NCBI RefSeq assembly: GCF_003173335.1
Contig: NZ_QGMZ01000010.1
Coordinates: 14,974-78,973 of the forward strand
Reading direction: 5' to 3'
DNA: 64,000 nucleotides
DNA from: Methanospirillum stamsii
GTDB lineage: Archaea; Halobacteriota; Methanomicrobia; Methanomicrobiales; Methanospirillaceae
Position 1 is the stretch's first letter. Every line of letters starts with the position of its first letter. The position numbers were made by a program, and so were the translations under genes. Positions 1-64,000 of this stretch are shown here, piece by piece. The notes below the pieces were generated by a model. It was not told the DNA's origin. It was given only the letters and a program-made list of their open reading frames with translations, and did no database searches.

Positions 1-22
1 TCCCGGTCAGCGCATAATTCAT
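1..22 (-). CDS. Start of a leftward gene, truncated by window edge
   Basis: Only seven codons are visible, reading MNYALTG from an ATG at 20-22 on the minus strand. A GGAGACG sequence (33-39, minus strand) lies about ten bases upstream and could be its ribosome binding site. Nothing can be said about function. The call rests on the ribosome site and the lack of any other explanation for it. Confidence 0.4.
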
Positions 23-39
23 TTTTCGTATACGTCTCC

Positions 40-564
40 TTTTTTTTATTATTGCCCCCTTATAAGAACCAGATTACAGTTCACTGATTATTAACATCCC
101 AGGTAAATTAATCGAAATCAGTGTTTGGGTTACAAAAATTTGCACACAACACTATGAGTATGGTAATGACTGTTTTTTAGAGATTTTAAACCCAGATTGT
201 AGGATAAAAAAGCCAAGGTATACAGAGGGGTCCGAAGAGTACCCGCCACTCGGTTATCATTCAGAGAAAAAATTCGCTACATTGAGGGAGGAGTATTTAA
301 ACCAACGCGATTTTTCATGACCCGGAAGAATTGAAATAGTGACAGAGTATATAAGCATCTCCCGCGATGTGAGGCCCGGAAGAATATATAAATGAGGTAT
401 CCTCTAATGTGTTGACATGATTAGAGAGACAGGCAGGAAATGATGCTTTCCGATTTTAGAGAGTTTTGAGTATTATTCAATACCGGGGGTTTTAGATATA
501 ACTGGACTATCAGTGAGAATAATAACAGGGAAATCGCCGGAAAAAAGTTGTTAAAAATTAATTA
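40..564. other. Gene-free stretch with repeated promoter-like modules
   Basis: No credible open frame was seen on either strand in these 525 bases. The stretch is AT-rich and holds several TATA-like elements: TATTTAAA near 293-300, TATATAA at 348-354 and TATATAAAT at 385-393 (a perfect TTTATATA on the minus strand). The last two each follow a copy of the 11-base direct repeat CCCGGAAGAAT (321-331 and 375-385). A short hairpin GGAAA-TGATGC-TTTCC is at 436-451. It probably carries the promoter of the leftward gene at the edge, and possibly a small RNA; this is inference. Confidence 0.4.
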
Positions 565-1137
565 TTAATATGCACACTCAACTTTGCCTTCGAGGACCTT
601 TCCCTTGCAACAGGACTCTGTCTTCGGGTTAAAGCAGGAATCTCCACACTTGGTATATCCAAGTCCATCATAGGCTTTTCCAAGACAGCAACTCTGGTTA
701 TTTGGATTATAACACGTATCACCACATTTCCGCCATCCAGAGCCCGGATATATCTGGTTGTTACAACAGGTTTCATTTGTCATATCGTAGCATTTCCCAT
801 TACAAACCCCCCAGAGTAGTCCGTCTCTCGGTTCTCCAAGACAACATGACTGGGTAGTAGGATTGTAAAATGAATCGCCACAGGTAGGAAGACACCGGGT
901 TCCATTCACCGGAACGCCATTGCAACAGACCTGCTTTTCCATATCATAACAGGCGTCCTTACAGGTTCCCCAGTGAAGTCCATCATACACCTGGCCCTGA
1001 CAACATGACTGTTTGGCAGGATCATACGTACTGTCCCCGCAAGGCAGAAAAGTCATATTTGCACCAATAACAGAGACAGATACACCTAAACTAGCAAAAA
1101 GGACCACCCCGATGATCCAGATATGTATTTTTTGCAT
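565..1137 (-). CDS. Secreted Cys-rich repeat protein (galaxin-like repeats)
   Basis: The 190-residue protein has an N-terminal signal peptide or anchor (hydrophobic residues 6-24, likely cut near Ala26). The rest consists of six repeats of about 26 residues, each built on Cys-Gly-Asp-x-x-Tyr-Asn-Pro, then Gln-Ser-Cys-Cys-x-Gly. Odd repeats carry DGL and often WG; even repeats carry CYDM and CCN, so the period may really be a two-repeat unit. The paired cysteines resemble galaxin-type repeats of secreted eukaryotic matrix proteins, a resemblance judged by eye. It should be exported and disulfide-rich or metal-binding at the cell surface or sheath. It is divergent from the DUF1890 gene. No enzyme motif is visible. 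Confidence 0.85.
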   Translation of the reverse strand: MQKIHIWIIGVVLFASLGVSVSVIGANMTFLPCGDSTYDPAKQSCCQGQVYDGLHWGTCKDACYDMEKQVCCNGVPVNGTRCLPTCGDSFYNPTTQSCCLGEPRDGLLWGVCNGKCYDMTNETCCNNQIYPGSGWRKCGDTCYNPNNQSCCLGKAYDGLGYTKCGDSCFNPKTESCCKGKVLEGKVECAY

Positions 1138-1241
1138 ATAGTTTTGTACAGTGTCTTCACATCATGAAGTTTCTTTATCAAAAACAATCGATAGAAAAAA
1201 GTATCTCTTACATACACCCGAATATCATATTGTATATAACG

Positions 1242-1709
1242 ATGCCAGAAGAGAGAGACAGGAAAGTTACGATCCTGGTAATGGGCTGTCCAAAAGTCCC
1301 GGTTCAGACAAGTCTTGTCCTATATCTTGCCCACCGGATGAAAAACGCAGGGTATCAGACCATTATTGCAGGAACTCCTGCAGCAAGACAACTAATCCGT
1401 GTTGCTGACCCGGATGGTCATTATATCATGGAGATGAAAGACCTGGATGCAACCATTGCTGCCCTTGCGGAGGAAAAATTACCAGTAACGAACAGTTTTG
1501 TGTTCGTCCATAACGATGCAGGGATAAGTTATGCTGCAACTATGCAGTCTCTCACAAATAAGCCCGTAACAGCCATCATTTTCGGAGAAGAAGCAGAGCA
1601 GGTAACAAGCGAGATTACCTTTCCCTGCTCAATAATCGCAGACCCTGCAATCCATAACCCCATGCCATTAAAGCGAAAAATTGAGGAGGCAGCACCATGG
1701 GATGCTTAG
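1242..1709 (+). CDS. DUF1890 family protein
   Basis: A 155-residue protein beginning MPEERDRKVTILVMGCP. An upstream in-frame ATG at 1164 would add 26 residues unlike the family, so 1242 is preferred. The sequence has a Rossmann-like alternation of strands and helices with a Gly-Cys-Pro near residue 16. It matches my recollection of the methanogen-specific DUF1890 family, whose biochemical role is not known to me. It is followed with a 13-base overlap by a DUF1894 gene, the usual partner, and then by a riboflavin gene, so the three are probably co-transcribed. Confidence 0.75.
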   Translation: MPEERDRKVTILVMGCPKVPVQTSLVLYLAHRMKNAGYQTIIAGTPAARQLIRVADPDGHYIMEMKDLDATIAALAEEKLPVTNSFVFVHNDAGISYAATMQSLTNKPVTAIIFGEEAEQVTSEITFPCSIIADPAIHNPMPLKRKIEEAAPWDA

Positions 1710-1969
1710 AATCACTTCCCTATGAAGTCGTACTCTCGAAGATATCATTCAGGGAAGCACGTGAATTCCTGGCACGATACCCGGAAAAGTATGACATTGA
1801 ACCCGGATACCGGATGTTTGATATCCACATTGTCGGAGTGCCACCAATCAGGGTTGCTGTTGATGGAGACTCCCTTCTCTTTCCCTTTACAAAACCCTGC
1901 CATGGAACCTTTCTGATCCGGGTCCCAAATGCAACTGATGAAATAGCCCGTCTTCGTTCTCGTGCATAG
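1697..1969 (+). CDS. DUF1894 family protein
   Basis: A 90-residue protein starting MGCLESLPYEVVLSK, overlapping the 3' end of the DUF1890 gene by 13 bases. This indicates translational coupling. It has the length and pattern of the methanogen DUF1894 family. No catalytic motif is evident; function unknown. The constant pairing with DUF1890 suggests the two proteins work together (inference). Confidence 0.75.
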   Translation: MGCLESLPYEVVLSKISFREAREFLARYPEKYDIEPGYRMFDIHIVGVPPIRVAVDGDSLLFPFTKPCHGTFLIRVPNATDEIARLRSRA

Positions 1970-1977
1970 GTGAAAAG

Positions 1978-2652
1978 ATGCGCCCATATGTAATCGTGAA
2001 TGTCGCAGTCAGCGCTGATGGGAAACTTTCCACCCGTGAGCGCAGACAGGTAAAAATATCCGGAAACGTGGACTTTGACCGGGTTGATGAGATAAAAGCC
2101 GGCTGTGATGGAATCATGGTAGGTATTGGAACCGTGCTTGCTGATGACCCGTCACTTACCGTCAAATCCCCTGAACGAATCGCAGAACGGGTAAAACAGG
2201 GCAGACCAGAACACCCGGTCAGAATTGTTGTTGACAGCCAGGCCCGGACACCACCGGATGCAAAAATCCTGCATAAGGGATCTGGAAAAAGAATCATTGT
2301 AATTGCTGAATCAGCCCCTTCAGAGAGAATTACCGCCCTTGCCCCTCATGCAGAACTAATAAAAACCGGCATGTCGCAAGTGGATCTTAAGGATTTAATG
2401 CACAAACTTGCTGAAACCGGCATTAAAAAACTGATGGTTGAAGGTGGCGGGACTCTTATCTGGGGAATGATATCAGCAGGTCTGGTTGATGAATTAATTA
2501 TGTTTGTGGGCAACATAATTATCGGTGGAGAAGATGCACCAACACTTGCCGATGGATTAGGATTTATCCATGAATCTGATTTCCCGGTGCTTGAATTAAC
2601 GAGTGTCAGCCCCATGGAAAAAGGGGTACTTATCCACTGGAAAGTTAAATAG
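1978..2652 (+). CDS. arfC: 2,5-diamino-6-ribosylamino-4(3H)-pyrimidinone 5'-phosphate reductase
   Basis: A 224-residue protein of the RibD C-terminal/RIB7 reductase family. In archaeal riboflavin synthesis this enzyme reduces the ribosyl side chain of the diaminopyrimidinone phosphate to the ribityl form using NAD(P)H. Visible family motifs: VAVSADGKLST near residues 9-19, GIMVGIGTVLADDPSLTV at 45-62, and the nucleotide-binding EGGGTL at 155-160. The length fits the stand-alone archaeal reductase rather than the bacterial deaminase-reductase fusion. It starts eight bases after the DUF1894 stop and ends before a hairpin terminator. Confidence 0.9.
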   Translation: MRPYVIVNVAVSADGKLSTRERRQVKISGNVDFDRVDEIKAGCDGIMVGIGTVLADDPSLTVKSPERIAERVKQGRPEHPVRIVVDSQARTPPDAKILHKGSGKRIIVIAESAPSERITALAPHAELIKTGMSQVDLKDLMHKLAETGIKKLMVEGGGTLIWGMISAGLVDELIMFVGNIIIGGEDAPTLADGLGFIHESDFPVLELTSVSPMEKGVLIHWKVK

Positions 2653-2669
2653 AATCCGCCTAAATGATG

Positions 2670-2695
2670 AAAACCTGAAAATATGCAGGTTTTTT
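2670..2695 (+). terminator. Hairpin terminator after arfC
   Basis: An 8-base-pair inverted repeat AAAACCTG / CAGGTTTT with an 8-base loop is followed by a T run. It lies 17 bases after the stop of the riboflavin reductase gene and before the receiver gene at 2769. Hairpin-plus-T structures are not essential in archaea, but placement and T run support termination here. Confidence 0.55.
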
Positions 2696-2768
2696 GATCT
2701 GGATGAACATCTCGCTGTGCAAATGCGATAGCTTATTGCATCAGAAATGATAACTTTTCGAGGTTGTT

Positions 2769-3137
2769 GTGTCGGATGAAAAAATTTTCATCGTTGAAGA
2801 TAATCCGGTGATTGCGGATCTTATCTCATGGAGGCTTACCGAAATGGGATACACAGTCATAGGTACAGCAGAAGACAGTACCGAAGCACTGGCACGAATT
2901 GATAAACTTATGCCAACCCTGATTCTGATGGATATTAATCTGCCAGGAGAAATGGACGGCATAGAAACAGCTGATGAAATAAATAAAAAATATAAAATCC
3001 CAATCGTCTATATCAGTTCCATTCTTGACACCGACGTCATGGAACGGGCAAAAAAGACAAAACCAAGGGGATATATTGTAAAACCCTTTACCGATAACCA
3101 ACTTAAGGCTACCATTGAAATGGCATTGCAGGGATGA
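2769..3137 (+). CDS. Stand-alone response regulator receiver (CheY-like)
   Basis: A 122-residue single-domain receiver. Acidic residues E10-D11, phospho-acceptor D55 (in LILMDINLPG), Ser83/Ser84 and Lys105 in YIVKPF give a complete phosphorylation site. The start is a GTG preceded by a weak ribosome site. There is no output domain, so it must act through protein contact or as a phosphate relay. It resembles the receiver at the N-terminus of the protein starting at 57242 (both have LMDI and GEMDGI). No kinase is adjacent. The gene ends three bases from the convergent hisH. Confidence 0.88.
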   Translation: MSDEKIFIVEDNPVIADLISWRLTEMGYTVIGTAEDSTEALARIDKLMPTLILMDINLPGEMDGIETADEINKKYKIPIVYISSILDTDVMERAKKTKPRGYIVKPFTDNQLKATIEMALQG

Positions 3138-3140
3138 ACG

Positions 3141-3746
3141 TTACATCGTCCCGATAAAATTCTCTAATATTGCAAGGCCTGTGTTGCCACTTTTTTCCGG
3201 GTGAAACTGAACACCTATTGCAGTTCCATTCCGGATTGATGATGCGAAGGGACATATGTATTCTGTTTGAGTTACACAGTATTCGGCTGTTGTATCTGCC
3301 CAATACGAATGCACGAAATAAACATATGAATCGTCAGGAATCCCGGAAAAAAGGGGATCGTCAGGCTGCGTGAGGTGGATCTGGTTCCACCCCATATGAG
3401 GAATCTTAAAGCCCGGATGATCAGGAAACTTCCGAACCGTTCCAGGGACAAGACCAAGACCTTTATGAAGACCATGTTCTTCGGAAAAATCCATCATCAT
3501 CTGCATCCCAAGACAAATTCCTAAAATTGGAACCTGACCTTCTGATTCAATAAGGACTTTTCCAAGGTCGGCAAGTTTTGTCATCGCTTCATGGAAAGCA
3601 CCGACACCAGGAAGAATGATACCTTCAGCAGATCTGATCTCCTCCAGATTATTGGAAATCAGGACAGAGGCCCCGGCTTTTTCAACAGCTTTACTGACAC
3701 TCCGCATGTTTCCAAGACCATAATCGACGATTACTACTGATTTCAT
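3141..3746 (-). CDS. hisH: Imidazole glycerol phosphate synthase, glutaminase subunit
   Basis: A 201-residue class I glutamine amidotransferase. The nucleophile Cys78 sits in GICLGMQ, with His182 and Glu184 in VQFHPEKS completing the triad. HisH supplies ammonia to HisF, which makes imidazole glycerol phosphate and the purine intermediate AICAR in histidine synthesis. The start overlaps the upstream gene by four bases (ATGA), so the two are translated together. HisF is not in this window. Confidence 0.93.
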   Translation of the reverse strand: MKSVVIVDYGLGNMRSVSKAVEKAGASVLISNNLEEIRSAEGIILPGVGAFHEAMTKLADLGKVLIESEGQVPILGICLGMQMMMDFSEEHGLHKGLGLVPGTVRKFPDHPGFKIPHMGWNQIHLTQPDDPLFSGIPDDSYVYFVHSYWADTTAEYCVTQTEYICPFASSIRNGTAIGVQFHPEKSGNTGLAILENFIGTM

Positions 3747-5134
3747 TCGGCCAGATCTCCGGTTTTTCCTACATCTTCTTCGCTAAACCCGGGCTCAGAT
3801 AACCCGATCGTTTCCTTCCAGGAATTCACTTTTTTATCCCAGGTCTGAAAGAGAGCAGGATGGATTTCTTTAATCCGTTCTAATATCCCTACATCACTTG
3901 CCGGACACATATAGCAACCCATCCGGTCAACACCATGTTCGTACATCGAATTATAGGGTGCTTTTTCCTGGAAGATGTAGAGCCAGACATGAAGCGCGGT
4001 CCAGGTATGAATCGGTGCAAGACAGACCTGGTTTTGTACATATGAATTCCGCCATACCCGGGGATTTTTCATACGCGAGAAAGACTCGTACTTTCTTTGA
4101 CCGATAAAAGAGACGATTTCTCCATGGTTTTTTTCAATATGCTGACGGAGTGGTTCGAGCTTTGAAGTCCTGCAGCACCACCTGTTATCCCTTGCAGGAG
4201 GCCCTTGTATTTCAAAATCACGCCAGAACTCTTCAAGAGTATTAATCCGGACACAAGTGAGATCGTATTTTTTTATGACATCCTGCACATTCTCTTCCGT
4301 TGATGAAAATTCAAGACCCGTGTCAATATAGAGAATCGGAAGTTTACGATATGTCTTCATAACGACAAGAAGAGTTGCAAGGCTGTCCTTTCCCCCCGAA
4401 TACGAGACAGACATCGGAAGGTGCTCATAGGGGCCGATACTGTCGGCAATGAATTTTCCGGAAGCTGCCTCTGTACGGGAGAGAACATCCCGGTTCGCCC
4501 GTATTGCATCATCCCAGTCTGCAGGCCCTGGAACATATGCTGAAGGAACATTCTTTCTGGTTTTTACAACCTGCCCCCGTTCCATTTGGTCTGCCTCTTC
4601 TGCATCCACTCTCGCCCTTCCAACACCGGCACAAATTCCGGAGGGGGTCATCATGAACACCTCGTCACCTTCCCGGACAGATGGATCACAGGAGATAAGA
4701 CCGGGGGCCAGCAGACTTCTCCCTTCCCTGATTGATGAAAGAGCCCCTTCATCAACGATTATAAACCGTTTTTTTGGTACCCCAATCAATGCAGCATCCG
4801 GCCTGGGAAGTGCCTCCCATTGTTTTTTTGCCGGAACATACCGGATTGCACCAACAATTGACCCACCGACGATAATCTCTTCCATCCGGTCAATATCAGG
4901 CACTTTATTAAGCAGTGCAATATATCCCTCAGGAATCAGAGTAATTCCAAACTGCTCTTCATATATACTGTTTACAAATGCAATATCATCCGGGAACGCC
5001 GGTCTTGCATCTCCGGGTGGTGTTACCGGAATGGCACGAGCGGGATTTCCGCAGGAACAAATATCAGCAAGAACTGGTGTGTGGCATGAATCACACCAGT
5101 GAAGGAGAATTCTGCCATGGTAAAGTCCACCCAT
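3743..5134 (-). CDS. PAPS-reductase-like protein with zinc ribbon and PUA domain
   Basis: A 463-residue protein with three parts. The N-terminus has a small Cys cluster (HWCDSCHTP, then CSCG). A middle PUA-like RNA-binding region lies near residues 145-215. The C-terminal half is a PAPS reductase/PP-loop domain with SYSGGKDSLATLL, a WCCRTSKLEPL segment and GCYMCPAS. This layout is known in methanogens, annotated as phosphoadenosine phosphosulfate reductase-like, but true sulfate assimilation is not expected. A PUA domain plus an adenylating PP-loop and paired cysteines suggests RNA sulfur modification; that is inference. It precedes hisH in one operon. Confidence 0.8.
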   Translation of the reverse strand: MGGLYHGRILLHWCDSCHTPVLADICSCGNPARAIPVTPPGDARPAFPDDIAFVNSIYEEQFGITLIPEGYIALLNKVPDIDRMEEIIVGGSIVGAIRYVPAKKQWEALPRPDAALIGVPKKRFIIVDEGALSSIREGRSLLAPGLISCDPSVREGDEVFMMTPSGICAGVGRARVDAEEADQMERGQVVKTRKNVPSAYVPGPADWDDAIRANRDVLSRTEAASGKFIADSIGPYEHLPMSVSYSGGKDSLATLLVVMKTYRKLPILYIDTGLEFSSTEENVQDVIKKYDLTCVRINTLEEFWRDFEIQGPPARDNRWCCRTSKLEPLRQHIEKNHGEIVSFIGQRKYESFSRMKNPRVWRNSYVQNQVCLAPIHTWTALHVWLYIFQEKAPYNSMYEHGVDRMGCYMCPASDVGILERIKEIHPALFQTWDKKVNSWKETIGLSEPGFSEEDVGKTGDLAE

Positions 5135-5350
5135 ATCTTCTTACATGTTTGTGCTATCCCTAGATACTGCTTTGTACTGGTAGCCATGATAACTTACAAA
5201 ACCCGGTTTTTTTATTGAAATAAGAATGCTGATCGAATAAAAAATATTATATGATGAGGATAACCACCTAAAATGATCACGATTTATCATGATATATCGA
5301 GAGGGTTTGGCATTGCATTGCCGATATGATAAACGGGGACCAGTGATAGC
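5135..5350. promoter_or_regulatory. Divergent intergenic region upstream of the mbh operon
   Basis: This 216-base AT-rich gap lies between the leftward PUA-PAPS gene and the rightward mbh operon, and must hold both promoters. A TATA-like AAATATTATATG lies near 5239-5250. Closer to mbhA is an interrupted inverted repeat, TTTATCAT at 5283-5290 and ATGATAAA at 5326-5333, which could bind a regulator of the hydrogenase. The promoter positions are estimates. Confidence 0.4.
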
Positions 5351-5878
5351 ATGATCCCCTTTTTTGTCACTGCGTTTGTGGCTTTTCTGTTTTATCTGGT
5401 GCTGGTTGTCGGATCCGGCTCTGTTCTCTTCTGGTCAACGGAGGAAATCACCGCCGGGGTAATTATTGGTCTTGTAACCGGGATACTATGCAGAAAAATA
5501 TTTTGTAAATCCGAAGACTACCGGATGTTAAATCCGGTCAGACTGATTCAGATCATCTTTTATTTGTGTGGTCCGTTCCTTGTTGAACTCACCAAGGCAA
5601 ATTTCGATGTTGCATACCGGGTAATTACCGGAAGAATCAGACCTGGTATAATCAGACTTCGGTCAGGGATGAAATCTCCCCTCGCGATGACCATGCTTGC
5701 CCATTCAATCACCCTGACACCAGGAACATTAAGTGTGGATGTTGATGAGAAGACACATGACCTCTTCATTCATGTTATCCACCTTGATGAAGGGGTTGAA
5801 AAGAAAGAGGCATTGGAGGCAAAAGAAGTCTTTTCATACATGGACATTCCCAAATGGATCCGGAGGATTGCAGAATGA
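5351..5878 (+). CDS. mbhA: Mbh subunit A, MnhE/MrpE-type antiporter subunit
   Basis: A 175-residue membrane protein of the MrpE family. Two to three hydrophobic segments occupy the first 75 residues, followed by a soluble C-terminal part containing the family-typical SPLAMTMLAHSITLTPGT (about residues 113-130). It is the first gene of the fourteen-gene hydrogenase operon and contributes to the Na+/H+ antiporter module. Its stop overlaps the next start as ATGA. Confidence 0.9.
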   Translation: MIPFFVTAFVAFLFYLVLVVGSGSVLFWSTEEITAGVIIGLVTGILCRKIFCKSEDYRMLNPVRLIQIIFYLCGPFLVELTKANFDVAYRVITGRIRPGIIRLRSGMKSPLAMTMLAHSITLTPGTLSVDVDEKTHDLFIHVIHLDEGVEKKEALEAKEVFSYMDIPKWIRRIAE

Positions 5879-6132
5879 TCGACATTTTTGGTATTACAGC
5901 CCTTCTTGTAATACTCATTGCCTTTGGTGCCCTTGTCAGACTGGTCATCGGGCCTACGGTACCTGACCGGGTTGTGGCTGTTGATACGATAAACACCCTC
6001 ACCGTCGCGGTAATGATTCTTCTGGGTGTTGTATACCAGCAATACATCTTTATTGATGTCGCAATTGTCTATGCCCTGTTGTCCTTTATCTCAACACTCT
6101 ATGTTGCAAAATATATCGGCGGAGAACTCTGA
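5875..6132 (+). CDS. mbhB: Mbh subunit B, MnhF/MrpF-type antiporter subunit
   Basis: An 85-residue protein with three hydrophobic helices, typical of MrpF. The family segment RLVIGPTVPDRVVAVDT is visible near residues 22-38. The ATG at 5875 overlaps the preceding stop and gives the normal family length; a start 21 bases upstream is open but would begin inside mbhA. It belongs to the ion-translocating module. Confidence 0.9.
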   Translation: MIDIFGITALLVILIAFGALVRLVIGPTVPDRVVAVDTINTLTVAVMILLGVVYQQYIFIDVAIVYALLSFISTLYVAKYIGGEL

Positions 6133-6488
6133 TGATCGCAGATACGTTAATACTCATCTTCCTGGCAATCGGACTTGTATTTAATGCTCTGGGAGTCATC
6201 GGCCTCTTACGGTTTCCGGATGTATATACGAGGCTCCATGCATCAACAAAGGCGACAACATTCGGGAGCATATTCCTCTTCCTCGGGGTAGTGGTCTTTG
6301 CTATCTCACAGTACCTGGGAACCAGCGATTCACAATACCTGATGGTCATCACCCATACCATCATTGCTATGTTTGCCCTTGCAATCACCAATGCTGCAGG
6401 ATCTCATGCAATTGCCCGTGCAGCACATAGAAATGGTCAGAAACCACAGCAGGCTGTGGTAGATAAACTAGCGGAGGCAGGCCTGTGA
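6132..6488 (+). CDS. mbhC: Mbh subunit C, MnhG/MrpG-type antiporter subunit
   Basis: A 118-residue protein with three transmembrane segments. It carries the MrpG signature GLLRFPDVYTRLHASTKATT near residues 24-43. The start overlaps the mbhB stop by one base and its end overlaps mbhD by four. It is part of the Na+/H+ antiporter half of the complex. Confidence 0.92.
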   Translation: MIADTLILIFLAIGLVFNALGVIGLLRFPDVYTRLHASTKATTFGSIFLFLGVVVFAISQYLGTSDSQYLMVITHTIIAMFALAITNAAGSHAIARAAHRNGQKPQQAVVDKLAEAGL

Positions 6489-6730
6489 TAGAACTCATTC
6501 ATATTCTGGTCCTTATCGGCCTTGTCATCACTGCGGCACTCATCGTCTGGCAAAAAGACCTTATTGTTGCAGCAGTCACCTTTGCAGCCTTTAGTTTTCT
6601 CCTCTCGATAGAATTCTACATACTTCAGGCCCCGGATGTAGCAATTGCTGAGGCAGCAGTTGGTGCAGGAGTGTCAACTGCTATTTTCATCATTGCAATC
6701 AGGGCCACCCATGACCAGGAGGTAACATAA
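6485..6730 (+). CDS. mbhD: Mbh subunit D (DUF4040-type membrane subunit)
   Basis: An 81-residue hydrophobic protein with about three helices and the conserved stretch APDVAIAEAAVGAGVSTAIF. This matches the DUF4040 segment that in Mrp complexes is fused to the large MrpA subunit, here a free subunit as in Pyrococcus mbhD. It starts with GTG at 6485, overlapping mbhC by four bases; an ATG alternative is absent. Confidence 0.88.
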   Translation: MIELIHILVLIGLVITAALIVWQKDLIVAAVTFAAFSFLLSIEFYILQAPDVAIAEAAVGAGVSTAIFIIAIRATHDQEVT

Positions 6731-6731
6731 C

Positions 6732-7016
6732 ATGAGAACCGTAGTTGCTGGAATTACCCTTGTGGTTCTGGCTGTTGCACTCCTCTATGCTGCGGTTTCC
6801 ATCCCCTTCGGAAACCCGGCAATGTCAGATATGGATGATTATTTCATCACAAACGGACAGGAACAGACCGGTGCGAATAATATTGTAACATCCATCGTGT
6901 TTGATTACCGTGGGTTTGATACCCTTGGTGAAGCATGTGTTCTTTTTACTGCTGTATTCGGGGTTTCAGTTCTTTTCAGACTCCGGAAGAAAGAGGAGGA
7001 CTACGAATATGAGTGA
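6732..7016 (+). CDS. mbhE: Mbh subunit E (MrpA C-terminal-like membrane subunit)
   Basis: A 94-residue protein with an N-terminal helix (about 4-24) and a second near 66-84. The segment NNIVTSIVFDYRGFDTLGE is the hallmark of the MrpA C-terminal/MbhE family. It begins one base after mbhD stops and its end overlaps mbhF by eight bases. It provides part of the antiporter membrane arm. Confidence 0.88.
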   Translation: MRTVVAGITLVVLAVALLYAAVSIPFGNPAMSDMDDYFITNGQEQTGANNIVTSIVFDYRGFDTLGEACVLFTAVFGVSVLFRLRKKEEDYEYE

Positions 7017-7488
7017 CAGTATGAGTAAGATCATCCGGACAACGGCAGATGTCATGTTCATGTTCATCGTGGTCTTCGGTTTTTACATCGTACTCCATGG
7101 ACACCTGACTCCGGGGGGAGGATTTCAGGGAGGTGCGGTAATCGCTACGGGATTTATCCTGCTGATAGTCGCTCACAAACTGGATGATTTTCTCGGATGG
7201 TTCAAAAAGAAAGCATTTCAGAATTTTGAAATGTCCGGCCTTGTCCTCTTTATCGGGACCGCTCTGGCAGCAATACCCCTCGGATACCTCTTCTTCAGGA
7301 ACTTTTTATGTGGAACCGGAGGTCTTTTTGGTCAGGTGGTGCCCTATGGTATCAATCCGGGTTTTCTCAATACCGCCGGAACGATTCCAATCATGAATAT
7401 TGCCGTCGGAATTGAGGTTCTTGGCGGTCTCAGTATTATTATTCTGTATATGACTAGCGGAATTTCAAATCACGAGGAAGGAGAATGA
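7009..7488 (+). CDS. mbhF: Mbh subunit F, MnhB/MrpB-type antiporter subunit
   Basis: A 159-residue protein with four hydrophobic helices and the MrpB motif HGHLTPGGGFQGGAV near residues 29-43. The ATG at 7009 was chosen because AAGAGGAGGA at 6991-7000 lies at the right distance; a longer open frame upstream lies inside mbhE. Its stop overlaps the mbhG start by four bases. Confidence 0.92.
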   Translation: MSDSMSKIIRTTADVMFMFIVVFGFYIVLHGHLTPGGGFQGGAVIATGFILLIVAHKLDDFLGWFKKKAFQNFEMSGLVLFIGTALAAIPLGYLFFRNFLCGTGGLFGQVVPYGINPGFLNTAGTIPIMNIAVGIEVLGGLSIIILYMTSGISNHEEGE

Positions 7489-7829
7489 TAGATAATCTTC
7501 CATTCCTGGTTGTTGCAATAACCATCCTGCTCGGCCTGTATGCCATCCTGCTTCGAAAGGATCTCATCAAGATGATCATGGGGATCTCACTTCTTGAATC
7601 CGGAGTAAACCTCTTTCTGATTGCTCTTGGATACCGGTGGGACAGCATTGCACCAATCTTTACCGGTGCACCTTCCCTTGCCATGGTAATGCCAACCGTT
7701 CAGGCTCTGACACTCACCAGCATCGTTATCGGTGTTGCGACCCTCGCCCTTCTCCTTTCAATGGTGATGATTATCTACCGGTATTATCGCACAACCGACG
7801 TCCGTGAAGTAACAAAACTGCAGGGGTAA
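7485..7829 (+). CDS. mbhG: Mbh subunit G, MnhC/MrpC-type (NuoK-like) subunit
   Basis: A 114-residue, three-helix protein homologous to NuoK/MrpC. The helix with GISLLESGVNLFLIALGY carries the Glu conserved in this family near residue 35, important for ion movement in the relatives. It overlaps mbhF by four bases and precedes mbhH by four. Confidence 0.92.
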   Translation: MIDNLPFLVVAITILLGLYAILLRKDLIKMIMGISLLESGVNLFLIALGYRWDSIAPIFTGAPSLAMVMPTVQALTLTSIVIGVATLALLLSMVMIIYRYYRTTDVREVTKLQG

Positions 7830-7833
7830 ATAA

Positions 7834-9402
7834 ATGGACATACTATTTGACAACCTGCCCGGACTTCTCATTGCAATCCCCCTGCTTGGAGCCTTTTTAA
7901 CACCGCTCCTTTCAAGAGCAGGTGATTCAGTCAGGAATACCTGGGTTCTTATCATTACCGGTCTTTCATCAGTCTGCGGGCTTTTGGTTGCATCACGGGT
8001 TCTGGAGACCGGAACCATTGTCTACACGTTTGGTGTAAACACGGTTTCCAATATTATTCCTCCGGATTCCGGAGGCATTCCAATCAGGATCATCTTTACC
8101 ATCGATCCGATGAACGCCTTCATGCTGATAATCGCTGCGATCGTCGGATTTTGTATCACCCTGTATTCTGTCTCAAGCATGGAGAAATTGTCAGGGAAAG
8201 ACGGGTTTTTCACCCTGGTTCTCCTGCTCATTGCCGGAGTATACGGGATGATTGCAACCGGCGATCTCTTCAACTTCTTTGTCTTCCTTGAGATCAGTTC
8301 ACTTGCCGGTGCAGCCCTTGTTGCTTACCGGATTGACAAAGGTGTTGCAGCAGAAGCCGGACTTAAATATGCAGCACTTTCGACGATTGGAGGAATGTTG
8401 TTCCTGGTCGGTGTCGGCCTCCTGTTTGCCCAGTATAACTCCCTGAACATGGCAGTGATAGCAGACCGGATGCAGCTTACCGGCCTAGATATCATCGCAT
8501 TTGTTCTGTTCTTTACTGCCCTTGCCATGAAATGCGGAGCAGTTCCCATGCACTTCTGGACTCCGGACAGTTATGCTATGGCCCCATCGGCAATTACCGC
8601 ATTTCTGGTCGTCTCATCACAGGCAAGTCTTTATGCCCTCTTCCGGGTGTGCTTTACCCTCTATGGCGGCCAGATTAATCCGCTTACAGTCGGATGGGTC
8701 ATAATCATCCTTGGAATCCTCTCCATGTTCATCGGTGTCACGATGGCAATTCCGCAAAAGGATGTAAAACGACTGATGGCATATCACGCGGTATCACAGA
8801 CCGGATACATGCTGCTTGGTGTGGGAGTAGGACTTGCTGCCCTTTCAAGCACCTGTCTTTCCCAGAGCATCGGAATAATGGCACTCAAAGGAGGCCTCTT
8901 CCATATCATGAACCATGCATTATACAAAGGTCTCCTCTTCCTGACTGCCGGAGTTATCTTTTACCGCTGTGGCACAAGAAACCTCAACCAGCTCGGAGGT
9001 CTTGGACATAACATGAAATGGACCATGGTCTTCTTCATGATAGGAGCCCTGGCCATTGCAGGAATTCCGCCATTTAACGGGTTTGCATCCAAACTGATGA
9101 TTTATGAATCGACGTTCCTGTTCAATCCCCTCCTTGCGGTAATCGCAATGGTGGTCAGCATACTGACCCTGGCATCCTTCGTCAAGGTTTTCCATTCCAT
9201 GTTCATGGGTCCGAAACTTCCGGAATACGAAGACGTCAAAGAAGCACCAACCCCCATGCTCATCGCCATGGGAATACTTGCCATTCTTGTGGTTCTCTTT
9301 GGTATATTCCCCCAGCAGGTGGTTGACGCCCTGGTAGCCCCGGCAGCTTCTGCCCTCATCGATTACCAGGGGTATATCACTGCAGTTCTCGGAGGTGCAT
9401 AA
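7834..9402 (+). CDS. mbhH: Mbh subunit H, MnhD/MrpD-type (NuoN-like) antiporter subunit
   Basis: A 522-residue polytopic protein with about fourteen helices, of the proton-translocating NADH dehydrogenase/Mrp antiporter family. Visible conserved parts include NFFVFLEISSLAGAALVAY (acidic residue in helix 5), AMKCGAVPMHFWTPDSY, and KDVKRLMAYHAVSQTGYMLL. These hold the Glu/Lys pairs that move ions in the family. It is the single large antiporter subunit of the complex, directly followed by mbhI. Confidence 0.95.
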   Translation: MDILFDNLPGLLIAIPLLGAFLTPLLSRAGDSVRNTWVLIITGLSSVCGLLVASRVLETGTIVYTFGVNTVSNIIPPDSGGIPIRIIFTIDPMNAFMLIIAAIVGFCITLYSVSSMEKLSGKDGFFTLVLLLIAGVYGMIATGDLFNFFVFLEISSLAGAALVAYRIDKGVAAEAGLKYAALSTIGGMLFLVGVGLLFAQYNSLNMAVIADRMQLTGLDIIAFVLFFTALAMKCGAVPMHFWTPDSYAMAPSAITAFLVVSSQASLYALFRVCFTLYGGQINPLTVGWVIIILGILSMFIGVTMAIPQKDVKRLMAYHAVSQTGYMLLGVGVGLAALSSTCLSQSIGIMALKGGLFHIMNHALYKGLLFLTAGVIFYRCGTRNLNQLGGLGHNMKWTMVFFMIGALAIAGIPPFNGFASKLMIYESTFLFNPLLAVIAMVVSILTLASFVKVFHSMFMGPKLPEYEDVKEAPTPMLIAMGILAILVVLFGIFPQQVVDALVAPAASALIDYQGYITAVLGGA

Positions 9403-9750
9403 ATGATAGATTCGTTCACCCTCTCCACCGGATTTGGTGCATGGAACGCAGTATTCTGGGTAATTGCATTTGTGATTGCCTGTATTATCGGATGGCTCAT
9501 CTGGTCACGGGGAGAAAAAACCTATGATAGCAGTGGAGGTGCAACCGCCCCGTTCCTCTCGGGAAATAAAGAACCGGAAAAAGCAGCAGTACATATCAGG
9601 GCAGGAAACCTCTATTGGGGATACACCGATGCCCTTTCCGGATATTACCGGTTCATAAAACCTTTCCATACCGGAAACCTCTCTGACTACTTCCTGGCTT
9701 ATCTTTTTGTGACGGCTCTGGTTCTTATCGTGGTGGTGGTCCTGAAATGA
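9403..9750 (+). CDS. mbhI: Mbh subunit I, linker membrane subunit
   Basis: A 115-residue protein with one helix near residues 14-33 and another at the C-terminus (about 95-114). A soluble middle contains AGNLYWGYTDALSGYYRFIKPFHTG. It corresponds by position and pattern to Pyrococcus MbhI, which bridges the antiporter and hydrogenase modules. It starts immediately after mbhH and overlaps mbhJ by four bases. Confidence 0.85.
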   Translation: MIDSFTLSTGFGAWNAVFWVIAFVIACIIGWLIWSRGEKTYDSSGGATAPFLSGNKEPEKAAVHIRAGNLYWGYTDALSGYYRFIKPFHTGNLSDYFLAYLFVTALVLIVVVVLK

Positions 9751-10184
9751 GACTTTCTCCATCATTTAACCGCTCACTCTGGGTATTTCATGTAAACTCA
9801 GGATCCTGTAATGGGTGTGATATCGAGATAGTCGCAGCCCTCTGCCCCCGGTATGACCCGGAACGGTTTGGTATCAAACTTGTCGGATCACCCCGGCATG
9901 CAGATGTCCTGCTTGTCACCGGACCGGTAACTCACCAGATGAGAGACCGGGTAAAACGGGTATATGACCAGATGGCTGCACCAAAAGTGGTCATGTGTGT
10001 CGGGACCTGTGGCCAGTCAGGAGGAGTGTTTTATGATTCCTATAATCTGGACGGACCACTCGACCAGGTCATTCCGGTTGATGTCTATGTTCCCGGATGT
10101 GCACCACGGCCTGAAGCAATAATTTACGGAGTGGTGCAAGCGATTGCAAAACTTGAGAGACTTGAAAAGGAGGTGAGATCATGA
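9747..10184 (+). CDS. mbhJ: Mbh subunit J, [NiFe] hydrogenase small subunit
   Basis: A 145-residue small subunit of a group 4 energy-converting [NiFe] hydrogenase (NuoB homologue). Cys21 and Cys24 in SCNGCD, Cys88 in GTCGQSGG and Cys118 in VPGCAPRPE are the four ligands of the proximal [4Fe-4S] cluster. The protein lacks the extra cluster domain of group 1 small subunits, as expected for group 4. It passes electrons between MbhN and the nickel site in MbhL. Confidence 0.95.
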   Translation: MRLSPSFNRSLWVFHVNSGSCNGCDIEIVAALCPRYDPERFGIKLVGSPRHADVLLVTGPVTHQMRDRVKRVYDQMAAPKVVMCVGTCGQSGGVFYDSYNLDGPLDQVIPVDVYVPGCAPRPEAIIYGVVQAIAKLERLEKEVRS

Positions 10185-10804
10185 GAGCAACCATGAAACC
10201 ACAGGAAATAGCCGACCGGTTTGTAGAAAAATTCGGCAACAGGGTTTCGGATATACGAGTTAAGGAGTGGTATGAAGGAGTGAAAAAACTCCCCCAGAAG
10301 ACGGTATGGATGACCATTCCCCGGGATACTCTCAATGATGCGGTTGCTGAATTAATAGCGATAGATTATCCGCATCTCGGGGTCATTGCGGCAGCAGATA
10401 ACGGTGAGATGATTGATCTCCTGTATCACCTTCAGGTCTTTTTCGGCGGAAAACACGAGGAAATTTGTGTTGTACTCACCGTCCAGGTCCCAAAATCAGA
10501 CCCCCATGTTCCCACCATCTCCGGGCTTATTCCTGGTGCGGTATATTCTGAACGTGAAAAACAGGATATGATAGGCATTATCGTTGACGGAATTCCGGAT
10601 GCACGGCGGATATTTCTGCCGGAGGATTTCCCCGAGGATGTATACCCCTGGAGAAAAGATGAAAAAGGAATTCCTCCATCCATGGTAAAAGAACTCTGGA
10701 AAGTCGGACGTCCGACAGACCGGCCGGCCCCCCCGGTTGCAGAACCTGAGCCGGTCCCTAAAAGTGATACAGAAGAGCCACCATCAGGAGGTGCAGCAGA
10801 ATGA
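10181..10804 (+). CDS. mbhK: Mbh subunit K, NuoC-like 30-kDa subunit
   Basis: A 207-residue NuoC-type subunit. Conserved features are the HEEICVVLTVQVPKSDPHVPTISG-type segment in the middle, PGAVYSEREKQDMIGI, and RIFLPEDFPEDVYPWRKDE near residues 143-161. The last thirty residues are Pro/Glu-rich and probably disordered. AAGGAGGTGAG just before the ATG at 10181 supports this start. It is co-translated with mbhJ and mbhL (four-base overlaps). Confidence 0.9.
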   Translation: MRATMKPQEIADRFVEKFGNRVSDIRVKEWYEGVKKLPQKTVWMTIPRDTLNDAVAELIAIDYPHLGVIAAADNGEMIDLLYHLQVFFGGKHEEICVVLTVQVPKSDPHVPTISGLIPGAVYSEREKQDMIGIIVDGIPDARRIFLPEDFPEDVYPWRKDEKGIPPSMVKELWKVGRPTDRPAPPVAEPEPVPKSDTEEPPSGGAAE

Positions 10805-12030
10805 GTCAGAAGAAAGCACCCTATGAACTTCCAATCGGCCCAATCCACCCGGCTCTGAAAGAACCCATCAACTTTACCTTTAAGATGAACGGTGAAGTGG
10901 TCGAGGAGGTTGACTTTGCCCCCGGACGAGCTCACCGGGGTATCGAATGGATGGGTATGCGGAGAAATCCGGTACAGATCCTGCACCTCTGCGACCGGAT
11001 ATGTGGTATCTGCGGAGTTGCCCATGCCCTGGTCTTTGCACAGGCAGTAGAGCAGATTGCCGGGGTAGAGGTTCCTGACCGGGCATATTATGTCCGGACC
11101 ATCATCGCGGAGTTTGAACGTATCCAGTCCCATCTTCTCTGGGCAGGAGTTGCAGCCCATGAACTCGGGTTTGATACCCTCTTTTACCTGGCCTGGCAGA
11201 TCAGGGAAGAGTCAGTCGATGTCATTGAGTACATCACCGGAAACCGGGTGAATTATGCTATCATGATGATAGGCGGGACACGCCGGGATATAACCCCAGA
11301 CATGTTCCCGAGGATAGAACAGGCACTCCAGTACTACGAGGGGCTGTTTGAAAAGATGGTAAACCTCTTCCTCAATGACAAGACGATTGCAATGCGGTGC
11401 CGGAACACTGGAATCCTTACAAAACGCCGGGCACTTGAACTTGCAACCGTCGGACCAACCGCACGGGCATCAGGACTTGCCATGGATGTCAGGACAGACT
11501 CTCCCTATGCTGCATACGGAGACCTTGACTTTGACATTATCCTTCCTGAAGTCTACAGCAATGAGACCGTCGGAGACGTGTATGACCGGATTGTTGTCCG
11601 TATCTTTGAGGTAAAACAGTCAATTGACATCATCAGACAGTGCTTGAGACAGATGCCTGATGGTCCGGTTCTTGCGGAAGAAAAATATCCCAAACTGCTC
11701 ATGAACCTGAAAAAAGCATCCGGAGAAGCATTTGCACGGGTAGAAGCACCCCGTGGAGAGGACATGCACTTTGTCAGGATGAACGGCAAACAGGAAGCTC
11801 CCGAGATGTGGAAGGTCAAGGCATCCACCTATTCAAACCAGATGGCATGGATAGAGATCCTTCAGGGAGAACAGATTGCAGATATTCCAGTCATTATTGC
11901 ATCCATCGACCCCTGCATGTCCTGTACTGACCGGGTTGCGGTCGTAAACCAAAAAGGAGAGGCAGATGTCCTGACTAAAGAGTACCTGCACCGGTTATCA
12001 GTTGAAAAAACACGGAGGATGCAAGGATGA
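10801..12030 (+). CDS. mbhL: Mbh subunit L, [NiFe] hydrogenase large catalytic subunit
   Basis: A 409-residue catalytic subunit. Both nickel-binding motifs are intact: Cys68-x-x-Cys71 in RICGICGVAH and Cys372-x-x-Cys375 in DPCMSCTDR. Intact motifs distinguish it from the sulfane reductase Mbs and complex I relatives, in which these cysteines are changed. The C-terminus runs about 34 residues past the last Cys with no His/Arg cleavage motif; maturation of the nickel site cannot be read from sequence. The active site should reduce protons or oxidise H2 with ferredoxin as partner. Confidence 0.96.
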   Translation: MSQKKAPYELPIGPIHPALKEPINFTFKMNGEVVEEVDFAPGRAHRGIEWMGMRRNPVQILHLCDRICGICGVAHALVFAQAVEQIAGVEVPDRAYYVRTIIAEFERIQSHLLWAGVAAHELGFDTLFYLAWQIREESVDVIEYITGNRVNYAIMMIGGTRRDITPDMFPRIEQALQYYEGLFEKMVNLFLNDKTIAMRCRNTGILTKRRALELATVGPTARASGLAMDVRTDSPYAAYGDLDFDIILPEVYSNETVGDVYDRIVVRIFEVKQSIDIIRQCLRQMPDGPVLAEEKYPKLLMNLKKASGEAFARVEAPRGEDMHFVRMNGKQEAPEMWKVKASTYSNQMAWIEILQGEQIADIPVIIASIDPCMSCTDRVAVVNQKGEADVLTKEYLHRLSVEKTRRMQG

Positions 12031-13055
12031 GTTCCCTCCTGGTCACCATCGCCGGAGTCATCCTTGTCACCATCTTCGGGATAATCGCCGGACTCTTCCT
12101 CATGGGGGTAGACCGTATATGTGCAGCCCGGATGCAGATGAGACAGGGACCACCCCTCATCCAGCCTTTTATCGATATCAGGAAATTACTCTGTAAGGAT
12201 TCACAGGTTCCAGCGAATGCAATCCCGGCTCTTTTTAATGCTGCACCAATCGTGGCATTTGCCTCTGCGGTGACTGTCCTCTTTTACCTGCCTCTTGGGA
12301 GTATTCTTCCGGTGGGAACCCCACTTCCAATGGTTGGTGAATATGGAGACCTTATCCTTATCATGTACCTCCTGACAGTCCCGGCCCTTGCCATGGTTGC
12401 CGGGGGGTTTGCATCAGGATCTCCTTACGCAAGCGTGGGAGCCCAGCGTGAGATGGTGACGATGATTGCATATGAGTTTCCGCTTGCAATTGCCATCATC
12501 GCAATAGCCTGGAGACTTGCCGTTGCTGGCCTTGTTATGCCCTTCTCGGTCAATACCCTGGCGGCAAATCCCATCTGGACGGTCGTCGGGCCCATTGGAA
12601 TCATCGGATGTATCCTGCTCCTCATTGTTCTGGCCTGGGTTACTCCGGCTGAACTCTCCCGTATCCCCTGTGATACCCCGGAAGCTGAAACAGAACTTTG
12701 TGGCGGTCTGCTTGTTGAATATTCGGGGAGAAACCTTGCTCTCTTCTCACTCTCTATGGCCGCAAAACTGGTGGCGATGGCAGGTCTTGCAGTAGTACTC
12801 TTTCTGCCCTGGAACATCTCACCGATCATCGGTATCTCCGGAATCGGAGCAGCTGGAGTAGACCTCGCATTCTTCCTTCTCAAGGTGATTGTTGTTATGT
12901 TCTTCTCGGTCACCCTGGTAAGAGTGGTGATGGCCAGGTTCCGGATTAATACCGTGGTCTCGCTATATTGGGGATGGCTCACAACCATCGGTCTTATCGG
13001 GATGTTTCTCATCATTCTTGACGGGAGCATGTCCCTTGGGGGGTGCCTGTCATGA
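12027..13055 (+). CDS. mbhM: Mbh subunit M, NuoH-like membrane subunit
   Basis: A 342-residue protein with about eight helices, homologous to NuoH/subunit 1 of complex I. Family signatures include GVDRICAARMQMRQGPP near residues 28-44, PFIDIRKLLCKDS, SAQREMV-like GAQREMVTMIAYEFPLA, and the acidic loop PEAETELCGGLLVEYSG. This subunit docks the hydrogenase to the membrane and forms part of the coupling path. Overlaps of four bases join it to mbhL and mbhN. Confidence 0.94.
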   Translation: MSSLLVTIAGVILVTIFGIIAGLFLMGVDRICAARMQMRQGPPLIQPFIDIRKLLCKDSQVPANAIPALFNAAPIVAFASAVTVLFYLPLGSILPVGTPLPMVGEYGDLILIMYLLTVPALAMVAGGFASGSPYASVGAQREMVTMIAYEFPLAIAIIAIAWRLAVAGLVMPFSVNTLAANPIWTVVGPIGIIGCILLLIVLAWVTPAELSRIPCDTPEAETELCGGLLVEYSGRNLALFSLSMAAKLVAMAGLAVVLFLPWNISPIIGISGIGAAGVDLAFFLLKVIVVMFFSVTLVRVVMARFRINTVVSLYWGWLTTIGLIGMFLIILDGSMSLGGCLS

Positions 13056-13456
13056 TCAAACTCCCCTCGGTTCCGATGGCACTAAAACAGCTGTTTAAAA
13101 AGCCGGCCACAAATTTCTTCCCGGCAAAAAACCTGCCACCCTCAATCACCGGATTTCTCGAGGCAGTGACTGCAGGAAAGGCATCCATTCACCCACCAAT
13201 CTCGACTCCGGAAAAATACCGGGGAAAAATTGTGTATGACCGGAACACATGCATCGGGTGTAAGATGTGCATCAGGGTCTGTCCGGCCAATGCCATTGAG
13301 TTCATTCCGGAGACAAAGCGAATCCGGATATGGGTCACCCAGTGCATATTCTGCAGCCAGTGTAATGATATCTGTCCAAAGGACTGCCTGCACATGTCCC
13401 CGGAATTCCTGCTTGCAACAGAAGACCGGTTTGCAGAAAGTCAGATTGTGGAATAA
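13052..13456 (+). CDS. mbhN: Mbh subunit N, NuoI-like 2x[4Fe-4S] ferredoxin subunit
   Basis: A 134-residue iron-sulfur protein with two classical motifs, CIGCKMCIRVCP and CIFCSQCNDICP, binding two [4Fe-4S] clusters. It is the entry point for electrons from ferredoxin. The ATG at 13052 overlaps the mbhM stop and is preferred to a GTG at 13043. It is the last gene of the operon, and its 3' end overlaps the convergent pncB by 16 bases. Confidence 0.94.
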   Translation: MIKLPSVPMALKQLFKKPATNFFPAKNLPPSITGFLEAVTAGKASIHPPISTPEKYRGKIVYDRNTCIGCKMCIRVCPANAIEFIPETKRIRIWVTQCIFCSQCNDICPKDCLHMSPEFLLATEDRFAESQIVE

Positions 13457-14820
13457 CCAGACATTAATTTCTCTTTTATTTTTGATAATTCCGGCCCGAT
13501 GCTGACCGGATACCGTGCCGGGTGTGTAAGTCCTTTCACATCAGGCGGGATGGTATGAAGCGACCCAATCACCTCTTCCCTGATACTATCCAGGGGTTTT
13601 TCCGGGCGGATGATAGTACCATTAGAGAGTGCTAGCGTAAGCAGGGGACTTCCCGGTGCCAAATCATCAATCGCGGATTCAAGTTCAATGCAATCCCCGG
13701 ACATCATCCCGTTCCGGTCAAAGGAACGGTAAACCTGCTTGATACCAGGAAGAGAAGTTTTATCAGAGTGATCCGTTACCTTCATCTTCATCTCCCAACC
13801 ACCATCCGGACTTTCTATTGCTGACATTTTATACACCCCGGCAATGGCTGGTGAATCGTGCCCGGTTACCAGGCGGGTTCCGACACCATAGGAATCAACA
13901 GGTGCGGCTCCTTCTTTGAGAGAAGAGAGAATATATTCATCAAGGTCACCGGAGATGACTATTTTTGTCCTGTTAAGTCCGGCCTCATCAAGCGTAACAC
14001 GGACTTTTTTTGTAAGAGAAAGAAGATCCCCGCTATCAAGCCTGACTCCGGAAAGAACCCTGCCCTGCTCACCCATCTCACGCCCAACCTGGACTGCATG
14101 TACAGTCCCGCTTTGGAGCGTATCATAGGTATCAATAAGCAGGACACTGGTATCAGGAAATACCTCCACATACCGTCTGAAAGATTCGAGTTCTGTCGGG
14201 TATGACATTACATATGAATGTGCATGAGTTCCCTTCACCGGAATTCCAAATATCTTACCTGCCTCAAGATTAGATGTCCCCATACACCCCCCGAGGTATG
14301 CAGCCCGGGAGGCAGTCAGAGCACCATCCGGCCCCTGGGCACGACGGGCACCGAACTCCATAACCGTATCAAATCCGGCAACCAGGCATATCCGGGCAGC
14401 TTTTGTCGCCACAAGGGAGGGGAAGTTGATGAGGTTTAAAAGAGCAGTCTCAACCAACTGGCAGGAACCAACCGGTCCGGATACCCGAAAGACCGGTTCA
14501 CCAGGAAAAACAATCTCACCCTCCCTGACTGCATGAACAATCCCGTCAAATTTCCAATTAGAAAGCCAGTTAATAAAACTATCGTTAAATATCTGAAGAG
14601 AGCGTATATACCGGATATCTTCATCAGAGAAACGAGCATTCTTTAGAAATGAGAGCGCATCGGCTATACCAGCCGTAACGATATATTCACCCTGAAACGG
14701 ACAGCTTCTAAAGAAAAGGTCAAAGCAGGACTGAAGATTAACTCTCTCGGACCTGAACCAGACGTACATCATCGTCAGTTCATACAAATCAGTAAAAATC
14801 GGGGATTTAGGCAGTGACAT
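13441..14820 (-). CDS. pncB: Nicotinate phosphoribosyltransferase
   Basis: A 459-residue protein of the NAPRTase family, converting nicotinate and PRPP to nicotinate mononucleotide for NAD salvage. Family stretches seen: FTDLYELTMMY at the N-terminus, GTHAHSYVMSYP with the conserved His near the active site, LLIDTYDTLQSG, and VRLDSGDL. The ATG at 14820 has AAAGG about 14 bases upstream; a TTG at 14847 would add nine residues. nadE, the last enzyme of NAD synthesis, lies 4 kb away. Confidence 0.92.
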   Translation of the reverse strand: MSLPKSPIFTDLYELTMMYVWFRSERVNLQSCFDLFFRSCPFQGEYIVTAGIADALSFLKNARFSDEDIRYIRSLQIFNDSFINWLSNWKFDGIVHAVREGEIVFPGEPVFRVSGPVGSCQLVETALLNLINFPSLVATKAARICLVAGFDTVMEFGARRAQGPDGALTASRAAYLGGCMGTSNLEAGKIFGIPVKGTHAHSYVMSYPTELESFRRYVEVFPDTSVLLIDTYDTLQSGTVHAVQVGREMGEQGRVLSGVRLDSGDLLSLTKKVRVTLDEAGLNRTKIVISGDLDEYILSSLKEGAAPVDSYGVGTRLVTGHDSPAIAGVYKMSAIESPDGGWEMKMKVTDHSDKTSLPGIKQVYRSFDRNGMMSGDCIELESAIDDLAPGSPLLTLALSNGTIIRPEKPLDSIREEVIGSLHTIPPDVKGLTHPARYPVSIGPELSKIKEKLMSGYSTI

Positions 14821-14973
14821 GATTGAAGCATACCTTTTTCTTTGCAACCTGAACTTTTTCGGTTAATTATGCGTAACTTCCCATTACAGGGAAGAACCAA
14901 AGACAAAACCTGGTGATGAGCAGACCGAAATATTGATTCGGATCTCTTAAGAATATGACCTTGGTGATACTTG

Positions 14974-15630
14974 ATGCACCTCCCCCCACTTATCCCTCCT
15001 GCTTCAATTACCCCGTACCTCTCCTGTTCAGGGGTAATCTCATGTACTAACGCAGAGATACGAACTCTTGCGAGATCAATCACAGCTAACGGCATCGATG
15101 ACATCGACAGGGCCAGGATTCTGTATACCTGGGTCAGGGATTCTATTGCACATTCTGTTGACGCCGGTCAGACGAACCTGTTCTGGAATGCTTCCGATGT
15201 CCTTACTGCCGGACATGGACTTTGCTTTGGGAAATCCCATTTACTGGTGGCCTTATGCCGGGTCCTTGGAATCCCGGCAGGTCTGTGTTATCAGCGGGTT
15301 CGTCGTGAAGACGGCAGTTTTGTGCTTCACGGTCTTTGCGCAGTCTATTATGAGCAGATAGATAAGTGGGTCAGGCTTGACCCCCGCGGTAATAAACCGG
15401 GAATATCAGCAGAATTTTCTATTGATTCCGAGCAGATAGCCTATGAACCGTCATATGACGGAGAGTGGCTTGATCAGCATATTTATCCGGAACCCTGGCA
15501 CGAAGTGACTCATCTTGTTGATGTTTCCCGGGATGTCTTACAATTTATTGAGAATAGCGGAGGAATACGCTCTCCGCCGGTCAATCAGGTACGGATTCAG
15601 AGTATCGGTTCAATGCAATGTATTACCTGA
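14974..15630 (+). CDS. Transglutaminase-like cysteine protease-fold protein
   Basis: A 218-residue protein with a transglutaminase-like core. The likely catalytic triad is Cys84 (GLCFGKSHLLVALCR), His119 (VLHGLCAVY) and Asp136 (VRLDPRG). There is no signal peptide, so it should be cytoplasmic. Relatives act as peptidases or amidases; the substrate is unknown. A GGTGAT sequence precedes the ATG at 14974, and a TTG one codon upstream is an alternative start. Confidence 0.82.
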   Translation: MHLPPLIPPASITPYLSCSGVISCTNAEIRTLARSITANGIDDIDRARILYTWVRDSIAHSVDAGQTNLFWNASDVLTAGHGLCFGKSHLLVALCRVLGIPAGLCYQRVRREDGSFVLHGLCAVYYEQIDKWVRLDPRGNKPGISAEFSIDSEQIAYEPSYDGEWLDQHIYPEPWHEVTHLVDVSRDVLQFIENSGGIRSPPVNQVRIQSIGSMQCIT

Positions 15631-15649
15631 ACCGGACAATCATAATCTT

Positions 15650-16129
15650 TTACCGGTGATACGGAAGTCCACGGAGTATTGTAAAAGCCCGGTATATCTG
15701 CTCAAATAAGATAAGGCGTGCCAACTGATGTGGAAACGTCATCTGAGAAAATGATAGTAGATAATCAGCCCGCTCCTTACACGCCAAAGAGAGTCCATGA
15801 GGACCGCCGATAAGAAATACTATCTGATACGGTCCGTTCACCTCACAATTTTTGATAATGTCTGCAAATGCCTCACTTAAACATTGTTTTCCCTTCCGGT
15901 CAAGGGCGATGACGTAATCATCCCGGTTTATACCACTTAAAAGTTTTATCCCTTCTGACTCCATCGCTCCTTCCAGGGATGAGACATGATTATCAAAAAC
16001 CGCAGCTTCCGGATATTCAATTGATTCAATCTGACAATAAGAACTGATTCGTTTGGAATAATCGGCAATAGCGTCCCGTATGTATGGCTCTTTAATTTTT
16101 CCGATTACCCTGATTTTTATTCTGACCAT
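15650..16129 (-). CDS. rlmH: 23S rRNA (pseudouridine-N3)-methyltransferase RlmH
   Basis: A 159-residue SPOUT methyltransferase. The C-terminal knot is shown by FLIGGPHGLS and the strongly conserved SQMTFPHQLARLILFEQIYRA, ending in YHR, as in bacterial RlmH. In bacteria the enzyme methylates pseudouridine 1915 in helix 69 of 23S rRNA. Its length matches the bacterial protein almost exactly. RlmH is mainly bacterial and patchy in archaea, so an old transfer is likely. Confidence 0.92.
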   Translation of the reverse strand: MVRIKIRVIGKIKEPYIRDAIADYSKRISSYCQIESIEYPEAAVFDNHVSSLEGAMESEGIKLLSGINRDDYVIALDRKGKQCLSEAFADIIKNCEVNGPYQIVFLIGGPHGLSLACKERADYLLSFSQMTFPHQLARLILFEQIYRAFTILRGLPYHR

Positions 16130-16200
16130 TCTGTAACGTGCAGGGAATTTTTAATTCCTGATCCATTAATGATATCCGGGATTAAAAAAAAGAAAAATAA

Positions 16201-17145
16201 TTAAAAGACTTCTACCCCGTCATCCAATGGTTCATTAAGGCGATGACCGGTGTTTGCATTGATCTCAACAATTTTTTTCCCTTTGATCTGCCAGACAGGG
16301 ATATAAAGTTCGCGCAAATCAAGAGTAAAATTTTCCCGTTCAGGGGAGAGATTCTTCTCCTCGTAAAAGATAGCATCTCCTTTGACCTGTCTCAATTTGA
16401 CTCTTTTTGTCATTGAACTGATAAGATGATTGAGAATATGGTTTTCAGCATCTTCACGTGACAAAGAGGGTTTTGAAATATCACTCCCATCCGGAATCTC
16501 GCGCCGGGTAATTGAGTCGGCATCTATATCGGTAAATGCACTATTGATTGCATTCATTGCGCCTGATCCGGAACAATCAAAGTTTATGTTCTGGTCTTTA
16601 TAAGCTGCGTCACCCCTGCAGGTATAACGAAACTGCCAGTATGGAATGAACCGAAGGGTTACAAGTCCGGGTATTCCGGCCTTTTCTTCAGCTTCGTCAC
16701 GGTGAATGCGAATCGGAAGATGAGGTATCCTGACACCCCCGTCAGGGTCATGCGTCACTCGTTGTTTATACGGAGAATTTTCTTCAGAACCATCCAGTGG
16801 TAGAACAAGTGTCTTTCCAAGCACCTTTGCAAGAACTGCTTCTCCGGCATACAGGGCAAATTCTTCAGGGTACCATACAATGCAATTATCCGAATTTATT
16901 GACGGATTGAAGGTCACCAGAAGTTTTTCACAGATCTCCTCTCCTTGACTTGTACGAATAGTATACTCAGTCTCGGAGTATTTCGCAGCCTCTTCAGGAT
17001 CGTCAGTGCACATCACCAAAAGATTGGTGGGGTTTTTTATAGCAGACATATCCAGGGGCGGAGAGGCATGATGAACGTCAAATCCGGCTGCTTTCAAAAT
17101 ATCTGAAACTGCCTTCGATACTTTTTCCCTGGTTCTCTGCTCCAT
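16201..17145 (-). CDS. Conserved-looking hypothetical protein, 314 residues
   Basis: I do not recognise this protein. It is soluble, acidic and without a signal peptide. The N-terminal third has a nuclease-like flavour: it opens EQRTREKVSKAVSDILKAAGFDV and continues with NPTNLLVMCTDDPEEA, which suggests a helix leading into an alpha/beta fold. The middle has a Cys pair (TCRGDAAY, FDCSGSG). The C-terminus has ELYIPVWQIKGKKIVEINA. The ATG at 17145 is preferred to an upstream TTG at 17166. It is divergent from the NrpR-like gene with a 62-base gap, so shared regulation is possible. Confidence 0.75.
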   Translation of the reverse strand: MEQRTREKVSKAVSDILKAAGFDVHHASPPLDMSAIKNPTNLLVMCTDDPEEAAKYSETEYTIRTSQGEEICEKLLVTFNPSINSDNCIVWYPEEFALYAGEAVLAKVLGKTLVLPLDGSEENSPYKQRVTHDPDGGVRIPHLPIRIHRDEAEEKAGIPGLVTLRFIPYWQFRYTCRGDAAYKDQNINFDCSGSGAMNAINSAFTDIDADSITRREIPDGSDISKPSLSREDAENHILNHLISSMTKRVKLRQVKGDAIFYEEKNLSPERENFTLDLRELYIPVWQIKGKKIVEINANTGHRLNEPLDDGVEVF

Positions 17146-17207
17146 ACTGTATCTATTACCGTCCAAAAAAAGAATATTTTTCTATCTACGGACTCGTACA
17201 ATGAGTC

Positions 17208-17954
17208 ATGAGTGAATTCCTCAGGTTTGTCAGTCACCAGATAGAGGATTTTGCCATGCAGGTCACCTTCAACCCAACAGAAGGAACCGGAACTGTGGTG
17301 TATAATCTCTCTTTGGTGCGTTCATCAGACCTTGAGCATACATTAGCGGTTTTTCGCGCGACTTGTGAGGCAGGAGTATCGCCAAGCGGCCTGATTAAGA
17401 TACTAAAAGAAGGAGAAATAATTGAAGGATTCACCATCCCGAAAGACCAGTGTGGTATTTTAACCCTCTGTAGCACTAATCTTGACGGACTACTCCTCCA
17501 GCGGGGCATTCCTTTTAATCCCATCGGAGGGGGGGTTATCGAGGTTGCCGATAATATTCCCAAACGGTTTACTCACCTGATAAAATATGAATACACAACC
17601 ATCGATCCACTCCAGGTTCTGGTATCACAGGAGATTACATCTGCTCTTCAGGTCATTAAAAACGGAAATGGAAGTCTGCTGGGAAATATCCGTGAATGTC
17701 ACATGGAAGCTGAAGAACAGGTGGAGGAGGTTCTGGAAGAACTCACCGACGGGTACTTTACCGGAATACTTGATCTTGGTCTTCCAAATACCCCATGCCT
17801 CGGAGTGGCAGTAGATCCCCAGTATATGGGGCTTGCAGCACTTGGCGGGACAAACTGGATTGCCGCCCTCAAAGAAGAAGGAATACATGTGACGATGCAG
17901 GCCATGAAAGGGCTTACTGATGTCTCCAACATGCAGTTCATTTCCGAATTGTAA
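17208..17954 (+). CDS. NrpR-type (DUF128) regulatory-domain protein without HTH
   Basis: A 248-residue protein consisting of one NrpR/DUF128 ligand-binding domain. Typical parts are GVSPSGLIKILKEGE, GIPFNPIGGGVIEV and, near the end, LGVAVDPQYMGLAALGGTNWIAALKE. Full-length NrpR has an N-terminal winged helix and usually two such domains, and represses nitrogen genes until 2-oxoglutarate binds. This protein has no DNA-binding region. In some methanosarcinas the repressor is split into two proteins, and this could be the regulatory half; that is inference. Confidence 0.82.
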   Translation: MSEFLRFVSHQIEDFAMQVTFNPTEGTGTVVYNLSLVRSSDLEHTLAVFRATCEAGVSPSGLIKILKEGEIIEGFTIPKDQCGILTLCSTNLDGLLLQRGIPFNPIGGGVIEVADNIPKRFTHLIKYEYTTIDPLQVLVSQEITSALQVIKNGNGSLLGNIRECHMEAEEQVEEVLEELTDGYFTGILDLGLPNTPCLGVAVDPQYMGLAALGGTNWIAALKEEGIHVTMQAMKGLTDVSNMQFISEL

Positions 17955-18006
17955 AAAAACAGAGCGTAGGTAATATTATTAGCATACACAAAAAAGATGA
18001 ACTGAT

Positions 18007-18711
18007 ATGCAGACCATCCCATTAGTCAACCCGGATGTCAGAAAATGTTCGGAACTTCTACCGGTAATGGCAGATCCGAATTGCCTTTGTGAAGGGCCTG
18101 CTTATGAGATGTTTCGTGGTCTTTCCAATAATGAAAATGATAAAGACTGGCTTTTAAGTCACCAGATCCGGTATGACATTACCCGGATACCCGGAAGAAT
18201 CATCTGTGGGGAATGGATAAAAACAAAAGGTCACTATCATCAGCACGCTCCTGACAGTTATGCGTATACAGAAATATACGAAGTCCTTGAAGGAGAAGCA
18301 CTCTACCTTCTCCAAAAACAGGATCTCTCAGATATTATACTGGTCAGGGCACATGCAGGGGATCTGGTCCTTATTCCTCCCGGATATGGGCATGTAACCA
18401 TAAATCCTTCAAAAGAAACCCTTCTCATGGCTAACCTTGTTTCTTCAGCATTTACCAGTGAATATATGCCATTTGAAGAGATGCAGGGGGCCGCATATTA
18501 CCTGTTTGCAGATGGGAAAATTTCAAGAAATCCACGATACCCGGATACCATCCCTCATCTCCGGGAAGTGACGTGCCATGGAAAGAGTTTGCCATTGCCA
18601 TTCCCACAGCAGACCCTGTACTCCTGCATCGGTGATGAAAAATGCCTGGATTTCCTGAATAAACCAGGATCCTATATCGAAGAATATAAAAAACTCTATC
18701 TTTTTACCTGA
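18007..18711 (+). CDS. pgiA: Glucose-6-phosphate isomerase, archaeal cupin type
   Basis: A 234-residue cupin phosphoglucose isomerase interconverting glucose 6-phosphate and fructose 6-phosphate. The metal site is visible: His76 and His78 in KGHYHQH, Glu89 in YTEIYEVLEGE, and His129 in PPGYGHVT. The rest follows the archaeal/Thermococcus enzyme rather than the classical PGI. It is somewhat longer than the roughly 190-residue Pyrococcus enzyme. The 3' end overlaps the convergent nadE by 16 bases. Confidence 0.92.
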   Translation: MQTIPLVNPDVRKCSELLPVMADPNCLCEGPAYEMFRGLSNNENDKDWLLSHQIRYDITRIPGRIICGEWIKTKGHYHQHAPDSYAYTEIYEVLEGEALYLLQKQDLSDIILVRAHAGDLVLIPPGYGHVTINPSKETLLMANLVSSAFTSEYMPFEEMQGAAYYLFADGKISRNPRYPDTIPHLREVTCHGKSLPLPFPQQTLYSCIGDEKCLDFLNKPGSYIEEYKKLYLFT

Positions 18712-19433
18712 GGAACCGCCCTTTGCTTATGACCCGCCCGCTGGATCTTTTCTAATACCTGATGTTCTTCGGGTGTGACCGGTTTCCACCCCCGGTTTTC
18801 AAGATTTACAATTGCCTCATCAATCACTGCATACTTCAGTCCAAGTTCATCCTCATCTGTCTGGTTCTGCCACAGGCCGGCTGAAGGAGTTTTCTCAATC
18901 AATCGGTCAGGAATTCCAAGAACTCTTGCAAGATTCCATACCTCCGTCTTCGTTAAGTGAATGATTGGCTGGACATCTGCTGCATTGTCACCATATTTCG
19001 TGCAATACCCGAGCAGAAATTCGGTATAGTTGGATGTTCCGCATACAAGACGGTTCATCTGGTTGGCATAATAGTAGAGTATTGTCATCCGGGTACGCGC
19101 CATGAGGTTTCCAACCAGATATGAGCTCTCTAAAAATCCGGGCATCTTTCTGTACTGGTCAATGACAGAGGCAATCGGAACGGTGGTCACCTGGATACCA
19201 AGTACTTCACCAAGCATCCTGACATCCTCTTCATCACCTGAAGGAGTCACCCCGGATGGAAGAAAAAATCCCCGGACTAAAGATGCGCCGACCGCTCTTA
19301 CACAAAGAGCAGCAGCAACGCTTGAATCTATACCACCGGAGAGCCCGATAACAAAGCCTGAAGAGTTGCTTTTTTTGGAAATATCCTGAAGCAGACCGAT
19401 GATGGGTGAGAGATCCGAACCGGCAGTGTTCAT
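18696..19433 (-). CDS. nadE: NAD(+) synthetase (NH3-dependent type)
   Basis: A 245-residue NAD synthetase that amidates deamido-NAD using ATP. The ATP pyrophosphatase loop LSGGIDSSVAA begins at residue 31. Further family parts are GTSNYTEFLLGYCTKYGD, HLTKTEVWNLARVLGIP and PSAGLWQNQTDEDELG. No glutaminase domain is present, so ammonia is the direct nitrogen donor. Confidence 0.95.
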   Translation of the reverse strand: MNTAGSDLSPIIGLLQDISKKSNSSGFVIGLSGGIDSSVAAALCVRAVGASLVRGFFLPSGVTPSGDEEDVRMLGEVLGIQVTTVPIASVIDQYRKMPGFLESSYLVGNLMARTRMTILYYYANQMNRLVCGTSNYTEFLLGYCTKYGDNAADVQPIIHLTKTEVWNLARVLGIPDRLIEKTPSAGLWQNQTDEDELGLKYAVIDEAIVNLENRGWKPVTPEEHQVLEKIQRAGHKQRAVPQVKR

Positions 19434-19496
19434 ACTTGTCCATTATCTTGTATTGCGATGGAAAAAAACCTGAGGATAAATAATTGGGAGTATTGA

Positions 19497-20183
19497 CTAT
19501 TGCCCCAGGTCACGAAGCCGGTCACGATACTTCAGTAACGAGAACGGAACTGACGGATGATTGTTTGAAAGTGCTGTTAAAAACCCCCGTACATTCCCGG
19601 ACTCTGGTAAACCGGCCTCATCAAAGGGAAGATTTGTATACCGTGAATATATTGCCAGTTCAGCCATCGGAATCTCACACAATGGAGTAAGACAGATAAC
19701 CGAAGCAGTATCAGTGCTTTTCATAAAAAAAGAAGAATCTCCGGACAAGAGTGAACCCAGTACCTGTGAAGCTTCCTCATCCAGAGTAGCTGACCGGATA
19801 ATCCTGTCTGCTTCACCCCGGATTGCAATCTCCATGAACGATTCAGGCATGCCCCGCTCAACCCTGGTCTGTATCGAAGAAGGCAGAAAAGAAAAATCAT
19901 GATTATAGAGAGAATCTTCTGAATCTGGTTCCAGTATCATCATCTTCATGCCAGGTCTTGATGAAACTACAGAGCCCAGAATATGAAGGAGCGGGATAAA
20001 GCCGGGACCATCATGGATAACGGCGATTACGGATTTTTTTCCAAGGCCTCCCTGCAGCCGGATAGTCCGTTTTACCCTGATTACAATATCTTCAGCCAGA
20101 TGTCGCTCACAGAGATGTTTTCCTGAGTATTGTTGACTGTACACCGATGGTGCCCTGCATGAAAAACAGGGCTCACCAGGCAT
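19497..20183 (-). CDS. Degenerate tRNA 2-thiolation (TtuA/Ncs6/CTU1-like) protein
   Basis: A 228-residue relative of the TtuA/Ncs6 tRNA thiolases. The N-terminal zinc finger is kept (Cys6, Cys9, Cys25, His28), as are RVKRTI, the TLDEEASQVLGSLLSGD region (normally LDDEA with LLRGD) and a PLCEIPMAELAIYSR segment. The PP-loop, normally SGGKDS, is replaced by HDGPGF at residues 57-62, and the catalytic Cys motif region and final CPY are missing. It should not adenylate tRNA in the usual way. The ATG at 20183 has GGGAG at the right distance and leaves a 58-base gap to divergent rio2. Confidence 0.78.
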   Translation of the reverse strand: MPGEPCFSCRAPSVYSQQYSGKHLCERHLAEDIVIRVKRTIRLQGGLGKKSVIAVIHDGPGFIPLLHILGSVVSSRPGMKMMILEPDSEDSLYNHDFSFLPSSIQTRVERGMPESFMEIAIRGEADRIIRSATLDEEASQVLGSLLSGDSSFFMKSTDTASVICLTPLCEIPMAELAIYSRYTNLPFDEAGLPESGNVRGFLTALSNNHPSVPFSLLKYRDRLRDLGQ

Positions 20184-20241
20184 GACCATCTCCCATAATG
20201 CCATTGGGTATAACATACCGGGGCAATAAAACCTTATGTAA

Positions 20242-21102
20242 ATGCACCTCTCCGCCGACCATATCAAAACCCTTCATAAATATGAAATCCGAATTCTCCA
20301 GTCTGTTGAATATCTCATGAACAGGTATTCCTTGGTTCCTGTAGATGAGATAGTAAAAAATTCCCGCCTTTCTTCCGGTGAGGTCGAATTCCGGATAGCA
20401 AAACTCATGGAAAAGGGCATGGTAAAATATGCACAGGTTCCATATCCGGGATATACCCTGGTTTTTAACGGGTATGACACCCTGGCCGTCTCTCACCTGG
20501 TTAAAAAAGGAATAATCAGTTCTCTTGGGAGCTGCATTGGTGAAGGAAAAGAATCACGGGTGTACGAGGCGCTCGGCACAGGTCCGGTGATTTTAAAACT
20601 ACACCGGATTGGGCAGAGATCATTTCAGACCGTGAGAAAAGGAAGAAGTTACCTTCCGGAGAAACAGCACTGCCCCTGGGTTATTGCGTCACATTTTTCT
20701 GCGGAACAGGAATACCTGGCCTTATCATCCCTGCAGAACCATGTGAACATCCCTACTCCCCTTGCCATGAACCGGAATGTTATCGCCATGACCTACATAC
20801 CCGGAGACCGGCTCTCGGAGAGCCCCCTGGAAAATCCAAACGAAGTGCTCGAAGAGATACTCTCACAGGTGCATGCGGCATATAAGCGCGGATACATCCA
20901 CGGAGATCTCTCAGAATACAATGTCATGTATGATGGCAATCAGATCTGGATTATAGACTGGCCTCAGTGGGTCTCTCCAAACCATGAAAACGCTGCGGAA
21001 ATTCTTGACCATGACCTTGAGACCATCACAAAGTTCTTCTTCCGCAGGTACCGGATATCTTCTGATATGGATTGCGTACGGAGTCGTGTAACCGGTTGCT
21101 GA
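20242..21102 (+). CDS. rio2: RIO2-family serine/threonine kinase
   Basis: A 286-residue RIO2 kinase. The N-terminal winged helix (residues 1-85) is followed by the flexible ATP loop GEGKESRVYEA (101-110), Lys119 in VILKLHRIG, the catalytic HGDLSEYN with Asp222, and the metal-binding IIDWPQW with Asp239. RIO2 acts in maturation of the small ribosomal subunit. The end overlaps the next gene by 31 bases, suggesting co-expression. Confidence 0.95.
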   Translation: MHLSADHIKTLHKYEIRILQSVEYLMNRYSLVPVDEIVKNSRLSSGEVEFRIAKLMEKGMVKYAQVPYPGYTLVFNGYDTLAVSHLVKKGIISSLGSCIGEGKESRVYEALGTGPVILKLHRIGQRSFQTVRKGRSYLPEKQHCPWVIASHFSAEQEYLALSSLQNHVNIPTPLAMNRNVIAMTYIPGDRLSESPLENPNEVLEEILSQVHAAYKRGYIHGDLSEYNVMYDGNQIWIIDWPQWVSPNHENAAEILDHDLETITKFFFRRYRISSDMDCVRSRVTGC

Positions 21103-23036
21103 TATTTGGAATAGATCTTATCACCGGTTCTGTCCGGTCCCGGACAGTCCAGCCGAAATATGCTCTGGTGATAGCAAAAGAGGGAAAGATAATTCGTGAG
21201 CTGGCAGTCTCCCTCCATCGACTGATACGGCTTATTCACCGTGACCAGCCTGATATTCTGGCGGTTGATTCAGTACAGGAAATAGCCCCGCATACCCAGG
21301 ACTTGTACCGGTTTCTTGAATTATTACCCTCTAAAACAATGTTTGTCGTGGTTACCGGAGGGGACAGACAAACCGGACTCATCCAGGTTGCTGCACGGTA
21401 TAACATCTCCTTTGACCGGTTTGATCCCTTTGCAGAAGCAAGAGCGATAGCAGAAGTCGCACATCACGGTGCCGGATCCCAGGTTGTCGCATTTGAAAAA
21501 GAGACTGAGATAACTATCACCCGGAACAGGTCTCCGGGAAAAGGCGGATGGAGTCAGAACCGGTATGCACGAAAGATCCATGGTAATGTCCTCAGGTATG
21601 CACGGGAAGTTGAGCATGACCTGCAAAGTTCCGGACTTTCATTCTGGAAAAAAGAGTACAAGGCTTTTGGCGGGGTTTCGCGGGTTAGCTTCCATGTCCG
21701 TGAAAAGAGAGATCTGATCCCGGTCACTTCTTCACGGGGAGGTGACGTCCAGATACGTCTGTCCGGAAAACGACTTGATAGGATCCAGTACAGACCGATA
21801 TCTGCAAGGCCGAAGTATCTTATCGTCGGAATTGATCCAGGAACAACCATCGGGATTGCAGTCCTTGACCTGAACGGAGAACTCATCAAAGTCCACAGCT
21901 CCCGTCAAATGACCATGGGTGATGTCACTGAGTTTCTCTGGTCACTTGGAAAACCTCTCATCATTGCGTCAGATGTTGTGCCCATGCCTTTTTCGGTTGA
22001 AAAAATCCGCCGGGCATTTCAGGCAACCCCCCATACTCCGAAAACAGACATCAGTGTGGAGACAAAATACGAACTTGCCGGAAAATTCGGATATGGCAAT
22101 GACCATGAACGGGACGCCCTGACGGCAGCTATTGAAGCATACCGGTTCTGGAACCACAAATTTACTGGAATCTTAAAACGTGTTCCGTACGGGGTAGACC
22201 TTGAGGAAGTAAAAGCAGGGATTATCAGGGGTCAGTCACTGGAACAGATACTGGCCGGAAAAAGGGATACTGTACGAAGCACTGAAGAGAAAAAACCTGA
22301 AGTCATCCTTGATTCATCAGATGAACGGGTGCGAATCCTGGATGGAAAAGTAAAAGATCTCCGTCTTCTGGTAGCAGACCTTCAAAATGAGATAACATCC
22401 CTGAAACATGAGAACAAAACTCTCTCAAGACGGATTACCGGGCTTAAAACAGAACGGGATAAAGGAATCAATATTGACCCTGCCATCATCAAAAGAGACC
22501 AGATTATAGCAAATCTCAGGCACCGGTTAAAACAGGAAGAGAAAAACAATAAAAAATTACATAAACGTCTGAAAAGGCTCAAAGAAACAACCGACGAGGA
22601 AAGACCACAGGGCACCAGGGTTGTGAAGGTCATTGCAGACCTTTCAAGAGATAATGTCCGTCTCCTCTCTGAACGGGTTGGAATCATAAAGGATGATATC
22701 CTGTATGTAAAAAGTCTTTCAGCATGGGGAAAAGGCATTGTTCATGATCTTGCAAAGGCTGGAGTTGAATCAGTCATCCTGAACGAAAAATCTGCGGAGA
22801 CTTTGAGTAATGAACTAAAAGACATCTTCCTTGAAGAAGGACTTCCTCTTGTCCTGTCACGGGACATGCATATCCAGGTAAAAGGGGATGTTGGAACATG
22901 CGATGAAGAACCATATGCCGATGCCCTTGATTCATGGAATGATGACTACCAGCAGTACCTGAAAGGAAAAAGTGAGATGATGCTCGATGACCTCATGAAG
23001 GAATATATTGCCGAACGGGAGAGGAAGGTGAAATGA
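21072..23036 (+). CDS. DUF460 family protein (predicted RNase H-fold nuclease)
   Basis: A 654-residue archaeal DUF460 protein. Two RNase H/RuvC-like segments are suggested: FGIDLITGSV near residues 11-20 and IVGIDPGTTIGIAVLDLNGE near 251-270, followed by HERDALTAAIEAYRFW near 345-360. A long charged coiled coil spans about 415-515. The C-terminal third is a separate alpha/beta domain. Family function is unproven; the fold suggests nucleic acid binding or cleavage. The start is a TTG at 21072, with TTG at 21096 as an alternative. It sits between rio2 and thiL in one transcription unit. Confidence 0.85.
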   Translation: MRTESCNRLLIFGIDLITGSVRSRTVQPKYALVIAKEGKIIRELAVSLHRLIRLIHRDQPDILAVDSVQEIAPHTQDLYRFLELLPSKTMFVVVTGGDRQTGLIQVAARYNISFDRFDPFAEARAIAEVAHHGAGSQVVAFEKETEITITRNRSPGKGGWSQNRYARKIHGNVLRYAREVEHDLQSSGLSFWKKEYKAFGGVSRVSFHVREKRDLIPVTSSRGGDVQIRLSGKRLDRIQYRPISARPKYLIVGIDPGTTIGIAVLDLNGELIKVHSSRQMTMGDVTEFLWSLGKPLIIASDVVPMPFSVEKIRRAFQATPHTPKTDISVETKYELAGKFGYGNDHERDALTAAIEAYRFWNHKFTGILKRVPYGVDLEEVKAGIIRGQSLEQILAGKRDTVRSTEEKKPEVILDSSDERVRILDGKVKDLRLLVADLQNEITSLKHENKTLSRRITGLKTERDKGINIDPAIIKRDQIIANLRHRLKQEEKNNKKLHKRLKRLKETTDEERPQGTRVVKVIADLSRDNVRLLSERVGIIKDDILYVKSLSAWGKGIVHDLAKAGVESVILNEKSAETLSNELKDIFLEEGLPLVLSRDMHIQVKGDVGTCDEEPYADALDSWNDDYQQYLKGKSEMMLDDLMKEYIAERERKVK

Positions 23037-23900
23037 ATGGATGACCGGACTCTTTTACGTATCATCAGACCGGTCATTGGAACTGACGCATGTAGCGATG
23101 ACTGTGCAATCCTTCCCCTCCCCTGTGGTATCCTGGTAACCTCAACCGATATGCTTCATGAGCGGTCAGACTTTCCCAAAGGTATCACAGACTGGCAGAT
23201 AGGATGGATGTCTGCAGCGGTCACCATCAGTGATATTGCAGCAATGGGCGCAGAACCGGTTCAGCTTGTTCTTGCAATCGGCCTTGATGATGAGGACCGG
23301 CTCAAAGGAATTGTTACAGGAGCATCTGACTGTTGCAATCAGTTTGGTGCAACCTATGCAGGCGGGGACCTCGATGCCCACCATGAACTTACCATCGTCT
23401 CTACCGGTCTTGGGATTATAACCGATGGTCAGCCGGTTCAAAGAAGAGGTGCAAAACCCGAAGAACTCATCTGTGTAACTGGTGTTCTTGGAAGGGCAAT
23501 TCCCGGACTGACTGATAAGAGGTTCTGGAAAGATCTCTGTGAACCACAGCCCCGTGTTGAGGAAGGAATCGCTATTCGAAAGGCCGGAGCCACGGCCATG
23601 ATGGACATCAGTGATGGTCTGGCTCTTTCACTCTATGACATTGCAGAAGAATCCGGGACAGGAATGACCATCACCGGTTCAAGTATCCCTATTCCGGAAG
23701 ATGTCGACCATTCAGAAGCGATGACTGCTGCATTATTCGGCGGTGGAGACTTTGAACTGCTCTTTTGCATTCCCGAAAATTCCTATCAGAGCCTTAACCT
23801 ACCCTGCACCATAATCGGAAGGGTAACAGATGAGCCCGGAGTTATCATGGACGGCAGAATACTGGAGAAAAAAGGGTACCTTCACCACTGGTACGAATAA
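23037..23900 (+). CDS. thiL: Thiamine-monophosphate kinase
   Basis: A 287-residue kinase phosphorylating thiamine monophosphate to the diphosphate cofactor. Recognisable are DDCAILPL near the N-terminus, VTISDIAAMGAEPVQLVLAI, GGDLDAHHELTI, MDISDGLALSLYDIAEESG and FGGGDFELLFCIP. The ATG begins immediately after the preceding stop. The 3' end overlaps the convergent TPR gene by 19 bases. Confidence 0.94.
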   Translation: MDDRTLLRIIRPVIGTDACSDDCAILPLPCGILVTSTDMLHERSDFPKGITDWQIGWMSAAVTISDIAAMGAEPVQLVLAIGLDDEDRLKGIVTGASDCCNQFGATYAGGDLDAHHELTIVSTGLGIITDGQPVQRRGAKPEELICVTGVLGRAIPGLTDKRFWKDLCEPQPRVEEGIAIRKAGATAMMDISDGLALSLYDIAEESGTGMTITGSSIPIPEDVDHSEAMTAALFGGGDFELLFCIPENSYQSLNLPCTIIGRVTDEPGVIMDGRILEKKGYLHHWYE

Positions 23901-25804
23901 CGCCAGTAGTTCCAGTTATTTGAGAAGTATGTCACACCCTGGTACAGGGAATCATATACCCGGGCAATGTAGAGATTTTCTCCAATCTTATCAAAGTAAG
24001 GGAATGCCTCATTGATTCTGCCCATCTTATAGAGTACTTTACCCATTCCGTATTGGGCATCACGATTGTCAGGAGAGAGATTAATAGCCATGGAAAAATC
24101 ATCGTATGCCTTGTCAAGCTGGTCAATCTTCTGGTACGCAGCCCCCCGGTTTACATAAAATACTGACTGATTCGGGTTAATCTCAACAGACTTATTGAAA
24201 GCTTCAATGGCCCCGAAATAATTACCCTGTTGAAACCGTGCAAATCCAAGATTTGTCCATCCCTCAGTGTTTTTCGGATCAACACGGACGACCTCTGAAT
24301 ATGCATTCTCTGCAATACTATATTCCTTGGCAAGATCTGCTGCATATCCTTTTCTCATCCAGGCAATCGTGATATTCGGATTATTAGACAGCATATCATC
24401 ATAATAATGAACCGTCTCAAAACCCTGTTGTAACTCCCGCATTGAGTCTACCAGGTACTTCCAGGCATCATCACTCACCGGATCAAGCTGGAGGGCAGTT
24501 TCAAATGCAGATTTGGCAATTTCATAATCCTTGTTAACCGATGCAACATCACCCAGCACGTACCATGTGTCATAGGAATGAGGAGAAAGCTTCGTTGCCT
24601 TTGTTGCAGACTTCTGGGCATCGTCTTTTTTACCGAGAGCTAGCTGGGCTCGGGCTTTTTGCATCCATGTTGCCGAATCATCAGGGTCAATCCGGGTTGC
24701 ATTATCAAACCGATAGAGAGCTTCCTGGTACCTTCCGGCTTGCATAAGCAGGTACCCCACATTGGTTATCGTTATCGGATCATCAGGTTCTATCTTCAAT
24801 GATTTGTTGAATGCATCAAAGGAAGCATCGAACTTTTTCATATTTGCATACGAGTACCCGAGATTTGCCCAGACATCTGCATTGCTCTGGTTTATCAGGA
24901 GTGCACTCCGGGATACAGCCGCTGATTCATCATATTCTCCAAGAACATTCTGAATCCGTGCGAGTGCAATCAGATAATCAATATTCTTTGGATCGTCTTT
25001 GATGAGCCGGGAGTATATCTCCTTTGATTTCTCATACTTTCCGGTCTTCTCAAGCAAATCTGCTTCAATCACCGCATTTTCAGTATTATCAGGAATTAAG
25101 GTATTGAGCTGACCATAGGCAACAGCTGCCTCATCCAGACGATTAGAAAGCTTGAGCATCTCTCCAAGCCGCTGCCATGAATGCGAATGTGAACGGTTTA
25201 TTTTAAGAGCATTATCATATGCCTTTGCTGCTTCGTTGTACCTGCCGGAGTTAAAGAATAATTCAGCGAGTTTTACATGAAGGGAGAAATCTTTGGGTGA
25301 GAGATTAATTGCGGTTCCATACTCAACAAGAGCCTTATCCTCTTCCTGTAAGGCGGTATATACATCTGCAAGGCCGGAGTGGGCTGCAGAATTGTCCGGA
25401 TCCAATGACACTGCCTTTTTAAAATCTTCAATCGCGAGGGAGTATTGTCCATCCCGTTCATGTATCCTTCCACGTCCAATGAGGGCCGAACTATTCAGCG
25501 GGTCCAGGGTAAGAACCTGATTAAATACACTCAATGCTTCAGAATCAATTGATTCATTAGACAACAAATCTGCGGTTTTCAGCCATAATTCAGGATCTGA
25601 TTCATTGAGCCGAATAGCAGCATCATACAGGGACAATGCCTCCTGTGCACTACCATTTTGGGCTTTTTCATCTGCAAGGTCCGATAAGTTACCAGTGACG
25701 TTTTCAACATCTATTGGCCTGTCTTCAACGCACCCGCATATACATAACATTCCGGTAATGAGAACGATACTCATTACACTATAGGTGATAATTTGCATAA
25801 CCAT
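23882..25804 (-). CDS. TPR-repeat lipoprotein
   Basis: A 640-residue protein with a hydrophobic N-terminus (residues 4-20) and a Cys-rich end of the signal (CICGC, Cys25) that may be a lipid attachment site. Residues about 40-600 contain roughly sixteen consecutive 34-residue tetratricopeptide repeats, with repeated NxAxxYxxxGxxxxAxxxFxxAxxLxPxD patterns. Such a solenoid presents a surface for protein binding outside the membrane. The gene heads a leftward neighbourhood of secreted proteins with PKD domains. Confidence 0.9.
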   Translation of the reverse strand: MVMQIITYSVMSIVLITGMLCICGCVEDRPIDVENVTGNLSDLADEKAQNGSAQEALSLYDAAIRLNESDPELWLKTADLLSNESIDSEALSVFNQVLTLDPLNSSALIGRGRIHERDGQYSLAIEDFKKAVSLDPDNSAAHSGLADVYTALQEEDKALVEYGTAINLSPKDFSLHVKLAELFFNSGRYNEAAKAYDNALKINRSHSHSWQRLGEMLKLSNRLDEAAVAYGQLNTLIPDNTENAVIEADLLEKTGKYEKSKEIYSRLIKDDPKNIDYLIALARIQNVLGEYDESAAVSRSALLINQSNADVWANLGYSYANMKKFDASFDAFNKSLKIEPDDPITITNVGYLLMQAGRYQEALYRFDNATRIDPDDSATWMQKARAQLALGKKDDAQKSATKATKLSPHSYDTWYVLGDVASVNKDYEIAKSAFETALQLDPVSDDAWKYLVDSMRELQQGFETVHYYDDMLSNNPNITIAWMRKGYAADLAKEYSIAENAYSEVVRVDPKNTEGWTNLGFARFQQGNYFGAIEAFNKSVEINPNQSVFYVNRGAAYQKIDQLDKAYDDFSMAINLSPDNRDAQYGMGKVLYKMGRINEAFPYFDKIGENLYIARVYDSLYQGVTYFSNNWNYWRYSYQW

Positions 25805-25822
25805 CAGGGTATAAAAAAAAGA

Positions 25823-26530
25823 TTAAAAGCCAGTATTATAAGGAACGCTTTTTACTAGATAGTACGCTCCGTCAATATTAAGTGTTTCCTGGTATCCCCG
25901 TTCAGTCAGATACCCGGCAGAACTATTGTAAATCGTAATCTCATTTCCTTTAAATGATGCACTTCCAATAGCACCGTCTAATCCGGATGGCATTTCCACC
26001 CGGTTTTTCGGTTCAGGTGACCATCCTTCCGGAATTTCCTGCCTGACACCACTTCCCCTCTCATGAACGGTAATATAATCCAGTTCCCTGTCAATACTTG
26101 ACCACATAAAATCAGTATATTGTCCCCTGCTCATGTTCAGGTACTCAGCCTTTGAAGTTTCATAGGTGTAATTGGTGTAAAGAGTAAGGCTTACATCATA
26201 TGATCCCGGCGTCCGGTATGTGTGAACCGGGTTTTTTTCTGTTGATTTGTTACCATCTCCAAAATCCCATATCCGGTTATCTGCAAACCCGTATGAAACA
26301 TCATAAAACCGTACCCGAAATGGCGCATCCCCTTCTGTCCTGTCTGATGTAAAATCTGCAGCAATCGTTGACACCACAAAATCATCATACGAGGGGTGAC
26401 ACCCATGTGTAAACCCGGAGGGTGAAGGCAGCATTGCAGGTTTTATCGTATAAGCAGCCTGAACTGCTGAAATCAACAGAATCAGAACACAAAAAAATCC
26501 AAGGACAGAACTCCACCGGGCTGATATCAT
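25823..26530 (-). CDS. Secreted PKD-domain protein
   Basis: A 235-residue exported protein with a signal peptide (hydrophobic 8-25, cut near Ala26). A PKD domain occupies about residues 57-125, with the typical IWDFGDGNKSTEKNPVHTYRTPG core. The C-terminal half is unrecognised but ends in a segment rich in Tyr and Thr. Its start overlaps the preceding gene by four bases (ATGA), so it is translated with the 141-residue protein upstream. Confidence 0.85.
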   Translation of the reverse strand: MISARWSSVLGFFCVLILLISAVQAAYTIKPAMLPSPSGFTHGCHPSYDDFVVSTIAADFTSDRTEGDAPFRVRFYDVSYGFADNRIWDFGDGNKSTEKNPVHTYRTPGSYDVSLTLYTNYTYETSKAEYLNMSRGQYTDFMWSSIDRELDYITVHERGSGVRQEIPEGWSPEPKNRVEMPSGLDGAIGSASFKGNEITIYNSSAGYLTERGYQETLNIDGAYYLVKSVPYNTGF

Positions 26531-26952
26531 AATGTAATTCCTGAGGTATAGGTAAAGGACTTCATAAAGTTTACAATTTCTCCACTCACCATGGCATGGT
26601 CACGCCAAACATTCCGTGCCGACTCATTCAGGTTTAGTCCCCTGGCTTCAAGGATGGAACCTCTGAAATCTGTCCGGACAGTCCCTATTGCAGCTTCTGT
26701 TCCAGGAATCGGACCGATACTGACCATATATTCAATACCAGCCGGCACTCCCTCCTCACCTACGGCCCGGATTTTAAGTTTAGATTCCATAGCAACCGAT
26801 TCCATGTTGATAAGACTGGTCGACCCACTGACATGATCATCAAAAGCAGGCGAGACAGACCACGAATCGGCATGAATCATGGTCGGAGTTAAAGAAAATA
26901 TTATGAGAATATAGATGAATACGCGAATATCAGGCATATTTTTCACGCTCAT
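26527..26952 (-). CDS. Secreted hypothetical protein, paralogue of next gene
   Basis: A 141-residue protein with a signal peptide (about residues 10-28). No known domain is seen. The C-terminal half aligns by eye with the end of the 274-residue protein at 26994-27818: both have a short Ile-Gly/Ile-His-Pro stretch, a run of Ala-Thr and finish FMKSFTYTSGI versus FSKSFVVTSGI. The two genes are therefore paralogues. Its stop overlaps the PKD gene start. Confidence 0.8.
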   Translation of the reverse strand: MSVKNMPDIRVFIYILIIFSLTPTMIHADSWSVSPAFDDHVSGSTSLINMESVAMESKLKIRAVGEEGVPAGIEYMVSIGPIPGTEAAIGTVRTDFRGSILEARGLNLNESARNVWRDHAMVSGEIVNFMKSFTYTSGITL

Positions 26953-26993
26953 CTGATTTGTCAGTCGGTTCTAAAATGTTTCCCGGTGAAAAA

Positions 26994-27818
26994 TTAATTT
27001 GGTTCAATCCCTGAGGTCACCACAAAGGACTTACTAAACCTGAATATCTGTCCGTCAATGGTGGTTGAATCAGCCATGGATTTGGTCGATGCAAGTTCTG
27101 TGGTATTTCCCGCACCCTCTTCATTGGTCATGGCAAATTCCGTACTTGCTGTTCCTGCAGCATACGGCATTCCGGAAGAGAGGTCCGGATGGATTCCAAT
27201 CAGGTACCGGAGTTCAGCCGGAACAGTATCATCTGAACCAACAGACCGTGTCCTGGCCATGGTGGCAATCTGACCGCTGGTCATATCTACTGCAGATGCC
27301 CCTTTGTAATAACTGTTAAATCCGCCGATATAGTCGTCAATGATATCTGCCACAACCGGATTTCGGACAACAAGCTCGGAACTACTCGCGTTTCCGGAGG
27401 TATAGAGTTCCAGAGAATCAGATGAGGACATCTTGCTCCCCAGTTCCGGATCGGTCAGGTATGTGGAGACTATTTTTGAATCCACATTAAAGCCCCCCTT
27501 CTGCTGCGGACCTTCATCTATCTTCAGTCCTTTACTCTGTGACAGATACCCTCCGTTTGTTCTCATGTCGTTTTTATAGATGACAGAAGAGAAGGTTTCT
27601 CCCTGGTCTAAAAATCCTTCATCATGAGAACCATTACTGTAGGTATCCAACTGGTATACCTGATGGGAGGACATCTGACCGATTACCTCCAGATATGATT
27701 CTGATGGCATCTGCCGGTTCGTTGTATTTGTCCCGTTTGGAAGTCTGTCTGCGGCTGCTATCGTGATAAGCATCAGAATAACGCTTATTACTATAACAAC
27801 TGTGATTTTCTTATTCAT
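26994..27818 (-). CDS. Secreted hypothetical protein, larger paralogue
   Basis: A 274-residue exported protein starting MNKKITVVIVISVILMLI with cleavage expected after IAAADR. The start at 27818 is chosen because the longer frame to 27935 would run into the tRNA-Asp gene and GGTGCC precedes this ATG. The protein is Ser/Thr/Gly-rich with no cysteine. Its last seventy residues resemble those of the neighbouring 141-residue protein. Surface or sheath location is likely; function unknown. Confidence 0.8.
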   Translation of the reverse strand: MNKKITVVIVISVILMLITIAAADRLPNGTNTTNRQMPSESYLEVIGQMSSHQVYQLDTYSNGSHDEGFLDQGETFSSVIYKNDMRTNGGYLSQSKGLKIDEGPQQKGGFNVDSKIVSTYLTDPELGSKMSSSDSLELYTSGNASSSELVVRNPVVADIIDDYIGGFNSYYKGASAVDMTSGQIATMARTRSVGSDDTVPAELRYLIGIHPDLSSGMPYAAGTASTEFAMTNEEGAGNTTELASTKSMADSTTIDGQIFRFSKSFVVTSGIEPN

Positions 27819-27886
27819 GAAAGGCACCGGAATTATCTTCATAGGTATTGGTATGAGAGGTATAGAAGATTGCCGGAAAAAGAAGA

Positions 27887-27959
27887 CGCCCAGATCGGAA
27901 TTCGAATCCGAGTCGTCGGCGTGACAGGCCGACATGATAGGCCACTACACTATCTGGGC
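27887..27959 (-). tRNA. tRNA-Asp (GTC)
   Basis: A 73-base tRNA on the minus strand. The acceptor stem GCCCAGA pairs with TCTGGGC (27953-27959 and 27888-27894), with discriminator G. The anticodon arm CGGC-CTGTCAC-GCCG reads GTC, aspartate. The T loop TTCGAAT is standard. CCA is not encoded. It lies eight bases downstream of tRNA-Tyr and is probably co-transcribed. Confidence 0.93.
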
Positions 27960-27967
27960 AGAGCATA

Positions 27968-28073
27968 TCCCGCCTCCCGGATTTGAACCGGGGACATCGC
28001 GGTAGCTGCGCTTTTGCCTCGAGCGGCAATTCAGTCTACAGCCGCGCACTCTACCAGTCTGAGTTAAGGCGGG
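27968..28073 (-). tRNA. tRNA-Tyr (GTA) with intron
   Basis: A 106-base gene on the minus strand. The acceptor stem CCCGCCT/AGGCGGG has the C1-G72 pair typical of archaeal tRNA-Tyr, with discriminator A. The anticodon stem CGCGG/CCGCG encloses the loop CTGTAGA, anticodon GTA, once a 32-base intron after position 37 is removed. The spliced RNA would be 74 bases. The T arm CCCCGGTTCAAATCCGGG is standard. CCA is not encoded. Confidence 0.93.
28004..28035 (-). other. tRNA-Tyr intron
   Basis: A 32-base intron at the canonical position one base 3' of the anticodon. It begins ACTGAATTGCCG and ends GCGCAGCT on the minus strand, and can pair with the anticodon stem region to give a bulge-helix-bulge recognised by archaeal splicing endonuclease. 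The boundaries are inferred by restoring a normal seven-base anticodon loop. Confidence 0.8.
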
Positions 28074-28103
28074 ATGTTGCTCTATTAGGTCAGCTTCATC
28101 CAC

Positions 28104-28115
28104 ATATATAGATAT
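28104..28115 (-). promoter_or_regulatory. TATA box of the tRNA-Tyr/tRNA-Asp unit
   Basis: The minus strand reads TATCTATATATG about 36 bases upstream of the mature 5' end of tRNA-Tyr. This is the usual distance for an archaeal TATA box serving a tRNA transcript with a short leader. Confidence 0.6.
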
Positions 28116-28220
28116 TGGTTTGGTTGTCGTTCTTCATGAGATATCTGAATCAAAATCACTGCCTTAGAAAACAACATCTATTACCGATTAAACGGAAGAC
28201 GTACTCACAGGTTAGTCTTT

Positions 28221-30509
28221 ATGACGGGAGTTCCAGATATTCTTTGGCTAGAGGAAATCAGAAAAGAGGATATTCCTTCAGTTGGTGGAAAAGGTGCCTC
28301 ACTCGGGGAAATGGCCTCAATCGGGCTTCCCGTTCCTCCGGCATTTGTTGTCACCAGTCAGGCGTTCAGACGTTTTTTGGTTCAGACCAAACTGGAAGAA
28401 CCATTACATGAACTATTAAAGTCGCTCAATGTTGATGACAATGAAATACTTGAATCAGCGGCAAAAAAGGCAAAAGAGCTCGTCAACAGGGCAAAAATGC
28501 CGGATGACCTCAAAAAAGAGATAAGTACTGCATATGAGAAACTCCGGAGAAGTGGTGAAATTGTTGCTGCACGGTCCAGCGCGACTGCAGAGGATCTTCC
28601 GGATGCAAGTTTTGCAGGGCAGCAGGAGACGGTTCTCAACATAAAAGGGATTGAAAACCTTCTGAATGCGATTCAGACATGCTGGGCATCACTCTATGGT
28701 GCCCGTGCCATATACTACCGGGCAAAACAAGGATTTGACCATCATACCGTAAACATCGCTGTTGTTGTCCAGCAGCTCATTCCATCGGAGAAAGCCGGCG
28801 TTTTGTTCTCATCTCATCCGGTAACCGGTGAACTCCTGACCATCATTGAAGGATCCTGGGGTCTTGGGGAATCAGTCGTATCCGGAGCAGTATCTCCGGA
28901 TAAGTATGTATTTGACCGGAGACAGGAACGAACAATTGACCGGCTTATCTCACCAAAGATCATTGAGATTGTTCCGGATGGCAATTACGGAACCATCACC
29001 CGGGATGTAGAACCCTCAAGACAGGAAGTACAAATTCTTTCCGATGAAGAGGTAAAACGACTTTCAACCTATGGAATCGTTTCAGAAGAGCATTACGGCG
29101 TCCCACAGGATATGGAATGGGCAATTGTCGGGGATAAGATCTTCATTTTACAGTCCAGACCCATCACTACCATCAAGGGAGTCGTGACAGCCAAAAAAGA
29201 AACGGTAACTGCTTCTGCTGATAGCGTAATTCTCCAGGGTCAGGGTGCTTCTCCCGGAATTGCATGTGGACCGGTAATCATCATTGAAGATGTCCGGGAT
29301 ATCGGGAAGGTCAAGGAAGGTGACATCATGATCACACGCATGACCAACCCGGACATGGTTCCTGCCATGCGCAAGGTTGCCGCAATTGTAACAGATGAGG
29401 GAGGTATGACCTGTCATGCAGCAATTGTTTCACGCGAACTTGGAACCCCGGCCGTTGTTGGAACCAGGAAAGCCACCCAGATTCTTTCAGACGGTCAGAT
29501 AATCACGGTTGACGGAGAGAAAGGACTCATTTACGATGGCGCTATAGTCCAGCCACCTGCAGCCGCAGGTCCTGCACAGACCACAGTTGCAGCAGCCCCG
29601 GCAAAGATAATCACGGCAACATCAGTAAAAGTAAATGTCTCGATGCCTGAAGCTGCCCAGCGTGCGGCTGCCACCGGAGCTGACGGTGTAGGACTTCTCA
29701 GGATTGAACACCTGATTCTTGGACTAAATAAAACCCCGAACTGGTATATTCAGAACCACCGAGAAGATGAATTCATCTCTGAACTGATGAATGGCATAAA
29801 AGTAGTCCTTGACGCATTCCCGGGAAAACCAGTATGGGTCAGAACACTTGATGCACCGACCGATGAATTCAGGAATATGCAGGGCGGGGAGAACGAGCCG
29901 ATTGAACACAACCCCATGCTCGGGTGGCGTGGAATTCGGCGTGACCTCCAGAGTCCGGCCCAGTTCAGATTACAGATTGACACATTTAAAAGACTCTGGG
30001 ACCTTGGATATGACAATCTTGGCATCATGTTCCCGATGGTATCTCACCCACGGGAATTTATTCTGGCTAAAGAACAGTTCCGTCAGGCCGGAGTGGATGT
30101 GGAAAATGTTGACCTCGGGGTTATGATCGAGATTCCCGCAAGTGCAGTACTCATTGAAGACTTCATCAAAGCCGGAATCAGGTTTGCCTCCTTCGGAACC
30201 AATGATCTTATCCAGTACACCATCGCCATCGACCGGAACAATGAGAATGTCACCGATATGTACTGGCCAAAACACCCGGCAGTGCTGGCTCTTATTGATA
30301 CTGCCATTCAGGCCTGCAGAAAGGGCGGAGTCGAAGTATCTATCTGCGGACAGGCAGGAAGTGAGCCGGATATGGTAACATGGCTCGTTGAACATGGAAT
30401 TACCAGTGTTTCATCAAACATTGATGCAATAGCAAAAATCCGTGAGACTGTCGCAAAGACAGAGCAACGGATAATCCTTGACGCGGCGAGAAAACAGTAT
30501 GGATGCTGA
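28221..30509 (+). CDS. ppsA: Phosphoenolpyruvate synthase
   Basis: A 762-residue enzyme making PEP from pyruvate and ATP, the entry to gluconeogenesis in methanogens. The N-terminal ATP-grasp half has GGKGASLGEM and AARSSATAEDLPDASFAGQQ. The swivelling domain has the phospho-His in GGMTCHAAIVSRELG, near residue 398. The C-terminal TIM barrel has the FGTNDLIQYT and SICGQAGSEPDM motifs. The first gene of a five-gene run with overlapping ends. Confidence 0.96.
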   Translation: MTGVPDILWLEEIRKEDIPSVGGKGASLGEMASIGLPVPPAFVVTSQAFRRFLVQTKLEEPLHELLKSLNVDDNEILESAAKKAKELVNRAKMPDDLKKEISTAYEKLRRSGEIVAARSSATAEDLPDASFAGQQETVLNIKGIENLLNAIQTCWASLYGARAIYYRAKQGFDHHTVNIAVVVQQLIPSEKAGVLFSSHPVTGELLTIIEGSWGLGESVVSGAVSPDKYVFDRRQERTIDRLISPKIIEIVPDGNYGTITRDVEPSRQEVQILSDEEVKRLSTYGIVSEEHYGVPQDMEWAIVGDKIFILQSRPITTIKGVVTAKKETVTASADSVILQGQGASPGIACGPVIIIEDVRDIGKVKEGDIMITRMTNPDMVPAMRKVAAIVTDEGGMTCHAAIVSRELGTPAVVGTRKATQILSDGQIITVDGEKGLIYDGAIVQPPAAAGPAQTTVAAAPAKIITATSVKVNVSMPEAAQRAAATGADGVGLLRIEHLILGLNKTPNWYIQNHREDEFISELMNGIKVVLDAFPGKPVWVRTLDAPTDEFRNMQGGENEPIEHNPMLGWRGIRRDLQSPAQFRLQIDTFKRLWDLGYDNLGIMFPMVSHPREFILAKEQFRQAGVDVENVDLGVMIEIPASAVLIEDFIKAGIRFASFGTNDLIQYTIAIDRNNENVTDMYWPKHPAVLALIDTAIQACRKGGVEVSICGQAGSEPDMVTWLVEHGITSVSSNIDAIAKIRETVAKTEQRIILDAARKQYGC

Positions 30510-31608
30510 AGGCCTTTTGGCCGACGAACTTTTTTGCTTCCTTGAGGCCAGAAGAAAAGAGGACTTTTCTTACTCCCATATTCTTTCATCCATGTGCACC
30601 ACCCCGCATCCGGTGGCAGTAAAGGCTCATGCTCTTTTCATGGAGACAAACCTTGGAGATCCAGGACTCTTTCCAGGCACTGTTTCTCTAGAAGACGAAC
30701 TTATCCGGTGGTTTGCTGACCTGTATCATGAGCCATCAGCAGGAGGATGCACAACGTCCGGAGGGACCGAGTCAAACATCCAGGTTCTCAGGTTTTGCAA
30801 GGCGGCAAAAAAGGCTAAAAACCCAAATATTGTAGTTCCGGCATCAGCCCATTTCTCATTTGAGAAAGCCTGTAAAATGATGGATGTTGAGATGCGGTTA
30901 GCCCCTCTTGACCATGAATACCGGATGGATGTAAATGCAGCAGGGGAACTTATCGACAAAGATACCTGTTGTATCGTGAGCGTGGCCGGAACAACGGAAT
31001 ATGGCATGACTGACCCGATTCCAGAACTTGGAAAAATCGCCGGGCAGGAGGACATTCATCTGCACGTGGATGCAGCTTTTGGAGGATATGTCCTTCCCTT
31101 CCTAAAGGATGCTCCAAAGTTTGACTTTTCAATTCCGGAAGTCGGCTCAATATCTGTTGATCCGCATAAAATGGGAATGGGCACCATCCCTTCGGGAGTG
31201 CTCATGGTGAGAGATGAAAAGGTGTTCTGTAACCTTTTAGTCGAGACGCCATACCTTACCGTAAAACAGGCATACAGCCTGACCGGAACGCGTCCGGGTG
31301 CATCAGTGGCAGCAGCGTATGCAGTCAGCCGGTATTTTGGGACGAAAGGATATACCTCTCTTGTTACCGGTTGCATGGAGAATACCCGGCGTCTTATTGA
31401 AGGGATGGAAGCATTCGGAGTCAGGAGAAAAGTAACCCCGGATGTAAATGTTGCAACCTTTGACCATGTGGATGTACCAAAACCCTGGATTGTGTCATAT
31501 ACCCGGAAAGGAGACCTCCGGATAGTTTGTATGCCTCATGTCAGCCGTGATGTAATAGAATCATTTCTTGCAGATTTTGGAGAATTTCATGTACCCAATA
31601 CTCACTAA
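30499..31608 (+). CDS. mfnA: L-tyrosine / L-aspartate decarboxylase MfnA
   Basis: A 369-residue PLP-dependent group II decarboxylase. In methanogens it makes tyramine for methanofuran and beta-alanine for coenzyme A. The PLP lysine is Lys224 in [10 protein letters not shown], with HVDAAFGGY providing the ring-stacking and aspartate contacts. GGTESNIQ is the phosphate loop. The ATG at 30499, inside the ppsA end, is the family start. Confidence 0.93.
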
Positions 31609-32137
31609 ATCATTAATTACCTGCCCGATTGTAAAAAAAGGTGAATACAACTATTTTGTTCATCCGATTACCGACGGTGTTCCGGATATCCATCCAGACC
31701 TCCTTCGGGAGATTGCGGTCGGAATGATACGGCTCATGAACCTTGAGAATGTCAAATACATCGTAACCGCAGAAGCCATGGGCATTCCTATCGGAACGGT
31801 ATTATCCCTCATGACAGATATTCCACTCAATATTATCAGGAAGAGAAAATATGGTCTTCCCGGAGAGTGTGATGTCTGCCAGGTGACCGGATATTCCAAG
31901 GGAGAAATGTACATAAACGGAATTAATCCAGGGGACCGGATTGTTCTTATCGATGACGTCATCAGTACCGGCGGGACCATGAACGGAATAATAACAGCAC
32001 TTCAGCTTATCGGTGCAGAGATCGTGGACATCGGATTTGTCATAAAAAAGGGCAGTCCGGACCTGATTCTTCCCTATTCATATCTTGTTTCCATTGAAGT
32101 GACCGATTCGGTGAGAATAGTTGATCAAACTACCTGA
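31589..32137 (+). CDS. hpt: Hypoxanthine/guanine (purine) phosphoribosyltransferase
   Basis: A 182-residue archaeal purine phosphoribosyltransferase for base salvage. The PRPP loop [18 protein letters not shown] is visible near residues 112-130, and AEAMGIPIG near the middle is typical of the adenine/hypoxanthine type. The ATG at 31589 lies within the 3' end of mfnA (20-base overlap) and gives the family length. Confidence 0.9.
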
Positions 32138-33062
32138 ACTTTGCACAAAGCTGCGTGAGAAAGGGTATCAGAGAGTTGCATTGCAGGCTCCGGAAGGACT
32201 GAAAAGAATCCTTCCCGGTCTTGCAACAAACCTCCGGGAAGAGGGGTTTGAAGTAATTATAAGCGGCGATCCCTGTTATGGTGCCTGCGACCTTGATCTC
32301 TATGCACGGGACAATGCAGATATCCTGGTCCATATTGGCCATACACCAGTTGATAACACCAGGGGAGTGTTCTACGAAACATGGCCGGTCAACGCTGACC
32401 TCACCGTCATCAAAAATGTCATCCCGCTTTTATCCGGTACAAAGGCAGGCCTTGTTACCACTATCCAGCATGTTCATCTCTTAAAAGATGCTGCAGAAAT
32501 CCTGACCTCTGCAGGAATTAAGCCAATTATTGCAGAGGCATCACACCGGACTCCCTGTCCGGGTCAGGTTCTTGGATGTTCATTTGATGCAGCAAGAAAG
32601 ACCGGGGCAGATGAGATAATTTTTCTGGGGACCGGTCTTTTTCACCCTGTCGGAATAAAACTTGCAACCAAAGCCCGGGTTTTTGCATGTGATCCAATCA
32701 CCGGTACTATCAGTGAACCGGATGCAGACAGGCTTCTTCGGAAACGGTTTGGTCTGATTCAAAAAGCCAAAGAAGCAGAGAGTTTTGGGATTTTGGTCTC
32801 TGAAAAGAGCGGACAATGCAGAAAAGAACTGGCAGAACATCTCTGCAGCCTTTCTAAAAACGCATTTCAGGTCATGATACGTGAAGTAACCCCGGACCAA
32901 CTGCTCAACTTAGGGTTTCCCTGTTATGTGAATACTGCCTGTCCCCGCCTTGCATATGATGATCAGGTCAGATTTTCTGCTCCGGTTCTGACGCCAGGAG
33001 AGTTTGAAATCCTCTGCGGAGTCAGGGAATTCGAAGACTATGAGGTTGATGAAATACTATGA
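32121..33062 (+). CDS. dph2: Diphthamide biosynthesis enzyme Dph2 (radical 3-amino-3-carboxypropyl transferase)
   Basis: A 313-residue protein of the archaeal Dph2 family, which transfers a 3-amino-3-carboxypropyl group from S-adenosylmethionine to a histidine of elongation factor 2. The three cysteines binding the [4Fe-4S] cluster are in [21 protein letters not shown] and [11 protein letters not shown]. The start is a TTG at 32121 with GGTGAG upstream, inside the end of hpt. Confidence 0.93.
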
Positions 33063-33670
33063 AACTTCGCCAGCTTGAGATGCTTCTGCAGCGGGTTTCC
33101 GGATTTGAGCATCCTTCAGTAGAACGCGAGCAATACCAGACACCGGCACCACTTGCAGCCCGTCTTATTCATACCGCCTGGCTTGCCGGAGATATTGAAG
33201 GAAAAGAGGTTCTAGACCTTGGGTGCGGTACAGGTATTCTTGCTATTGGTGCGGCACTGCTTGGAGCAAACGTAATCGCTGTTGAGGATGACCTGGAAGC
33301 TATCTCAATTGCAGAAGCGAATGCTCAGGACCTTGGATGTAATATCAGGTTTATCAGGGCAGATATCACCGACAGTGATACACCAGGCCTTATCCCTGAT
33401 GTTGATACGGTAATCATGAATCCCCCCTTCGGAGCACAGAATGAACATGCTGACCGGCCCTTTATTGACATGGCACTGCTTAAGGGAGATATGATATACA
33501 GCATCCATAATGCAGGATCATGCCCATTTATAACAGCATATATAAAAGATCGGGGCGTTATCGTCTCTTCAATTCTGGCAGGACTAAGCATCCCCCGGAC
33601 ATTCTGGTTCCATACCAGGGATAAACATGAAATCCCGGTAGAGATTCACATTATAAGCAGGAAAACGTAA
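33059..33670 (+). CDS. N6-adenine-type SAM methyltransferase (METTL5-like)
   Basis: A 203-residue Rossmann methyltransferase. The SAM site is LDLGCGTGILAIGAALLGA (residues 52-70), and the catalytic NPPFGAQ (121-127) is the signature of N6-adenine or N-methyltransferases. Size and pattern match archaeal METTL5-like proteins, which methylate rRNA adenine in eukaryotes. It overlaps dph2 by four bases, linking two translation-related genes. Confidence 0.88.
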   Translation: MKLRQLEMLLQRVSGFEHPSVEREQYQTPAPLAARLIHTAWLAGDIEGKEVLDLGCGTGILAIGAALLGANVIAVEDDLEAISIAEANAQDLGCNIRFIRADITDSDTPGLIPDVDTVIMNPPFGAQNEHADRPFIDMALLKGDMIYSIHNAGSCPFITAYIKDRGVIVSSILAGLSIPRTFWFHTRDKHEIPVEIHIISRKT

Positions 33671-33687
33671 AAAAGAGATTCTGGTTA

Positions 33688-33867
33688 TTAATCCTTGACC
33701 AGGATAAATCCAATTCCGGCAAGCATGATTCCGATAAGAAGAGCGATGATACCAATTGCTCCCATTACCACATCGATGACATACGGCAGGAAGTACCAGA
33801 TACCATAGGCACCACCGATGATGAGGATGATACCGACAATTAACATTCCAAGTCCCATTTTATCCAT
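33688..33867 (-). CDS. Small two-helix membrane protein
   Basis: A 59-residue protein, shorter than most gene finders accept. It begins MDKMGLGMLIVGIILIIGG and contains two hydrophobic helices, about residues 5-25 and 33-55, separated by a short aromatic loop (YGIWYFLPY). It ends with LVKD. A strong GGAGG ribosome site lies nine bases upstream of the ATG at 33867. Codon usage matches neighbours. Function unknown; the helix-turn-helix hairpin suggests a small membrane or membrane-complex accessory protein. Confidence 0.8.
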   Translation of the reverse strand: MDKMGLGMLIVGIILIIGGAYGIWYFLPYVIDVVMGAIGIIALLIGIMLAGIGFILVKD

Positions 33868-33950
33868 GTGATTAATCCTCCAATCTATTTTCCTAATATC
33901 CGTATGTTATGAAGATATTTATAAACAATCAGTAAGTTAAGGCCTGCATC

Positions 33951-34397
33951 CTATTCTGACCCTGGTTTATCCGGACTGGTGACAACGAGTGAGACTTCAA
34001 GGTCTTCACCATTCTGAAGTAATGCAACCATCTCACGCAGGATGTTCTGTGCCGTGTGGTCAGCATACACCCCGATGGTCCTGCCGCAGGTAAATGAAGA
34101 TTTTCTCCAGACCAGATCGGTCGGATGGGTCAGTACTAATCCAGGATCACCCTGTGACAAAACCCGGACTTTGTGCGGGCCACATGATAGAGTAGTTTCA
34201 AGTACTGCCTCCGGGTCTGAAAGAGCCTTACAAAATCTGCGATCGAGGTCTGCTGCTCCTTTGTCTGCACCAACCGCAATGATACAGGTTCCGGCCAGAC
34301 TGAGTTCTTTTTCGCGGGTTATCTCAAAAGTGGTACGATGCAGGGCGGTCACATTCGGATGACCATGGGCAACGAGATACTCCTCCTCTCTGACCAT
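33951..34397 (-). CDS. DUF371 family protein
   Basis: A 148-residue archaeal DUF371 protein. It starts MVREEEYLVAHGHPNVTALHRTTFEITRE, and has IAVGADKGAADLD in the middle, features I associate with this family. The long upstream extension to 34535 overlaps the divergent zinc-finger gene and is discarded. The family is archaeal, of unknown function. Confidence 0.82.
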   Translation of the reverse strand: MVREEEYLVAHGHPNVTALHRTTFEITREKELSLAGTCIIAVGADKGAADLDRRFCKALSDPEAVLETTLSCGPHKVRVLSQGDPGLVLTHPTDLVWRKSSFTCGRTIGVYADHTAQNILREMVALLQNGEDLEVSLVVTSPDKPGSE

Positions 34398-34428
34398 GTA
34401 TTTACACACTCTCTTCCATGTGTATTCA

Positions 34429-35010
34429 ATGGATCTGATAGATGCGTATTGTAACACCTGCAAAGAGGAGACAGAACAGGAGGTTTTGAGTGAATCACGC
34501 GAACTCATCCTCCGGTGCACCGTGTGCGGCCTCACAACCAGAAGACCCCTGCCCCCTGAACCTGAACCCGTTCTGGTGAAGACAATTGTCAGCAGGGAAG
34601 GTGAATCCTTTGTTGGTAAGGCAGAACTGATGAAAGGAGAAGAGGTTGAGGTTGGTGACTATATCGTCGCCGAGAAAGATGACGGGGAAGGTGCAGGTGT
34701 TGAAATTATGTCTATAGAAATCGGGGATAAACGCGTTAAAAAGGCACTTGCAGAGGAGATAAGCACCATCTGGAGTCGTGCCATTGACGATGTCATTGTC
34801 CGGATCTCTGTTCATGACGGGAAAAAAACACTGCCCATGTATGTTGCATGTGAAGGGGATGACCGTTTTACCATCGACGAAGTGATATCGATTGACAATG
34901 TCCGTTCCCGGATTGACCATATCTGCCTCAGGAATGGAATAATACAGCGAAGAAAAGGGAAATACGAAGTTGCCAACCGGATCAAGCGAATATATGCTTA
35001 CCGGCTCTGA
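34429..35010 (+). CDS. HVO_0476-type zinc finger protein
   Basis: A 193-residue protein with an N-terminal zinc ribbon: CNTC (residues 8-11) and CTVC (30-33). The following acidic domain resembles a transcription factor-like or OB-type beta domain, and the C-terminus is basic (QRRKGKYEVANRIKRIYAYRL). It matches the archaeal HVO_0476 family, whose role is unknown. A hairpin lies after its stop. Confidence 0.82.
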   Translation: MDLIDAYCNTCKEETEQEVLSESRELILRCTVCGLTTRRPLPPEPEPVLVKTIVSREGESFVGKAELMKGEEVEVGDYIVAEKDDGEGAGVEIMSIEIGDKRVKKALAEEISTIWSRAIDDVIVRISVHDGKKTLPMYVACEGDDRFTIDEVISIDNVRSRIDHICLRNGIIQRRKGKYEVANRIKRIYAYRL

Positions 35011-35012
35011 AT

Positions 35013-35046
35013 AAAAAAACCTCTTTGAAGGCATTATAACCTTCAA
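35013..35046 (-). terminator. Hairpin terminator between convergent genes
   Basis: An inverted repeat TTGAAGG / CCTTCAA (35025-35031 and 35040-35046) with an 8-base loop. Read leftward it is followed by a run of T (35013-35019), so it suits the leftward gene at 35060-35767 best. It also lies just after the stop of the rightward zinc-finger gene. Confidence 0.5.
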
Positions 35047-35059
35047 TATTAATTCCGGA

Positions 35060-35767
35060 TTACTGGGAAGTTACCAGTTGGGATACCGTAACTTCAATTG
35101 TCGGATATCCGTAATTTAAGGTAATATTACCTTCGTCCCGGCTGACCACAGTTGCAGTCCGGATATATGATGCCGGGGTAGCGTTATCCATTGGTATAGT
35201 CGGCTGGTCAATAAACGCAAGAGGCACCTGATCTCCTACCTGAACATCTGCGAACATCTCTCCGGAAATGTTGACAAACTGCTCAAGACTCATCTGTCTT
35301 GCCATCTGTGAGGCATAGGGATTTGTAATGGTTTTCGACTCTCCAACTCTCATACCCTCAATTGAGGAACTGATCATCTCAATTTCAGGTCCAAACAATC
35401 CAAACTCAACAACACCGACGGCGTTATTTGGATTTACTGCCTGAACCGGCACTAAATCATCCTCAGTTGAAGTGTTTACCCGTACAGCTAAAGCGTTAGC
35501 CTTGAATGTAATGAGGTTAGGATCAGTTACCTTGGTGATGGTTGATAAAACGCTGGAGAGTACCGGACGATCCTGCGCGTCGAGGAAGGTGAAATCAACG
35601 AGAGCACTGTTTCCGGGCTTTGCCTGTGTGAAAATGTTCAGCCATGACATACCGAACATTGATACAACCATAAAGACAGCCATCAGAACACAAACCACGA
35701 CAATTCCAATTTTTGTCCAGTTTGTTTCTTCTTTTTTCTCTGAAGGCTTTTGGCGGAATCCTTTCAT
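35060..35767 (-). CDS. Membrane-anchored FKBP/SlyD-like protein
   Basis: A 235-residue protein with a single N-terminal membrane helix (about residues 18-40) and a soluble outer part. The outer part has features of an FKBP-type prolyl isomerase of the SlyD class: MRVGESKTI, DVQVGDQVPLAFID, and GNITLNYGYPTIEVTV. The active-site aromatic residues are not obvious, so it could be a chaperone without isomerase activity. The ATG at 35767 is preferred, although a TTG at 35806 with CAGGA upstream is possible. Confidence 0.65.
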   Translation of the reverse strand: MKGFRQKPSEKKEETNWTKIGIVVVCVLMAVFMVVSMFGMSWLNIFTQAKPGNSALVDFTFLDAQDRPVLSSVLSTITKVTDPNLITFKANALAVRVNTSTEDDLVPVQAVNPNNAVGVVEFGLFGPEIEMISSSIEGMRVGESKTITNPYASQMARQMSLEQFVNISGEMFADVQVGDQVPLAFIDQPTIPMDNATPASYIRTATVVSRDEGNITLNYGYPTIEVTVSQLVTSQ

Positions 35768-35900
35768 TCCTATTACGTAATCCCTGCCGGGAGATAAAGG
35801 ATACAATCCTGTCTATGAGTCAGGGACGTAAAACAGATATTGAAAACTCCCCTGACTTTGAAACGATGGATTCATACCTGCACAGGGTGAGAAGATTCGT

Positions 35901-36731
35901 ATGGATAAAAAGAGGGTCCGGGATTACATGACTTCTGATGTGGATACCGTTCCGATGACGGGAACCGCGCGGGAAGTTATCCATGCAATCAAGGTCACCT
36001 CCCATGACGGATTTCCGGTGGTAGACGGGAATATCGTTGTTGGATATATATCAGCCAGGGATCTGCTCTTTGTGCATCCGGAAACCCCGGTCAGGGAGAT
36101 AATGAGCCATCATCTCATTGTGGCTGAACCGGAGATGGCCATCGGAGACGTTGCACGGGTCATCATTCGTTCAGGAATCCAGAAACTCCCGGTTGTCAAC
36201 GAAAAAAACGAACTTCTGGGGATTATCTCCAATACCGATGTGGTCAGGTCACAAATTGAACATGTTTCACCGGAGAAAGTCTACAAACTGATGGATACCC
36301 TCGAACGGCTCCATGAAATAAAACCTCACCTCTCAAAGGGTCCGGTGCAGATTCACATGCTCCTTCCCACCCAGTCAAGAATATATATGGATGAACTTGA
36401 AGGACGCATATATGAGATTAAAAAGGGTCTTGCAGAGCCGGTCATAGTAATTCAGAAACCCGGGCGTATCATCCTGGTAGACGGTCATCACCGGGCGGTT
36501 GCCGCAAGAAAACTGGGCATAAAAATCCTTGAAGCGTATATTATTGAGATTACAGAAAATATTGAACTCGGCCTTGAACGAACCGCCAAGGCCATGAACC
36601 TGAAAACAATAGACGATATTTCAATAATGGATTATGCCCGCCATCCCCTCGTTGCCGGAACTCACCGGTTCGGAGGAATGGGGACAATTGTCCCTGACCA
36701 GTATCAGGATCCCTCACACCGGGTATCATAA
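35901..36731 (+). CDS. CBS-pair protein with C-terminal ParB/sulfiredoxin-like domain
   Basis: A 276-residue protein with two CBS domains (about residues 5-58 and 66-118) followed by a ParB/Srx-like domain. The latter has the signature VDGHHRAVAARKLGIKILEA near residues 194-213. CBS pairs bind adenosyl nucleotides and would sense energy state or SAM. The second domain is found in ParB nucleases/CTPases and in serine kinases of the SerK type, so it may be a nucleotide-using enzyme. Convergent overlap of 28 bases with the next gene. Confidence 0.88.
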   Translation: MDKKRVRDYMTSDVDTVPMTGTAREVIHAIKVTSHDGFPVVDGNIVVGYISARDLLFVHPETPVREIMSHHLIVAEPEMAIGDVARVIIRSGIQKLPVVNEKNELLGIISNTDVVRSQIEHVSPEKVYKLMDTLERLHEIKPHLSKGPVQIHMLLPTQSRIYMDELEGRIYEIKKGLAEPVIVIQKPGRIILVDGHHRAVAARKLGIKILEAYIIEITENIELGLERTAKAMNLKTIDDISIMDYARHPLVAGTHRFGGMGTIVPDQYQDPSHRVS

Positions 36732-37882
36732 GCGTCATTGAGCAGGTGCTCGGTAACTGTGGTGCCGTCCGCTACCACCATGTCAGGCCATATCCGGGTA
36801 TTTGAATGGACTGTTACCCGGTTCCTGATTACCGTCCGCGGACCGATGACCGATCCATGTTCAACACTGCAGGAATCACCAATCATTGCATCATTGTCAA
36901 TAATTGCCCCGGATACTGAAGTTCCCTGACCGATGACCACCCGGTTATAGAGAGAAGATGAAAGAACCCGGACATTGCTCCGGATAATACAATTTTTACC
37001 AATCGACGTATATGGTCCGATGAGGACATTGTCTCCGATTGAAGTTCCGCTTCCAATGGCAACAGGCCCCACAATTCTGCTGTTATGGCCAACATAGATT
37101 GACCCGCCAAAGTCAACCGGACCCAGGATATGTGCATTTTTAATATCCATGTCCCCGGATATGCTGGTAGAGATCATCTCCTGCAGTTTCCACTTTTCAG
37201 CAATCCGGAGTGATGCAGGACTTCCGACATCTGACCAGTTCCCTCTTGCAAGCCACCCGTTGAGGATCTTTCCCTGTTCCATAAGCATCGGGAAGAGGTT
37301 TTTTGCAAAGTCAAACTTGGTTCCGTCCGGAATGTAATCAAAAATGTCCGGCGAACAGACATACATACCGGTAGACGCAAGATTTGAGAATATCTCTCCA
37401 GGCCCGGGCTTTTCCCTGAACCGACGGATACGGTTTTCCACATCAATCTCTGCAATTCCATACTCCGAGGGATCATCCACGCTGATGAGACCTATCGTAA
37501 TAATCGGAGAATTTTTCAGGTGCTCCCGGTAAAATTCAAGGAGATTTAGATCGGTGACATGGTCGCCGCCGACAACAAGGAACGGTTTTTCTCCAAACAG
37601 GTGCTTTGCGTTCTTCACACTGCCGGCAGTGCCAAGTTTCGTCTCCTCGTAGACATAACTGATATTTGCCCCAAAAAGTGCCCCGTCTCCTAAAGACTGC
37701 TCAATGGTATCGCCCTTGTATCCCACGGTGATGATAATATCATGAAAACCGAGATTGGAAAGATGAGATACCAGGTGTTCAATTGAAGGTTTGTTAACGA
37801 TTGGAATACAGGGTTTTGGACGTTCGAACGTGAGCGGACGGAGACGGGTTCCTTCGCCTCCGCACATGATACAGACCTTCAT
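36704..37882 (-). CDS. Sugar-phosphate nucleotidyltransferase with left-handed beta-helix
   Basis: A 392-residue protein. The N-terminal nucleotidyltransferase begins MKVCIMCGGEGTRLRPLTF, with ERPKPCIPIVNKPSIEHL, and metal-binding GGDHV. From about residue 240 there are hexapeptide repeats (GDMDIKNAHILGPV, SIGDNVLIGPYTSIG) forming a left-handed beta-helix, possibly an acyltransferase. It resembles archaeal glucose-1-phosphate thymidylyl- or mannose-1-phosphate guanylyltransferases. Substrate cannot be told by eye. The ATG at 37882 is the family start. Confidence 0.9.
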   Translation of the reverse strand: MKVCIMCGGEGTRLRPLTFERPKPCIPIVNKPSIEHLVSHLSNLGFHDIIITVGYKGDTIEQSLGDGALFGANISYVYEETKLGTAGSVKNAKHLFGEKPFLVVGGDHVTDLNLLEFYREHLKNSPIITIGLISVDDPSEYGIAEIDVENRIRRFREKPGPGEIFSNLASTGMYVCSPDIFDYIPDGTKFDFAKNLFPMLMEQGKILNGWLARGNWSDVGSPASLRIAEKWKLQEMISTSISGDMDIKNAHILGPVDFGGSIYVGHNSRIVGPVAIGSGTSIGDNVLIGPYTSIGKNCIIRSNVRVLSSSLYNRVVIGQGTSVSGAIIDNDAMIGDSCSVEHGSVIGPRTVIRNRVTVHSNTRIWPDMVVADGTTVTEHLLNDAYDTRCEGS

Positions 37883-37944
37883 ATCGAGTATGTAGGATCT
37901 GCGGACATTTAAGACCACATGAAAAAAGACAACGCCTAAAAAAA

Positions 37945-38265
37945 TTACAGAGTGTCCAGGCTCACCGAATCAAAGTCCTGGACAACCTCGGAGATTTCCT
38001 TGACACCAAATGCAGTTTTCACTGCGGTTATCTCAAGTTCAGACGCAATACCGCACATGTAATCAAGCACATCAATAGAGAGTTCCTTTTTTACTTTACT
38101 CTGTTTGAGTTGCTCTACAAGGCGACCAATCATCTCCACATCTTCACCGCGAAGCTTGGCTAGGCTGATGACACACATGTATATCCGGGTAAGATTCCTG
38201 TCGGTACCCGTGATAGTGTCAAAAAAGTTCTTCAGAACCTGGGCCTGATACACCTCGCCGCCCAT
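37945..38265 (-). CDS. Hypothetical helical protein, 106 residues
   Basis: I do not recognise this protein. It is predicted to be all-helical, with two Cys (residues 31 and 85 or close), and no signal peptide. The ATG at 38265 has no nearby competitor. It lies between the nucleotidyltransferase and the YchF-type GTPase, all on the minus strand with short gaps, so it may be co-transcribed with them. Confidence 0.7.
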   Translation of the reverse strand: MGGEVYQAQVLKNFFDTITGTDRNLTRIYMCVISLAKLRGEDVEMIGRLVEQLKQSKVKKELSIDVLDYMCGIASELEITAVKTAFGVKEISEVVQDFDSVSLDTL

Positions 38266-38310
38266 ATGTAAACCACTTATATTAATTCTTTAGTATAAAA
38301 AGATGCGGAT

Positions 38311-39480
38311 TTATTTTGCTGTGCTCACAATCTTGATGATATCCCCATCTTTGAGGATTGCACTCTCTTTTATCCGCATTTTTGTTTTTGCATCAATAGC
38401 ATACAAAAACCCGTTCCCAATGTCTGAGTGAACCTGAAATGCAAGGTCATGGGGGGTTGATCCCTTTTTCATCAGAAATGCATCCGGGAGGACTCGTCCC
38501 TGTCCGTCGGTGAAGTGTGTTTCATCCTCCACCGGATAGAGAACAATCATATCAAGGAGCTCAAAAACGGCCCGATTGATGATATCCTGAACACCGGTGC
38601 CTCCGTGCTGGTCCATGTATGCCTTCATCTTCATAAGACCAGTCTTCTGGGCCTCACTCAATTTGCTCTCATCCGGAATGCTAAAGGACGGATCGCCAGG
38701 ATGATAGGCTATCACCTGCGATGCTGCGGCAGTCCGAAGAGCCAGTTCTGCCGCCCCGGATGTAAGGATAGCACCGGATCCTTTTACCTTCTCGATGAGT
38801 TCAGGTGATGCAAGATCTGCTTTATTCCCGGCAATTATCATCGGTTTTGCATGTTTCATCAGGATCCTGGAAAATTCGATCAGGTTCTCTGATGATGCAA
38901 GCCTGAGCTCTATGCCGGCTTCCCGCTCAGCTTCCAGGACATGTTCCTCTTTTATTGAAAGGCCGGCCAGAACTTCTGCAATACCTGCATATACGGAGAA
39001 TGTCTTTGACTGGGCCTGTCGTTGCATTTTTGCCCAGTGTTTCTCGATAATTCCATGCAGCCACATTGCCATCTCGGTCTTGAGCATAGGTATCTCATCG
39101 ATCGGATCATGGGTGCCGGGGTTGTCAGGGTTTCCTTCAATGTCCGTACTTCCGCTGGCATCAATCACCTGGATGATTGCATCAGCCTGACGAAGATGAT
39201 CAAGGAACTGGTTACCAAGTCCCTTCCCGGTATGTGCCTCAGGGACCAGCCCGGCAACATCGATCAGATGAACCGCAATGTACCTGATACCGTCAGCGCA
39301 GACACCACAGCGATGCGCAAGGGCGGTGCAGGGGCAGGGAACCCTGACATAGGCCACTCCCCGGTTTGCATCTATTGTCGTAAACGGATAATTGGCAATC
39401 TCGGCGGGAGCCATGGTTGCTGCCCGGTATAACGTAGATTTACCACAGTTTGGTTTTCCAGCAAGTGCGAGGGTTATCAT
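38311..39480 (-). CDS. YchF/Obg-type GTPase (redox-regulated ATPase family)
   Basis: A 389-residue TRAFAC P-loop protein. Visible: G1 GKPNCGKSTL (8-17), G3 DVAGLVPEAHTGKGLGNQFLDHLRQ-type region with DVAGL, and NKAD, the G4 motif. A C-terminal TGS domain covers the last sixty residues or so, ending in DGDIIKIVSTAK. It matches archaeal YchF-like GTPases, thought to bind ribosomes. Nucleotide preference cannot be fixed here. Confidence 0.92.
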   Translation of the reverse strand: MITLALAGKPNCGKSTLYRAATMAPAEIANYPFTTIDANRGVAYVRVPCPCTALAHRCGVCADGIRYIAVHLIDVAGLVPEAHTGKGLGNQFLDHLRQADAIIQVIDASGSTDIEGNPDNPGTHDPIDEIPMLKTEMAMWLHGIIEKHWAKMQRQAQSKTFSVYAGIAEVLAGLSIKEEHVLEAEREAGIELRLASSENLIEFSRILMKHAKPMIIAGNKADLASPELIEKVKGSGAILTSGAAELALRTAAASQVIAYHPGDPSFSIPDESKLSEAQKTGLMKMKAYMDQHGGTGVQDIINRAVFELLDMIVLYPVEDETHFTDGQGRVLPDAFLMKKGSTPHDLAFQVHSDIGNGFLYAIDAKTKMRIKESAILKDGDIIKIVSTAK

Positions 39481-39519
39481 AGATGGTCCTCAAATCCCAG
39501 TGCGAACTAACAGGTATGT

Positions 39520-40110
39520 ATGGGATACTGCACCAAAAAAGTGTATTATTTTGATAAACCCGGTGAGGCAAACACCAGGGATGCTATCCGGATTGGTGCT
39601 GAACGTGCACAGGAACTTGGATTATCAACGATAATTGTGCCCAGTACAAGCGGGAATAGCGCCCGGGTGGCATATGAAGAACTGAAAGGAAAACAGATCC
39701 GCCTGATTGTCGTAACTCATGTTGTCGGGTTTTCCTCGCCCGGAGTATGGGAGTTTGATGAGAAACTGGCAGCAACACTCCGGGAGGCAGGAGTGACCAT
39801 AATAACCGGAACTCATGTCTTATCCGGCCTGGAACGCGCATTTTCGTCTTCTCCCAAGGTTAGTGGAGGATCCCGGAGTGAAGCTGTCGCAGAAGCTCTC
39901 CGGAGAATAGTTGCTGTGGGACTCAAAGTGGCGGTTGAAAGTACCCTTATCGCTGCAGACCAGGGTGCTATCGGTGTAACAGATGAAGTGATTGCTCTTG
40001 GAGGAACAGCAAGCGGCGCAGATACCGTCTGTGTTATCAGACCCTCAACCACCCAGCGATTCTTTGATCTTCAGGTCCGTGAAATTGTAGCAATGCCCAG
40101 GAACAGGTAA
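39520..40110 (+). CDS. Stand-alone pyruvate kinase C-terminal-like domain protein
   Basis: A 196-residue protein resembling only the alpha/beta C-terminal domain of pyruvate kinase, without the catalytic barrel. Characteristic parts are TIIVPSTSGNSARVAYEEL, VVTHVVGFSSPG and EVIALGGTASGADTV. In pyruvate kinase this domain binds effectors. The family is common in archaea as a separate protein of unknown role. It is divergent from the YchF gene with a 39-base gap. Confidence 0.85.
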   Translation: MGYCTKKVYYFDKPGEANTRDAIRIGAERAQELGLSTIIVPSTSGNSARVAYEELKGKQIRLIVVTHVVGFSSPGVWEFDEKLAATLREAGVTIITGTHVLSGLERAFSSSPKVSGGSRSEAVAEALRRIVAVGLKVAVESTLIAADQGAIGVTDEVIALGGTASGADTVCVIRPSTTQRFFDLQVREIVAMPRNR

Positions 40111-40112
40111 CC

Positions 40113-40955
40113 ATGATACAAACCGCTTTGAGGAATACTTTCTCAAAACTGATTCACACACCCCTGCTTTGGATCTCCGGAGTATATGCCGGACTTATCA
40201 TGACCAGTGTTATCTGGCTTGAGTTTTCCGATGGCATGTTCCTTGCAGGAAAAATAGCGATGCTCTCTCTGATTGCAGCCCCATTCCTGGTCGGGATGAT
40301 GAATTTTGTTCTGCAGACAGGAGAAAAATCCCCCAGGGAAATCCTCTCTGCAGGACTGAAAAACTATTTTCCTATCGTCCTGCCCTGTATCACACTCGCA
40401 GGAATGATGTTTATCCTGATGCTGCTTCTCAGCATCCCCCTATCTATCATGGGGTTTGGAGGAGACCCCTATACCCTTACCGGCCTTACTATTGGAATCG
40501 TGATTCCAGCCCTTATCTTCTCCCTGTACATTGACAATGTGGCAGTCTGTGAAAAAAGAAACATATTTGGGACCCTGAAAAGGAGCCTGGAACTTGTCAG
40601 TTTGAATTTCTTCGGTGCCATCGGATATTACATTATTAGCGCCTTTTTCATCCTGGGAGTCTCGTTGTTCGGGGCATTCCTCTGGGGCATAATCCTGGCG
40701 GATAAATTCACCCCGTTTATTGAGATGAACATGACCGTTCAGCAGGAAACCTTTTCCCACTATACTCTTGTTGACTGGCAGAATCTCATCGGACCGGAAG
40801 GAAGTCTTGTCACCGCAATTGTTTTCGGCATTGTTTCCTGTATCGTTGTCCCGTTCCTGATTGTCTTTAAATATCAGTGCTATTCGGAAATATCACAACA
40901 GACAATTGTTGAATATGGGGAATTTGACGAAAAAGGACGCTGGTATAAGTATTAA
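40113..40955 (+). CDS. Polytopic membrane protein, function unknown
   Basis: A 280-residue protein with about six transmembrane helices (near residues 16-35, 45-66, 88-112, 118-142, 166-200, 226-252). It resembles archaeal DUF4013/DUF7847-type membrane proteins: a basic loop before helix 5 and a conserved IDNVAVCEKRNIFGTLKRS segment. The gene starts two bases after the preceding stop. No transporter motif is visible. Confidence 0.75.
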   Translation: MIQTALRNTFSKLIHTPLLWISGVYAGLIMTSVIWLEFSDGMFLAGKIAMLSLIAAPFLVGMMNFVLQTGEKSPREILSAGLKNYFPIVLPCITLAGMMFILMLLLSIPLSIMGFGGDPYTLTGLTIGIVIPALIFSLYIDNVAVCEKRNIFGTLKRSLELVSLNFFGAIGYYIISAFFILGVSLFGAFLWGIILADKFTPFIEMNMTVQQETFSHYTLVDWQNLIGPEGSLVTAIVFGIVSCIVVPFLIVFKYQCYSEISQQTIVEYGEFDEKGRWYKY

Positions 40956-42160
40956 CCAGAAAAAAAGACGATTATTCCCCACAGAAGAACAGTAATAATC
41001 CCGCCTCCAAGGGTTGCGAAGAAATTCGTCCCTGCATTCCCCCACACTTTTTTATTTTCGTATAATTCTCCTAGCAGACTGTCAAGGTTTGTACCGATAA
41101 AGCCACCGATTACCGCAGCAACAAATATCGAGGCATCTGCAACACCGAGAAGAAAGGCGGAGAGGGAGATAAACAGTGCACCAATAAGTCCTGCCATCTC
41201 ACCGATAACCGAGACACCACCATTTGTCCCTTCAGGCACCGGCTGAAAGGTGGTGATAAGCCGGGGTTTTCCAAAGCATACACCTATCTCTCCTGCAACG
41301 GTGTCAGCAGCAGCGGTTGAGACACTGCCCACATATGCAGCAATAAATACCGGATGCTGGGTCACACCAAATCCAATCGCGGCACAAACGGATACGAGGC
41401 CATTTGCAAAGACATTGATGTACCCTCTGACCCCTCCCTTCTCTTCCTCAACATGCAGGGATTTCTTGTAATCCATTTTATATCGGGTGGTAATAGCTCC
41501 AAGAATGAAGAAGGCCAGCATGATTAAAAACCAGGATATGCCTCCGGCAAACACAATCAATAGAACCCCTACCAGGGCAGCGGAAAATAATCCGGGGATA
41601 TCTGCAGTTTTCAGACGGTATGCAAAATAACTAAACCCGAATGCAATAACGACTGCAGTGGCCACCAGGGGGAATTCAGCTTCATATTCCAGGTCTTCAA
41701 TAAGCAGCATGATCATAGCAACGGCAAGAAGTTCGATGGTTATGGCATTCTTTTGTGTTTTAAGAATCGAATGAAGAAGGACACAGACCGTAGCACCGAC
41801 AACCGCAGAGAGCCATGACCGGACACCAAGGTATTCCATCACAAATGCCGCAATCAGAAGACCGCAGATGAAGGATAATGCATATTCTATGGTCCGGCCC
41901 CCGGTCAGGGAGAAGATGAGTTCTTTTGTTGCGATAATAAGAATTGCTGCACACAAAACGAAAATTGGAAGAATCCCGATAAGACCCAGGAACCCTATAG
42001 CCCCTAATGCAAAAACAAGTAACCGGTCTTCGTTCTTAAACCACAACGAGACCGCTGCGATAAAAACCAGAAATCCGGGGATTCCAGGTGGAAGATATGG
42101 AGATATTATCAGGAGAAGAACTGCAAGAGCAAAAGCAATCCATCTCACTGTGCTGAACAT
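40952..42160 (-). CDS. DUF92 family membrane protein (VTE6-like)
   Basis: A 402-residue protein with about ten helices. The C-terminal half contains the DUF92 family features: SVSTAAADTVAGEIGV, the segment GTNGGVSVIGEMAG, and GTNLDSLLGE. The plant member VTE6 phosphorylates phytyl-phosphate using a nucleotide. In archaea a polyprenyl- or geranylgeranyl-phosphate kinase role in lipid recycling is plausible but unproven. The N-terminal half is an additional membrane part. Confidence 0.85.
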   Translation of the reverse strand: MFSTVRWIAFALAVLLLIISPYLPPGIPGFLVFIAAVSLWFKNEDRLLVFALGAIGFLGLIGILPIFVLCAAILIIATKELIFSLTGGRTIEYALSFICGLLIAAFVMEYLGVRSWLSAVVGATVCVLLHSILKTQKNAITIELLAVAMIMLLIEDLEYEAEFPLVATAVVIAFGFSYFAYRLKTADIPGLFSAALVGVLLIVFAGGISWFLIMLAFFILGAITTRYKMDYKKSLHVEEEKGGVRGYINVFANGLVSVCAAIGFGVTQHPVFIAAYVGSVSTAAADTVAGEIGVCFGKPRLITTFQPVPEGTNGGVSVIGEMAGLIGALFISLSAFLLGVADASIFVAAVIGGFIGTNLDSLLGELYENKKVWGNAGTNFFATLGGGIITVLLWGIIVFFSG

Positions 42161-42379
42161 AGGGTATGTAATTTGTTAGTAACGCAATAAATAGTTGGAT
42201 GGAGGTTTTTTGATTTATTATATAAAGCCCTTTACTGTTCCGGCATTCTGAATTAAACGAAAATTTAGGTTAATTTTATTCAATTACGGTGGGGAGATGA
42301 TTTTTTTCTCCATATCATCCAAGTATCATCCATGAAATTCTTTAACCTTACGCACCAATTTTTATACTGAATAATTGTG

Positions 42380-43450
42380 ATGCAAAAATATCAGAGAACC
42401 GCCAAATACTCAATTGTTGTTCAGATATTTGTTCTCCTCTTTCTATTAAGCAATGGAGTGTGTGCAGCACCAACCTATGCTCCCACAGAAGGAAAAGCCC
42501 CTTTAACAGTCTATTTTTCATTTCCCGGAGCTGAAGAATGTGATAGGGTTCACTGGTCATTTGATGATGGAAATTCCTCGAATGCCATTACAACTTCCCA
42601 CACCTACTACAAACAGGGGATGTTTTATCCAACCTGTTCCTGTGAGCTTCCGGGGGCAAATGCCTCCTATACGTATGATTATGTCTATGTGATTCCCTGG
42701 GCGTCAAGCATCAGGGACAGCCCTACCGGAGGAAACCCGAAAAGTTCACAGGTGATTCGATCATCAGAGGACCTCAGCTCAACGGATCTACAAAAGCAGG
42801 CAGAAGGACTTGCTGCAATCGGTGAACTCAAATATGCAGCAGATGCATATGCTGACCTCTCCCGGATATCGTCTCCTGATTTTGAAACCCTCACCGATTA
42901 TGGGGATGTCCTCGCAGACCTTGGAAGACTTACTGAAGCTGAGGCTGTTTACCTGCAGGCACTGGTGCAGAATATTACCCCTTCGGTCCTCAAAAAAATG
43001 GCTGAAACGCAATTTTCCCTTGGGAAAACCAGTGAAGCAATAGAGACCATGAACCGGACACTTCTTCTTTCTCCTGACGATGCTTCCAGTTATGCTTCCT
43101 ATGCAGCATTTCTCCAAAAAGCAGGAAGAACCAGCGAGGCCCTTGACGCATACGACCACTCATTCAAACTTAATGACGCTCAGCCAGAGTTATGGGCAGA
43201 CTATGCCAATCTGCTTTCATCTATCGGCAGAAATAAGGAGGCTGCAGATGCCTATAAACATGCAATAGATATTGGAATGGGAGGCAATGATATCTGGAAT
43301 AATTATTCCCGGGTCCTTCAGCAGCTTGGATTAAAGGAAGAGGCGCAGCGGGCTAAGGAACAGGCCACAAGATCATATGTTCCGATATCATCCTCGATGT
43401 TTGGTTCAAGCGACAGTATCCCGGTCTGTGGTATCGGCTCTATGTGCTGA
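42380..43450 (+). CDS. Exported PKD and TPR protein
   Basis: A 356-residue protein with a signal peptide (hydrophobic 11-27). A PKD-like domain at about 33-100 has VHWSFDDGNSSNAITTSHTYYKQG. From about residue 130 to 335 come six tetratricopeptide repeats. It is the reverse layout of the separate TPR and PKD proteins at 23882-26530 and probably belongs to the same class of surface proteins. ATG at 42380 directly follows a GTG. It is flanked by a 219-base gap upstream. Confidence 0.87.
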   Translation: MQKYQRTAKYSIVVQIFVLLFLLSNGVCAAPTYAPTEGKAPLTVYFSFPGAEECDRVHWSFDDGNSSNAITTSHTYYKQGMFYPTCSCELPGANASYTYDYVYVIPWASSIRDSPTGGNPKSSQVIRSSEDLSSTDLQKQAEGLAAIGELKYAADAYADLSRISSPDFETLTDYGDVLADLGRLTEAEAVYLQALVQNITPSVLKKMAETQFSLGKTSEAIETMNRTLLLSPDDASSYASYAAFLQKAGRTSEALDAYDHSFKLNDAQPELWADYANLLSSIGRNKEAADAYKHAIDIGMGGNDIWNNYSRVLQQLGLKEEAQRAKEQATRSYVPISSSMFGSSDSIPVCGIGSMC

Positions 43451-43551
43451 AACCTCCCTATTCTTTTAGAATTTATTAAGTTTCTTACTCCCCTTTTTTT
43501 TCCGGATTGTTCCATCATCTACATTACCCTTCACCCACAAACGTATGAGCA

Positions 43552-46149
43552 ATGTCGAGGGTCTTGCGGGAACTTCCCAAAACCTATGAGTATCGTGAGG
43601 TAGAATCGCGATGGCAGCAGACGTGGAAAGATGAAGACGTCTACTTTAAAGAGGGGTCAGAAAAACCCCGGTTTGTCATTGATACACCTCCACCATATCC
43701 CACCGGTGAATTTCATATTGGAAATGCATTTAACTGGTGTTATATTGATTTTTTAGCCAGATACAAGCGGATGAAAGGATTCAATGTCATGTTCCCGCAG
43801 GGATGGGACTGTCATGGTCTTCCAACCGAGGTGAAAGTCGAGGAGATCCATAAGATAACAAAGAATGATGTTGACCGGCAGAAATTCCGCGAGATGTGCC
43901 GCGAACTGACAATCGGCAATATCACGAAGATGCGGGCATCCATGCGGAGAATGGCATTTTCCATCGACTGGAGCCACGAATACATCACGATGATGCCGGA
44001 GTACTTTGGCAAGACCCAGCTCTCGTTTCTCCGGATGTATAACGCCGGACAAATCTACCAGTCAGACCATCCGGTCAACTTCTGTCCCCGGTGTGAGACT
44101 GCCATTGCCTTTGCAGAGGTCAATTACAGCGACCGGACCACAAAACTCAATTATTTCAACTTCTCCGGCCTTGAGATCGCAACCTCCAGACCTGAACTTC
44201 TTGCCGCCTGTGTTGCTATTGCAGTTCATCCGGATGATGAGCGGTACAAGGATAGAAAAGGTCAGCACCTGAAAGTCCCTATCTTTGGACATGAAGTCCC
44301 CATCATCTGTGATGAGGCAGTCGATCCTGCCTTTGGTTCCGGAGCCGTTATGATCTGTACCTTTGGAGACAAGCAGGATGTCATCTGGTGGAAGGTTCAT
44401 AAACTCCCGCTCAGGAAGGCAATCGACAAAACCGGCCATATGACCGAGATCGCCGGAAAATACCAGGGCATGGATACAACCTCCTGTCGTGAAGCAATCC
44501 TTTCAGATATGAAAGCCGGGGGAATCCTTCTCAGGCAGGAACCACTCGAGCAGCGTGTCGGAACCTGTTGGCGGTGTAAAACACCCATAGAAATCCTCTC
44601 CGAACACCAGTGGTTTGTAAAAATCCCGCATGAAGCAGCATTAAAAGCCGCAAAAGAGGTCAAATGGTATCCGGAGCACATGTTCCTCCGAATGGAGAAC
44701 TGGATCTCACAGATGGAATGGGACTGGTGTATCTCCCGGCAGCGTATCTTTGCAAGCCCAATCCCTATCTGGTTCTGTAAAGACTGTGGCGCAATACTGC
44801 TCCCGGATGAAAAAGACCTCCCCATTGACCCGACGGTGGATGCTCCGAAAAAACCCTGTCCGAAATGTGGCAGTACCAATTATAAACCGGAAACCGATGT
44901 TCTTGATACCTGGATGGACTCGTCAATATCGGTTATGCATGTGACCGGATGGGACGGAAGCCAGAAGGTTCCTCCTCTCTTCCCGGCACAGATCCGTCCC
45001 CAGGGCCATGATATCATCCGGACATGGGCATTTTATACCATCCTTCGTGCAGTCTCCCTTACCGGAGGAAAGCCTTGGGAACAGATCCTCGTAAATGGAA
45101 TGGTACTCGGAGAAGACGGCTTTAAGATGAGTAAGAGCCGGGGCAATGTTACCGTTCCGGAAGAAATCCTGGAGCAGTACGGGGCTGATTCACTCCGGCA
45201 ATGGGCTGCATCAGGAGCTGCAACCGGATCTGATATCCAGTTTAACTGGAATGATGTGGTTGCTGCAAACCGGTTCCTTACCAAAATGTGGAATATCTCA
45301 CGGTTTGCCCTCATGCAACTCGACCGTGCCCCCTTTAAGGATGATGCACCGGTAACTGCTCTTGCTGACCGCTGGCTGTTTACAAAGCTCAGTGAGACTG
45401 TCAGTGAAGTATCCGAATCCCTGGAATCATACCAGTTTGACAAGGGCCTTAAAGCAATCAGGGAGTTTGCCTGGGATGTTCTCGCAGACAATTATATTGA
45501 GATCGTAAAAGGCAGACTGTATACGGATTCCTCCGAACGGGACGGTGCCTGTGTTGCAATCCGGACCTCTCTTGATGCAATCTGCCGGATGCTGGCACCA
45601 TTTACTCCCTACTTTGCTGAAGAGATCTGGTCATTCATGAATGAAGGATCAGTTCACCAGCAGCCATGGGTCTCTTTCTCGTATACAGATGAAGAAGCAC
45701 TCAAATCAGGGGAGACCCTTGTCCAGGTAATATCTGAGATCCGGCGGTACAAACATGACAAAGGGCTGGCCCTTAATGCTCCGCTTGGTAACGTCACCGT
45801 ATACACTCCTTATGCAGTTGACGATGCCGGAGACGGAAGTAGTGCCCTTAACTGCACCCTTACCTGGAAGGCCGGAATGCCACAGCTTACCCAGGTCGTA
45901 AGTGGTGTGAAGTTTGATATGGGCATAATCGGACCAAAACTCAGAGGAAAGGCAAAAGGATTCATGCAGGCTATTGAAGCACTGCCAAAGGATCAACTGA
46001 CAAAGGTTCCAAAAACCATCATGGTCGACGGAGAGGAGATAAGTGTTCCGGAAGGATCTGTTCTCCCCCAGCTTTCGTATACGGTTGCCGGGGCAAGTGT
46101 TGACCTGATTCCGGTCAGTGATGACTTGGTCATCACCATCGACCAGTAA
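43552..46149 (+). CDS. valS: Valyl-tRNA synthetase
   Basis: An 865-residue class I synthetase charging tRNA-Val. The HIGH motif appears as [11 protein letters not shown] near residues 48-58 and the KMSKS motif as FKMSKSRGN. The editing domain (about 190-330) has [18 protein letters not shown]. Zinc knuckles CPRC/CWRC and CKDC with CPKC are present, as in archaeal enzymes. The C-terminal anticodon-binding domain starts near residue 600. Confidence 0.96.
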
Positions 46150-46266
46150 CACGAGTAATTATTAAAAATCTAACTTTTTTTATCACCATTATTATCACTG
46201 GACACACCTTTCAAAAAAAGAATTATACATGTGACAAGGCAATGTACCAGAATATTATTCACAATA

Positions 46267-47964
46267 ATGATGCTTACATCACTTTCTATTAAAAATTTCA
46301 AGCGATTCGAAGATGTTACAATTCCCCTTGGGGACCCGGTGGTATTCATTGGCCCCAATAACTCAGGGAAAACAACCGCCCTTCAGGCTCTGACTCTGTT
46401 TTCAATCGGGCTTTCAAAATGGATAGAAAAAAGAGGATTGAATTCTTCAGTACAAAAACGAACAGGCGTCACAATCAATCGGAGGGATCTTCTTGCAGTC
46501 CCTATTCCGGAGGCTACCCTTCTATGGCGAGACCTTCATGTTCGATCATCAGAATTGACAGAGGGGAAACAAAAAACCACAAATATCAAGATTGAGATCA
46601 TACTGGAAGGAATAACCGATAATGAACCCTGGACATGTGGACTTGAATTTGATTACGCTAATCCTGAATCCCTCTATTGCCGACCAATCAAGGATAAAGA
46701 AGGAAGACTCCTTTCCATCTCACAAAACTTAAAGTCATTTTCTATTGCTTTTCTGCCACCAATGTCAGGCCTTGCAGCACAGGAAATAAAATTAGAAACC
46801 GGAGCCATTAATGTAAAAATTGGTGAAGGAAGAACAGCAGAAGTCTTGAGAAATCTTTGTTATCAGATTAGTTCATCAGGAAATGATGAACCCTGGAAAA
46901 CAGTTGTTCAAAACATCAGGGATCTCTTTGGAGTCATCTTACATACACCAGAATACATCATAGAACGTGGTGAAATAACGATGGAATATGATGAGATAGG
47001 ATCCGGAATAACTCTGGATATCTCATCAGCAGGAAGAGGTCTGCACCAGACGCTGCTATTGCTTGCATATTTGTATTCACATCCGGGAGATGTTCTGTTA
47101 CTTGATGAACCAGATGCGCATCTGGAAATATTACGGCAACGGCAAATATTTAATCTTCTTATTCAATCATCACAAAAAACAAAAAGCCAGATAATTGCAG
47201 CAAGTCACTCAGAGGTTGTTTTAAATGAAGCAGCAGATAAAAACGTTGTCGTGGCGTTTATTGGCAAACCTCACCGAATAGACAAAAAAGTAGGACTTGA
47301 AAAATCACTCAGGGAATACGGATATGATCAGTATTATCTGGCCGAGAGAAGGGATTGGGTACTCTATGTTGAGGGATCAACCGATTTGGCAATACTTCAG
47401 GAATTTGCAAAAATACTGAATCACAAAAGTCTTCCTTATCTTACAGCTCCTTTTATCAGATATATTGGATGTAATGAACCATCAGAAGCACAAAAGCACT
47501 ACTACGCCATGAAAGAAGCAAATAAAAACCTTCGTGGTATTGCACTTTTTGACCGTCTTAATAAGGAGATAAAAAAAGATCCAAATCTTACCATTATTTC
47601 CTGGAAAAAACGGGAAATTGAAAACTATTTTGCCATCCCGGAAGTAATAGTGAGATTTCTGGAAAATAAACCAGACCCTGCAACACAGCAGATGGTAAAC
47701 ATGATGAAAGAATGTTTAACTGATGCGATTCCTCCAAGGGCGATGCGGGATCGGAAAGACAGATGGTGGACAGAAACGAAGATGAGCGATGATTTCCTTG
47801 ACCCACTTTGGGCTGATTTTTTTGAAAGATCAGGACAAAAGGTACTGATAAATAAAGGCGGTTATTATGAAATTGCACAATATCTATATCCTGACGAAAT
47901 TGATCCGGAGATTATTGAAAAACTCGATAAAATATATGATATAGCCGTAAAAACCGTTGATTAG
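46267..47964 (+). CDS. OLD-family ATP-dependent nuclease (AAA ATPase plus TOPRIM)
   Basis: A 565-residue protein of the OLD family. The ABC-type ATPase half has Walker A GPNNSGKTT (29-37), an ABC-signature-like ISSAGRGLHQTLLLLAY and Walker B DVLLLDEPDAHLE near residue 280. A TOPRIM nuclease domain follows, with VLYVEGSTDLAIL near 365-377 and a later acidic pair. Related nucleases are phage-defence effectors. It is clearly AT-richer than neighbours, with Lys/Ile codons ending in A/T, suggesting acquisition. There is no adjacent UvrD-like helicase, so it is not a Gabija pair. The start could also be ATG 46270 or GTG 46231. Confidence 0.88.
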   Translation: MMLTSLSIKNFKRFEDVTIPLGDPVVFIGPNNSGKTTALQALTLFSIGLSKWIEKRGLNSSVQKRTGVTINRRDLLAVPIPEATLLWRDLHVRSSELTEGKQKTTNIKIEIILEGITDNEPWTCGLEFDYANPESLYCRPIKDKEGRLLSISQNLKSFSIAFLPPMSGLAAQEIKLETGAINVKIGEGRTAEVLRNLCYQISSSGNDEPWKTVVQNIRDLFGVILHTPEYIIERGEITMEYDEIGSGITLDISSAGRGLHQTLLLLAYLYSHPGDVLLLDEPDAHLEILRQRQIFNLLIQSSQKTKSQIIAASHSEVVLNEAADKNVVVAFIGKPHRIDKKVGLEKSLREYGYDQYYLAERRDWVLYVEGSTDLAILQEFAKILNHKSLPYLTAPFIRYIGCNEPSEAQKHYYAMKEANKNLRGIALFDRLNKEIKKDPNLTIISWKKREIENYFAIPEVIVRFLENKPDPATQQMVNMMKECLTDAIPPRAMRDRKDRWWTETKMSDDFLDPLWADFFERSGQKVLINKGGYYEIAQYLYPDEIDPEIIEKLDKIYDIAVKTVD

Positions 47965-47973
47965 TACAAAATT

Positions 47974-48597
47974 TTACTTATTATTTTTTCTTTTTTTTCT
48001 CTGTTCTGCATGCCGGAACCTAACCGCTTCTGATGCCACCCGGAGAATATGTTCCGGCGGCAATGTCCCGTCGATGATAACAAACCTGGATGGGTCTTCT
48101 TCTACGAGCCGCATATAATACTCCTGAACCCGGGAGAGGACATGTTCCTGTTCAAAATGTTCTCCTTCTCCTCTCTTTCCGGTCCGTTCCAGGGCAACAG
48201 CAACCGGAACCGCAAGGAGAATAGTAAGATCAGGAATAATAGTCCATCCTGAATGGACTGCCCTGAGCCATGAAAGCGGGTCAGGGATGATGCCATCAAG
48301 GGTGACCTGCTGGTACACATACCGGCTGTCTATATACCGGTCAGAGATAACAAGATGACCCTCTGCCAGGGCAGGCCGGACAATCTCCCGGAGGTGGGCT
48401 GCATGATCAGCAACAAAGAGCAGGGCCTCTGCCACCGGATCTGCCTGTTCCCGGATAGCCCGGCGGACCGCATCACCTATCCAGGTAGACCCGGGCTCAC
48501 GGGTTATCACCGGAGAAAAATCCGCCAGAGCAGTTCCAAGTGCCTGATGCAGGGTGGATTTTCCACTTCCGTCAATCCCCTCAATAGTTACAAGCAA
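47974..48597 (-). CDS. tmk: Thymidylate kinase
   Basis: A 207-residue kinase phosphorylating dTMP to dTDP. The P-loop IEGIDGSGKSTL begins at residue 5; TREPGSTWIG and SDRYIDSRYVYQ are family sites for nucleotide and thymidine. The lid segment contains KRGEGEHFEQ. The start overlaps the HisA-like gene by ten bases. Confidence 0.94.
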   Translation of the reverse strand: MLVTIEGIDGSGKSTLHQALGTALADFSPVITREPGSTWIGDAVRRAIREQADPVAEALLFVADHAAHLREIVRPALAEGHLVISDRYIDSRYVYQQVTLDGIIPDPLSWLRAVHSGWTIIPDLTILLAVPVAVALERTGKRGEGEHFEQEHVLSRVQEYYMRLVEEDPSRFVIIDGTLPPEHILRVASEAVRFRHAEQRKKRKNNK

Positions 48598-49262
48598 AAT
48601 GTTCCCCTCCGGATATACTCAACGGGGATGATTCCAGTATGCACCGCGGTTGCAATTATCGCCCCGTCAAACCCTGATTTTGCAAGGAGAACCAGGTCAT
48701 CTTCAGAAGAGACACCCCCGCCCCAGAGAAGTGTGCCCGGATATGCTGCACGAAATGCAGAGAGCATGCCGGAGGAAAGACCTCTCCTGGTCCCGACCCG
48801 GCCGATGTCCAGAAGAATTACCATCTCGAAGTGATACCTGCTGCACGAAGAAAGAAACGAAACCGGATCGGACTTCCAGGGAATGACCAGGTCATTTTTT
48901 ATATCAACCGAAAGAACTCCCCCGGTAAACCGATCAAGGACGTCTCCGGCAGTTTCGGTGCCCACGATATTTTTCACCCCGGCAATGTGGAGCATGTCAT
49001 CCGGACCCCGGCAACCCCGGTCAAGAAGGATACATTCTGTCCGCTCTGCGAGATGGGGTATCAGGGAATCATGATCGCCAGTGCCACAGATTCGGTCCAG
49101 ATCTGCGATATAAAGATATTTTGGCTGCAATTGATCGATAAACGCGATTGGCTCTGCGGTCGATGCATGAATGGATGTTACCGGAGCGTAACTCTCCCGC
49201 ATCCCACTCTTTCCGTGAACGATACAACCGGATTTCAGGTCTGTGGCTAAATAAAGGTCCAT
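48588..49262 (-). CDS. HisA/HisF-related TIM-barrel protein
   Basis: A 224-residue protein resembling HisA but divergent. HisA-like points: YIADLDRICGTGD in the first strand region, GTETAGDVLDRF, LSVDIKND and LLWGGGVSSEDDLVLLAKSGFDGAIIATAVHTG at the phosphate site. It corresponds to the archaeal hisA/hisF-related family (TIGR00734 as I recall it), of unknown function, not histidine synthesis. Its divergent partner across 44 bases is mfnB, hinting at a role in C1-cofactor synthesis (inference). Confidence 0.8.
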   Translation of the reverse strand: MDLYLATDLKSGCIVHGKSGMRESYAPVTSIHASTAEPIAFIDQLQPKYLYIADLDRICGTGDHDSLIPHLAERTECILLDRGCRGPDDMLHIAGVKNIVGTETAGDVLDRFTGGVLSVDIKNDLVIPWKSDPVSFLSSCSRYHFEMVILLDIGRVGTRRGLSSGMLSAFRAAYPGTLLWGGGVSSEDDLVLLAKSGFDGAIIATAVHTGIIPVEYIRRGTFCL

Positions 49263-49306
49263 ATTACAAACGTAATCACTATTTAGATGACAGATCCATA
49301 AAATGT

Positions 49307-49993
49307 ATGCAGTTGCTTGTCAGCCCGGCAACAATCGAAGAAGCAAAGAAGACACTTTCTGCTGATATTGTTGATGTAAAGCGTCCTGAAGAAGGCTCAC
49401 TTGGAGCTTCTTTTCCCTGGATAATAAGTGCAATAAAAAAACTTACCCATAAACCGGTTAGTGCCGCAATAGGTGATTTTGACTATAAGCCCGGAGGTGC
49501 AGCCCTCACTGCTCTTGGAGCTGCTACCGCTGGTGCAGATTATGTAAAAATCGGGCTGATGTTTGATGGTATTGAAGAAGCACAGACAGTTATTCAATCA
49601 GTAACCCGTGCGGTCAAAGACACCTATCCTCAAAAATCTGTTGTCATTGCAGCCTATTCTGACTGGGAACGGCTTGATACCATTTCACCTTTTGATATGG
49701 CTCCACTTGCAGCAAAGGCAGGTGCAGATGTATCAATGGTCGATACCGGAATCAAGGATGGCAAATCCACATTTGAATTTATGGATGAGGCAACCCTGGT
49801 AGAATTTACAAACCTGAACCGATCACTCGGTATAAAAACTGCCCTTGCAGGATCTCTGAAATTTCAGGATATTGATATTCTAAAACGGATAGATCCGGAG
49901 ATCATCGGGGTCAGAGGCATGGTTTGTGGGGGAGACAGAAGAGCAATGGTGCAGGAAGAACTTGTTTTAAAGGCAGTAAGTATGGTCCACTGA
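49307..49993 (+). CDS. mfnB: (5-formylfuran-3-yl)methyl phosphate synthase
   Basis: A 228-residue enzyme (formerly DUF556) that builds the furan ring of methanofuran from two glyceraldehyde-3-phosphate molecules. The TIM-barrel parts LLVSPATIEEA, DIVDVKRPEEGSLGASFPW, with the catalytic Lys near residue 24, and VSAAIGDFDYKPG are all visible, as is VDTGIKDGK further on. ATG at 49307 gives the family length. It is followed one base later by guaB. Confidence 0.92.
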   Translation: MQLLVSPATIEEAKKTLSADIVDVKRPEEGSLGASFPWIISAIKKLTHKPVSAAIGDFDYKPGGAALTALGAATAGADYVKIGLMFDGIEEAQTVIQSVTRAVKDTYPQKSVVIAAYSDWERLDTISPFDMAPLAAKAGADVSMVDTGIKDGKSTFEFMDEATLVEFTNLNRSLGIKTALAGSLKFQDIDILKRIDPEIIGVRGMVCGGDRRAMVQEELVLKAVSMVH

Positions 49994-49994
49994 T

Positions 49995-51455
49995 ATGTAT
50001 ATCGAAAAACTACAGGCAGAATCCGGACTCACTTTTGATGATGTTCTGCTTATTCCGGCCGCTTCTGAAGTTGAGCCGGACCAGGCGGATGTTACCACCC
50101 GTTTTTCACGCAATATTCCGCTTAACATTCCTCTTGTCAGTGCTGCAATGGACACGGTCAGTACCTCACCGATGGCTGTTGCACTCGCACGGGCAGGGGG
50201 CATTACGGTTATCCACCGGAACATGTCGGCGGAACAGGAAGTGGAAGAGGTCAGGAAAGTCAAACTGGAGTCCGAAATTGTCCAGCGTGAAGTTCTTACC
50301 GTCACGCCGGACTCATTGATAGCTGATGTCGACCGGATGATGACCTATCATGGAATTGGTGGTGTTCCGGTTGTTGAAGATGAAAAAGTCATAGGTATCG
50401 TCAGCAGGCGGGATTTAAGAGCCATGGTAAGCCGCATCGGAAACAAACCGGTACGATCTATCATGACTCCCGAGCCGATTGTTGCACAGGAAGGCATCTC
50501 CATTGACGATGCCTTTGACCTCATGTACTCAAGGAAGGTTGAACGACTTCCGGTGGTGGATGAGGATGGGCTTCTTACCGGTATTATCTCCATGCAGGAG
50601 CTCCTGGAAAAGAGGCAGTTTCCAATTGCAATCCGGGACAAGGATGGAAACCTCCGGGTTGCCGCTTCGGTTGGTCCCTTTGACCATGACCGGGCAATGA
50701 TGCTTGTTGAAGCAGGTGTTGATGCCATCGTTGTTGATTGTGCTCATGGTCATAATCTCAATGTGGTTAAAAGTGTCAGGGATATTAAAGGGAGTATCCC
50801 GGTTGATGTAATCGCCGGAAACATTGCAACGAAAGCTGCTGCAGAGGCACTCATTGATAATGTTGATGGTCTGAAGGTTGGTATCGGGCCGGGTTCTATC
50901 TGTACTACCCGTGTCGTCGCCGGAGTCGGAGTTCCGCAAGTCACCGCGATTGCATCGGTTGCAGAGGTTGCAAAGGAGATGGATGTTCCCATCATTGCTG
51001 ATGGTGGTATCAGATTCTCCGGAGATGTTGCAAAAGCCATTGCTGCAGGTGCAGATTCTGTGATGATGGGAAACCTCTTTGCCGGAACCGATGAGTCGCC
51101 AGGCCAGATAGTTACCATACAGAGTAGAAAATACAAGCAGTACCGGGGCATGGGTTCGCTCGGGGTTATGAGCACCGGTGTTTCTTCAGACAGGTATTTC
51201 CAGAAGAAAGAGATAGGAAAGACAAAATTTGTCCCTGAAGGAGTTGAAGGAGTTACCCCCTATGTCGGCCCGGTTGCTGATGTAATTTATCAGATGATAG
51301 GCGGCCTTAAATCGGCCATGGGATATGTTGGAGCGCGAACCATAGGAGATATGCATGAAAAGACCAGGTTTATCCGGATTACCCAGGCAGGGTATCTTGA
51401 GAGCCATCCGCATAATATCACCATCACCGATGAAGCCCCGAACTACCGAATATAA
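49995..51455 (+). CDS. guaB: Inosine-5'-monophosphate dehydrogenase
   Basis: A 486-residue IMP dehydrogenase, the first step of GMP synthesis. It contains the active-site loop [12 protein letters not shown] with the catalytic Cys near residue 302, two CBS domains inserted at about 92-210, and the flap [11 protein letters not shown]. The ATG at 49995 follows mfnB by one base, suggesting co-transcription. Confidence 0.96.
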
Positions 51456-51461
51456 TAAATA
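51451..51461 (+). promoter_or_regulatory. TATA box of the HTH regulator gene
   Basis: The sequence TATAATAAATA overlaps the guaB stop codon and lies about 30-38 bases upstream of the ATG at 51489. It is the only good TATA candidate, and at this distance the transcript would be nearly leaderless. Confidence 0.5.
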
Positions 51462-51468
51462 CCTATTT

Positions 51469-51489
51469 TCACTAACATAGAGTTAGTGA
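51469..51489 (+). promoter_or_regulatory. Palindromic operator overlapping the regulator start
   Basis: A perfect inverted repeat TCACTAAC-ATAGA-GTTAGTGA: two 8-base arms with a 5-base spacer. It ends on the A of the ATG of the HTH gene and lies 8 bases after the TATA box, so bound protein would cover the transcription start. This is how an autorepressor site looks. Confidence 0.65.
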
Positions 51490-52109
51490 TGTTGGAACAG
51501 GCGGAGTTATCCCGGCTTCTGGATATCCTGGGAAACCGTAACCGGAGGAGAATCATTGAACTTCTTCGGGAAAAGCCCTGTTTTGTCACAGAGATATCAG
51601 AACGGCTTATGATATCCCCAAAAGCCGTCATTGACCATCTCCAGATGCTCGAAGATGCAAGAATCCTCGCATTCCGGAGTGATTGCCGGAGAAGAAAGTA
51701 TTACTATCTTGAGCATGACATCAGTATCCAGGTACATCTGGACGAACAAAGCCATGATCTGATCCCGATGATTCTTTCAGGTGAACAGCGTCTCCTGATA
51801 TCCTTACAAAAACTCCGGCAGATGATTGAAGAACGGGATGAACTTGCCAGGAAACTTGAGGAAAAGGAACGTGAAATTGATCACCAGATAAGTGAAGTCC
51901 TCCATGAAGGCAAACAGGCCGGATATGGAGAAGAGATTATGCTGGTTTCAGTGGCTCTTGCTCATGGAGCTGGCAATCCTGCTATGATACGGGATCTGAC
52001 AGACCTTCCTCCGGAGACGGTTGAAAGTACCCTCCGCCAGCTCACGGACGAAGGAATTGTATGGAGAAAAGGAACAGGATTAGAACTCCGAGGTATATAT
52101 GCCGATTAA
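51489..52109 (+). CDS. ArsR-like HTH transcriptional regulator
   Basis: A 206-residue regulator. The N-terminal winged helix (residues 5-80) reads LLDILGNRNRRRIIELLREKPCFVTEISERL with a recognition helix ISPKAVIDHLQMLE. A coiled coil follows (105-145), and a second winged-helix-like segment is suggested at the C-terminus. It is probably a dimer binding the palindrome over its own start. The start could be GTG 51486. The gene overlaps the next by 11 bases. Confidence 0.88.
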   Translation: MLEQAELSRLLDILGNRNRRRIIELLREKPCFVTEISERLMISPKAVIDHLQMLEDARILAFRSDCRRRKYYYLEHDISIQVHLDEQSHDLIPMILSGEQRLLISLQKLRQMIEERDELARKLEEKEREIDHQISEVLHEGKQAGYGEEIMLVSVALAHGAGNPAMIRDLTDLPPETVESTLRQLTDEGIVWRKGTGLELRGIYAD

Positions 52110-52572
52110 TCCGTACGATGATCTGCTGAAAAACCTGGTCCGGTTACTTGAGCAGATCACTTCATTAGAACAGAATATGCGAAAAATGCAGGACGGTACT
52201 GAGGTCAAACCAGGTATCATTGGTTGTGCAATTATTACCGGAGGACTGCATCCCCAGGATGGAATGACCCTGGGCAAAGGAAATAAGACCGGGCTTTCCT
52301 ATGAGATGGTTGACGCAGAAGAGACTGCGTTTCTGACCATTCAGCTACCGACCGGTTTTGGAAATAATCCGGAGGTAGTCTTCAATGAGAAGGCATGCCA
52401 TGTCGGTATGAACGGGCTGTCCGGAACGATTGACCTTCAGTTTCAAATTAATCCGGAGACATCAACATTTACCTATAGCAACGGAGTGCTTGATGTCGTC
52501 CTGGTTAAAAAGGATTCTGTGCCCGAAAAAATAAACGAAGAAGATCCGGGCATGGAAACTGAATTTTTCTAG
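52099..52572 (+). CDS. Hsp20/alpha-crystallin-like protein
   Basis: A 157-residue protein whose C-terminal two thirds looks like an Hsp20-type beta-sandwich: hydrophobic strands around ETAFLTIQLPTGFG, DLQFQINPETSTFTYSNGVLDVVLVKK, where the NGVLxVxLxK end is the commonest mark of the family. The N-terminus is a short coiled coil (about 8-30). No full alpha-crystallin motif set is seen, so confidence is moderate. Overlap with the HTH gene indicates a regulated small stress unit. A T-rich stretch follows the stop. Confidence 0.7.
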   Translation: MPINPYDDLLKNLVRLLEQITSLEQNMRKMQDGTEVKPGIIGCAIITGGLHPQDGMTLGKGNKTGLSYEMVDAEETAFLTIQLPTGFGNNPEVVFNEKACHVGMNGLSGTIDLQFQINPETSTFTYSNGVLDVVLVKKDSVPEKINEEDPGMETEFF

Positions 52573-52654
52573 AGATATAACTTTTTCTTTTTTTGGAATT
52601 TTTCAAAATTTCAATACCTGTGCATATATCATCCAGTTCATCTGATAATCTGTT

Positions 52655-53974
52655 ATGATAGTCGTGATTGGCGGTGGACCGGCGGGGCGGTACGCAGCGA
52701 TGCGGCTTTCCAAAGCAGGAAAGAAGGTCAGAATAATAGATAAAAGATCTACAGGACTTGGCGGCCAGTGTCTTCATCAGGGCTGCATGACTATTTGTGC
52801 CTTAAATGATGTTGCCAGGTTCATGGAACAGGCACGGATATTTCAGGACCAGGGAATCCTCAATTTTTCAGCAGAACTATCATATCCGGCCCTTATCAGT
52901 AAGATGCAGGAGATAATCGGCCAGATTGCAGGAGTCATCGAACAGGAGACACAGCAGACCGGAGTAGAGGTCATCAAAGGAACAGCAGAGATACAAGGGA
53001 GTAATCTCTTTATAAACGGAGAATTAATGCCTGCAGAGGCAATTATCATTGCTTCCGGGGCTCAACCAAAAGTTCCTGAGATCTCCGGATGCTGTCTTCC
53101 TGGAGTATACACAGCCCACACCATACTTTCAATGCCTGACCTGCCAAAAAGGATGGTAATTATCGGCAGCGGAGTAATCGCTGCAGAATTTGCATATATA
53201 TTCAGTTCTTTTGGGACAAATGTTACCATCCTTGCAAGAAGTTCTCTTCTTCGGACCTTTCCGGACCAACTGATAAAAGAGGCAAAAAAAGATCTCGGCC
53301 GGGTTTCTATTGAGGAACACGTAACCGTTGCAGGTATCAGTGGCCAGACCAGGGTTTCGGGAGTCATTATCCGGGAAGATAGCAGCATTCGAGAGATTCC
53401 TGCAGATGCAGTTCTCCTTGCAACCGGGATGAACCCGAATACTTCTTTTATTTCAGGGATTGCATGTAGTCCGGACGGGGCGGTCCTGGTAAATGAACGA
53501 ATGGAGACATCTGTTCCGGGCATATATGCAGCAGGCGATGTTACCGGCACCGGATATCTGACACCTATCGCAAGACACCAGGGAAGAAAAACTGCTGACA
53601 GTATCCTCGGTAACAACCACGAACCAGACCCAATAGCCGTCCCTCAGGCGATAAAACTCAGTCATGACCTCGCATTCTGCCGGATGTCCCCGACGGTAAG
53701 TAAAGCTCTTTCAATTCCAGGCCCTGCAGGCCCAGGTACATTCTGGGAAGTTCCAGGTCACCATACCGGTTCATCCCTCGTAGAATTTGATAAAAACGGA
53801 CATCTGACCGGACTTGCAGAGGCTTCTCCATCCGGAGCGGTTGCCATGGCATATCTTGGGTGGATGATGAACAGTAATACCACCATTGATGAATTTGACC
53901 GCTTTATTGAGGTACATCCCTCTGCAGACGGGATCCCCTGGCTTTTAAAATACCTCAACGGAAAACGAAAATAA
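52655..53974 (+). CDS. FAD-dependent disulfide oxidoreductase (dihydrolipoamide dehydrogenase-like)
   Basis: A 439-residue flavoprotein of the class I disulfide reductase family. The FAD site VVIGGGPAGRYAA starts at residue 3, the redox-active pair is in GGQCLHQGCM, with Cys four residues apart, and the NAD site is MVIIGSGVIAAEFA. YAAGDVTG is the second FAD motif. The C-terminal dimer region has EVHPSADG instead of the usual His-Pro-Thr-x-x-Glu. The partner His is kept but the Glu is not. Substrate unknown. Confidence 0.9.
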   Translation: MIVVIGGGPAGRYAAMRLSKAGKKVRIIDKRSTGLGGQCLHQGCMTICALNDVARFMEQARIFQDQGILNFSAELSYPALISKMQEIIGQIAGVIEQETQQTGVEVIKGTAEIQGSNLFINGELMPAEAIIIASGAQPKVPEISGCCLPGVYTAHTILSMPDLPKRMVIIGSGVIAAEFAYIFSSFGTNVTILARSSLLRTFPDQLIKEAKKDLGRVSIEEHVTVAGISGQTRVSGVIIREDSSIREIPADAVLLATGMNPNTSFISGIACSPDGAVLVNERMETSVPGIYAAGDVTGTGYLTPIARHQGRKTADSILGNNHEPDPIAVPQAIKLSHDLAFCRMSPTVSKALSIPGPAGPGTFWEVPGHHTGSSLVEFDKNGHLTGLAEASPSGAVAMAYLGWMMNSNTTIDEFDRFIEVHPSADGIPWLLKYLNGKRK

Positions 53975-54099
53975 TCCGGATTTCGCAATAAAATCTTTTT
54001 TATGCGTAATTAATTATTCATTTACCTGGGTTTTTTCATTGGGTAGTAGTGCAACACCTTTTTCAGGTTTAAAAAAAATCATCCTTATCAGGAAGAAAA

Positions 54100-57000
54100 A
54101 TGATCAAAATCATCGCGGTAGATGATGAACCTGCATTTAATGAGATGCTGTGCATCTACATGGAGGATTTTGGTGATTTTAAAATTTCAGCCTATACATC
54201 ACCAAAAGAAGCGTTTGAGAGAATAATCGCCGGTGATGTTGATGCCATAATAACAGATTATTTCATGGAGGAGATGGATGGTATCTCATTCATCAGAAAG
54301 GTCAAATCAGTGGTTCCGGAAATCCCGGCTGTATTATTAACCGCACGGGATGACCGGGAGATAATCCTGAAGGCTATGGATGCCGGAACCGATTTTATCC
54401 AGTTTAAAAGTGAAGAACCATCCAGATTATTTGCTGAAATCGCTCAAAAGATAACCAATGCCGTAGAGAGATATCGCGCAAAACAGGATTTCGAAAAGGG
54501 GAGTAAAACCCGTGAATTGATGATGAGAACCCAGCGGGATCTCATGGAACGACTCTCCGCATCATCAACCACTAACCAGGCTCTTGATGCCACTCTTACC
54601 GCAATCCGGTATCTCACCGGATGCACATCAGGCAGCATTCACCTCATCCAGGCCAAAACAAATAAATTCGAACTGGCAATCTCTCACAATCTTCCAAATG
54701 ACCAGATTAAGCGGTTCACTTTCGGAGATCTGTACAAAGTTGTGTACTCTAAAAAGTCCGGTTATTATACAACCGAAAGTGGGACAAATGAGTCAGAACA
54801 GATGATATCCGGCGGACAGATCCCCATTCAATCCGGGACTGATGTTGTCGGTGTTCTCTCATTTATGATGGACAAACCACAAAAACTTCCATCAGATTTC
54901 AGGAACACCCTCGAACTTCTGACCGGATATCTTGGTAGTACTCTTATCAGGATCCACTCAGAAGAACAGGTCCGTCACCGGGAGAGAGAACTCAGTGAAT
55001 TGTACCAGGCAATGCAGGAACTGGTCATTGTCATTGATATGGATGGAACAATTTTAAGTGTAAACCCTGCGACGACCCGGACTCTTGCATATACAGAGGA
55101 AGAACTCGTCGGAATGCCAGTACAGATTCTTTTTTCTCCTGCTATCAGGGACGAAGTTATATTTCAGTTCATGGATATAACCGGAACCGGAGGTTTCACC
55201 CAGAACACCTTCCCCCTCCTGAACAAAAAAGGGGATGAAATACCGGTTGAAACGAGGGGTACAACTGGGATGTGGGGAGGGCGTAATGTCCTTTTTTGTA
55301 TATCCCGTGAAATCGGTGAGCGTCTGGAAGCAGAGCGTAACATGCATGAATACTATGAGAGGATATCTGCAATTCTTGCTTCCTCTGCTGCCCAGATATA
55401 CATGAAGGATACCAGTTTCCGGTATCTGATGGGAAATTCCCCATTCTGCTTATTTGTGCATACAGATCCTCATGACCTTATCGGAAAGACCGATGAAGAT
55501 TTTTTTTCTTCGGATATTGCTGATAAAAGACGAAAGACCGATTCAATTGTTATATCCCGGGATGTTCCGATTCACAATATTGAAGAAGAAATGATTGAAG
55601 ATGGTGAACACCGTTGGTTTGTTTCATCAAAAATCCCGGTCCATGACCAGTCCGGAACAGTAACCGGCCTTGTCGGCACATCACTTGATATTACCGACCT
55701 GGTGAACACCAGGGAGGAACTTGAAAGAAGAGACAGAATTCTCAGCGCCATCAGTACCGTTGCCCAGAGCCTTGTGAGAAATGATGAATGGGAGCCGATT
55801 ATTCCGGATTATCTTGAATTATTAGGCCTTGCTTCAGGTGTAGAACAGGTAATTCTGATTGGGATGAACCTGTATGACAGACCGGGATTTGAAGATTATT
55901 ATTGTGAATGGGTGATGCCGGATGAAAAAGGGGATAAAATTTCGCATGGCAGCATTTGCCAGGAGATTTTCCCTTCATTTTATAAATATCTGAGCAAAAA
56001 CCGTTTTTTTATTTCTGACCGGAAAAAAATTGCAGAAGAACTTGGAATTATCGAGAGTGAAAGCATCCCGTCATTTTTACTCATGATCCCGGTATTCATA
56101 TCCGATACCTTATGGGGAACACTGGCAATGATGGCATGGAAAACAGACTATATCCTCAGAATAGCAGAAATTGAAGCACTTGTCATGGCATCGGAGGTGA
56201 TTGGATCGGCAATCAGCAGGTACCAGACAGAAGAGCTGTTTCATAAACCGGTGGAACAGTCATTAGTCGGAGTATACCTCATTCAGGATTCTCATTTTGT
56301 ATATACCAACCCCCGCTTGTCAGAAATCCTGGGATGCTCCAGGGAAGAACTTGACAATTCCCCGGTGACTGCCTTTATTTATCCGGATGATATCGGGATG
56401 GTGACAGATAACCATGAGCGTCTCAATCTAAACCCGGATATGGCACTGGATTATGAATTCAGAGGCGTGACCAGAGACGGGAGAGTGATATGGATGGAAA
56501 ACCTCATCACCGGCATACTCTACAAGGGAAAACCTGCGGTTCTCGGAAGCATCATGGATATTACCGTGAGAAAGCAGGCTGAGGAGAGTATCCGATTATC
56601 ATTGAAGGAAAAGGACATTCTGCTCCGGGAGGTCCATCACCGGGTTAAAAACAACATGCAGATTATTGTCAGTATGCTCCGGATTCAAAGCAGTATGGTT
56701 GATAATCCCACCGTCTTTGATGTTTTGCAGGAAAGTAAGAACCGTATCCTGTCAATGGCTATCGTGCATGAAAAACTCTACCGGACAGATAATCTGGTAA
56801 GTATTAATCTTCTTGAATACATCAGCTCACTTGCGAACACATTAATCACTGATTTCTCTCCGGACGAACCACTGATTACCCTGGATCTTATCTGTAATCC
56901 GGCCATTGAAATGACTATAGATGCAGGAATTCCTCTCGGACTTATCATGAACGAACTGATCACAAATTCATTTAAACATGGATTTCAACCACAAAAGAAG

Positions 57001-57258
57001 GGGACGATTAGCATTACCATTGTTACTGATGAGGCAGGTTTTCTGGATATTACCTATCGTGATACCGGAAAAGGACTTCCTTTGGGATTTGATATGGAAG
57101 CGAGTGATACACTTGGGATGCAGATAATATCCAATCTTATCTTCCAGTCCAGTGGGGAGATAGCGTTTCAAACCGATAACGGGGCAGTTGTCCATATGAA
57201 AATTCCAGTTAATGAAGGCTTTATCATAGGAGGGAGTGAGCATGCCACAGGGGAGTAA
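54100..57258 (+). CDS. Large hybrid sensor histidine kinase: receiver, GAF, PAS, HisKA_2
   Basis: A 1052-residue soluble sensor kinase. Order by eye: receiver (1-120, acidic pair near 8-10, phospho-Asp in IITDYFMEEMDG), short coiled coil, GAF (155-290), PAS (305-425), PAS (430-555), GAF (565-720), PAS (725-835), then HisKA_2 with LREVHHRVKNN (His846/847) and a HATPase domain with NELITNSFKHG and DTGKGLPLGFD. There are no membrane helices, so signals are cytoplasmic. AGGAAG lies before the ATG. The N-terminal receiver suggests input from another kinase. The C-terminus overlaps the next gene. Confidence 0.93.
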   Translation: MIKIIAVDDEPAFNEMLCIYMEDFGDFKISAYTSPKEAFERIIAGDVDAIITDYFMEEMDGISFIRKVKSVVPEIPAVLLTARDDREIILKAMDAGTDFIQFKSEEPSRLFAEIAQKITNAVERYRAKQDFEKGSKTRELMMRTQRDLMERLSASSTTNQALDATLTAIRYLTGCTSGSIHLIQAKTNKFELAISHNLPNDQIKRFTFGDLYKVVYSKKSGYYTTESGTNESEQMISGGQIPIQSGTDVVGVLSFMMDKPQKLPSDFRNTLELLTGYLGSTLIRIHSEEQVRHRERELSELYQAMQELVIVIDMDGTILSVNPATTRTLAYTEEELVGMPVQILFSPAIRDEVIFQFMDITGTGGFTQNTFPLLNKKGDEIPVETRGTTGMWGGRNVLFCISREIGERLEAERNMHEYYERISAILASSAAQIYMKDTSFRYLMGNSPFCLFVHTDPHDLIGKTDEDFFSSDIADKRRKTDSIVISRDVPIHNIEEEMIEDGEHRWFVSSKIPVHDQSGTVTGLVGTSLDITDLVNTREELERRDRILSAISTVAQSLVRNDEWEPIIPDYLELLGLASGVEQVILIGMNLYDRPGFEDYYCEWVMPDEKGDKISHGSICQEIFPSFYKYLSKNRFFISDRKKIAEELGIIESESIPSFLLMIPVFISDTLWGTLAMMAWKTDYILRIAEIEALVMASEVIGSAISRYQTEELFHKPVEQSLVGVYLIQDSHFVYTNPRLSEILGCSREELDNSPVTAFIYPDDIGMVTDNHERLNLNPDMALDYEFRGVTRDGRVIWMENLITGILYKGKPAVLGSIMDITVRKQAEESIRLSLKEKDILLREVHHRVKNNMQIIVSMLRIQSSMVDNPTVFDVLQESKNRILSMAIVHEKLYRTDNLVSINLLEYISSLANTLITDFSPDEPLITLDLICNPAIEMTIDAGIPLGLIMNELITNSFKHGFQPQKKGTISITIVTDEAGFLDITYRDTGKGLPLGFDMEASDTLGMQIISNLIFQSSGEIAFQTDNGAVVHMKIPVNEGFIIGGSEHATGE

Positions 57259-58642
57259 GATCGTAATTGTTGAAGATGAGATGATAATCTCCATGGAGAT
57301 TAAGCAAAAGCTGAACGCAATGGGGTATGAGGTGGTCGGTCAGGCAATTACCGGAGAGTCAGCCATTCAGAAAGCTGGAGAGAAAAAACCAGACCTGATG
57401 CTCATGGATATCAGGCTCAAAGGAGAGATGGACGGAATCACGGCTGCAAAGAGGATTATTGAACTCTATGACATCCCCATCATCTTTCTTACTGCTCACT
57501 CGGATAAAACCACCCTTGAACGTGCCATCGCGGTTTCACCATCCGGGTATCTGCTCAAACCGTTTAAGGAACGGGAATTGATGACAAATATCGAGATGAG
57601 TCTGCATAAACACCGGATTCAGCAACGGGTCAGAGAAGAAAAATATCCGGAAACCCTGTCTGAACTCGGAAAAAAGATCTCTTCAGTTCCTTCTCCCATT
57701 GTCAGTTTTTCTCATGGTGGCATTATTGAAGAGATGAATCTGGCAGCAGCAGAGATTGGTGGATTTAATAAACAGGAACTCATTGGAAAACCTGCAGATT
57801 TTCTTTTTGGCTCGGAAGAAATTGCAGAGCCGGAAGATGCTGAAATGGAAAAATCGGATATAACATTCATTTTTCCGGACCAGGTCTCAATAAAACATAA
57901 AAATGGTACCATTATTCCGGTCATTCTGACTGGCGGATTTATTTTCCAGGGAAGTGGTAAACCACCACATTATATGGCAATAATTGAAAAAACCGGGAGC
58001 GATGCCTCGGATTCAATGGAATCAGGGCCCCAGATTATCCGAAACCTGATGGCAATAACTACAGCCCTCAAACTTCCTGCTTTTGTTATTGATAAGGGAC
58101 TGATGCTGGCCGGACACAACCCGCTTTTTGATGAACTTGCACGAAAGGCAGGAATCAGTGAATATATGCTGAAACGGCCACTCTATGAAACCCCAAAATT
58201 TTCTTTTTTCGGGGATATGCAGGACATCCAGGAGATTTTCAGATCCGGTGACATTGAACGGAGAATCAGGAAGTATAACTTTGGAGATACCATAAAATTC
58301 ATAGAATTTACCCGGATTCCACTTAAGAAAGAAGGAGTTACCACCCATTTAGTGACCATCATGGAAGATGTGACAAAATTGCGTCACGCGGTATTTGAAG
58401 CAGAAAAAACACGAAACGATTATGCTTCCCTCTACTCCCAATTTGAACAGATACGCGAATTATCTGCAGAATTGCGGACACCCATCCAGGAACTGCTCAT
58501 GAAAATATCAGGGGGAATGACCCTTGAAAAGGGATATGTACTTGACATGAGTGAAAAAATTGTAGATCTTATGTCAAAATTTGACGCTGCCTGGATACGA
58601 TATGCAGAACATAAAGATCAACTGAAAAAAGAGCTGAAATGA
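57242..58642 (+). CDS. Receiver-PAS protein with histidine-less pseudo-kinase tail
   Basis: A 466-residue protein. An N-terminal receiver (5-120) has LMLMDIRLKGEMDG with phospho-Asp near residue 55, FLTAH and YLLKPF. One PAS domain (about 145-255) and a second PAS-like segment (270-385) follow. The last eighty residues are helical and contain SAELRTPIQELL (408-419), which matches a HisKA box with Ala409 where the phosphorylated His should be. No ATPase domain follows. The ATG at 57242 has GGAGGGA at six bases and overlaps the kinase gene, its probable partner. Confidence 0.9.
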   Translation: MPQGSKIVIVEDEMIISMEIKQKLNAMGYEVVGQAITGESAIQKAGEKKPDLMLMDIRLKGEMDGITAAKRIIELYDIPIIFLTAHSDKTTLERAIAVSPSGYLLKPFKERELMTNIEMSLHKHRIQQRVREEKYPETLSELGKKISSVPSPIVSFSHGGIIEEMNLAAAEIGGFNKQELIGKPADFLFGSEEIAEPEDAEMEKSDITFIFPDQVSIKHKNGTIIPVILTGGFIFQGSGKPPHYMAIIEKTGSDASDSMESGPQIIRNLMAITTALKLPAFVIDKGLMLAGHNPLFDELARKAGISEYMLKRPLYETPKFSFFGDMQDIQEIFRSGDIERRIRKYNFGDTIKFIEFTRIPLKKEGVTTHLVTIMEDVTKLRHAVFEAEKTRNDYASLYSQFEQIRELSAELRTPIQELLMKISGGMTLEKGYVLDMSEKIVDLMSKFDAAWIRYAEHKDQLKKELK

Positions 58643-58665
58643 TTAATAAACGGGTGTTTAATATT

Positions 58666-59280
58666 TTACGGGCAATTTTCTGTTTCCTGATGAATCCTGG
58701 AAAATTCCCGGGCAATCATCTCTCGTAATGCCGAAAGATTATTCATCAGATCAGAACCCTCATCGATGCCCTGGCTCATTAACCGTTCCTGTTTAGATAA
58801 AGTTTCCCGCAAAAATAAGAGCATTTTCATCTTTTTGATTGCGGTTTTACATGACAGCGCCTTATCCGGACTCATACCTGATGACAGAGCACGTAAATAC
58901 CGCTCTTCACTCTCATCAAGGACGTTCTTCACCTCATCGATAGCAGCAAGAAGCATATTCCGTTCAAGAGGTTTCATGATAAATCCCTCAATAATCATAC
59001 CATATTTGAGGGCTTCGGGTGCAGTCAGGACTTTTCCGGTGAGGATGATCACCGGCAATTCTGCCAATTCCGGGGAACTACGAATCTGCTCCAATACATC
59101 CCATCCGGATATCGGTTCCATCATGAGATCCAGCAATAAGAGGTCGGGTTTTACCGCTCGAATAGCATCAAGAGCTTTTGTCGGATCTGTTTCTATCCTG
59201 GCATCGTGCCCGCCTTTTGCAAGTATTTGCTGGTATAAACCACAGAGCTTTTCGTTGTCATCAATGAGCAGAATCAGCAT
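58666..59280 (-). CDS. Receiver protein with helical C-terminal domain
   Basis: A 204-residue regulator starting MLILLIDDNEKLCGLY. Asp7/Asp8 and phospho-Asp51 (PDLLLLDLMMEP) with a GFIMKPL lysine complete the receiver. The C-terminal eighty residues are helical with no DNA-binding motif. Its receiver and layout resemble the protein at 62776-63411. The start at 59280 is chosen; a longer frame adds residues not needed for the fold. It is convergent to the receiver-PAS gene. Confidence 0.87.
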   Translation of the reverse strand: MLILLIDDNEKLCGLYQQILAKGGHDARIETDPTKALDAIRAVKPDLLLLDLMMEPISGWDVLEQIRSSPELAELPVIILTGKVLTAPEALKYGMIIEGFIMKPLERNMLLAAIDEVKNVLDESEERYLRALSSGMSPDKALSCKTAIKKMKMLLFLRETLSKQERLMSQGIDEGSDLMNNLSALREMIAREFSRIHQETENCP

Positions 59281-59496
59281 ATGTTCAACATGATAGTATG
59301 GAAAACTTAAAAACTTAAACCTATGCCTGTATCTCATCACAAAAATTTAGTTCATCTCTGATTATCCCTGAAAAACTTTCATTTTTATATCTTTCAGCGG
59401 TTTTTTTGTTACAACGATTTTTCATTCGTATGAGAAAGTATTCAAACCAGATCTACATAGTGGAATACACCGGAATCATTCAACGGGGACATATTC

Positions 59497-59964
59497 ATGA
59501 AGGAAGAAGCACTTGTCCTTTCTGCACAAAAATTACAACAACCATCAGAGGCTTCAACGAAGGTTTTTTACGAAAAAATAGACATAATTGCAGAAAAATT
59601 AAACCATGCAATGCTGTCAAGACCGGACATTGAACGGCTTGTTGGTACAGACAACATCAATATGATGGAGAATAATTCCCGCAATTACCTCCGGTTCATG
59701 GGGGCGATGTTTCATAGTTATGACCCCCTGATTCTTGTACAGACATCCCTCTGGGCTTTCCGGATATATAGATCTCACGGATTTTTCGTCGAATACTGGC
59801 CGGCGAACCTTGATACTACCGTAGAGATACTCAAAAAAGAACTTCCGTCTCCGGTTTATCAGGAGATTTACCCCTTTTTTGAATGGTTGATTGTAAATAT
59901 TCCTGCATTCGTTGACATCACCGAAAAATTGATCCGGGAAGGGGCCAGCCTGGAAAGATACTAA
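59497..59964 (+). CDS. Helical protein of unknown function, globin-like in character
   Basis: A 155-residue protein predicted entirely helical, without membrane segments. The centre is rich in aromatic residues (NNSRNYLRFMGAMFHSYDP, SLWAFRIYRSHGFFVEYWP, YPFFEWLIVNIPAF). This mix of buried aromatics, one His in MFHSYD and RSHGFF is seen in globin-like and related sensor folds, but I cannot assign a family. It stands before a chemoreceptor gene and amid receivers, so a sensory or adaptor role is likely. GGGG lies about nine bases before the ATG. Confidence 0.72.
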   Translation: MKEEALVLSAQKLQQPSEASTKVFYEKIDIIAEKLNHAMLSRPDIERLVGTDNINMMENNSRNYLRFMGAMFHSYDPLILVQTSLWAFRIYRSHGFFVEYWPANLDTTVEILKKELPSPVYQEIYPFFEWLIVNIPAFVDITEKLIREGASLERY

Positions 59965-60206
59965 AAAAGAAAGATTAGAGGTTCATCACCTGGCAGGGAA
60001 AAAGCCAGATCACCCGTAACCGATTGATTATTATATGAGAGATCACGATAAAATCCGAGTCGAATTGAGATATTATTTCGACCATCTTTTTTGAAATATT
60101 CTCATTTTTCATCTAAAATTAGAAACAAACTCAGTATTTTCGAAAACTTTGGAGATGTGTTCGCCACATACAAAGACATAAGTTTATGAACGGTCATTAG
60201 GATTTT

Positions 60207-62681
60207 ATGATATCAGCAGGGAAAATCCGGGTCTCGCATTTTGGTATAGGCAACAAAATTCTCACCCTCTGTCTCTGTTTCTGTATCATTCTTCCATTAC
60301 TCGTCGGAGGAATTGCCTATTTTGTTGCTCTTGATGTAATGAACAAAGAAACTAAAATAAACCTTTTAAACCAGGTCTCTTCCACAAAAATCCTGACCGG
60401 TAGTATTGATAAGATAAGTCAGGATACCATCAATAAAAACCTGGTTGTCTTTCACGATATCGTGTATTCTTCCGGACAACCGGAGATATCCGGAGAAAAG
60501 ATGATCCTCTCTAAAGGGAGCACTCAATTACTCCTGAATAATGATACAACAATCGTTGACCGGATCCAGTCTGCTGTTGGAGGGACCGCCACCATTTTTC
60601 AGATAATCGACGATAAAGCCATCAGAATATCAACGAATGTGAAAAAAGAAGACGGGACAAGGGCTATTGGCACTGAACTCTCACAGCAGGTCTATGATAT
60701 TGTTATCAGGAATGGTCAGATTTACCATGGAACTGCAGATATCCTCGGGAAAAAATACCTGACAGCCTATGAACCGATAAAAAATAAGCAGGGAAAGATC
60801 ATCGGTGTCCTGTATTATGGAATGCCGGAAGAGGAGGCACTTGGGATTTTAAAAGATCAGGTACGGGAAACTCCTGTTGGAACCACCGGATACATGTTTG
60901 TCATTACCAGTGATGGCGACCTTGTTATTCATCCAAATCGTGAAGGAGAGAATATCGCTGAATATGAATTTATCCAGGAGATGATGCAGACAAAGGAGGG
61001 ATATATCCGGTATCCGTGGGAAGGAAGGGAAAAGGTAGTTGCTTACACTTATTATGAGCCGTTTGACTGGATAATTGCATCAGGAAGTTACATCGAAGAG
61101 TTTGAAGGGCCTCTTGAAGCGATTAAAAACGCAATTATCATCACCATCATCATCAGTTCAATTGTTGGGGGTTTCATCGCATTTATCCTTGCCAGGAGCA
61201 TTACCGGACCTTTAAGGCGTGTTGTGAGCATGATCAGCGAATTGTCGTTTGGACATCTATCGATGCGGCTTTCCATGAACCGAAGGGATGAAATAGGCAT
61301 CATGGCAAATGCAATGGACTCGTTCGCAGATTATCTTGAGCATTCGGTTATCCGGACCATTCAGCGGATTGCAGCAGGTGAAAAAGCAGATGAAATTGAG
61401 ATGAAGGACAGCGGAGATGAGATAAGTCCGGCCCTGAACAAAATGATAGGGACCTTAAACTCACTGCTTGACCAGATGGGAATCCTTATTGGAGAAGCAC
61501 AGGAAGGAAGACTTGGAACAAGGGGTGATACAACCAGATTTGTCGGTATTTACCAGGAACTGGTCAGCGGTATCAACCGGATGCTTGATGCAGTTACCAT
61601 CCCCCTCAATGAAGCACTCAGAGTTGCTGACCGGTATGCGGAGGTTGATTTCGATGCCAGGTTTGACGAGAATATTCCGGTGAAAGGCGATATTCTGGAA
61701 TTAAAGCAAAAACTCAACCAGATAGGGGAGCATGTCGGGACCGAACTCAAATCACTTATCGAAGAGATCTCAATCCAGGTCAGAAATCTTTCACAATCGG
61801 CTGAATCATCCGCTGCAACGGTTGAAGAACTCGCAGCCGGTGCGGATACCATTGCGAAAAATGTTGACAATGTTCAGGCAAATGCGGATATTACCAAAAA
61901 ATCAGTTCAGCAGGTATTGACAGCCATGGAAGATCTGTCAACATCAGTGACAACCGTCGCAGCAAAGGTTGAGTCTGTTTCTCACCTGAGCAAGGATGCA
62001 GATTCCACATCCACGCAGGGAGTAACTCAGGCAGCTGTTGCCGAAGAGGGAATTAATGCCATTAACACAGCGGTGAACGATGTAGGTTCGATGATTAATG
62101 ATATCCGGAACCAGATGACGGAGATCGGAAAGATTGTTGAGATCATCAGTAGTATTGCAGATCAGACAAACCTGCTTGCGTTAAATGCTGCAATTGAGGC
62201 CGCTCGTGCCGGTGATGCAGGGATGGGATTTGCCGTGGTTGCCAATGAAGTAAAAACCCTGGCACAGGATTCACAGCGTTCTGCGGTAAATATTGCAGAG
62301 ATAATTGCATTATTACAACAAAAATCAGAAAAAGCAGCAGTGGCGATGAATCAGGCAACAGATGAAGTCTCAAAGGGTTCTGAAGCCATTACCGATACTA
62401 TCTCCTTTTTCCGGTCAATTGCAGACCAGACAAAACAGATCTCTGTGCATATGAATGAAATTGCAGTATTATCTGAAGGTGAAGCAGCTTCAGTAGAGGA
62501 GATAACCGCAAGTGTGTCTGAAGTAAATACCATTGCAGGTTCAACAGCTGAGGAAGCAGTGGGAGCGGCAGCAGCATCAGAAGAAGCCGCAGCGGTGCTC
62601 AAACAGTTATCAGAGATGCAGGTAATCCTGGCAGAGGCGTCATTAAAAATACAGGCTTCAATGACCAGATTGTCCGGATAA
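60207..62681 (+). CDS. Methyl-accepting chemotaxis protein with Cache sensor domain
   Basis: An 824-residue chemoreceptor. TM1 lies near residues 19-42, an extracellular Cache-type sensor at 45-300 (with [18 protein letters not shown]), and TM2 at 308-330. HAMP follows (332-385), then a second HAMP-like/linker part (390-500) and the methyl-accepting signalling domain. Its hairpin tip reads [21 protein letters not shown] with [13 protein letters not shown]. No CheR-binding pentapeptide is seen at the end. It is a single-copy receptor here, with no che genes nearby. Confidence 0.94.
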
Positions 62682-62775
62682 CCTAAATTTCAGAACTTTT
62701 TTTATTATTCCCATGCTTTTTTCCCGGAAAAAAGATTATATGAATGTTCAAATGATGTATCAAAATACTGAATAA

Positions 62776-63411
62776 TCAGAGAGAAAATACCGGATAGAGT
62801 ATTTTTAACCGGTCACGTTCTTTTATTCTGTCGTCAATTATCTGATTAATCTGTTTCATTCTTTTTTCTTTGCATTCTTCATCGGAGAGAACACTATCGG
62901 GGATACAGTAGGGACTTACAAACTCTAAAAGCCGGGAATATGCATGGATCTGACGAACAACCCGGACCCATCTGGCACAGATGTCGTCAGGAACTCCTTG
63001 TGTTTTTGCTGCTTTTGCATTTGAAATCAGGAGATCATACCAGGAGAAGAATTCGGTCAGGGTTTCACATAATTCAGCATCAACAAAGGGTTTTTTGATA
63101 AATCCGGAAAGATAATTTCCGTACCTGATTATTTCATCCAACTGGAGATTTTTCACAGAAAACAAAATGACCGGGATATCTACTCCGTTCGGGAGATTTC
63201 GAATCCTTGCCAGAGTGTCCCATCCGTCAACCGGATCCATGATGATATCAAGAAGAACAAGGTCGTATGACTCCCTCTTCAGATGCATAATACCATCGGC
63301 AGGGTTATCTACCGCAGCAAAATGCCATTGCCGGCTGCAGGATTTCAGGGCTTTGGTTATCGATTCGATAAAAATCAGTTCATCGTCGATAAGAAGAATT
63401 TTCTTTTGTAT
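62776..63411 (-). CDS. Receiver protein with helical tail; start probably ATA
   Basis: The open frame extends upstream of the first ATG (63288) through the receiver start KKILLIDDE. That ATG would remove the first 41 residues and the acidic pair. Between the in-frame stop and the receiver no ATG, GTG or TTG occurs. GGAGG at 63420-63424 lies 8 bases before an ATA at 63409-63411, giving a 211-residue protein MQKKILLIDDE..., with phospho-Asp55 in VLLDIIMDP and FIKKPF. It is a paralogue of the receiver at 58666-59280. ATC at 63412-63414 is another possibility. Confidence 0.75.
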   Translation of the reverse strand: MQKKILLIDDELIFIESITKALKSCSRQWHFAAVDNPADGIMHLKRESYDLVLLDIIMDPVDGWDTLARIRNLPNGVDIPVILFSVKNLQLDEIIRYGNYLSGFIKKPFVDAELCETLTEFFSWYDLLISNAKAAKTQGVPDDICARWVRVVRQIHAYSRLLEFVSPYCIPDSVLSDEECKEKRMKQINQIIDDRIKERDRLKILYPVFSL

Positions 63412-63686
63412 GATCCCAACCTCCAGGGCATATTCACTGATTCTGATGAATTATAGTATCTCTATGTATTGACATAAAACTCCTTTCTACCATCAATATG
63501 AGAGGAAACAAAAAAGTAAATACCTGGGCGATCATGAGCTACATTTATACCGGATAAAATCATAGCCTCTCTCAATAATAATAAAACCTGAAAAAATAGT
63601 AATCATCTCCAATTTCTCAGAACATACGTGAAACAGCATATTATTCTACAAAAATTTGTTTCAAATGGATACTGACGAGTCAGACA

Positions 63687-64000
63687 ATGAATCCGGTACA
63701 TGTTCTATTGGTTGACGATGAACCCTTATTTCTTGAGGCAATAACTGAATCCCTGGCAATAAGAGGGAATTTTATTTTTGATTGTGTCTTATCAGCACAG
63801 GAAGCCCTTCAGAAAATTGGGCACATGAAGTATGATGTCATCGTTTCAGATTATTCAATGCCTGAGATGAATGGAATTCTACTCCTGAAAGAGATCAGAA
63901 AAACATCATCCATTCCGTTCATCCTTTTTACCGGTCAGGGTAGTGAGGATACTGTTATTGACGCAATAAACAGCGGGGTCGATTATTACCTGAAAAAAGG
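63687..64000 (+). CDS. Response regulator receiver, truncated at window end
   Basis: The gene starts MNPVHVLLVDDEP and runs off the window after 104 residues. Asp10 and Asp11, phospho-Asp55 in VIVSDYSMPEMNG, and the FILFTGQGSED segment give a standard receiver; LKKG at the edge contains the conserved Lys. A PAS or kinase domain may follow, as in many proteins of this organism. Confidence 0.85.
   Translation, partial: MNPVHVLLVDDEPLFLEAITESLAIRGNFIFDCVLSAQEALQKIGHMKYDVIVSDYSMPEMNGILLLKEIRKTSSIPFILFTGQGSEDTVIDAINSGVDYYLKK

What the first reader, a model, noticed from the sequence alone, without database searches (positions are those of the whole stretch)
565..1137. Secreted six-repeat Cys-Cys protein with an alternating two-unit period
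Six repeats of about 26 residues each have a Cys-Cys pair, and odd and even repeats differ consistently (QSCC with DGL versus CYDM with CCN). This looks like a duplicated dimeric unit and resembles galaxin repeats of eukaryotic skeletal matrix proteins. In a sheathed archaeon such a protein could be a sheath or adhesion component.
Basis: partly seen in the sequence, partly recalled or inferred. Interest (0 to 1): 0.5.

Follow-up and report, generated by a model that had tools for sequence, protein, structure and literature searches.

The report
Archaeal galaxin-like secreted disulfide-ladder protein
A sheath-forming methane-making archaeon carries a small, probably exported protein built like the galaxins of coral skeletons, a chain of hairpins that cysteine bridges could lock together, and it may help build the cell's outer casing.

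Summary
The 190-aa ORF at 565-1137 (-) is a real gene with a signal-peptide-like N-terminus and six 26-27-residue repeats, each with one Cys-Cys. The galaxin guess holds: Pfam PF24748 (Galaxin_repeat) matches at 62.5 bits (cut-off 28), while 10 of 10 shuffles, five with every Cys kept in place, match nothing. AlphaFold2 (mean pLDDT 91.4) predicts a row of about 12 beta-hairpins. The 24 mature cysteines tile exactly into 12 neighbour-to-neighbour bridges, as published for galaxins (bridges inferred, not measured). Full repeats have one CC and one C-x3-C, the spacing of coral galaxin-like 1. The proposed odd/even 'duplicated dimer' fails: {1,3,5}/{2,4,6} ranks 4 of 25 partitions; the real two-beat is inside each repeat. 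The gene is syntenic in nine Methanospirillum genomes, looks under purifying selection, and is above the Pfam cut-off in 10 of 12 Methanospirillum genomes but 0 of 220 other genomes of the class. Most likely it is an extracellular, disulfide-rigid structural protein of the envelope. A sheath role is untested; the unidentified phenol-soluble sheath polypeptides are an attractive candidate match. A second copy sits behind arsF/arsG genes in a sister genome. Archaeal galaxin-family members have been stated in print: a new member of a known kind.

The parts
565..1137 (-). Gene for the 190-aa galaxin-like protein, probably secreted (mature part from residue 27: 164 aa, 17.9 kDa, pI 5.1, 14.6% Cys)
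   Evidence: PF24748 62.5 bits
1060..1137 (-). Signal-peptide-like N-terminus, residues 1-26 (cleavage site set by eye; no Cys in it, so no lipobox)
   Evidence: sequence; hydropathy
964..1041 (-). Repeat 1 (residues 33-58); lacks the second Cys of C-x3-C in this genome
883..963 (-). Repeat 2 (residues 59-85); carries extra C82
805..882 (-). Repeat 3 (residues 86-111); its own second Cys is missing, the C-x3-C spacing is kept by C82/C86
727..804 (-). Repeat 4 (residues 112-137)
649..726 (-). Repeat 5 (residues 138-163)
568..648 (-). Repeat 6 (residues 164-190), ends with lone C188
1162..1176 (-). Upstream element AAAGAAACTTC(A/T)TGA, 25-39 nt before the ATG; candidate promoter element
   Evidence: exact in 6 of 8 short genes, one mismatch in G130, degenerate in the second copy of G122; one exact match in the own genome

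Best explanation
A secreted galaxin-type protein of Methanospirillum. After removal of the signal peptide, six tandem repeats fold as a row of about 12 short beta-hairpins (two per repeat). The cysteines pair between neighbouring hairpins along the chain (33-45, 46-59, 63-71, 72-82, 86-98, 99-112, 116-124, 125-138, 142-150, 151-164, 168-176, 177-188). The result would be a continuous disulfide ladder: a rigid, resistant rod without free thiols. It most likely works outside the cell as a structural or cross-linking element of the envelope (S-layer/sheath/plug region). Shown here: gene, signal-like N-terminus, family match, cysteine arithmetic, predicted hairpins, genus restriction, conservation. 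Inferred: actual disulfides, export, location, rigidity and structural role.
For: PF24748 at 62.5 bits, cut-off 28, lost in 10 of 10 shuffles including 5 with Cys fixed. AlphaFold2 model mean pLDDT 91.4 with regular 3-4-residue strand pairs and short turns, resembling the galaxin models described in PMC12419799 (passages). 24 of 27 Cys columns are invariant in 8 of 8 short proteins; of the other three, columns 30 and 37 are both Cys in 6 and both not Cys in 2. 15 of 16 complete family proteins have an even number of Cys after the signal region (region set by eye); where an inner CC has become CS, the next repeat lacks its second Cys (8 of 8: 6 long and 2 206-aa proteins). dN/dS 0.04-0.09 in 3 of 7 pairs. 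Beside the DUF1894, RibD_C and PAPS-reductase genes in 9 of 9 loci compared. 10 of 12 Methanospirillum genomes (7 of 7 of high quality) over the Pfam cut-off, 0 of 220 other genomes of the class.
Against: No experiment shows export, disulfides or location. SH proteins occur in lineages without galaxin repeats over the cut-off. One short protein (G129) has 25 Cys, leaving one unpaired. The 16 proteins are close relatives, so the cysteine changes are few independent events. The first AlphaFold2 run, with 5 sequences, reached only pLDDT 63; the second has pTM 0.60. No solved structure matches by sequence or fold.
Confidence: 0.6

Rival explanations
1. It is one of the unidentified phenol-soluble polypeptides that stiffen the Methanospirillum sheath: a disulfide-linked glue or scaffold between SH hoops or in the plugs (a sharper form of the best explanation).
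For: PMC6242892 (passages): phenol-soluble polypeptides are about 20% of the sheath (citing Southam and Beveridge 1992), their removal makes it less rigid, and sheaths need DTT to dissolve. The galaxin protein is Cys-rich, signal-bearing, conserved in the genus and not over the cut-off elsewhere in the class. SH protein is given one or two Cys.
Against: The 1992 paper is not held, so sizes and composition could not be compared. The cryoET authors propose disulfides between SH cysteines. A closed ladder has no free Cys for cross-links.
Confidence: 0.22
2. A thiol/metalloid protein: partner or substrate of ArsF/ArsG-type thiol proteins, binding arsenite or similar with its cysteines.
For: A second copy in G122 (68% identical) lies 58 nt downstream of a CxxC protein gene that follows arsF, arsG and arsF, in an island with acr3 and arsR. 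The own genome has the same cluster by sequence (its genes were not scanned by name, except one without a match) followed by a decayed galaxin copy.
Against: None of the six window neighbours scanned is an ars gene, and the arsF-type and arsG-type families were seen only in the two cluster loci. The cysteine arithmetic favours a fully bridged protein. Only two genomes show the link.
Confidence: 0.1
3. An adhesin or carbohydrate-binding surface protein for aggregation with syntrophic partners.
For: PF10645 (Carb_bind) also exceeds its cut-off (28.0 vs 25 bits; 52.7 in the ten-repeat paralogue).
Against: PF10645 overlaps the same repeats with a weaker score, and the insulin growth factor-like family scores there as well (24.6 vs 25 here, 32.3 in the ten-repeat paralogue), so it is probably a by-catch of the Cys pattern. 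No anchor or other domain is seen.
Confidence: 0.13
4. Origin by convergence: an archaeal Cys repeat that resembles galaxin without common descent. (This rival concerns origin, not function, so its odds do not compete with the others.)
For: One or two galaxin-like units occur in other Methanomicrobiales proteins (G020, G008 by the family profile; G136, all three below the Pfam cut-off), which allows local amplification. PMC12419799 says common or convergent origin is unclear (passage).
Against: With the cysteines kept in place, 5 of 5 shuffles lose the Pfam match, so non-Cys residues matter too.
Confidence: 0.35

Closest known systems
Coral galaxin (Galaxea/Acropora), Pfam PF24748, PANTHER PTHR34490
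   Same: Signal peptide or signal-like N-terminus, tandem repeats of about 26-30 aa with di-Cys, 12-15% Cys, acidic mature protein, predicted hairpins with bridges between neighbours
   Different: One CC plus one C-x3-C per full repeat instead of two CC; archaeal host without a mineral skeleton; dibasic processing site not looked for
Amgalaxin-like 1 of Acropora millepora
   Same: 29-aa repeat with one di-Cys and two Cys separated by three residues (PMC2726143 passage): the Cys layout seen here in repeats 2, 4, 5 and 6, and in repeat 1 of 6 of 8 short proteins
   Different: 660 aa with a separate acidic domain and a mature pI of 9.09; here no such domain and pI 5.1
Calcarins of the sponge Sycon ciliatum
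   Same: Signal peptide, di-Cys regions with a lone Cys before and after, predicted hairpins joined by bridges (PMC12419799 passages)
   Different: No detailed repeat consensus; biomineral proteins
Methanospirillum sheath protein SH/MspA (Mhun_2271)
   Same: Signal-bearing beta protein of the same genus; disulfides thought important (passages)
   Different: A 40-kDa amyloid-like protein with one or two Cys; no direct comparison was run here

Membership tests
Pfam PF24748 Galaxin_repeat | Profile score over the curated cut-off (28 bits) | tested here: met
   62.5 bits, E 5e-17; four family members 61.6-173.9 bits
Pfam PF24748 Galaxin_repeat | Match not due to Cys composition or spacing alone | tested here: met
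   0 of 10 shuffled controls match, 5 of them with Cys fixed
Galaxin / galaxin-like proteins | Tandem repeats with di-Cys motifs | tested here: met
   six repeats, six CC
Galaxin / galaxin-like proteins | Two di-Cys per repeat (galaxin sensu stricto) | tested here: not met
   one CC and one C-x3-C per full repeat, as in Amgalaxin-like 1
Galaxin / galaxin-like proteins | Secreted | tested here: inconclusive
   signal-like N-terminus by hydropathy; no dedicated predictor or experiment
Galaxin / galaxin-like proteins | Hairpin ladder with bridges between neighbouring di-Cys | tested here: inconclusive
   hairpins predicted and Cys arithmetic fits; bridge distances not measured
PANTHER PTHR34490 | PANTHER model match | not tested
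   model not on hand; archaeal members stated in PMC12419799 (passage)
Amgalaxin-like 1 type | Separate acidic domain | tested here: not met
   outside the signal region and the repeats only residues 27-32 remain
Pfam PF10645 Carb_bind | Score over the cut-off | tested here: met
   28.0 vs 25 bits, overlapping the galaxin match and much weaker; not filed there
Methanospirillum sheath phenol-soluble polypeptides | Present in the phenol extract of purified sheath | not testable with these tools

The most novel reading that the evidence does not exclude
The galaxin-like proteins are the long-unidentified phenol-soluble rigidity factors (or plug components) of the Methanospirillum sheath, so that disulfide-ladder matrix proteins of the galaxin kind stiffen extracellular casings in both archaea and animals.
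Probability: 0.2. Interest if true: 0.7.

Novelty: new member of a known kind. Interest (0 to 1): 0.45.

Why it matters
Galaxins are known as animal skeletal matrix proteins; in the passages I saw, archaeal members get one clause (PMC12419799). A small, conserved archaeal version, above the Pfam cut-off only in Methanospirillum within its class, with a fully countable cysteine ladder, would be a simple model for a fold of which sequence and fold searches found no solved structure. It also gives a concrete gene to test against the unidentified rigidity polypeptides of the Methanospirillum sheath.

Tried and rejected
Odd/even duplicated dimer: rejected by repeat comparison. NCBIfam: no match. 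PDB by sequence: nothing credible (best E 0.47). Foldseek against PDB with both models: 0 matches at E <= 0.001; VIA-align second look: 0 of 14 chains aligned with Z >= 2; BFVD: 0 at E <= 0.001, best 0.012 with TM 0.13. Viral contigs (scan by short peptide patterns), phages and plasmids (tblastn): no relatives.

Weak galaxin matches in other Halobacteriota: in the phylum sample 4 of 391 other genomes reach E <= 0.001, none over the cut-off. Of these four, G089 (L014) is a permease with a CC-rich loop, G432 (L092) an Arg/Cys-rich frame, G433 (L093) a Cys-containing frame that I did not identify, and G025 (L015, three stops inside) was not read. L017 of G008, from the order search, is also a permease with a CC-rich loop. 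None was taken as a member.

Regulon idea for the upstream element: the own genome has one exact site, and with one mismatch 4 sites against 3 for the reversed control; in the window, 2 matches with up to 2 mismatches, reached by 9 of 100 shuffles; G120 and G122 have one exact site each. Dropped. First AlphaFold2 model (pLDDT 63) was superseded by the 9-sequence one (pLDDT 91).

Papers: galaxin with methanogen 0 papers; galaxin with archaea 5 papers, one read in passages (it states archaeal members), four seen only as listing; seen only as listings, apart from those of their papers named in the next sentence; one search lists 20 of 469. Seen in passages: PMC12419799, PMC2726143, PMC6242892, PMC10593813, PMC11641113, PMC11576556, PMC7582709. 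No paper was read whole.

Rows dropped: the 113-aa contig-edge fragment of G124 was left out of the 16-protein analyses; G121 and G126 (88% and 64% complete) have no match. The output was cut in the middle; the locus affected (L077) was listed again.

Full report
What is there. The window lies in contig C2 of a 3.74-Mb genome. The nearest named loci are Methanospirillum and 'Methanomicrobiales archaeon' MAGs (3 and 3 of 6 rows), so I take the host to be a Methanospirillum. The ORF at 565-1137 on the minus strand starts with ATG and encodes 190 aa. Residues 1-26 form a basic and hydrophobic signal-like N-terminus, followed by a 164-aa mature part of 17.9 kDa, pI 5.1 and 14.6% Cys (cleavage site set by eye). 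No lipobox, C-terminal anchor or second domain is visible.

The repeats. Six repeats of 26-27 residues follow each other without linkers. The full unit reads C-G-D-x-C-Y-N-P-x-x-Q-S-C-C-x-G-x-x-Y-D-G-x-x-W/Y-x-x. Of 25 partitions of the six repeats (2+4 or 3+3), odd/even ranks fourth, and the best is {2,4} against {1,3,5,6}. Repeats 2 and 4 share 0.35 non-Cys identity in the window protein and 0.23 in the mean over 8 proteins, so they look like two separately diverged repeats. Repeat 6 goes with the odd ones. The real two-beat is inside the repeat: a CC, and about 13 residues later a C-x3-C.

Family. Pfam PF24748 (Galaxin_repeat) matches at 62.5 bits, E 5e-17, cut-off 28. PF10645 (Carb_bind, 28.0 bits against 25) and IGFL (24.6 against 25) are weaker, overlapping matches. 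Ten shuffles of the mature protein, five with every Cys fixed, gave no Pfam match at all, so the galaxin match needs more than Cys spacing. The spacing of one CC and one C-x3-C per unit is that described for Amgalaxin-like 1, whereas galaxin proper has two CC per unit (PMC2726143, passages).

Structure. With four orthologues AlphaFold2 reached pLDDT 63. With four fragments of the ten-repeat paralogue added it reached 91.4, pTM 0.60. The model is a regular row of strand pairs of 3-4 residues with short turns: eleven hairpins with strands of three or more residues, and one near residues 85-90 with two-residue strands. In the six CC hairpins both Cys sit at the end of the first strand. In four C-x3-C hairpins (59/63, 112/116, 138/142, 164/168) one Cys ends the first strand and the other lies near the start of the second; the shifted pair 82/86 does not follow this. 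It resembles what is described for galaxin and calcarin models: di-Cys in hairpins, the first Cys of one bridging to the second Cys of the previous hairpin, with a lone Cys before and after the region (PMC12419799, passages). No solved or viral structure matched.

Cysteine arithmetic. The 24 mature Cys read: lone 33, then pairs 45/46, 59/63, 71/72, 82/86, 98/99, 112/116, 124/125, 138/142, 150/151, 164/168, 176/177, then lone 188. They tile into 12 bridges with none left over. All 24 columns are invariant in 8 of 8 short proteins. Of the 3 variable Cys columns, 30 and 37 are both Cys in six and both not in two; the third, 121, is Cys in G129 alone. Where an inner repeat has CS instead of CC, the next repeat lacks its second Cys, in 6 of 6 ten-repeat and 2 of 2 206-aa proteins. 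After the signal region, set by eye, 15 of 16 complete proteins have an even Cys count; the exception is G129 (25). The 16 proteins are related, so these are few independent events.

Distribution. Above the Pfam cut-off the repeat occurs in 10 of 12 Methanospirillum genomes, and in 7 of 7 of high quality. In the class it occurs in 10 of 232 genomes, all ten Methanospirillum. In a phylum sample it occurs in 1 of 392, the own genome. A profile of the family itself adds two genomes of 232, G008 and G020. There one or two units sit in a larger frame, and the Pfam score is below the cut-off. G136 has a similar unit in a lipoprotein-like frame, also below the cut-off. This hints at local amplification of a unit already present in Methanomicrobiales, though transfer is not excluded. 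One of the 14 control genomes, Bacteroides ihuae, also exceeds the cut-off, so the repeat is not absent from bacteria.

Neighbourhood. The gene keeps its place beside the DUF1894, RibD_C and PAPS-reductase genes in 9 of 9 loci compared, including the two 206-aa versions. The divergent DUF1890 gene is there in 7 of 9. The flank on the other side varies. A ten-repeat paralogue (295 aa in the own genome) lies between a HerA-like gene and an aminotransferase-V/SepSecS-type gene in 6 of 6 loci, with further genes in between in the own genome and one in G122. I read the latter as SepCysS, a recalled name. G122 has a second six-repeat copy 58 nt downstream of a CxxC protein gene, which follows arsF, arsG and arsF, in an island with acr3 and arsR. 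The own genome has the same cluster by sequence, followed by a remnant with four stops in its span. Selection on the main copy looks purifying: dN/dS 0.04, 0.05 and 0.09 for the 3 of 7 pairs with an estimable dS, two of them near saturation.

How it most likely works. Export, then oxidative folding into a rigid rod of bridged hairpins, acting as a structural element outside the membrane (inference). The sheath is the obvious place to look. Sheaths need a reductant to dissolve, and about 20% of their mass was assigned to phenol-soluble polypeptides whose removal makes them less rigid (PMC6242892, passages, citing a 1992 paper I could not read). A later survey could not link further proteins to sheath or plugs (PMC11576556, passage). 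Against a general sheath role, SH proteins occur in Methanoregulaceae and Methanotrichales, while galaxin repeats over the cut-off do not occur in the class outside Methanospirillum. The envelope proteomics passages I saw do not mention it.

Verdict. The galaxin observation is right, the alternating-dimer reading is wrong, and the sheath role is open. Archaeal members of PTHR34490 were stated in print (PMC12419799, passage), so the kind is known. In my searches of the held library (mostly seen as listings) I saw no paper describing the Methanospirillum proteins.

Noticed in passing
L077 8897-15486 (G122) and L008 424-3160 (G000:C88): A galaxin-like copy follows arsF, arsG, arsF and a CxxC protein gene in G122, near acr3 and arsR; in the window's genome the same cluster (by sequence) is followed by a decayed galaxin copy with two TGA and two TAG in its span.
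   Followed up: partly
L007 3828-4715 (-) (G000:C39): A ten-repeat, 295-aa paralogue, syntenic in 6 of 6 loci compared, with one CC changed to CS that splits the cysteine ladder into two closed segments.
   Followed up: yes
window 1162-1176 (-): Element AAAGAAACTTC(A/T)TGA upstream of the short galaxin genes, exact in 6 of 8; one exact match in the window's genome.
   Followed up: partly
L082 8369-8989 (+) and L083 8413-9033 (-): The 206-aa versions have a Cys in a lipobox-like ITSC (motif recalled) at the end of the signal region, so they might be lipid-anchored where the window protein is not.
   Followed up: no
L031 1171-2163 (+) (G131, another genus of the family): Secreted-looking protein with a different Cys repeat (CNGxCYD...C) that weakly resembles this one; no PF24748 match up to E 0.1.
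   Followed up: no
L014 868-2190 and L017 997-2397: Permeases that resemble one beside the G122 second copy, with long CC-rich loops; they give false galaxin matches and might bind metal.
   Followed up: no
L016, L029 and L061: One or two galaxin-like units in larger frames of other Methanomicrobiales (G020, G008, G136), possible relatives of the unit before it was amplified.
   Followed up: partly
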